Origin: a virus
DNA: 27,884 nucleotides
IMG/VR virus record: IMGVR_UViG_3300048772_000021
Coordinates: 1 to 27,884 of that record
Reading direction: 5' to 3' (one strand)
Positions 1-27,884 of the stretch are shown piece by piece. The notes under the pieces were generated by a model, which was given only the letters and a program-made list of their open reading frames with translations, did not search any database and was not told where the DNA came from. Made by a program: the position numbers and the translations under genes. Numbering within the stretch: the stretch's first letter is position 1; each line of letters starts with the position of its first letter.

Positions 1-43
1 GTTCTGCTTCCGCTACGCCCTCCGGGCTACGCTCCAGCAGAAC
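1..43. repeat. Imperfect inverted repeat at the left edge
   Basis: The first eight bases, GTTCTGCT, are repeated in reverse complement as AGCAGAAC at 36-43. An inner GCCC/GGGC pair lies at 17-20 and 24-27, and a GC pair between them also matches. The hexamer GCTACG also occurs twice. It lies just beyond the stop of the tail-tip gene, so in that transcript it could be a 3' hairpin, but the window ends before any T-run could be seen. It may equally be part of a dispersed repeat outside the phage. Confidence 0.4.
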
Positions 44-58
44 CGAGCACCCTCAACA

Positions 59-2947
59 TCAACGTCCCAAGGGATGGGCCAAAACAAACCGCCGAAGTGG
101 GCCAAGCCAAGTTGCCAAACTCACTGACGAGTCAACGACGGGGCTCACGCCGATCTGCACCTGTACTTGACCGATGTCAGTCCCATTAGGAATCGTGTAC
201 GACGCGATGCCGCCAGCGGGTACTGTTCCCGGTGCTGGCGCAGTCTCCACCGCGTTCCATGTTTCACCACCATTTAGGGAGATAGTTATTGTGTACGTTC
301 CACCGGAGCCAACAGAGGCTAAGTTGCCGCGTGAGACAGTCAATCCAGCAGTGACGCCAGACAAGACAGTGCCTGTCGGAGCGAAGCCGCTATAAATGAT
401 GTCTGTGCTGAGTGTCTCGGAGACTGATGAGATATAGCAGCCATACATGGCGGCGAAGGATGTTGCATTAGGGGCATAGAGTGCTGTGGGATTGCTCGTG
501 TAGAACGCAGCACCATTCTGTCGGTCAGCGTAGGCGGACGGATACCACGGGCCTGTCGCTGCGATTCCTCCTCCTAATACCGCCGTAACAATACTGCCAA
601 TGAGGAAGTAACCTGCCTTGTTCATGAAGTCGGCTGTGTTCTGCGTGGCAATCACTGTGACTGCATCACCCGCGAACGTCGTGTCGATGTAGTACACGTA
701 GTAAAGCTGATTCTGATTCAGCCCACTGAGCGGGTAATTGTTGGGAGCTACGGAGATGTTTTGATTGCCGATGGGGGCAATGAACGGCGTGCCGAAGATT
801 GAAGCAGTTCCGCTGCTGTAAGCGATGGATGTGAGACTCATCTCAGCAAGCGCGTCCTGAGTCAGTACCGTCAGCACCAAGCTGACAGTGAAGCCGTCTA
901 GTTCGTCCCACGCAGAAGATGCCCCATTAGCTCGTACTGAGCGGATGCGGAAGTTGTACGTCTGCCCGGAGATGACGTTGCCGACGAACGCACTGTTGAG
1001 ACTGACATCGACAGTCCCGCCGTCGAGCCATGCCCCTGCTGAGCCTCCAGGTGGTGCTAACTGATACTGAATCTGAATCTGCCTAGTGAGCACGTCAAGC
1101 GGCGTGTTCCATTGCACCTCAACACGGGGATGGACAACGCCGTCGAGTCCGACCAGGGCCGTCGCAAGTGAGGATGTCAACGACATGTCTGTCGGCGGTG
1201 CGGGAGTGAGGCTCTGCTGTGACGGTGTTGCCGGTACGTCGTACACGGTCAACTCTTCCGTTGTGCTCCATTCGTAGACGGACTGGTCAGCTTCAATCAC
1301 GCCGACGTTAAGAGTGATCGCCATTGCCTTTTCATCACTCATGCCGGTGCTCATCTGCTCACACTGAAACCCGACGCTTATGACTTCGAGTGTCTTTTCC
1401 GCCCAGCCAAACTCAGGGAATGTGAACTGCAATGTGTCGCACGGCTGGATGCCATAGGACGGAAGACCCATCGTGAACGTGCCGGAACCCTGCTGACGAT
1501 TGCGCAGCAGCGTGATCTTCGCGACGCGTTGTGCCTGAGTGACAGACAGAACGGTCGGCAGATTGAGTTCCTTGACTAGCTGACGACCGCCGTCAGCGGT
1601 CAGATATTGGTCGGACGCGTAACCATGCAGCGTATCGCAGGCATACTCCGGGTAGCTAGTCTGCTGAAATGCAAAATTGAAATTGTTCTGAATCTGCCCG
1701 TTGTAGAACCCATTGGCGTCATACAGGTTGCCAGCTACGTTGAAAGGGTAATTCGGAGCGCAGTACGTTCCACGCACTCTGTTAAACAGGTCGCGGATGC
1801 TCCGATATGGCTTCCACTGCGGCGCTGCTGTGAGCGCGTTCTCATCAAATGTGAACGATGGTCCTTGCCAGTACGCAGGCCAGACGTACCACTCGCCGCC
1901 GATACGAGACAGACGACCAGCAGCACCCGTCATCATGGTAGCGAGTACATCTCCTGGGCCAGTAGAAGTGTCGTAGTGATGGTTCGTGACGTATTGAGCT
2001 TCGTATGTCGCCGTAGTTGAGGACAGTGCCCCGACCTCAACGAGTTCGTCACACACGTTCGCGGCGGCGATAAGTTGAGCTTGATTGACGCTGCTGTCAC
2101 CGAGACCGAAGACAGGGTCTGTCAGTACGTCACCACAGATGAGTGCCCAATTCTGTGTAAAGCCAGTTGTGCTAGTGCGTGGGTCGAAGATGTTGCACTT
2201 GCCATTGACCGTGAATCGAATCTCCGGTGGTGCCGGGAACAGTGAGGAGTTCGCTTCGATCTTCAGATAGACATAGCAGCAGCCACCCAGCCACGGTGCT
2301 CCGCCGTGCCCGTCTGGAGCCCAGTTGCCATCGTTCGCCGTGAGTCCACCGATGACGCTGGTGGGAGTTCCGGTCCACGTTGCATTGCCGGGGGAGTTCG
2401 TCCCGCTTATTGGGTCTGTCTGGTCACCGAATCGAGCTTCGCAGTAGATGCCTGAATGACCTGTGCCGCCAAAATTGTATTGTTGACCGTCTGGCCCTGT
2501 GTGGTTGTTGCCGTCAGCTATCCCACCAAAGCCGACGCCGTTACGAACGCACCAGCCTACACCTGAACCCTGCCAGTACACTTGCCGACCGTCGAGGTAT
2601 AAATTCTCAATGTTGTAGCATTCGTGACCCGCGAGGACGATGACGTAGTTGTATTGGTCGTGGCTGGAGCCGGTCGTGCTCTCATAGATAGTCACGCCAC
2701 CGACGCGCTGCTGTCCGTAGATGACCTGTCGAAACGCAGCAGCTTGGCGGGTCGTGATGTTTATGCCCCGATTGCTCATCAGAGCGCCAGCGATTGCAGC
2801 GGCCTCCATTGAGATTCCGCCCAGCACTAGGGCTTCCATCGTTTTGTCAAACAGAGGCGACGCAATCAGTGCCGGGTCGAAGAACGCTGCTGCTCCCATT
2901 CCGACAGCACCGGCCAATAACGCTGCACCTTCGACAGCTTTACTCAT
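59..2947 (-). CDS. Tail tip / host-specificity protein (J-like)
   Basis: 962 residues, last visible gene of the tail operon. The N-terminal 60 residues are Ala/Gly-rich and hydrophobic, followed by a segment containing RQAAAFRQVIYGQQRVGG, a pattern seen in central tail-tip proteins of siphoviruses. A fibronectin type III-like domain lies at roughly 585-690 (HPRVEVQWNTPLD through YNFRIRSVRANG). The C-terminal third is beta-rich and Gly/Thr-rich, as expected for a receptor-binding region. By family, such proteins close the tail tip and contact the host receptor. It starts four bases after the stop of the preceding NlpC/P60-like gene, with GGAGTG serving as ribosome site inside that gene's end. 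The last 18 or so residues (after SVSLATW) are basic and unlike the rest. They are encoded across two TGGGCC motifs, so the natural C-terminus may have been replaced. Tail-tip role is inferred from position, length and motifs. Confidence 0.75.
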   Translation of the reverse strand: MSKAVEGAALLAGAVGMGAAAFFDPALIASPLFDKTMEALVLGGISMEAAAIAGALMSNRGINITTRQAAAFRQVIYGQQRVGGVTIYESTTGSSHDQYNYVIVLAGHECYNIENLYLDGRQVYWQGSGVGWCVRNGVGFGGIADGNNHTGPDGQQYNFGGTGHSGIYCEARFGDQTDPISGTNSPGNATWTGTPTSVIGGLTANDGNWAPDGHGGAPWLGGCCYVYLKIEANSSLFPAPPEIRFTVNGKCNIFDPRTSTTGFTQNWALICGDVLTDPVFGLGDSSVNQAQLIAAANVCDELVEVGALSSTTATYEAQYVTNHHYDTSTGPGDVLATMMTGAAGRLSRIGGEWYVWPAYWQGPSFTFDENALTAAPQWKPYRSIRDLFNRVRGTYCAPNYPFNVAGNLYDANGFYNGQIQNNFNFAFQQTSYPEYACDTLHGYASDQYLTADGGRQLVKELNLPTVLSVTQAQRVAKITLLRNRQQGSGTFTMGLPSYGIQPCDTLQFTFPEFGWAEKTLEVISVGFQCEQMSTGMSDEKAMAITLNVGVIEADQSVYEWSTTEELTVYDVPATPSQQSLTPAPPTDMSLTSSLATALVGLDGVVHPRVEVQWNTPLDVLTRQIQIQYQLAPPGGSAGAWLDGGTVDVSLNSAFVGNVISGQTYNFRIRSVRANGASSAWDELDGFTVSLVLTVLTQDALAEMSLTSIAYSSGTASIFGTPFIAPIGNQNISVAPNNYPLSGLNQNQLYYVYYIDTTFAGDAVTVIATQNTADFMNKAGYFLIGSIVTAVLGGGIAATGPWYPSAYADRQNGAAFYTSNPTALYAPNATSFAAMYGCYISSVSETLSTDIIYSGFAPTGTVLSGVTAGLTVSRGNLASVGSGGTYTITISLNGGETWNAVETAPAPGTVPAGGIASYTIPNGTDIGQVQVQIGVSPVVDSSVSLATWLGPLRRFVLAHPLGR
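75..105. repeat. Two TGGGCCAA motifs 23 bases apart
   Basis: TGGGCCAA occurs at 75-82 and 98-105. The 23-base period matches that of the four GATGTGGGCC copies at the opposite end of the window (27773-27852), and the orientation is the same. Only six bases (TGGGCC) are shared between the two ends, so this is not a demonstrated attachment-site duplication. Confidence 0.3.
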
Positions 2948-2950
2948 AAC

Positions 2951-3391
2951 TCAAACACTCCAAGCTCTGACAACTGAGGTGATAGGCAAGCGCACTAGCC
3001 CTGTCTGGCTGACGCTGATGACGTGACGGCCATTGAGATGGACAACGCCAGCGATGAGTGTGTCCCCGTTCTTGATGACTACGAGGTCACCGCGTCTAGC
3101 CATCAGCGGGTATGCATACTCATGAAGCCCATGCTTGTTCGCGCAGTATGCAGCGGCATCAGCAACAGTCGTACCCCCGGTGATCGTCTTGATGAGTGCG
3201 AACGCTGACGCTTCGTCGTGATACTTACCGCGAAAGTCTTCAGCGATGTCTACTCCGGTAAACGATTGAATTGCGTTCGCCGGGTACATGCAGCAGTCAT
3301 TGACTCCCCACTCAAAATTGTCTCTGACGTGTTTTCTTAAATGGGAATCCAACTCACGGGTTGCCCAGTGTTGCGTTCTAGTTAGTGGCAT
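2951..3391 (-). CDS. Tail assembly protein, DUF6950/NlpC-P60-like
   Basis: 146 residues. The motif FEWGVNDCCMYPANAI (residues 26-41) has the W-G-x-x-D-C pattern of DUF6950 phage proteins, distant relatives of NlpC/P60 cysteine peptidases. The Cys after Asp would be the nucleophile position. Later parts fit the same family: DIAEDFRGKYHDE, ARRGDLVVI and a GVVHLNGRHV segment that would supply the His. In lambda-like tails the equivalent slot is occupied by gpK, a tail-tip assembly protein that may also cut peptidoglycan. The start is supported by GGGGA eight bases upstream and by close packing against the neighbouring gene. Peptidase activity is an inference. Confidence 0.7.
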   Translation of the reverse strand: MPLTRTQHWATRELDSHLRKHVRDNFEWGVNDCCMYPANAIQSFTGVDIAEDFRGKYHDEASAFALIKTITGGTTVADAAAYCANKHGLHEYAYPLMARRGDLVVIKNGDTLIAGVVHLNGRHVISVSQTGLVRLPITSVVRAWSV

Positions 3392-3395
3392 AGTG

Positions 3396-3950
3396 TTATC
3401 CCCAAACGAGGGCGAGGTCGTTCAGTTGTTCAACCCATCCGAATGCGGTGTCCGTCGGGTAATAAAGTCGTTGGTCGGCTGATGTGTAGCGCCGACAGGA
3501 TGCACGTCCGAGGTCCAGCATTCGCGATTCAAGTGCGAGGGAGATGGACACGGTATCCGTGCCGGGAGTGACTACTGGCACGTCCACACATCCACTGAAT
3601 TGCAGATAGGGCGTACCGATGAGCACGCATTGAGGAGTTACGAATCCGAGCCAAATCATTGCGGGTGCGCCGGGTTGAATATCCGTCAGGCACTCCGCAA
3701 GCAACACGGGATCGATACCGTTGAGAGTGACACTCGTTCCATCCGCGTTGATCTCGATGCCTTCGTTGATAACGCCGACAGAGCCGAGCGAACCCACACC
3801 CGTGTACGTCTGTGCATCCCAAACGAGGTCACCCGGCCCCGACCAGATGTACTTAGTCTCTGAGCGAAACGTCAGCATCGCCATGCGAACGGGGTACACG
3901 AGACTCGCTTGCATCGCGGTTTCGAGCGTGCTGTCTAACTCGCGTGGCAT
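3396..3950 (-). CDS. Minor tail protein (gpL-like by position)
   Basis: 184 residues starting MPRELDST. I chose this ATG because it overlaps the upstream stop as TAATG and has GGAG eight bases before it; an ORF 20 codons longer would run deep into the upstream gene. The protein has a beta-rich body and ends with a Cys-containing SCRRYTSADQ segment followed by aromatic residues. This C-terminal pattern is seen in siphovirus minor tail proteins in the lambda gpL position. It sits between another minor tail protein and the DUF6950 protein, as gpL precedes gpK. The function is assigned by synteny rather than by a decisive motif. Confidence 0.55.
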   Translation of the reverse strand: MPRELDSTLETAMQASLVYPVRMAMLTFRSETKYIWSGPGDLVWDAQTYTGVGSLGSVGVINEGIEINADGTSVTLNGIDPVLLAECLTDIQPGAPAMIWLGFVTPQCVLIGTPYLQFSGCVDVPVVTPGTDTVSISLALESRMLDLGRASCRRYTSADQRLYYPTDTAFGWVEQLNDLALVWG

Positions 3951-4597
3951 TAGCGGTACTCCATCAATGGCACTGAGAGTCTTGTCAGGCGTGTTGCATC
4001 GCTCGACCATGTCCGCTTGTTCGTCGCGAGACGGAATAGACCCATTGAGTTGTTGAGGATGATCGGCGCACTCGCAGCGGGAACCTCACGCAGCGACGGC
4101 CACACATTGATAGTTGCGTTACCAGATGAGTCAGAGTTGACGATGTCAAGCACGCGATGGAGTCTGTAGCCGACCTGCAAATAATCGCCGGGAAGCAACA
4201 GACCAACTTTGCCCGATACCCAACCCACGGTATGCAGCGACGGACTACCGAATGTGTCTACGGGTGTTGACGGACACGTTGGCGTTCCTGATGGGTTCCC
4301 GCGTGGTCTGGCTTTCATGGGGTCGCCGATCTGAACGGCGTTCATCATGCCGCGACATTCCATCAGTGCGGAAATCCAGACATCGGCCTGCGTCTGACTC
4401 AGCGGGGGTAGTGTGACAGTTCCCGACCACATGTCCGCGCCTATCCATGCCTGAGCTTGTGTCTGCAATGTGTAGGGACTGCTAACTATGGAAACGGCAT
4501 CCGAGATGCTGAACTCGACTGACGCAGCACCGGAGATAGACGGTGTTGCAACGAGCGTGACGCTGTTGCCGTTTAGCGTAATGGTGGATGTGCTCAT
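3950..4597 (-). CDS. Minor tail protein (gpM-like by position)
   Basis: 215 residues. The sequence is rich in Ser, Thr and short hydrophobic strands, with VGWVSGKVGLLLPGDYLQVG near residue 130 and a C-terminal TRLSVPLMEYR. I see no enzyme motif. It overlaps the next gene by the three-base TAATG arrangement, so the two are probably translationally coupled. No good ribosome site lies before the ATG; instead the upstream 170 bases hold two near-identical hairpins. Position between fibre and tail-tip genes suggests a minor tail protein that forms part of the distal tail. Function is inferred. Confidence 0.5.
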   Translation of the reverse strand: MSTSTITLNGNSVTLVATPSISGAASVEFSISDAVSIVSSPYTLQTQAQAWIGADMWSGTVTLPPLSQTQADVWISALMECRGMMNAVQIGDPMKARPRGNPSGTPTCPSTPVDTFGSPSLHTVGWVSGKVGLLLPGDYLQVGYRLHRVLDIVNSDSSGNATINVWPSLREVPAASAPIILNNSMGLFRLATNKRTWSSDATRLTRLSVPLMEYR

Positions 4598-4625
4598 AAG
4601 TGTTTTGTGTCGTTAAATACCTGGG

Positions 4626-4648
4626 GGCATCTCAGGGGCGAGATGGCC
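4626..4648 (-). repeat. Hairpin copy 1 between fibre and tail genes
   Basis: GGCATCTC, a six-base loop, then GAGATGGCC: a stem with one extra base. It is nearly the same as the hairpin at 4688-4708. Both lie between the fibre stop and the next tail gene, so in the transcript they form two similar consecutive stem-loops. Confidence 0.6.
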
Positions 4649-4653
4649 TCTAC

Positions 4654-4690
4654 AAAGGATTGGGAAGTCGGAAAATAGAGTTACTGAGGC
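4654..4690. repeat. Junction repeat copy (AAAGG..GGAAGTCGG..TTACT)
   Basis: Shares AAAGGn(2-3)GGGAAGTCGG and, after a variable stretch, TTACTnAGGC with 8153-8189. It shares AAAGG, GGAAGTCG and TTACTTGA with 19594-19621. All three copies have the same orientation and sit close upstream of a minus-strand gene start. Confidence 0.5.
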
Positions 4691-4708
4691 ATCTCAGGCG
4701 GAGATGCC
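4688..4708 (-). repeat. Hairpin copy 2, perfect 8-bp stem
   Basis: GGCATCTC-AGGCG-GAGATGCC, a perfect stem with a five-base loop. There is no T-run after it on the minus strand, so a simple intrinsic terminator is unlikely. An RNA-processing or attenuation element is possible. Confidence 0.6.
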
Positions 4709-4770
4709 ATGCGGGGCTAAGCCAAGGCAGGTTTAGGTGGTGACTGGAGAGTCAAGAAGATGTCTATTTG

Positions 4771-7605
4771 CTATGGCCCCAGCGTGTATTCGACCCAGCT
4801 TGTCTGTGCTGAGATGGAGTTGTCTCTCCACGCCGATAGAAACGTGTTTGGCATCTGAATGCCAGTAAGCGTACCTACCGACCCTCCGCTCATTGCAAAA
4901 CCAGATATTTGCTGTATGGGAGGCATGACTATATCTGACATTAAGTGCGCGGTGCCGGTACCCCCGGCTGTCCACACGACCGTCACAAACTTGTTATGGC
5001 CGGTAGGATTAGACACCCCATAAACGGGAGGCGGAGTGGGCAGACCTGTACTTCCAACCATGTACCGCTGGGCTGGTGCAGTGAATAAATTGGCCGACAT
5101 AGTGGCAGGTAGGCTGCTTGTGTATTCGTTCCAATGAACAACACTGGTACCAGCAGCAGTGGGAACATTGTAGTAATATCCAGCGGGTACTATGAAAAAA
5201 GCTGAATTTGAACCTTCAATAGAGTTCATCTCGTACACAAGCGTTGTCGGAGTGGAGGATGAGTCACTATCGACCGAGATGGTTCCATTTCCGTAAATGC
5301 AAGTCGTCACGACCTCTACTATCATGAACCCACTACCAGTGTTGTGGTAGGTTGTGCCCAATGATCGAGAACCGACCAGATCGCCACTCTGCGTCATCGT
5401 GCCGGTATTGAAGGTATATTCGTTCCACGATCCAAAGGATGAACCAGTTATCTTGTAATAATTACCGGGCATCACCACAAACTCTGCCGGATTTCCTGCA
5501 CCGGAATAAGTCTGTAGTGCCCATACCTGAGTCGTGGGAGATGCGGAACTGTCCGTCACAGCGGCTACGGAGTTAGAGTTGTCGGCATACCACACCAGCA
5601 TCGGATAGCTGGAGGTATTGTGATAGACCGTACTCAGAAGCCGTGTGGAACTGTTGTAGGTTGCCTGACTCAATACGGCTGGGTTAGTGCTGCCGCCCCC
5701 GTAAGTCGTCCACGTACCACTAGGCGGACAATAGGTGATAGCACCGTTTTGTGAATGGACCCACGCACCAACTCGGGGGCAAGAACCCGTGGGGGCGGTT
5801 GCGGGGCCAAGGATACCACCGGGGACTAGAAACGACCCATCATCGTAAAAGACGAAGTTGTTGGTGTCGTTCACCCACTGGGTGTAGTTGTTGGTCTGGA
5901 TAAGACCCATAAAAACCGAGTTGGATGTCGAACCGTCCCCGGAATAATTGAGGCACTCTACCCAGGCATCCTGAGCAGCATTTTGAGTCCCCAGTATGCG
6001 GCACATGCTCCTGCCGGTTGAAAGACTTGGAATGTACGTTCCCTCTGGTGCTCCACCTACGGAGTTAGTGCCCACCGTAGTAGACGTAACCGCATTCATA
6101 TTGTTCACATAGATTGCGTGGCGCAGTGTGTCTACTGTCAAATCCTCTGTGTCTTGCGCAGCATCCGTGACCACAAACGCGTGATAGCTGTCCGCCAACG
6201 GGGTATGGACCTCGCCACGAGTGTTTCCGCCCACGGCGCTGGCGCCGAAGTAGGAATAGCTCTTGGCCTTGGTCGCAGATGCCTGTGACGACATAGCCTC
6301 ATTCAACGTCTGTGTGTAGGGCTGCACCCCACCCGGAGCCATACCTCCGTTGGTCGCAATCAGGTTGGTGTCAATGGGGTTGCTCAGCACCGCACCCACA
6401 TCCGCAAGCGTGTCCCAATACTTCCCATTGCTTGCTCCCGTTGTATTGCCGGTAGTCTTGCCCTGCGCATAGAGCCAGTTGTTTACCACATTCGTGTTGG
6501 TATAGGCCGTCGCGCAGGAACTGCTGTTGTACGGCGCGGCGGTCGCCGTTCCCTGCACGACAATCCACCCGTCCGTATGCGCCTTTGCCCAGATAGACTG
6601 CAAGTGCCCTTCAATCGTTGCGGCCGTCGCGCATCCTTGCAGGTCGTTGTTGAAGATGTCATTGATGATGAGGTACTCGGGGTTGTTTCCCGTCGCTGCT
6701 GGACTGATGGAGTGGAACAAGGCCGTATAGTCGGAGTCGATATTCGCGACGTAATAGCTTGCGTCGGTGACAATCTGGAAACTACCGTGACCCTTGAAGA
6801 AAGGCTGCTGCATCACCTGCTGAGCGAGGAAATAGTTTGCCTTCTGTACAGTCCCACCTGTGATTGTCGCCGTGCTCGGATAGTTGAACTCAAACTGTGT
6901 GCTGCTAAGGCCGGTCGAGAGCACCTGGAAGAACCCATAGGTTGTGCTCACCGTGCCGAATGGAGCGGGTGTGGCCGGCATCCCCACCATCCCCTGATAA
7001 ATCCAATCACCCGCCGACAACCCATTCGTCCCGCTGTTGGTGATGGTGCAGACCGTCGCGTTGCAACTCCCACCAGTCACAGTGATCTGCGGGGCCAGCA
7101 CTTGCGTGTCATCACCCATCACCGAATTGCCGGTAAAGACGTAGAGTGTGTTCGACGGGTTGTACTGTACTCCTCCGCCTCCGCTGGGCGTTGCCGCCGT
7201 GTAGCATGGATTCGGCGTACTTGCGGTCGTGTACTGTATCTGCTGTCCGTTGGTCGGAGTAAATCCAGTGCAGAACGGTACAGATTTTAGTCCTTGCACT
7301 GTAGCCGCTTGACTTCCACTCCCCGCTCCGGCTGCTACGTCTCCTGTCAACTGCGTGATGCCACTTCCTCCACCCAACACTACCCAGTCACTCGGACTGG
7401 AGGCGGGCGAGTAGTTGAGATTATTAGGCACGAGAGAGATGTAGGTAACGCCGCCAGATACTACCATCTCATTGAGGTTGTATTTTACCGACGATGACCA
7501 TGTGCCCATGTAGGTAACGGCGGCACGAGTCTGGGCGCAGACATGCAGATCCCCTGCAAGCGTGAGGAGAGAGAGAAACAGAAAGAATTTTGCGAAACTG
7601 CGCAT
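4771..7605 (-). CDS. Tail fibre with Sec signal, degenerate SGNH-like domain and three C-terminal repeats
   Basis: 944 residues. I start at the ATG with AAAGGA eight bases upstream; a TTG lies one codon earlier. Residues 1-25 are a classic signal peptide (basic, then FFLFLSLLTLAG, cleavage probable after VCA). Residues 31-80 resemble a carbohydrate-binding module of the CBM5/12 type (TYMGTWSSSVKYNLNEMV then SDWVVL). Residues about 150-440 recall an SGNH hydrolase: GNS in place of GDS near 160, IINDIFNND near 315 and GGVQP near 427 where active enzymes have D-G-V-H-P. A separate beta segment of about 80 residues is inserted after the first block. Loss of the Asp and His suggests a binding rather than a cutting domain. 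From about 655 there are three repeats of about 85 residues ending W(N/V)EYT. Position after the tape measure and small appendage gene supports a receptor-binding fibre. The SGNH reading is tentative. Confidence 0.65.
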   Translation of the reverse strand: MRSFAKFFLFLSLLTLAGDLHVCAQTRAAVTYMGTWSSSVKYNLNEMVVSGGVTYISLVPNNLNYSPASSPSDWVVLGGGSGITQLTGDVAAGAGSGSQAATVQGLKSVPFCTGFTPTNGQQIQYTTASTPNPCYTAATPSGGGGVQYNPSNTLYVFTGNSVMGDDTQVLAPQITVTGGSCNATVCTITNSGTNGLSAGDWIYQGMVGMPATPAPFGTVSTTYGFFQVLSTGLSSTQFEFNYPSTATITGGTVQKANYFLAQQVMQQPFFKGHGSFQIVTDASYYVANIDSDYTALFHSISPAATGNNPEYLIINDIFNNDLQGCATAATIEGHLQSIWAKAHTDGWIVVQGTATAAPYNSSSCATAYTNTNVVNNWLYAQGKTTGNTTGASNGKYWDTLADVGAVLSNPIDTNLIATNGGMAPGGVQPYTQTLNEAMSSQASATKAKSYSYFGASAVGGNTRGEVHTPLADSYHAFVVTDAAQDTEDLTVDTLRHAIYVNNMNAVTSTTVGTNSVGGAPEGTYIPSLSTGRSMCRILGTQNAAQDAWVECLNYSGDGSTSNSVFMGLIQTNNYTQWVNDTNNFVFYDDGSFLVPGGILGPATAPTGSCPRVGAWVHSQNGAITYCPPSGTWTTYGGGSTNPAVLSQATYNSSTRLLSTVYHNTSSYPMLVWYADNSNSVAAVTDSSASPTTQVWALQTYSGAGNPAEFVVMPGNYYKITGSSFGSWNEYTFNTGTMTQSGDLVGSRSLGTTYHNTGSGFMIVEVVTTCIYGNGTISVDSDSSSTPTTLVYEMNSIEGSNSAFFIVPAGYYYNVPTAAGTSVVHWNEYTSSLPATMSANLFTAPAQRYMVGSTGLPTPPPVYGVSNPTGHNKFVTVVWTAGGTGTAHLMSDIVMPPIQQISGFAMSGGSVGTLTGIQMPNTFLSAWRDNSISAQTSWVEYTLGP

Positions 7606-7622
7606 CAATGATGTCCTTTTGA

Positions 7623-8135
7623 TTAAGCTGGGTTCCAGACGAGACCACCGTTGGCTATGGTGACCAGATAGTGAGTGCCGGTGACTGCGTCTATCAGGGT
7701 TATGCCGAACGCGGTTCCGACTGGGCCGGTCTGGATTGTGACCATTGTGCCGAGGCTTGGTTCGTAGGTATCGAAGTTGAACGTCGCACCGGTCGGTTGG
7801 ATGGTGTATCCGGGGCCGAGTATGTTCGCACCCGTCAACGGATCGATGACGCTTACGGCATACCCGATGTTGGCCGGGTACGTGAGCGACACGTCAGGAA
7901 GCTGAGGAGCTATACCAGAGGAGTCAGCGGTGATGACGCCGCTGAGGACGGGGAAGCAGAATGGTTTAGAGACCATCTGTCCGTTGCCGGTACCACCGAC
8001 GCGGAAGCTAATCGGCTGGTTGGTCAAGGTCGAGACGGCTTGAAACTGAATCTCACCGGATGCAAGCAACTGGCCATTCAAGCTGCCGTAGATGTTATTA
8101 GCCGTGATGAGGGTGAAGCCTGATGCTGCTGGCAT
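7623..8135 (-). CDS. Small tail appendage / fibre-base protein
   Basis: 170 residues, almost wholly beta-type, with GVITADSSGIAPQLPDVSLTYPANIGY-like central text and many Gly/Thr turns. The start has a strong GGGAGAG ribosome site six bases upstream. It lies between tape measure and fibre with 14 bases before the fibre start region, so the two are co-transcribed. Proteins of this size at this place often form the base or collar to which a fibre attaches. I do not recognise a named family, so the role is inferred from position and composition. Confidence 0.45.
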   Translation of the reverse strand: MPAASGFTLITANNIYGSLNGQLLASGEIQFQAVSTLTNQPISFRVGGTGNGQMVSKPFCFPVLSGVITADSSGIAPQLPDVSLTYPANIGYAVSVIDPLTGANILGPGYTIQPTGATFNFDTYEPSLGTMVTIQTGPVGTAFGITLIDAVTGTHYLVTIANGGLVWNPA

Positions 8136-8152
8136 GAATTACTCTCCCTATG

Positions 8153-8189
8153 AAAGGGCTGGAAGTCGGTAAACTGAATTTACTTAGGC
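8153..8189. repeat. Junction repeat copy overlapping the tape-measure stop
   Basis: AAAGGGCTGGAAGTCGG followed by GTAAACTGAATTTAC (itself a 5-bp hairpin) and TTACTTAGGC. It matches 4654-4690 and, more shortly, 19594-19621. It ends inside the last codons of the tape-measure gene and is followed by the start of the appendage gene. Confidence 0.5.
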
Positions 8190-10631
8190 TGCTCGATTTG
8201 GTCTGCGCTTCTGCACTTCCCTCTGTGCATGTACAGAGCCAGCCATGATGTGTGGTGCAGCGGCACGGATGCCACGCTGGACAGCGGCTTCTACCGCTGC
8301 TGGATCTGAACTACCACGAGCATCTATTGCACCGGGGTGAAAGTGGATGTCACCGCCGCCGCTACCAGTACTGAGTTTGTAGTTTGGAATGATCTGGCCT
8401 GGTACCGAGGGGTTGAAAAGTTCCGGCCCATTCTCGCCAACGATTGCAGGACCATTCATAAATCCACCATCGGCAAGCATGGGGAGAATGGATGAGAGCA
8501 TTGAGCCGAGGACACTACCCACTTTGCTGGTTGCTGCTGTGGTTGCCCCGCCAACTGCCCCTGCAATCGCACCAGCGGCCTTACCCGCTGCTCCCGCGCC
8601 GTCCATGATGACATGCATTGGGTTGGACTTCGTGCCCATCTTCCCCATGCCGGGGATCATGCCCATAAGGGCACCCTCACCCTTTTCCAGTGAGGTGGTT
8701 GCTACGTTCTTGAATACACCGGAGCCAAACTGTTTGAAGTTCGTCCCATTGCCCATCATGCCGTTGACAAGCTGCTCATTTAGGCTATGCAGAGTAGTGG
8801 TAACAAGCTCCCGCATCTGCTCAGCAGCATCTTTGGAGGATGCTATGAACTCGTGGATGGCTGAATCAAACCCACCGACTAAGGTTTCTTGCTGAGCTTT
8901 CCACTTGTCTTCTTGCGCGGTAAGTGCAGCCTCACCTTGGACGTTTGCAGTCTGGGCATCTATATCAGTGCCTTTTGCGTTGAGGGTGTTTAAGGTTGTT
9001 TGATGCTCTGTGGCGAGTTGATTCTGATAGCTTGTGTAAGTCATCCCGCCATGGGCGGAGGCATCATAGGATTCATTCTTGCGCTTGTTATAGGCATCAT
9101 TCTCAGCAGCGATCTTGGCATCATTGGTCTTCTTATCAGCGGCCAGCTTATCAAGCATGTTTTGAAACGCGTCTGCGTGCTCACTAGCCTCTTGAGTCGC
9201 GGCGGCGTGCTTGCTGATAGCTCCGGTTGATAAATCATGGGCAGTGTTCTGTTCTCGTGAGGTAATAGCATTCTTCTGCTGAGCCTCAGTGAGCTTACCC
9301 TGAGCATCGGCTAAGATAGCGGATGAGTCAGCCATTCTCTGTTGAGCTTCAATCTGGGCAGCGGCCATCCGTGCATAAGCATCAACCTGCTTCTTAATTG
9401 ACTCGGCTGCATAGTCGGCGGTCTTCTTATCGTCAGCGATCTTTTGCTGGTTCAACTGACCGATCTTGTCATAGATAGTCTGATAGTTGGTAGCAGCAAC
9501 AACAGAGCAGTCAATTATGTTCTTCCAGTAGTCAATTTCCTCACTGACTCCAACTCTGTGAGCTTGGCGCAGCTTGGCAAGTCCCTCCTCGTATGCCTTC
9601 ATCTGTGCAGCGGCAGCTTGCTCGGCAGCTTTCTTAGCTTGTGCAGTCGCATCCTTCGCGTCCTGAAGACCCTTCAGCTTGCTGGTCCCTGTCTCATTAG
9701 CCTTCGCCAGTGAAGCGGTATCCTCATTGCCTGCGATCCGTGCCTGCGAAGCCTGCTCAGCGGTTATGTTGAGTGATTGGTCTCCATAGACTTGGGCGTA
9801 GGTCGCACCCTGGCCTCCGGGGAGCGAGACGTTGCCGCTACGTGCGGTTACATCCGATGCCAAGCGGGTCTTCTCACCGGCGGTGAAGGTGTCCATGTGC
9901 GTCTGGATTGCGTCCGCACCCTTTTGATCCCCAGCGTGTAGGGCGATCACCTTCTGGTTGGCCAGACGAGCCATCTCAGTCCAGTAACTATTGATTTGAT
10001 CCTGCACATCCTTGGTCGAAGCCTTACCAATTAGCTGCTCAGCAATCCCGTTTGAGTTCGCCTTCATCAACTCGGCGAATGCTTTTGAATCCTTACCCAG
10101 TGACTCAGCGAGATCGTCGGCTTTCTTGCGGGCCTCATCCAGCTCGTCCTTAACGACGTTTTGAGGACGATGCTCCAGCTTGGCAATCTGGTCATCAAGG
10201 CGATCATTGGCGATGCGCATTGCATCATTGGAACTTGTTTGTGCCAAGTTCATCGCCGTAAAGCCATCGGCGAAAGCCTTGGGCATCGCGTTGACTTTCC
10301 TGATAAAGTCAACAACCTTTTCGCCAACACCAGCAATTAATCCAGCGAATGCAAGTCCTCCGATGAGTGGAAATGCAGCTTGAAGTGCCTTGCCGACACC
10401 GGGTAGTGTAGATAGGAACTTGACCGCACCACGGGTATTGTTTTCCCAGTGACCGGATAGTTCCTTCATTGCGGCTGAGCCAGCAACCATGGAGGACGCT
10501 GTTGCAGCGCCAGCAGCTTTAGTCTTACCCGCAAACACATCCAACTGACGCTGTGCCTCTTGCATCGCAGCCGTGTAGTTGGCTTTATTGACGGATAAAA
10601 CTATATTGATGTTGCCAGCAGCTTCAGCCAT
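8184..10631 (-). CDS. Tail tape measure protein
   Basis: 815 residues, the typical long helical protein of siphovirus tails. It is Ala/Lys/Gln-rich with extended coiled coil from about 110 to 600. Hydrophobic stretches occur near 80-110 (FPLIGGLAFAGLIAGV) and 700-745 (AGAIAGAVGG, MLSSILPML). The C-terminal ADGG..GPAIVGENGPELF segment is a common tape-measure signature. It fixes tail length and may enter the host membrane at DNA ejection. By the usual 1.5 angstrom per residue rule, the tail would be about 120 nm long. It starts one base after the stop of the gp10-like gene, with AAGGGA upstream. It directly follows the frameshifted chaperone pair and gp10-like gene, which supports the call. 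Confidence 0.93.
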   Translation of the reverse strand: MAEAAGNINIVLSVNKANYTAAMQEAQRQLDVFAGKTKAAGAATASSMVAGSAAMKELSGHWENNTRGAVKFLSTLPGVGKALQAAFPLIGGLAFAGLIAGVGEKVVDFIRKVNAMPKAFADGFTAMNLAQTSSNDAMRIANDRLDDQIAKLEHRPQNVVKDELDEARKKADDLAESLGKDSKAFAELMKANSNGIAEQLIGKASTKDVQDQINSYWTEMARLANQKVIALHAGDQKGADAIQTHMDTFTAGEKTRLASDVTARSGNVSLPGGQGATYAQVYGDQSLNITAEQASQARIAGNEDTASLAKANETGTSKLKGLQDAKDATAQAKKAAEQAAAAQMKAYEEGLAKLRQAHRVGVSEEIDYWKNIIDCSVVAATNYQTIYDKIGQLNQQKIADDKKTADYAAESIKKQVDAYARMAAAQIEAQQRMADSSAILADAQGKLTEAQQKNAITSREQNTAHDLSTGAISKHAAATQEASEHADAFQNMLDKLAADKKTNDAKIAAENDAYNKRKNESYDASAHGGMTYTSYQNQLATEHQTTLNTLNAKGTDIDAQTANVQGEAALTAQEDKWKAQQETLVGGFDSAIHEFIASSKDAAEQMRELVTTTLHSLNEQLVNGMMGNGTNFKQFGSGVFKNVATTSLEKGEGALMGMIPGMGKMGTKSNPMHVIMDGAGAAGKAAGAIAGAVGGATTAATSKVGSVLGSMLSSILPMLADGGFMNGPAIVGENGPELFNPSVPGQIIPNYKLSTGSGGGDIHFHPGAIDARGSSDPAAVEAAVQRGIRAAAPHIMAGSVHAQREVQKRRPNRAA

Positions 10632-10632
10632 G

Positions 10633-11136
10633 TTAGGTAGTTCCCTTGGTCTTTCCAGCTTTCTCTAACTCTGTGGTGAGTGTGGTGCAGATGGTAGTGA
10701 TTACTTCTTGGCGAGTAGCTTCATATGCGGGACGGATGAATGGGTGGGCCTTTACAAAGCCAATCTGATTACCCGGCCCTCTAGTTTTGCCATTGGGTAA
10801 CAGTCGTGACCGGCCACCGCGTATCATTCGGTGGCCATATTCGACCCACCGTGCGACGTGAGCGGTGAGCTTGCCGGGGCCAACGATTGCGGAGATAGCT
10901 CCCTGCTCATCCTTCGTGGTGTGAACTGTAATATCCGCTTTCAATGCGCCAGCCGGAAGATACCCACCCGGTTCATCTTTGACGGGTGCTCGTTCCTCGA
11001 TTGCAGCCTTTTCAACTACGCCACCCGCTCTGAGAGCTTTACGAATGCAGAGGTCAGCTTGTTTTGTTGTGAGAGCATCCAACTTCGCTTGCAGTTCTTT
11101 CAGTCCCTCAACCTCGATACTGATTCCATCTGGCAT
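10633..11136 (-). CDS. HK97 gp10-like head-tail/tail completion protein
   Basis: 167 residues. The family pattern is clear: an N-terminal ISIEVEGLKELQAKLDAL, then a helix with KALRAGG and ERAPVKD. This is followed by GGYLPAGALK, YGHRMIRGG and the C-terminal HPFIRPAYEATR. HK97 gp10-family proteins act at the head-tail junction or in tail completion. Its ATG immediately follows the TAA of the frameshift extension. In most HK97-like phages this gene lies upstream of the major tail protein, next to the tail terminator; here it lies after the tail chaperone. Family assignment is firm, exact role less so. Confidence 0.85.
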   Translation of the reverse strand: MPDGISIEVEGLKELQAKLDALTTKQADLCIRKALRAGGVVEKAAIEERAPVKDEPGGYLPAGALKADITVHTTKDEQGAISAIVGPGKLTAHVARWVEYGHRMIRGGRSRLLPNGKTRGPGNQIGFVKAHPFIRPAYEATRQEVITTICTTLTTELEKAGKTKGTT

Positions 11137-11870
11137 TTATTTCTTCTTGTTTAGGTTTGGGAACATGGCACGGATGCCATTTGCAATAGCTTCGTGGCGT
11201 TTCTTAGTCATGCGCGGTCGCATAGGTTTAGATCCGTTAGCGTTAGCAGACTTCTGCCATTCGGATGGCATAAAGTCCTGTGGCTTCGTAGGCTTTTCAC
11301 ATGATCTAAAACCGGTGTTGGCAATCCAGCTCGTAAGCTGAGCGAGTAAAAACTCATTTGCAACTGTCTCGACTTTCTTTCGCTTGAGTAATGCATCAAA
11401 CTGACGTGGTGTCAGTGCGAAGAAGTCGTCATCGGGTAGACGGAGGTCATATCTTGCAACGGACCAAAAGTGCAGCCACAGAGCTTCTGAGCTTAGCTCT
11501 AACCCTGTGGCTCCTGTTTTGGGTCACTCGGCTCTGGCTCAGCAAGTGATTCACCGTAAGCCTTGGCAATACCCTCGAAGATGCTGCCAAGGTTTCTGAA
11601 AGTAACGAGCTTTGCAACTTCTTCTGGTGTAATGGATGGCTGGTGCGTGATAAGTGCCGCGTAGAGCAGCGGTACAACACGATCCGCGTCCATGTTGGAG
11701 AGGTCCAGGGCGTGCAGCAGATTGCAAGTGATGCCAGCTTGCCGGAGCTTTGCAGCGGCGACTGCGAGAGCACCAAAAGTAAAGCAGAGATGGTACTCAA
11801 CCCCACCCAGAGTAATGACTATTTTAGGTAGGGTTGGATCAATAGCAGGATTCTTGGCTACTTTGGACAT
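11137..11870 (-). CDS. Tail assembly chaperone, frameshifted long form (gpGT-like)
   Basis: This is the product of a -1 frameshift within the 123-residue short chaperone. After codon 118 (AAA, 11519-11517) the ribosome would slip back one base and read ACA, GGA, GCC and so on. It then runs open for 126 codons to a TAA at 11139-11137 directly before the gp10-like ATG. The long form is about 244 residues. The extension contains LWLHFWSVARYDLRLPDDDFF split over its first third and LTPRQFDALLKRKK, which matches the T domains of lambda-type gpGT. It is followed by a basic C-terminal MTKKRHEAIANGIRAMF. In lambda, gpG and gpGT load the tail tube protein onto the tape measure. The extension has no start codon with a ribosome site of its own, so frameshifting is the sensible way to express it. 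Confidence 0.85.
11474..11523 (-). promoter_or_regulatory. Programmed -1 frameshift site: slippery CCCAAAA plus stem-loop
   Basis: On the minus strand the heptamer C CCA AAA (11523-11517) is in the correct phase of the chaperone frame. Four bases later AGCCACAG (11512-11505) can pair perfectly with CTGTGGCT (11481-11474). A further AGCT/AGCT pairing is possible across a small bulge. The zero-frame stop TAG at 11501-11499 lies within the structure. A slippery heptamer, short spacer and stem-loop are the standard parts of such signals. Confidence 0.85.
11499..11870 (-). CDS. Tail assembly chaperone, short form (gpG-like)
   Basis: 123 residues. It begins MSKVAKNPAIDPTLPKIVITLGG, a DUF-type tail chaperone start, followed by helices and LVTFRNLGSIFEGIAKAYGESL. 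The acidic/proline tail EPEPSDPKQEPQG carries the frameshift site. It lies five bases downstream of the major tail protein and upstream of the tape measure, the invariant position for this protein. It is translated far more often than the long form in related phages, and both are needed for tail assembly but absent from virions. Confidence 0.85.
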   Translation of the reverse strand: MSKVAKNPAIDPTLPKIVITLGGVEYHLCFTFGALAVAAAKLRQAGITCNLLHALDLSNMDADRVVPLLYAALITHQPSITPEEVAKLVTFRNLGSIFEGIAKAYGESLAEPEPSDPKQEPQG

Positions 11871-11874
11871 TTAG

Positions 11875-12348
11875 TTATGCCCCTTCGGTTACAGTCCAGG
11901 CTCCGTCGATTTCAAGCGTAAAGGTGTAGTCGGGCTGCTTGTTCAGATCCAGGTCGAAACCACCTGCCTCAGTGACGATTGCGCTAAACGCGATTAGATC
12001 ACCAGTGGTCGTTTGCCCAGCGGCCCCGTTCACGGGGAGCTGTATCTTGAAGTCATAAAGTTGTGCGGTCGCGGCGGCTGCAACAACAGCAGCTTGCCCA
12101 GCATCATTACTGACACGGAGCGTAGTAAGCGTGACAGTGCCGTAGTCCACAAGCGTACCGAGCTTGCGCTTGACGTTCGCAAGGAAGGTGCTGGCATCGG
12201 TTACACCGACCTTGAGACCGCTAACCTTAGCGGTTGTGATTGCGCCGATCGGTGTAAATGTTTCTGTTCCTGTTGAGCCGGTGACTCCGCCTATCGAGAT
12301 GACGGTGCCAACGGCAGTTGCCTGTGCTTTCGTGGCGGTTTGACTCAT
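11875..12348 (-). CDS. Major tail (tube) protein
   Basis: 157 residues. It has an even beta-strand pattern with small residues (VGTVISIGGVTGSTG, VDYGTVTLTTLRVSND) and the ending PDYTFTLEIDGAWTVTEGA, usual in tail tube proteins. FDLDLNKQPDYTF fits the C-terminal strand that completes the barrel. A strong GGAGAA ribosome site lies eight bases before the ATG, in keeping with an abundant product. Many copies stack as hexamers to form the tail tube. Position between the tail terminator and the chaperone confirms the call. Confidence 0.85.
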   Translation of the reverse strand: MSQTATKAQATAVGTVISIGGVTGSTGTETFTPIGAITTAKVSGLKVGVTDASTFLANVKRKLGTLVDYGTVTLTTLRVSNDAGQAAVVAAAATAQLYDFKIQLPVNGAAGQTTTGDLIAFSAIVTEAGGFDLDLNKQPDYTFTLEIDGAWTVTEGA

Positions 12349-12387
12349 TGGTAATTCTCCTGTGTTGCTTTTTGAAGTGGTTGTTGA

Positions 12388-12759
12388 TTACTGCAATCCG
12401 TCGAAGACGTAGAACTCGGCCGTCGCACGGTACTGAAGCAGGTCGTTATCGAAGTCGTCCTGCGGCATGAGGTACTGGATAGATGTGTTGCCCGACGTAT
12501 ACCCAGAGAGTGCTTTGACTACCGCGTACCGGAGACTGACAGCATCGCCGTACGTGTCGCCCCAGCAGTTGACCTCTACGCGGTATTTCTGCACGCCCAT
12601 GCTGTCCATGGTCGGGGTGTTCGACCCGGCAACAAACTTGTAGTCGATAGCTGGCAGCGTGGGGTCTGTGGGCAACACGAGCGGATATATCCGAGTGCCA
12701 ACGATTGCTGTGACAGATGTAGCGGAGGTGAGTGCTGAGCGGAAAACTGTCTCGATCAT
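12388..12759 (-). CDS. Tail terminator / tail completion protein (DUF3168)
   Basis: 123 residues. The pattern matches the DUF3168 family: an N-terminal helix (IETVFRSALTSATSVTAIVGTRIYPLVLP), LPAIDYKFVAG, an RVEVNCWGDTYGDAVSLRYAV segment and a C-terminal strand YRATAEFYVFDGLQ. These proteins cap the tail tube and join it to the head. The start codon directly follows the stop of the head-closure gene (TAAATG) with GGAGCGG upstream, so translation is probably coupled. The gene is followed by 39 bases before the tail tube gene. Confidence 0.85.
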   Translation of the reverse strand: MIETVFRSALTSATSVTAIVGTRIYPLVLPTDPTLPAIDYKFVAGSNTPTMDSMGVQKYRVEVNCWGDTYGDAVSLRYAVVKALSGYTSGNTSIQYLMPQDDFDNDLLQYRATAEFYVFDGLQ

Positions 12760-13110
12760 TTATTCCGCTCCATCAAGCTCGTAGCACATCAGAATGAGTT
12801 CCCGGTTGCGTTGCTTCGTGTTGAGTACATCCTGAATCTCATAGGTGTGAACTACGCCCGTTGTTGCTTCCGTGTAGACAATGCGCTGGTTGGCAGCAAT
12901 GACTACGGAAGATGTCCACCGGCATGTGATCCTGTGAGTGACCTTCGATATAAACTCAGCAGTCGAATAGAGAAGCTGTGAAGCCTGAATGTCGATGCTT
13001 GCCCACGCTGTATAGACCGTCATCCATGTTTGCAACTCTTGACCGAATGAGTCCTGCGTCGTTGTTTGGCTTTGAATCTGTATCCGGCGATTTAATTTGC
13101 CACTCAGCAT
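12760..13110 (-). CDS. Head closure protein (SPP1 gp16-like)
   Basis: 116 residues. It opens LSGKLNRRIQIQSQTTTQDSFG, the hallmark of phage head-closure/head-tail joining proteins (R-R-I-x-I-Q followed by D-x-F-G). It continues with VYTAWASIDI and a central THRITCRW segment, and ends QDVLNTKQRNRELILMCYEL. Such proteins form a ring below the connector and close the filled head. A textbook AAGGAGG ribosome site lies before the ATG. It is placed between connector and tail terminator as in HK97-like phages. Confidence 0.88.
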   Translation of the reverse strand: MLSGKLNRRIQIQSQTTTQDSFGQELQTWMTVYTAWASIDIQASQLLYSTAEFISKVTHRITCRWTSSVVIAANQRIVYTEATTGVVHTYEIQDVLNTKQRNRELILMCYELDGAE

Positions 13111-13119
13111 GTCGCCTCC

Positions 13120-13788
13120 TTACCGATAACTAAACATGCGAATCCGCTCTGTATCGAGTAGGGCATTTACACCCAGCGGCATGTTCTTGAGGTTGAGTTC
13201 CGACACATCTTCGCGATGTTCATACCAGTGCGAAACAAGCAGCAGGATTGCCATGACAACTGTTTGTGGGCAGTTGTTGACCTCTACGCCGTCACCGAAA
13301 GAGCCAGCGACGAAAGTAATCTTGACGTTGCCCGGAACATAATTAGGAGTCTCTGGCCAGATGTTGCCCCACGAAGGAGCAATGCGACCGGGTATGGATG
13401 TAATGTCCACATTGTATGCAGTCGAAGGAAGCGTCTGCGTCTCGCCAGTTCCGTCAACGTAAGTGATGGAAGTGACGGAGACGAGGCTTGCACGCGGTAT
13501 GTCAATCGTGAGCCTGTCCCAAAAGAAGAATGGGTAGTCGGAACGTGCAGCAGGGTTCAGCGTTTCCTCACCCCATGAGAGTGGGAAGAAGTCCAGCGTC
13601 CGCATCCATGTCTGATTGAAAAAAGCGCGGTGAGTATAACGCTCACAGTATTGACGCGCTGCTGTGATGTAGACAGCGAACAGAGCATCGTCATCGCTGA
13701 AATCTACCCTGCACTGAGACTTGGCTTGAGCCAGAGTGACCGGCTCAGCTACAGGCGGTGTTACGAGTTGTAGGGACAGGCCAGTCAT
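13120..13788 (-). CDS. Head-tail connector (gp6-like)
   Basis: 222 residues. The N-terminus has PVTLAQAKSQCRVDFSDDDALFAVYITAARQYCERYTHRAF, the helical signature of phage gp6-like/phiE125 gp8-type connectors. The C-terminal half includes VKITFVAGSFGDG and a helix NCPQTVVMAILLLVSHWYEHRE, ending in a LLDTERIRMFSYR tail also typical of the family. Rings of this protein bind under the portal. It is separated by nine bases from the head closure gene. Family call is firm from the N-terminal helix and position. Confidence 0.9.
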   Translation of the reverse strand: MTGLSLQLVTPPVAEPVTLAQAKSQCRVDFSDDDALFAVYITAARQYCERYTHRAFFNQTWMRTLDFFPLSWGEETLNPAARSDYPFFFWDRLTIDIPRASLVSVTSITYVDGTGETQTLPSTAYNVDITSIPGRIAPSWGNIWPETPNYVPGNVKITFVAGSFGDGVEVNNCPQTVVMAILLLVSHWYEHREDVSELNLKNMPLGVNALLDTERIRMFSYR

Positions 13789-13793
13789 ATTAT

Positions 13794-13997
13794 TTAGGCT
13801 CTGACAGCTTTCTCACGCTTTGACTTCGGCGGAGTTGGAGAAACGAATATAGGTACGCCAGTAAGTGTCCAGAGTTGGGCTTTACTTTCAGCAATCCACT
13901 TAGTAGCGATGTCATCTGGAATATCTAACAACTCACCGAGTAGCAGAGGACGTGGTGACAACTCGGATATAAAAGAACGTGTGATGCGAATGTGCAT
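13794..13997 (-). CDS. Short head-region protein, unknown
   Basis: 67 residues. Begins MHIRITRSFISE and contains LLLGELLDIPDDIATKWIAESKAQL, then a basic Pro/Lys tail. Short proteins with a strand, an L-x-G-E-x-x-D-I-P/L-P turn and one helix are common between capsid and connector genes of HK97-like phages, but I know no proven function. The AAGAGAC ribosome site and its placement in the operon, five bases before the connector gene, support it as a real gene. Confidence 0.6.
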   Translation of the reverse strand: MHIRITRSFISELSPRPLLLGELLDIPDDIATKWIAESKAQLWTLTGVPIFVSPTPPKSKREKAVRA

Positions 13998-14058
13998 GAT
14001 GTCTCTTTAGATAAGTTGGGCTGGGCGACCAGTTTCGAGTCGCCCATTCCAAGGTTGA

Positions 14059-15222
14059 TTACGAGTGGGTTGCCAGTTTGAGAATCGGGTGAGTCCCAGC
14101 GTCGGTGCTGGCTCCGCCTATGCGTGCATACGCGAGAAAGCCAACCTCGAGGTAGTCCGCAAAACGCTCATCCAAGCGTCGTATGCTCAGATCACCGTCG
14201 GTGCGGAGTAGGTAGCCTTCGTTGAAATCACCGTAGAGGATGCCCGTGTTGCCAGCGACGAATGCCGAAGGCAATTGCTGATTGAGAACAATGGGACGCC
14301 CAAACAGGTGATCTAACACACCCGAAGAAGGATTCGGAATGAAGATCGGACGGCCCAGTGTGTCCTTGAGTCCCATAATGAGAGCGCGGGTGGTGGAACT
14401 CATAACCCACGAAGCATTGCCCTCGTAAGCCGGGTCGAGTGCGGAGTAGCAAGCGTTCAGGTCGTCAAAAACAACCGTAGCGGATGTGGCAGAGGTTGCA
14501 CCGAGTGTCGCACCAGTTACGATAGAAGCAACATTGCTAGAGTTACCATTGGTAATGAGGTATTCCAGACCACGGTAGTACCGCATTGCGAACTTCTGCT
14601 TAATCCATGAAGCCACATCGAACGATGCATCTTCGAGTTCTTGGAATGACGCCTTGACCATAGTGGCCACAGTATCCGTGTTCATGATGAAGCCGGAGAA
14701 CGTCGGATCGGTGTCGGTCAACTGTGTACCTTCGCCGCCTGTAATCGTGACGAGTGTGTTCCCTACGTCATTCGACATACCGACCTTGATTGGTGCGCCG
14801 TTGTTGTTGGTGATCTTCTTGCCGACGATGCTGACTGTGTTACCGATGAGCTTCTGAGCATCGATGATTGTTTGATTGAAAAGCTGTGGGATAACCGCGC
14901 CTGTGGAGGTGGTGGTTAGATCACGTTTTTCACCAAAGCGAATGTAGCGTTCAAAAGCTCGGACTTCGCGGTCGCTCTTCTCGCGAGTCTCAGCTTCAGA
15001 CGCAGCCGGAGTTCCCCGCGGGGGCCGTACAGTCTCGCGGGTCTCAGCTTCATACTTTTCGAGTTTCTCAGCGGTAGCGATGTCCTGCTCTAGCTGCTCT
15101 ACATCTTTGACCATGCGGTTAGCCTGGTCGCGCTGCTCAGCAGTCACGTTGTCACCGAGCACTAACTTCTGTGCGTCGGCAATCAGCTTTGTCCGCTGTT
15201 CTTTCATATGGTTGATAGTCAT
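14059..15222 (-). CDS. Major capsid protein (HK97 fold)
   Basis: 387 residues from the ATG with AAAGGA eight bases upstream; an upstream in-frame start eight codons earlier has no ribosome site and would cross a palindrome. Residues 5-70 form a coiled-coil delta (scaffold) domain. The mature domain begins around DLTTTSTGAVIPQLF, so cleavage by the neighbouring protease near residue 95-105 is likely. Later segments fit the HK97 fold: FSGFIMNTDTVATMVKAS (E-loop/spine region), an RGLEYLITNG helix turn, ASWVMSSTTRALIMGLKD and FGRPIVLNQQLP. The C-terminal GDFNEGYLLRTDGDLSIRR is also diagnostic. It forms the icosahedral shell. Confidence 0.95.
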   Translation of the reverse strand: MTINHMKEQRTKLIADAQKLVLGDNVTAEQRDQANRMVKDVEQLEQDIATAEKLEKYEAETRETVRPPRGTPAASEAETREKSDREVRAFERYIRFGEKRDLTTTSTGAVIPQLFNQTIIDAQKLIGNTVSIVGKKITNNNGAPIKVGMSNDVGNTLVTITGGEGTQLTDTDPTFSGFIMNTDTVATMVKASFQELEDASFDVASWIKQKFAMRYYRGLEYLITNGNSSNVASIVTGATLGATSATSATVVFDDLNACYSALDPAYEGNASWVMSSTTRALIMGLKDTLGRPIFIPNPSSGVLDHLFGRPIVLNQQLPSAFVAGNTGILYGDFNEGYLLRTDGDLSIRRLDERFADYLEVGFLAYARIGGASTDAGTHPILKLATHS

Positions 15223-15239
15223 TGGTGTTGTCCTTTGCA

Positions 15240-15255
15240 CACACACGCGTGTGTG
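15240..15255. promoter_or_regulatory. 16-bp perfect palindrome in the capsid leader
   Basis: CACACACGCGTGTGTG is its own reverse complement and ends four bases before the capsid ribosome site (15231-15236). In RNA it can form a short stem just 5' of the site that translates the most abundant protein. It could be an operator, an mRNA-stabilising hairpin or a chance CA/GT run. The other 150 bases up to the protease stop show no convincing gene. Confidence 0.4.
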
Positions 15256-15405
15256 CAGTAAGCCCAGATGGGCGTTGATGGGGAAATAAATTGCGTGCGG
15301 TGCAGGACAACACTCGCGTCATGCGGGTGCTTCTCAGCAGCGGTCGAATCGGTTTGCGGTTGAGCGCACAGCGCGGGGCTGACCGTTACGACTGCGATCT
15401 TGGTG

Positions 15406-16158
15406 TTACTTGCTCTTGAGGGCCAGGAGCTTCAGGCGAATCTCCATCGTGGCTTTCCATTCGCGAATGTCATCAGCGGACACGTCGATGCTGCGTTCGC
15501 TCCGACATGACGCACAGTTCAAGTCGTCACAGTCGGGGTTGGTGCAGTTTTCACAGTCACTACCGTCAGAGTCCACGCAGACATCGCATGGGCACTTGCA
15601 GCCTGCATTGCGTTTCTCACGGATCTTGCTGCGAATCTTTTTCGGAGCAGAGCGGAGACTGATAGATGTCGATGGATATGCCGGGGAGCTTGTCACGGTG
15701 ATTTCAAACAGGTCTACATCCAGCAGTGTGCGGATGTACCGTCCGTCAGAATCTTCTGACCAAACATCGCTGATGCAGACGAACCCAAACGACATCCCGG
15801 TTATGTCCCCACGTTCCACAAGAACGATGAGGTCGTTGGCTGTCGTGGTGTCCGGGAGAACGCAATCAAACTTGAGGCCGGTCGCATCTACACTCAGCGT
15901 CAATGTGTTGGAGGTCGTGCGACCAAGAACAGCGGCGGTGTCGTGCGCGTAGAGACAGAGAACATCGGGGTTCTCTTGCAGAGTGCGTGTGAATGCAGTA
16001 GGTGCAACCAGCTCTGCCCAGCCACCCATGTCCACGCTGGCTGTGTTGAACACTGATGCATAGCCAGACAGAACACGATGCCCATTGTCGTTGGTTGCAA
16101 CACGCAATTCGCGCGCTTGGATGACTCTTGTCTCACGTTTTGAAGTTTGCTTATTCAT
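15406..16158 (-). CDS. Prohead protease (HK97 gp4/S78 type) with Cys-rich tail
   Basis: 250 residues from the ATG chosen here; a GTG four codons upstream is an alternative, and both overlap the end of the portal gene. S78 signatures are present: GYASVFNTASVDMGGW, the catalytic His in LCLYAHD, the nucleophile Ser in DITGMSFGF, and LLDVDLFEITVTSSPAYPST, which holds the acidic residue. It matures the capsid by removing the delta domain. The family core ends near residue 175. The remaining 75 residues carry nine Cys in about 33 positions (CKCPCDVC, DCENC, PDC, LNC, ASC), suggesting metal binding, then a final helix. That appendage is not a normal part of HK97 gp4. Confidence 0.9.
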   Translation of the reverse strand: MNKQTSKRETRVIQARELRVATNDNGHRVLSGYASVFNTASVDMGGWAELVAPTAFTRTLQENPDVLCLYAHDTAAVLGRTTSNTLTLSVDATGLKFDCVLPDTTTANDLIVLVERGDITGMSFGFVCISDVWSEDSDGRYIRTLLDVDLFEITVTSSPAYPSTSISLRSAPKKIRSKIREKRNAGCKCPCDVCVDSDGSDCENCTNPDCDDLNCASCRSERSIDVSADDIREWKATMEIRLKLLALKSK

Positions 16159-17875
16159 TGTGTGTCTCACTTACGGTCTGCTCAGCGGCGAACGCTGCTA
16201 CATCGCGTGCTGTATTGATGACGATGGACCTGACGGCCTTCGTGAACTCAGCTCCGGCGTTGGCATCTACATCTGCGTCTGTGTAATCTGCTGCACGCTT
16301 GGCCATGGACCGGCAAACTGTTTCAATGTGGTTGTCAATTCCTGAGTTCGGCATCACAGAGATGTCGTTCTTACTCATGGCAGCGCCTTGTGCAGCCTCA
16401 GCAATCGAGCGCAATACTGGGCTAAATAGGCCGGAAATGGTCTCGTAATCTCGCTTATTTCGCTTGCAGAGGCGACCGAAAGCATCCCGATAGATCGTGA
16501 GGTATGCAGATGTATAGCGACTCAACGTGGAACGCTCATCTGGTGTAGGAACGGTGTCTGACTTGCCATCACCTAACAACGGTTGATCTTGAATGCTTTC
16601 TGTATCAAGCAAACGCTTAGCGTTTTGCATGTTTACCGGGACCCAGTAAGTATCGCCTTCGGGGATAGGATTCATACCAATTTCGGCACGAATATCATTG
16701 GTAGACAGCCAGCCCCATTGTTTGCCGGCAGTGAAGCCAGCAGCTTGCGATTCAATGTCTCCGCGTAGTCTTTCGCTTACGTCGAACTCAACCACGAAAC
16801 GGCCAGAGTTGCGACCAGCAGTGGGAAGCAGTTTGCGTGCAATCTCCGACTCCAAACGACTCAGGTATGGACGGAGTGTATCTGTGACGAAAGTCAATGC
16901 TTGCTGTTCTGCGTTTGCATTCGAGAGCTTCGAGGTGTCGCCAATTAGGTGTGGTGGAACTCGGAAGATGGCAGCAATCTCGGTGCGCTGATACTGACGG
17001 ATTTCTAAGAACTGTGAGTCCTTGTTGCTGAGACCGATGGGAGTGTAAGTCCACTGACCCGGCAAGAAAGCTGTACCACCTTGCTTGTCGCCGCCGTTAG
17101 TCCGTTCCCACGAACTTTTTATGCTAGCCATCTCTGGGTCATCAAACTCAGAGTCGGTCGTTAGGATTCCACCCGGCTTGCTGCCATTGCCGAAGAAACG
17201 CGCTCCCTGCTTCTCAGCGGCACGAGCGAGGCCGATGCCCTGGCGTGCAAGCTGGACGGGAGAGATGCCCTTCAAGCCGTCAAAGCAGAACAGAGGAACA
17301 TGCAATATATCCGCAGACGCGATGGTGCGAGTCTGGCCGTTGCCTTCCTTGTTATCCAGTCCGTCAGAGGTCTCGTAAACTAGGTCACCGCCTGTGCCGT
17401 TAGGCAGGAGCGGTGTACGCTTTGGCTCAGTCTTCTGTGGATGGAGTGGCCACAACGCAACTGGGCGTCCGCCCTTGTCTCGTTGTATCTCTGCGTAGCA
17501 GTTGCCTGTCAGTGCAAGTCCACCGACTAAGCTCTCCCAAAATGTGAACGCTGTCATTTCCGGGTTAGGAGCTACACCCAGCAAGTAAGCTAGATCATGG
17601 TTTTGATTCTCTTTGCGCCCGTTGTCCGTTAGCTCATACACTCGGACTGGCAGCGATGCGACTGACTCAGACAGAACACGAACGCAAGCATAGACGGTTG
17701 CCTGTTGCAGCGACGTAGCAACGGTGACATGCTCACCACTGACAGTAGGCTCACCCGATGCCCATGCAAGGAAACCAGACGTACTGAGAGGAACTGCTGG
17801 GTTATTAAGAGGGTCGCTGGAACGGTACTCATGCCCTATGAGTCTTGCTATGGTCGATCTGATTCTTCCCATCAT
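16151..17875 (-). CDS. Portal protein (HK97 gp3 type)
   Basis: 574 residues. The core matches phage portal proteins: VATSLQQATVYACVRVLSESVASLPVRVYE near 55-82, then NPEMTAFTFWESLVGGLALTGNCYAEI. HVPLFCFDGLKGISPVQLAR, RTEIAAIFRVPPHLIGD and FVTDTLRPYLSRLESEI follow, all diagnostic helices or loops. The dodecameric portal sits at one capsid vertex and passes DNA. The last 170 residues (after about 400) are an extension predicted to be helical, longer than the HK97 protein of about 420 residues. The start has AGGACG upstream and lies 38 bases after the terminase gene. Confidence 0.95.
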   Translation of the reverse strand: MMGRIRSTIARLIGHEYRSSDPLNNPAVPLSTSGFLAWASGEPTVSGEHVTVATSLQQATVYACVRVLSESVASLPVRVYELTDNGRKENQNHDLAYLLGVAPNPEMTAFTFWESLVGGLALTGNCYAEIQRDKGGRPVALWPLHPQKTEPKRTPLLPNGTGGDLVYETSDGLDNKEGNGQTRTIASADILHVPLFCFDGLKGISPVQLARQGIGLARAAEKQGARFFGNGSKPGGILTTDSEFDDPEMASIKSSWERTNGGDKQGGTAFLPGQWTYTPIGLSNKDSQFLEIRQYQRTEIAAIFRVPPHLIGDTSKLSNANAEQQALTFVTDTLRPYLSRLESEIARKLLPTAGRNSGRFVVEFDVSERLRGDIESQAAGFTAGKQWGWLSTNDIRAEIGMNPIPEGDTYWVPVNMQNAKRLLDTESIQDQPLLGDGKSDTVPTPDERSTLSRYTSAYLTIYRDAFGRLCKRNKRDYETISGLFSPVLRSIAEAAQGAAMSKNDISVMPNSGIDNHIETVCRSMAKRAADYTDADVDANAGAEFTKAVRSIVINTARDVAAFAAEQTVSETHNE

Positions 17876-17913
17876 GCTGGGTGCGTCCTATATCGTGTGA
17901 GTAGTCGGGAAAC

Positions 17914-19626
17914 CTACATCACGAACGGCGTAAAGTGTTTTTTCTTTGGAGCTACAGGCACCACCATTGCCCTGCTCAATGCACAGATCAACGCGGATAT
18001 TCCGTCTATCTTCTCTGCTGACTTTTCTTTATTCGGCTTCACATTAGAATTAGCGTCGGAGTCCACCACGACGTTACTTGCCATCCATCGCAAGACAGGG
18101 TTGTCTAAGTGTGTGAGGTCGTGAGTCAGAATCAATTCGAGCAATCGCTTTGTCGGTCCATGCAGTGATGGAAAGCCTTGTCTCAGGGGGCTAACTACGA
18201 AGCCATGATCCTGTAGCCAGGTTGCTGTCTCCGTGCAGTTCCACGGATCATAGGCGATTTCTTTTATGTCGTAAGTCTTGGATAGCTCAATAATCTTGAG
18301 CCGGATGGCTTCATAGTCAATCACATTTCCACTCGTTAGGTCGAATAGACTATGTGAGGCCCACATGTCGTATGGAACTCGATCCCTCTGACATCGCTTG
18401 ACAATGTTGTCCTTTGGTAGAAAGAAATGGGGTAGAACAACCCACTTTGTTCTTTCGCCGTAGGGGGGGAACAATAAAACAAATGCACTGATGTCCGTCG
18501 TGGTCGATAAGTCTAATCCACCGAAACAAGGTTGCTTTATTAGTGACTCAAGATCGATGGGCGCATTGCATTTCTTCCACTCATCCATCGGAAAGTAAGC
18601 AACGGATGTCTGAGTCCAAATTCCAAACCTAACCCGGAGGACCTCGTTGAGACTTGCAGGATCACCCGCTGCTTGGTTGAGCAGTGCGGCTAAATCCTTT
18701 TCTCGAACACTTACACCAAGATTCGGATTCGCTTTTATCCAAGTTGCTGGGTCGGTGTAATCATCCCCGTCATCGAGGCAACACACCCAGGCAAACCAGT
18801 CGTCAGCTTGCAGCGTTCCCGTCAGAACCTTCTCGCTGTATGCGTGCTGACGTTTGCAGACTGACTCCTCACCGGAACCCGCTGTCGTGATGACTATCAG
18901 GATGGGTGAGTCACGCTTACCGAGTGCGTTGACGAGTCCCGTCCACATCACTTCAGCACCGTAACCCCATGCGTGCAGTTCGTCGGCGACGAATGCTTGT
19001 GGACGTTTGCCCTCAAGAGAACCGTAGTTTGCAGCGAGTGGTTGGAACTTTGATGCCGTACACGGAACGTGTAGATTGTTCGTGTGCGACTTGATGCGTT
19101 TGGCCAGTGCCGGTGACTTCTTCACCATCAACACAGCGTCGTCAAACACAACCTTCGCCTGTGTCTTATCCACGGCAACGCTGTAGACTTCGCTACCAGC
19201 TTCACCAACTCCAATTAGCTCGTAGAGTGCAAGTGCAGATGCCCAAGTCGATTTCCCGTTGCCTTTTCCGCACTCACAATAAGCGATGCGAAAGCGGCGG
19301 AATCCTGTATCTGCCCAGCGCCATCCGTAGAGGATGTAGAGCATGGCCTGTTGCCATGGCTCCAGCTTGATGGGCTGTCCCTCAAGCTCACCGCGAAGGT
19401 GACAACAGAAGGACTCTACAAACTGAATGACTCTCAGTCCTTGTTGCGGACTGAATATCAGGTTGCGGAGATGCCCCTCTGCCAAGTCCTGGCGATGACG
19501 CTCACAAGCTAGTCTGACGAGCTGGCCTACGACAATCTTGTTGTCCAGTACGTCAGCGACGTACTGCTCTGGGATGTTAAATGTGCTCACACTAAAGGGT
19601 TCGGAAGTCGAATTACTTGACTTCAC
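17914..19626 (-). CDS. Terminase large subunit
   Basis: 570 residues from a GTG that overlaps the small terminase gene by 14 bases; a second GTG at 19590 (VSTFNIPEQY) is a fair alternative because the first 12 residues look unconserved. Walker A is CGKGNGKS at 119-126, Walker B is VADE at 213-216, and the coupling TTAGSG follows at 247. The RuvC-like nuclease carries Asp in GGLDLSTTTD (about 372), AYDPW (460) and KIDGISAL (541). This is the HK97-like terminase family that packages and cuts genomic DNA. The junction repeat at 19594-19621 overlaps the start region, which leaves the exact start uncertain. Confidence 0.95.
   Translation of the reverse strand: MKSSNSTSEPFSVSTFNIPEQYVADVLDNKIVVGQLVRLACERHRQDLAEGHLRNLIFSPQQGLRVIQFVESFCCHLRGELEGQPIKLEPWQQAMLYILYGWRWADTGFRRFRIAYCECGKGNGKSTWASALALYELIGVGEAGSEVYSVAVDKTQAKVVFDDAVLMVKKSPALAKRIKSHTNNLHVPCTASKFQPLAANYGSLEGKRPQAFVADELHAWGYGAEVMWTGLVNALGKRDSPILIVITTAGSGEESVCKRQHAYSEKVLTGTLQADDWFAWVCCLDDGDDYTDPATWIKANPNLGVSVREKDLAALLNQAAGDPASLNEVLRVRFGIWTQTSVAYFPMDEWKKCNAPIDLESLIKQPCFGGLDLSTTTDISAFVLLFPPYGERTKWVVLPHFFLPKDNIVKRCQRDRVPYDMWASHSLFDLTSGNVIDYEAIRLKIIELSKTYDIKEIAYDPWNCTETATWLQDHGFVVSPLRQGFPSLHGPTKRLLELILTHDLTHLDNPVLRWMASNVVVDSDANSNVKPNKEKSAEKIDGISALICALSRAMVVPVAPKKKHFTPFVM
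19594..19621. repeat. Junction repeat copy at the terminase start
   Basis: AAAGGGTTCGGAAGTCG then AATTACTTGAC. The end can also form GAAGTC/GACTTC pairing. It shares the AAAGG..GGAAGTCG..TTACT(T/G) skeleton with 4654-4690 and 8153-8189, although here it lies in coding overlap between the two terminase genes. Confidence 0.45.
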
Positions 19627-20101
19627 TCGTTATGTCGTCGGCTCCAATGCCCTGCATGAACTCTGTGAATGCGTCATCGCCGGACGATGACGCAACCTGT
19701 ATCCGGCTGCGTGATGCTGGTGTCATCCCAAACTCAACGAGAAATTTACGCATCTGGTCGAGTGCCGTGTTCGCAATGCCAACGTATGGGTTTTGGATCG
19801 GGAAGCCCGACTTCGGCGACTTAATAACAGCACCATATTTCTGAACATTTGTTTCTGCATCCATCCACCGAGACCACGAAGCGCAATAGGCGCTTAATGC
19901 GGCACGATCAACCGATGTAAGCAGGTTAAGGCTGACAAGCTCAACGCTGATACGCTTCCATTCACGCTTTGCAGCATCGTCCAAGTGAGATGGGCAGCGA
20001 GGTACACCAGTAGGGTGCGGCTCCCGATGGTTGAGTGGCCGATGCCCAGGATTTCCTCTGAGTTCTTTTAAGCTGCTTGGGAGTGGTCGGCGTCCTGCCA
20101 T
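19613..20101 (-). CDS. Terminase small subunit (P27 family)
   Basis: 162 residues. The N-terminus MAGRRPLPSSLKELRGNPGHRPL is the standard opening of P27-type small terminases. Next come a CPSHLDDAAKREWKRISVEL helix, LLTSVDRAALSAYCASWSRW and the NPYVGIANTALDQMRKFLVEFGMTPASRSR core. It recognises the packaging site in phage DNA and hands it to the large subunit. It overlaps the upstream methyltransferase by 34 bases and the large subunit by 14. The methyltransferase is therefore part of the same transcript as packaging genes. Confidence 0.95.
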   Translation of the reverse strand: MAGRRPLPSSLKELRGNPGHRPLNHREPHPTGVPRCPSHLDDAAKREWKRISVELVSLNLLTSVDRAALSAYCASWSRWMDAETNVQKYGAVIKSPKSGFPIQNPYVGIANTALDQMRKFLVEFGMTPASRSRIQVASSSGDDAFTEFMQGIGADDITSEVK

Positions 20102-21024
20102 GTAGTCATACCTATTTCGTTCAATCGTGCTTTGGCTATGTCGATATACTCAGCAGATAACTCAATGCCAACTACATCATTCCAACCGGCTTGTAATCCA
20201 CCAATCATCTCGGAACCTGAACCGGAGAACGGCACTAGGAGCCGCTGTGTATTGGGTGAGGATTGGGGCAGGATGAGCTTCGCCAAGTGCCCTGTGAGGG
20301 TCAGAGGCTTAACGGTGGGGTGTGTGTTGTGGTTGATCGCCCGTTGTTGGTCAGGCTGGTTGCCGAGGCCATTGCCGTGCGTCGGGCGCGCCTTGAGGGG
20401 TAGAGACTCACACCCTGCATCCCGTTCCTTGTGGTTTGCCTTTGCACAGTAGAAATACCGGCTCCAGGATTCATCCTCAAAGCTCTCATCAATAATGGTA
20501 TTGGCTGGCCAGCGTCCCAATGTGCTCATCTCTTGCTGATATGCTGGCAATACTTCTGGTCGCTCTATCTGACCGAATCCAGTCCATCCCTGATAGCGGT
20601 TAATGGGTATTGGCTCGCTCTCGATTCTGCATCCATCTATATTGAGGGGTAGAATCTTCCTGGCCGGTTTACGCGCTAAGATGATAGGTTCATAGCTGGG
20701 CTTAAGACAGGCTTTGGACTTTGGGAATCCTTGAGCGTATAGCCACATTAAGCAGTCACGGATCTCAAAGCCAGCATCCTCTATTGCACAAGTGAGCCGG
20801 TGATAGGTTCGAGTTCCACCGAATGCTAGTAAGTAAGCACCGGGAGCTAGAACACGGTACATCTCTTTCCACAACGCAGTATTGAAAGCTATGCCGGATG
20901 AGTCCCACTGTTTACCCATAAAGCCAAGTTCATACGGAGGATCACATAGACTACCAGCAAAGGAATCTGAGGGCAGTGTCGGAAGTTTGTCAAGGACGTT
21001 GCCTTGTATGAGCCGCACACTCAC
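20068..21024 (-). CDS. DNA methyltransferase, beta class (N6-adenine/N4-cytosine)
   Basis: 318 residues from a GTG that directly follows the glycosyltransferase stop. Motif IV DPPY is at 28-31; motif X (NTHPTVKPLTLTGHLAKL) at 233-250 and motif I (PFSGSG) at 265-270 follow. The order IV, target domain, X, I defines the beta class. DPPY favours N6-adenine; N4-cytosine is possible. It would methylate phage DNA in a sequence-specific way, for protection from restriction or to mark DNA for packaging. The region between about 125 and 230 is the likely recognition domain. It overlaps the small terminase gene by 34 bases and is part of the ParB-glycosyltransferase-methyltransferase block. No partner restriction enzyme is adjacent, so an orphan enzyme is likely. 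Confidence 0.92.
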   Translation of the reverse strand: MSVRLIQGNVLDKLPTLPSDSFAGSLCDPPYELGFMGKQWDSSGIAFNTALWKEMYRVLAPGAYLLAFGGTRTYHRLTCAIEDAGFEIRDCLMWLYAQGFPKSKACLKPSYEPIILARKPARKILPLNIDGCRIESEPIPINRYQGWTGFGQIERPEVLPAYQQEMSTLGRWPANTIIDESFEDESWSRYFYCAKANHKERDAGCESLPLKARPTHGNGLGNQPDQQRAINHNTHPTVKPLTLTGHLAKLILPQSSPNTQRLLVPFSGSGSEMIGGLQAGWNDVVGIELSAEYIDIAKARLNEIGMTTWQDADHSQAA

Positions 21025-21897
21025 TTAATGTTTCTCCGTTACTAGCGTCAGCCCGTAGTCGTTGTACTCAATCGAGATGCCCTCTTTGCGTTTCAAAGGG
21101 GTCTTAAACTGCGTGTAATCGACAAAATGATGTGGACGACCATACTTCTCTATGAGTCGCGCATACTCCGGGTATTCATTGACAAGCATGATGCTTTTTG
21201 GATATGTCCCTTCTTGTGAGTAAAAGACCTTATCGTTGCCGCCCTTGACAGTCTGTGTGGCCATTTTGTCCTGCTGGTATGCATTAAATTGCACGGTACA
21301 CCACTTATCACGGAGCAAGTCCAATGAAAGAATTGTGTCTTCGTTGTAGCGTCCACGCCAGCGATATGGAATGTCATTGCGAATCAAGTTACAAGAGTAG
21401 ATTCGAGTATTCGCCAAGAATGGTGGGCGCTTGTATTTCCGTGGGAGGAACATCCAGTAGTTAGGTCCTGCCATAGCGACGTTCTCATATCGAAGAACAA
21501 AGTCCTCCATGACTCGGAAGAACGCGCCGGATAATACCTCGTATCTGAGGTTGTTATTCCAGCGTACAAATTGACGGATGTTGTCATCCATCACCCAATG
21601 CCAGTCGTAACCCATCTGGATTGAGGTATCCCAAATGAAGTTTCGTGCAGCACCGGGGCCGACGCTCTTGCACAGACCGAGATTATCGAGTGTCTGGTAA
21701 TCCTTTTTATATTCATGATTGAGCACGATGATGTGTTCTTTGGGGATTACCGCCGCATATTGGCTGTACTCCTGTGGCTCAACGACTGCATACCACTCTT
21801 TGATTCCCATTCGTTGCAGAGCCTTAATGGTCATCCTGCTATCCGAGCGGGACAGAGTTGGAACAAATATAGGGTACCGAGGCTGAATATCAGTCAT
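21025..21897 (-). CDS. TET-associated-type glycosyltransferase (TAGT)
   Basis: 290 residues. A GT-A-type fold is suggested by RYPIFVPTLSRSDS at 7-20, VVEPQEY at 38-44, GPGAARNFIWDTSI at 80-93 and the metal-site DD in WVMDDNIRQF (104-105). A late NED at 185-187 is the probable base. This set is what I recall for the TAGT family from work on phage base-modification systems, where these enzymes add sugars to hydroxymethylated pyrimidines in DNA. No TET/JBP dioxygenase or other hydroxylase is visible here, so the acceptor is unknown: DNA made by a gene elsewhere, or another molecule. The start overlaps the ParB-like gene by eight bases and the stop abuts the methyltransferase GTG. Confidence 0.75.
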   Translation of the reverse strand: MTDIQPRYPIFVPTLSRSDSRMTIKALQRMGIKEWYAVVEPQEYSQYAAVIPKEHIIVLNHEYKKDYQTLDNLGLCKSVGPGAARNFIWDTSIQMGYDWHWVMDDNIRQFVRWNNNLRYEVLSGAFFRVMEDFVLRYENVAMAGPNYWMFLPRKYKRPPFLANTRIYSCNLIRNDIPYRWRGRYNEDTILSLDLLRDKWCTVQFNAYQQDKMATQTVKGGNDKVFYSQEGTYPKSIMLVNEYPEYARLIEKYGRPHHFVDYTQFKTPLKRKEGISIEYNDYGLTLVTEKH

Positions 21898-22510
21898 TGA
21901 TAATGTACTTTGTGGCCTTTGCCACGATGGATTGCTCTTTTGGATACCAGACGTATTTCGTTTTTGAGGTAATGGTCTGTTGAATCAGTTCAGCGAAATC
22001 CTGTACGTCCTGCTCAGAATGAAAATGTATAGTCAGGTGGCGCTTTGCTACATCTTCATTGCAAGCCTCTGGCATTCCTTCCCACTCAACCTCTGCATTC
22101 CCCGCGCCCTGATCCTCTGTGCCGGTAAGCTCTGCATCGGTAAAGAAAGGCTTCAGATCCATTTCGGTTGAAAGCTCACCGAGGATGGCGGAGTCCCACT
22201 GAAGTCCGACCTCTGATACACGATTGTCGGCGATAGCTAAGCCACGAGACTTTGGATCATCCATAGACAAGTCAGTGCGCTGCACAACAACAAGTTCGGT
22301 GCCGTTCGTGGGAACGAGGATTATATCGTTGATACCAGCGGCGGCGGCTTGCTCTGCTGTCTTGTTTCCGGCAATGATGATGCCATCTTTGTCCACCAAG
22401 ATGGAGCGTCCAGCACCGAACTGCTGAAGAGAAGTAGCGAGCGTCTTGCGACCACGCGGAGTGCCTTGGTTGGCATTGTGTGGGTCGAGTTGTAGGTCAG
22501 ATAGCTTCAT
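21890..22510 (-). CDS. ParB-like nuclease-domain protein
   Basis: 206 residues. The ParB N-terminal fold is shown by DLQLDPHNANQGTPRGRKTL and GAGRSILVDKDGIIIAGNKTAEQA (32-54). The C-terminal third has WEGMPEACNEDVAKRHLTIHFHSE.. and TKYVWYPKE, a second domain often found on phage ParB-like proteins next to methyltransferases or modification enzymes. In such systems ParB domains bind DNA, and some nick it or use nucleotides; which applies here is unknown. Upstream lies the decamer CGAAATGAAG repeated at 22505-22514 and 22530-22539. The first copy holds a 12-codon leader frame that overlaps the start of this gene. Confidence 0.8.
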   Translation of the reverse strand: MKLSDLQLDPHNANQGTPRGRKTLATSLQQFGAGRSILVDKDGIIIAGNKTAEQAAAAGINDIILVPTNGTELVVVQRTDLSMDDPKSRGLAIADNRVSEVGLQWDSAILGELSTEMDLKPFFTDAELTGTEDQGAGNAEVEWEGMPEACNEDVAKRHLTIHFHSEQDVQDFAELIQQTITSKTKYVWYPKEQSIVAKATKYIIND

Positions 22511-22655
22511 TTCGTTTGATACCCTCGCACTTCATTTCGAGATATTTTGCAGGAAGCCCATGAGCGGTCTAGTGTGCTATCGTTTCATACACTCGTGACC
22601 CCCCATACCCCTATGAGGTTGATGGTTTGTATCACTCCTATGCTGTAAAGAGCAT

Positions 22656-23051
22656 CTAGAGTCGTTTACTGTCGATTGGTGTGGTATCTGATCGCTGTGT
22701 CTTCTTGTCTTGTTCTGTCTTAGCTCTATGGCATGGACGACACAGGCTTTGGAGATTGTCGAGGTCTAGGCGATGCTCTGGTGCTGTTGTTAGTGGAATT
22801 ACATGATCTACGTCAGCGGCGACTGTTGCTCGTCCGTCTGCTAGACAATGAACACATAAATACTTGTCTCGTCCAAGAGCTTGACTTCTTATTCGACGCC
22901 AATCCCAGTCATAACCACGAGAAGCTGCTGAGCCGCGCCATTTGTAAACGGTGTGCTTATATTGCTGGTGGGCCTTGCAGAGTCCATTCTTAGTGCGGAC
23001 TAGCTCTGGACAACCGTTGTATTTACAGGGGCGCGCTGGTGCTGTGGGCAT
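22656..23051 (-). CDS. HNH endonuclease (HK97 gp74-like)
   Basis: 131 residues. It has a Cys/His zinc knuckle near the start (CKYNGC then CKAHQQYKH), a second pair CVHC and CRPCH, and the HNH core VDHVIPL..RLDLDNLQSLCRPCHRAK. Such nucleases lie beside terminases in many HK97-like phages and are needed for efficient packaging. Here the modification block separates it from the terminase genes. The ATG has only a weak ribosome site (ACGGCAAC) and is preceded at 23093-23127 by nested inverted repeats (GCATAC/GTATGC around ATAAC/GTTAT) that could be an operator or RNA stem. Confidence 0.88.
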   Translation of the reverse strand: MPTAPARPCKYNGCPELVRTKNGLCKAHQQYKHTVYKWRGSAASRGYDWDWRRIRSQALGRDKYLCVHCLADGRATVAADVDHVIPLTTAPEHRLDLDNLQSLCRPCHRAKTEQDKKTQRSDTTPIDSKRL

Positions 23052-23130
23052 GATAAGTTGCCGTTACGAGTTCCGTGAGTTTAGCAATAGGTGCATACAA
23101 TCAAATAACCAGTTATAAAGCGTATGCCAG

Positions 23131-23387
23131 TTAAGCTGTACGTCTTTGGGTGGCATCGTCGATATGACAGCAGTAGCAATGTAAACCAGAGCGCCTGATA
23201 TGAGGGTTATATGTTGCTTTTTCTAGCTCGACGTTGATACAGCGATGGGGCCAGTGAGGGATTTACCGGCCCGATCATCGCTCGGTGGGCAAGTGTTTAG
23301 TTCGCTGTTACAACGGGAACATGCGACTTGTGGCGCAATGCGTAAATCTGTTAGTTGGATAGGCAGTTGTGCGGCTGGGTGGATAAG
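23131..23387 (-). pseudogene. Remnant of a small Cys-rich protein, frameshifted
   Basis: Two adjacent frames look like one gene. The first reads ..LRIAPQVACSRCNSELNTC.. and then stops. The second, one base out, reads ..HRCINVELEKATYNPHIRR..LHCYCCHID and ends at 23131. Adding one C to the run of four at 23250-23247 would join them into a protein of about 85 residues with a CxxC, Cys, Cys, CxCC pattern, suggesting metal binding. No ATG or GTG is found in the first frame after its upstream stop at 23390. It is either a decayed gene or a sequencing slip in the C-run plus an unusual start. The 347-base gap between the two HNH genes holds nothing else that I can support. Confidence 0.35.
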
Positions 23388-23398
23388 TTATCCAGTGA

Positions 23399-23950
23399 TT
23401 ATGCTGCTAATGGAAGCTCTACGATGGAACTTGTAATTGGTTTGGGTCGCAACATGGTTGCAATCTTGTCTTGCTGCTTCGCAGCTTGCTTTTCCCGTGT
23501 GTGAAGCCAACTCTTAACTGTTTGGTAGTCTCGACCTAACAATTGAGCTATATGATAGATCGTCTGGCCCTTATCACGACACGAGAGAACTGCTCTCTGC
23601 TCGCGCTTTGACATCGGCACTTTAGGCTTCCTGCTATGGAAGCTACTTGATCGCTTCTTAGCGATCATATCTTCGGAATTCTGTTTTGGTGTCGCTAAGA
23701 ATAAACAGTTGAGCGAACAGCAAGCTCTGTTATCGCAGTGGTGGCAAACGCTCATCCCTTTTTTAATTGGGCCGTTAGCTAAAGTCCATGCCCAACGGTG
23801 GGCCGCTACAGACTTTCTAACGCCAGTTGAGATTGTGACCTTGTGTACTCCGTAGCCATTACGTCCAAGGTAGGGGAACAGAAGGCAGTCACCTTGTTTA
23901 GTTAATAGTGAGTTGAAGCGTTGTATTTCGTCTTGCTTCTTTCTTGGCAT
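23399..23950 (-). CDS. HNH homing-type endonuclease with C-terminal helix-turn-helix
   Basis: 183 residues from the ATG with GAGGA six bases upstream; a TTG start four codons earlier lacks support. The HNH core is HRWAWTLANGPIKKGMSVCHHCDNRACC followed by LATPKQNSEDM. This is the fold used by many phage homing nucleases and mobile HNH enzymes. Residues about 115-150 (SKREQRAVLSC.., IYHIAQLLGRDYQTVKSWL) form a helix-turn-helix that probably gives DNA specificity. It is the first gene after the putative late promoter. It might be a free-standing mobile gene that inserted here, which would explain the broken neighbour. Confidence 0.8.
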   Translation of the reverse strand: MPRKKQDEIQRFNSLLTKQGDCLLFPYLGRNGYGVHKVTISTGVRKSVAAHRWAWTLANGPIKKGMSVCHHCDNRACCSLNCLFLATPKQNSEDMIAKKRSSSFHSRKPKVPMSKREQRAVLSCRDKGQTIYHIAQLLGRDYQTVKSWLHTREKQAAKQQDKIATMLRPKPITSSIVELPLAA

Positions 23951-24585
23951 GTGAATCCTCAAGTGACCTTCTCTGGCTTTCGAGGAAGCTCTTGAGGTTC
24001 GGGTAGTTGAGCTATTGTTCTGCTCTATATCCCTATCTTAGTATGTCTGTGTGTTGGTATGATGGTGGATTCAGAATCCAGTTATTCTCAGTTGGGAGGG
24101 ATAGGTTATTTAGGGATAGTCCCTCATATAACAGGTTCACTTGGTTCCAGATAATCTGGCAGAATGCGTGTCCCGCTTTAGCTTTGGATATGAAAGTATG
24201 GAATAGGCTTAACATTGATGATTCAAGCCTCCTGTTATTGAGCTTGAATCCTGCCTCTGCTGAAGTGTCCGACTTCAATCAGGGTGGATGGTAGGTTAGA
24301 CCATCCTCTTTGTAAAACAACAACGCCACCAAATGTTGCTACTTTGAACTAGCCTCTTGATCCCGCGTAGCGACCCTCAGAGGATTGACCTTGAAGAGTA
24401 CGGGTATGCTACATTACTTCTACTTCGATAATCTGATTATATCACGCGACAACATCATTTTATTCGATATAAGCGGGATTCTGTAACTCCCACCCATGAT
24501 CCATTTTAGTATAGAGGTTAGACTCCGCAACGTGGGAAGCAGTGGAGTGCCCGCGCAGTAGTGCCCGCAGCGAGTACGCGGTCAC
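23951..24585. other. Gene-poor 635-base region between terminator and HNH gene
   Basis: No convincing gene. An 81-codon minus frame (24033-24278) and a 95-codon plus frame (24007-24294) both begin with TTG and lack ribosome sites. There is a perfect palindrome CCAGAT-A-ATCTGG at 24147-24159, an operator candidate, and an extended -10 promoter at 24436-24444. The AT content is clearly higher than in the structural genes. It probably serves as the control region for the leftward late operon. Confidence 0.5.
24436..24444 (-). promoter_or_regulatory. Extended -10 promoter for the leftward operon
   Basis: On the minus strand TGATATAAT is a full extended -10 (TGn plus TATAAT). No good -35 lies 16-18 bases before it, which extended -10 promoters can tolerate. 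It is 490 bases upstream of the first HNH gene and 140 bases beyond the terminator, so it would start the transcript of the modification, packaging and head genes. Confidence 0.5.
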
Positions 24586-24617
24586 ATAAAGAAATGGCCC
24601 CCGATTAGGAGGGCCAT
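24584..24617 (-). terminator. Intrinsic terminator after the small-gene operon
   Basis: On the minus strand ATGGCCCTC and GGGGGCCAT (24617-24609 and 24602-24594) form a nine-pair stem with one G-U, a short loop and then TTTCTTTATG. It follows the stop of the 84-residue gene by 22 bases. It closes the operon of four small genes and isolates the downstream promoter. Confidence 0.75.
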
Positions 24618-24639
24618 GTTGATTGTTTAGTGTGGACTG

Positions 24640-24894
24640 TTACTTTGCGTTGCTCGTCAAAGGTGCGATGGCTTCTAAGGCATCGTCTGCCGCCTGTCCC
24701 GCATCTTCTATTGCAGAGCTGGCTTCCCGAAACTTAGCTGCCTTTTCGGTGTCACCCGTTATTTCGAGTTTCTCTGCGATGTCAGACAGATTGCAGGACA
24801 AATCCTCGAAATTGTTAAGCACCTCTGCTTTTTCCTTGAATGAACACAACGCCTTTTCTACCCACTCTGCCATTGTCTCTTTTGCCTTTGTCAT
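24640..24894 (-). CDS. Small acidic helical protein, unknown
   Basis: 84 residues. The start was chosen at the ATG with a perfect AAAGGAGG site; the longer frame begins inside that site's leader. The protein is almost all helix (AEWVEKALCSFKEKAEVLNNFEDLSC.. then KAAKFREASSAIEDAG..), acidic and without membrane segments or known motifs. It is the last gene before the terminator. Its strong ribosome site says it is well expressed. A role in lysogeny or early takeover is only a guess from position. Confidence 0.65.
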   Translation of the reverse strand: MTKAKETMAEWVEKALCSFKEKAEVLNNFEDLSCNLSDIAEKLEITGDTEKAAKFREASSAIEDAGQAADDALEAIAPLTSNAK

Positions 24895-24937
24895 GTTGCC
24901 CTCCTTTGGGCATTCCAGCATCTCCGCTGGGCGGTTA

Positions 24938-25222
24938 TCACTCTGCGGGATGATCTTCGATGTACTTCAGGTTGGCAGCGATGGTGCCGGTCTGCTCAAC
25001 CAACTCATCAAGGTCGTCAACATTCGACTCCTCGATGTACTTGAGGTCGGCAGCGAGAAACCCGGTCTGCTCCAGCAGTGCTTCGAGATCGTTGTTATTT
25101 TCATCAATGGCCTTAAGATTGGCTACGATGCGGTCGGTAAGTTCGGCTAACTCCCTCGCTTCTTCAAGGGACGTAACACCGAACTGCTTCAGTACATCAA
25201 GATGTTCCATTTCTCTACTCAT
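24938..25222 (-). CDS. Small repeat protein with three heptad-like units
   Basis: 94 residues. Three units of about 23-25 residues follow each other from residue 24: ELAELTDRIVANLKAIDEN.., LEALLEQTGFLAADLKYIEES.., LDELVEQTGTIAANLKYIEDH... They share L-x-x-L-x-x-x-T/x-x-x-A-x-L-K-x-I-E/D, suggesting a coiled coil or a small bundle. The DNA of the last two units is also similar (CGATGTACTT..AGGT..GGCAGCGA), so the gene grew by recent tandem duplication. The ATGA overlap with the upstream winged-helix gene implies coupled translation. I recognise no family. Confidence 0.65.
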   Translation of the reverse strand: MSREMEHLDVLKQFGVTSLEEARELAELTDRIVANLKAIDENNNDLEALLEQTGFLAADLKYIEESNVDDLDELVEQTGTIAANLKYIEDHPAE

Positions 25223-25443
25223 TTCATCCTCTTTTCCTGCTTTGTAAGGTGAGCTTCGAGGTACCTGTCCAAAACTGTTTGTGGTATGCGTAAGAGACGC
25301 TTTCTACGCTTGTGCATCGTCTCCCGGCTGCCAAGATCGACGACACCGGGAAGGTGAGCAAAGCGCCTTGCAACGGAGTCCGGGGAGATCTTCAACTGCT
25401 CCCCGACTTCGATAATAGTTAAATAGCTGGTATCTGTTTTCAT
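25219..25443 (-). CDS. Winged-helix / excisionase-like DNA-binding protein
   Basis: 74 residues from the second ATG, which has GGGA ten bases upstream; an ATG four codons earlier is possible. YLTIIEVGEQLKISPDSVARRF is a helix-turn-helix of the MerR/excisionase kind. It is followed by a wing (LPGVVDLGSRETMHKRRKRLLRIP) and a final helix VLDRYLEAHL. Proteins like this act as excisionase or as a small control factor. With an integrase nearby, excision control is a reasonable guess. It is the only clear DNA-binding regulator in the window; no CI- or Cro-like protein is seen. Confidence 0.7.
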   Translation of the reverse strand: MKTDTSYLTIIEVGEQLKISPDSVARRFAHLPGVVDLGSRETMHKRRKRLLRIPQTVLDRYLEAHLTKQEKRMK

Positions 25444-25505
25444 TTCAATTCCCATTTAGAGGGGCAGAGCAGTCTAGCTAGAGTCTGCCCTGCCCTTCAG
25501 GTGAA

Positions 25506-25859
25506 TTACTCGGCTGCTACCTTCTTGGTCCTCTTCTTCTTGACCACCTTCAGGATTTTGATGTATCCGCCAACTCCGTCCTTCAGCGGCTCCACCTTAT
25601 TGCCATCATTCGGACACGCATCGCAGAGAAACTTACGAATATCCTTTGCGAATTCGAAGTCCTTTTCGGTCTGATTGGCACCCTCGGTGTAATCCGGGGT
25701 AGCAATCTTGAAGCCATCCTTCTTTTCGAGTGCCTCAAACTGCTTGAGGATCTTTAGATGGAGAGCATCGGTCGTCTTCTGAGGGCCGATCATCGCAGCC
25801 TTTTCTGCCTCTGTGAGAGGGGTAATACCGAAGTTGTTATCTTCATTTTCATTTTTCAT
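25506..25859 (-). CDS. Lys-rich small protein, unknown
   Basis: 117 residues from the ATG at 25859; a GTG three codons upstream is also possible. Composition is charged: acidic in the first half (ENEDNNFG), then PDYTEGANQTEKDFEFAKDIRKFLCDACPNDG and a basic C-terminus KILKVVKKKRTKKVAAE. The CDAC pair and basic tail could mean nucleic-acid contact but no known domain is visible. It is the first gene after the long leader and begins the small-gene operon. Confidence 0.6.
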   Translation of the reverse strand: MKNENEDNNFGITPLTEAEKAAMIGPQKTTDALHLKILKQFEALEKKDGFKIATPDYTEGANQTEKDFEFAKDIRKFLCDACPNDGNKVEPLKDGVGGYIKILKVVKKKRTKKVAAE

Positions 25860-26144
25860 TTGAATCACATGCTTTCTGCCCGTAGGCGTTTCATTAAATT
25901 TGTTACTTTGTTGGTAAGGCGCAGCTTTCCTGAGTGCATAAAGACGACTGTCTTTGGGGTGGCTCGTCTGTGGTGTGTCAAGGAATGACCATGCGCAGTG
26001 GTCATTCCAGATGGATGGGGAGGGGAGCTAACTTTTAAACTGAAAAAGTCCCTGATTTCTCCATCCGAAGCTATGCTCCAAAGTTTCTTGGTGCATCCTC
26101 GGCGGACAGATCAGAGACTCACGCCATGCTTGTTAGCTGTCTGT
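25860..26144 (-). promoter_or_regulatory. Hairpin-rich leader of the small-gene operon
   Basis: Between the promoter at 26145-26173 and the first small gene lie about 280 untranslated bases. They include a perfect 10-bp inverted repeat GGAATGACCA/TGGTCATTCC (25982-25991 and 25999-26008) with a 7-base loop. A smaller AAAGAC/GTCTTT hairpin lies at 25940-25955. A second TTGACA on the minus strand lies immediately after the large hairpin but has no suitable -10. It may be an operator, a terminator for the gene upstream or an RNA element. No gene is supported here. Confidence 0.5.
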
Positions 26145-26173
26145 AACCTAGATCAACCCCGGCATCCTGTCAA
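26145..26173 (-). promoter_or_regulatory. Sigma-70-like promoter of the small-gene operon
   Basis: On the minus strand TTGACA (26173-26168), exactly 17 bases, then TAGGTT (26150-26145). The -35 and spacing are ideal while the -10 is weak (three of six). It lies just after the stop of the 131-residue gene and points towards the small genes. Confidence 0.45.
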
Positions 26174-26192
26174 GGTTAATCTGTGGAAAACT

Positions 26193-26588
26193 TTATGATC
26201 CAGGCTGCTTGGACTCAGCAGCTTCCGGCGTTCCAGTAAGGGGGTCCAGTAAGTGCAACACCTGTGAACGACTCAGGTGTTTCCGAGAGTTTGGTCCAGA
26301 GCCTAGTGATGCTCGGTGTTTGGCTCTCTTGCTTTTCTCAATGGCCGCGATAAACGACTCATTATATATATACGGCTCTGTCCGCTCAGGGTCAGGGAAA
26401 AAGCTCCACAGCGGATAATCGGCACCGTTAACGGTAATGATGCCTAGCTGGACAAACGGGGAGATTCCTTCGGCAACCTCCACTTCCATCTTCTCAAACT
26501 GCAATGCATCCATATCTGCCTTTGCGATAAAGTGTGGCGCACCTCGCCAGCCACAAAGATAAACTCCCGTACTCCTCTTCAGATCCAT
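26193..26588 (-). CDS. Hypothetical protein next to the integrase
   Basis: 131 residues from the ATG with GGAGG six bases upstream. The sequence STGVYLCGWRGAPHFIAKADMDAL near the start and FVQLGIITVNGADYPLWSFFPDPE in the middle suggest a compact mixed alpha/beta protein. The end is basic and Pro/Ser-rich. I recognise no family. It is between the integrase and the promoter of the small-gene operon, where prophages often keep accessory or immunity genes. An AT-rich TATATATATA tract lies inside it at about 26363-26373. Confidence 0.5.
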   Translation of the reverse strand: MDLKRSTGVYLCGWRGAPHFIAKADMDALQFEKMEVEVAEGISPFVQLGIITVNGADYPLWSFFPDPERTEPYIYNESFIAAIEKSKRAKHRASLGSGPNSRKHLSRSQVLHLLDPLTGTPEAAESKQPGS

Positions 26589-26670
26589 CTCATCCTCCAC
26601 TGATTATGGTTGCTCAACGGCCCGGTCAAAATCAAGCCTTGTTTTACTGCACACTGTTTAGATACACGAA

Positions 26671-26688
26671 ATGGTGTTTTGGCACCAT
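26671..26688 (-). terminator. Possible hairpin after the integrase
   Basis: ATGGTG-TTTTGG-CACCAT is a perfect 6-bp stem, 26 bases after the integrase stop. On the minus strand it is followed by TTTCG, a weak T-run. It may end the integrase transcript. The rest of the 126 bases to the next gene shows nothing else. Confidence 0.4.
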
Positions 26689-26713
26689 ACTCCATGCAAC
26701 ACAGATTGGCTTG

Positions 26714-27868
26714 TCAGATCGTCACCACAGCCCCCATCCTACGCATGGCTGCAATGGCCTCGTCCTCAAGCTGCTGCATACGGCCTTTAGTCCACCGGGC
26801 ATAGTATTGTTCCGTAATCGTGACGGATTCATGAGTGAGCAACTTGCTCACCTTTTCCAGCGGGACACCGGCCTTTAGATTCTCGACGGCAAACATATCC
26901 CGGAGCATGTGGCTGTGGAACGGCATCGGCTGCCCGGATTCGTCCACGAATGACAGATAGCGATTGAGCTTTTGTATCTTCGCACACCATGCGTTCGCGT
27001 TTGTTTCTGCCAGCGATTTATGGTTCCAGAAGAAGTAATCTTGCTCTTCCCTGCGAGTAGGCAGCGACAGCAGCGCCTCAACCGCAACATCGGGCAGCAC
27101 ACACACCATGTGACTCGGAACGGGGTTATCTCTTTTGGGCTTGACGTTTCTCTTCTTGTGGATCGTGACGGAGAGACGATTGCCAACCAATGCAGTCCTG
27201 GGCAGCGTCACAACATCACCAATGCGAAGGCCAGTCCACCGCTGCACGAGGAATATGGCACGGAGCCATGCTCCCACTCTTGCGGATTCCTTTGGTGCAG
27301 CATCATCGTACCGATACGTCGCCGTCATTAGCTCATCAAACTGCGCTGGCGTCAGCGGCCATGTTTGAGACTCGTTCGTAGTGATTGCCGTGATCGTGAG
27401 CGTGGGATTCTCAGCGGTAAACTTCATAGAACACGCCCACCGGAAGAACGCTTTGATCCGCTTCAACAGTGCCGCTTGGCTGGTCAACGCGAGTCGATTG
27501 AACTTTTCTGGTGCATCCGGTGCCCACGATCCAACCCACGCGTCCAGCGCACCAGGTGTCACATCGCTCACACACTCAAATCCCTCACGCTTAGCCCAGC
27601 GCAGCAGCTTGCGCATGGTGGATCGATAAGCGTTGATCGATGATTTGCCGGGCTTCTTCATCCCCACGAGCCATTGCTCAACTGCATCGGACAACGGCTT
27701 GCGTTGGGGCCATGATGCAGCTTCTTTCTCCGCCTCTTTTTCAGCGATTCGCTGCAACTGCGTATTACGGTCGATGTGGGCCGGTGATTCCATTGGATGT
27801 GGGCCACTGATTCCGTTGTGATGTGGGCCGGGATTCCGTTGTGATGTGGGCCGCATTTTGTGTTTCAC
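26714..27868 (-). CDS. Tyrosine recombinase / phage integrase
   Basis: 384 residues from a GTG; an ATG four codons in (27856) or at 27793 are alternatives because the first 25 residues are encoded by a tandem DNA repeat and read as low complexity (GPHHNGISGPHP). The SAM-like arm/core-binding domain is at about 55-155 (LSDAVEQWLVGMKK.., NAYRSTMRKLLRWAKREG). The catalytic residues are R215 (TGLRIGD), K238/239 (IHKKR), H320 and R323 (HSHMLRD), H346 (LLTHES) and Y355 (TEQYYARW), nine after the His as in XerD. All are intact, so it is likely active. It integrates the phage by site-specific recombination. No attachment-site duplication can be shown in this window and no tRNA gene is present. Confidence 0.92.
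   Translation of the reverse strand: MKHKMRPTSQRNPGPHHNGISGPHPMESPAHIDRNTQLQRIAEKEAEKEAASWPQRKPLSDAVEQWLVGMKKPGKSSINAYRSTMRKLLRWAKREGFECVSDVTPGALDAWVGSWAPDAPEKFNRLALTSQAALLKRIKAFFRWACSMKFTAENPTLTITAITTNESQTWPLTPAQFDELMTATYRYDDAAPKESARVGAWLRAIFLVQRWTGLRIGDVVTLPRTALVGNRLSVTIHKKRNVKPKRDNPVPSHMVCVLPDVAVEALLSLPTRREEQDYFFWNHKSLAETNANAWCAKIQKLNRYLSFVDESGQPMPFHSHMLRDMFAVENLKAGVPLEKVSKLLTHESVTITEQYYARWTKGRMQQLEDEAIAAMRRMGAVVTI
27773..27852. repeat. Four GATGTGGGCC direct repeats at 23-24-base spacing
   Basis: GATGTGGGCC begins at 27773, 27796, 27820 and 27843, and the spacers share GATTCC(A/G)TTG. They fill the 5' end of the integrase frame. GTGGGC at 27846-27851 also pairs with GCCCAC at 27879-27884. 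Possible readings are integrase arm-type sites, a transposon end or a tandem duplication. Confidence 0.75.
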
Positions 27869-27884
27869 CGTAATCGTAGCCCAC

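Follow-up and report, generated by a model that had tools for sequence, protein, structure and literature searches.

In the TET/5mYOX-C5MT-GT hypermodification clusters, a glycosyltransferase belonging to a small operon acts on phage DNA, as we propose here for a locus of a soil prophage. According to a recent study, the characterised enzyme of family PF20691 (TAGT) is the beta-glucosyl-HMC-alpha-glucosyltransferase Ggt of phage T6, which acts on glucosylated 5hmC, and 288 of 753 phage genomes carry solitary TAGTs, with no alpha/beta-glucosyltransferase, that were already flagged as possible novel transferases (PMC13216743). Separately, ParB-CTPase-fold domains have been described in fusions to phage methyltransferases, DUF4417 and DUF3850 (PMC12704722), and ParBc has been found near CmoX (PMC12783734). 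Neither of these two papers mentions a glycosyltransferase, and our literature search returned nothing direct on the combination of ParB and TAGT.

The window analysed here is the whole IMG/VR virus record IMGVR_UViG_3300048772_000021 (27,884 bp), a fragment that ends in a tail gene on one side and an integrase on the other and is probably an incomplete prophage. Three genes on its minus strand are joined as the initial annotation described them: the ORF of a ParB-like protein (21890..22510) overlaps the TAGT ORF (21025..21897) by 8 bases, the GTG start of a methyltransferase gene (20068..21024) directly abuts the TAGT stop, and the methyltransferase gene overlaps by 34 bases the gene of the terminase small subunit TerS (19613..20101, minus strand; PF05119), the downstream neighbour in the window clade. 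The upstream neighbour, an HNH endonuclease gene (22656..23051, minus strand), is kept in loci L001-L005 and L053. All three ORFs have relatives and are under purifying selection, with dN/dS against L002 of about 0.09 for TAGT, 0.19 for ParB and 0.18 for the methyltransferase, and are therefore not chance reading frames. The methyltransferase is a beta-class N6A/N4C enzyme with a DPPY motif (PF01555, 67.7 bits) and PF00145 has no match in the window, in agreement with the initial view that the only methyltransferase here is not a C5 enzyme. Elsewhere in the window, two adjoining small acidic proteins are encoded at 24640-25222, of which the first has no match in PHROGs and the second contains an internal repeat (LEALLEQTGFLAADLKYIEE / LDELVEQTGTIAANLKYIED), and products of 945 and 170 amino acids encoded amid the tail genes (4771-8135) are also without a PHROG match.

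The assignment of the 21025-21897 product to the TAGT family is upheld by a PF20691 score of 142.5 bits (cut-off 27.5) across the full profile (1-205) and by an AlphaFold model (pLDDT 93.1, pTM 0.91) with a GT-A fold. Comparisons of this model with Foldseek and VIA-align gave BcsA as the best match (Z 14.5, rmsd 3.8 over 200 residues), with further GT-A matches to GalNAc-T2, POMGnT1 and GnT-I, and the invariant TAGT residues D104-D105, E186-D187-T188 and H257 are kept. T6 Ggt shares the Pfam family and is a DNA glycosyltransferase with a GT-A fold (PMC13216743). Unlike the window enzyme, Ggt adjoins the gp42 dCMP hydroxymethylase and scores only 35.8 bits against PF20691; it has no BLASTP match to the window TAGT, and the partner domain described below has no match in the 30 kb around it. 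Since Ggt is remote and without this domain, and since TET is rare around the window clade, the family name is misleading here. The window enzyme resembles the solitary TAGTs in occurring without another DNA glucosyltransferase; for these, the available text reports neither a partner domain nor a ParB adaptor, nor the lack of a hydroxylase (PMC13216743).

TAGT has a conserved partner that the initial annotation overlooked: a domain, here called PART, at the C-terminus of the ParB-like protein. It comprises the last ~65 residues of the window protein (residues ~137-202; 21893..22114, minus strand), and an alignment of TAGT-adjacent ParB-like proteins shows conservation at this end, with the motif W-x-x-MPE...hF....F..L..Q.IT.KTK.hW.P. 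Against Pfam and PDB sequences PART gave chance-level matches only, and weak matches of ParB/PART to the ManC beta-helix and DUF1801 were treated as noise. A PART profile matched the ORF upstream of TAGT, or the TAGT N-terminus itself, in nearly all loci. After dereplication at 90%, PART lay directly upstream of, or was fused to, 64 of 72 TAGT sequences in a sample that was seeded from the window clade and leaves remote TAGTs such as T6 Ggt outside. Thirty followed a ParB-PART protein, 12 followed PART without a recognised ParB-N, 21 were fused (defined by an N-terminal extension of more than 60 residues) and one (L084) was a single-ORF ParB-PART-TAGT fusion; the other eight can be explained, since three are the second copy of a tandem, three lie at contig ends, one has PART 1.1 kb upstream and one has a divergent PART that can be read by eye. 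Judged by the well-supported branches, the label for the fused form must have changed six times or more, so the fusion was repeatedly gained or lost, and the occurrence of PART without a recognised ParB-N shows that ParB is not always needed. Variant arrangements include PART as a protein of its own that contains an additional, weaker copy of the domain (L007:9531-9992), PART behind a non-ParB N-terminus (L077:200-877) and ParB-N and PART split into separate ORFs (L087:4079-4808). Tandem TAGT copies are present in L010, L029, L035, L049, L063 and L070 and suggest the addition of successive sugars or different specificities.

Comparison of related loci showed that the core of the cassette is ParB plus TAGT and that the methyltransferase is accessory. 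Among viral contigs the gene order is ParB-TAGT-MTase-TerS in L002 and L004 vs ParB-TAGT-TerS in L003 and L005, and the methyltransferase is also missing from the KBS 96 prophage (L053), with ParB and TAGT remaining paired in all of these. KBS 96 was the sole match among 396 Acidobacteriota genomes searched and is the nearest fully sequenced relative of the window phage. Its prophage, at ~5,510,000-5,541,000 of the scaffold, is syntenic with the window phage and has a serine recombinase that adjoins a gene resembling, by eye, comM/yifB. Identity to the window proteins is 71% for TAGT, 60% for TerS and 56% for ParB vs 32% for TerL and 28% for portal, and the ParB-TAGT module stands ahead of differing terminases. 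Because the pair is conserved well above the level of TerL and portal and the methyltransferase is missing in relatives, ParB and TAGT form the unit; close relatives without the methyltransferase rule it out as a core component, and the earlier suggestion of a modification route made of ParB plus methyltransferase was not borne out.

The ParB-like call rests on PHROGs (phrog_620, 6e-19), Pfam ParB_N having no match in the window protein; the ParB-N fold spans residues 1-~129. In the window protein and its close relatives Box II reads GNKT, so that the GxxR arginine necessary for NTP binding (PMC12704722) is missing. A canonical ParB also has an HTH and a C-terminal dimer domain; the structural matches of the window protein to ParB lie mostly over residues 1-73 (best Z 7.8, rmsd 3.4 over 73), and Foldseek returned no match to the window model at E<0.001. 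On this evidence a role as a partition protein is disfavoured. With the full-length ParB protein as query, we retrieved L110-L114, five contigs of sister phages that appear to carry a single sequence and count as one case, with the same locus (HNH, ParB, TerS, TerL, portal). Their ParB-N is 66% identical to that of the window and ~80% identical to that of L003 over the first 120 residues (by eye, window counts), but an unrelated tail stands where PART would be, and the place of TAGT is taken by genes for an ABC-ATPase/GNAT protein and for a formyltransferase. This locus, exemplified by the ABC-ATPase/GNAT fusion and formyltransferase at L114:5550-8933, is a candidate for a separate hypermodification operon, and its GNAT operon may resemble Mom-type modification. 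Elsewhere ParB-N is fused to N6/N4 methyltransferases (PMC12704722, PMC12783734). We infer that ParB-N serves modification enzymes as an exchangeable adaptor, with its tail selecting the enzyme. As in the published cases (PMC12704722, PMC12783734), ParB-N is here added to a phage modification enzyme; the window clade differs from them in its glycosyltransferase partner and in having GNKT instead of GxxR.

The search for the source of a hydroxylated base was largely negative. In the window there is no match to TET, the thymidylate synthase (TS) family (PF00303), C5-methyltransferase (PF00145), 2OG-Fe_3 or alpha-glucosyltransferase (PF11440), consistent with the initial statement that no dioxygenase or hydroxymethylase is visible. 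Such an absence is weak evidence in a fragment, and complete relatives provide a stronger test. Whole-genome searches of KBS 96, Rhodovulum and Marivivens, and searches of the near-complete Vibrio phages 1.076.O and 1.124.O, gave neither TET nor PF00303; as control, the TS-family search detected gp42 in T4 and T6. TET was absent from all 38 viral or phage records and present in one of 46 further genomes or phages, Winogradskyella UBA3174 (L071), where it stands beside TAGT and serves as a positive control; the generic 2OG-Fe_3 family was absent from 17 phage records. The TS family gave one full-length match each in Erwinia, Pantoea, Chryseobacterium and Xenophilus, presumably ThyA, and one gene in the 60-kb viral contig G017 (L024). 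Genes annotated as thymidylate synthase occur in the large phages Ah1, Kuja, henriette and POP12, and nothing was drawn from these since some could be hydroxymethylases. The alpha-glucosyltransferase family PF11440 matched in T4 and T6 but had no match in the window, KBS 96, Rhodovulum, Marivivens, 1.076.O, 1.124.O or Ah1.

C5-methyltransferases were found 2 kb from TAGT in Rhodovulum (L065) and at 2016-3482 in an Erwinia prophage (L055), none being seen in the stretch read of its Pantoea sister (L056), and only megabases away from the prophage in KBS 96. In the two sister prophages, MptE-like, GT9-like and methyltransferase genes lie upstream of ParB (L055 and L056, 7196-9256). The locus thus differs from the TET/5mYOX-C5MT-GT clusters in having neither C5-methyltransferase nor TET in the window or near the KBS 96 prophage copy. 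A constant TET or C5-methyltransferase beside TAGT, which the initial annotation regarded as the sign of a standard system, is ruled out across the records and genomes searched (TET in 0/38 and 1/46; KBS 96 negative). Its option of a hydroxylase gene outside the window is disfavoured for the immediate neighbourhood, as several complete relatives show no such gene, although TET does adjoin TAGT in Winogradskyella.

Our preferred reading, to which we assign a probability of roughly 0.55, is a two-component module for the glycosylation of phage DNA, formed by the ParB-PART adaptor and TAGT, with the methyltransferase as an optional layer. It has to be weighed against the classic route, in which TAGT would glycosylate 5hmC or 5hmU supplied by a hydroxylase or hydroxymethylase that either belongs to the host or has escaped recognition. 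The family name and the T6 Ggt precedent (PMC13216743) speak for this route, as do the TET beside TAGT in L071, the C5-methyltransferases near TAGT in L055 and L065, and the TS-family genes of the large phages Kuja, henriette and PTm1, which could be hydroxymethylases. It is nevertheless rather unlikely for the window, given that TET, TS-family and 2OG-Fe_3 genes are absent from most small-phage records searched (G017 having its one TS-family gene), that neither TET nor TS occurs anywhere in the genomes of three hosts, the nearest relative among them, and that the C5-methyltransferase of Erwinia is not seen in the stretch read of the Pantoea sister.

A still less probable explanation is that the glycosyltransferase decorates a capsid, tail or host protein to which ParB/PART recruits it; the locus does adjoin terminase and portal genes, protein glycosyltransferases are among the GT-A relatives of TAGT, and glycosyltransferase genes near portal and protease genes in other phages have been proposed to modify the capsid (PMC4351075). 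Against this stand the association of ParB-N with DNA-modifying enzymes in other contexts, the same-locus swap for the ABC-ATPase/GNAT operon, and the action of the characterised PF20691 enzyme on DNA (PMC13216743). That ParB and the methyltransferase form the functional unit, TAGT being incidental, would fit the overlapping or abutting arrangement of all three genes and the commonness of ParB-methyltransferase fusions in phages, but it is very improbable in view of the persistence of ParB-PART-TAGT without the methyltransferase in L003, L005 and KBS 96 and of the fusion of ParB with TAGT, rather than with this methyltransferase, in L084.

Under the two-component DNA-glycosylation reading, ParB-N, no longer a partition protein, would engage DNA or the replication/packaging machinery, PART would dock or position TAGT, and TAGT would use a nucleotide-sugar to glycosylate the phage DNA ahead of its packaging; glycosylation would probably protect the DNA from host nucleases, and the methyltransferase would add a separate, optional layer of DNA methylation. 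DNA is the probable acceptor in view of the enzyme family, the adaptor and the locus swap, and the accepting base need not be a 5-hydroxymethylpyrimidine supplied by TET or by a hydroxymethylase in one of the known ways. An unrecognised hydroxylase could be present, and the TET in Winogradskyella and the C5-methyltransferases near TAGT in Erwinia and Rhodovulum indicate that some TAGT members may use the classic route. More tentatively, and with doubt prevailing, PART-linked TAGTs might glycosylate DNA that neither TET nor a hydroxymethylase has provided with a 5-hydroxymethyl group. The sugar could, for instance, be attached straight to an exocyclic amine or to a hydroxyl introduced by an unknown enzyme, and ParB-PART would be an exchangeable targeting subunit common to several DNA hypermodification systems.

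The puzzle of solitary TAGTs was known in outline; new here are their partner domain, the swap of the adaptor and the search for hydroxylases across whole genomes. These unexplained phage enzymes can now be assigned a conserved partner domain, in an architecture that lends itself to testing, and complete genomes are identified that have no known source of the textbook acceptor base. If the TAGTs indeed glycosylate DNA, a new hydroxylation route or a new sugar-base linkage must exist. Moreover, the swap at this locus suggests a general role for ParB-N domains as exchangeable adaptors of the enzymes with which phages modify DNA, something that the recent ParB and CmoX papers left open.
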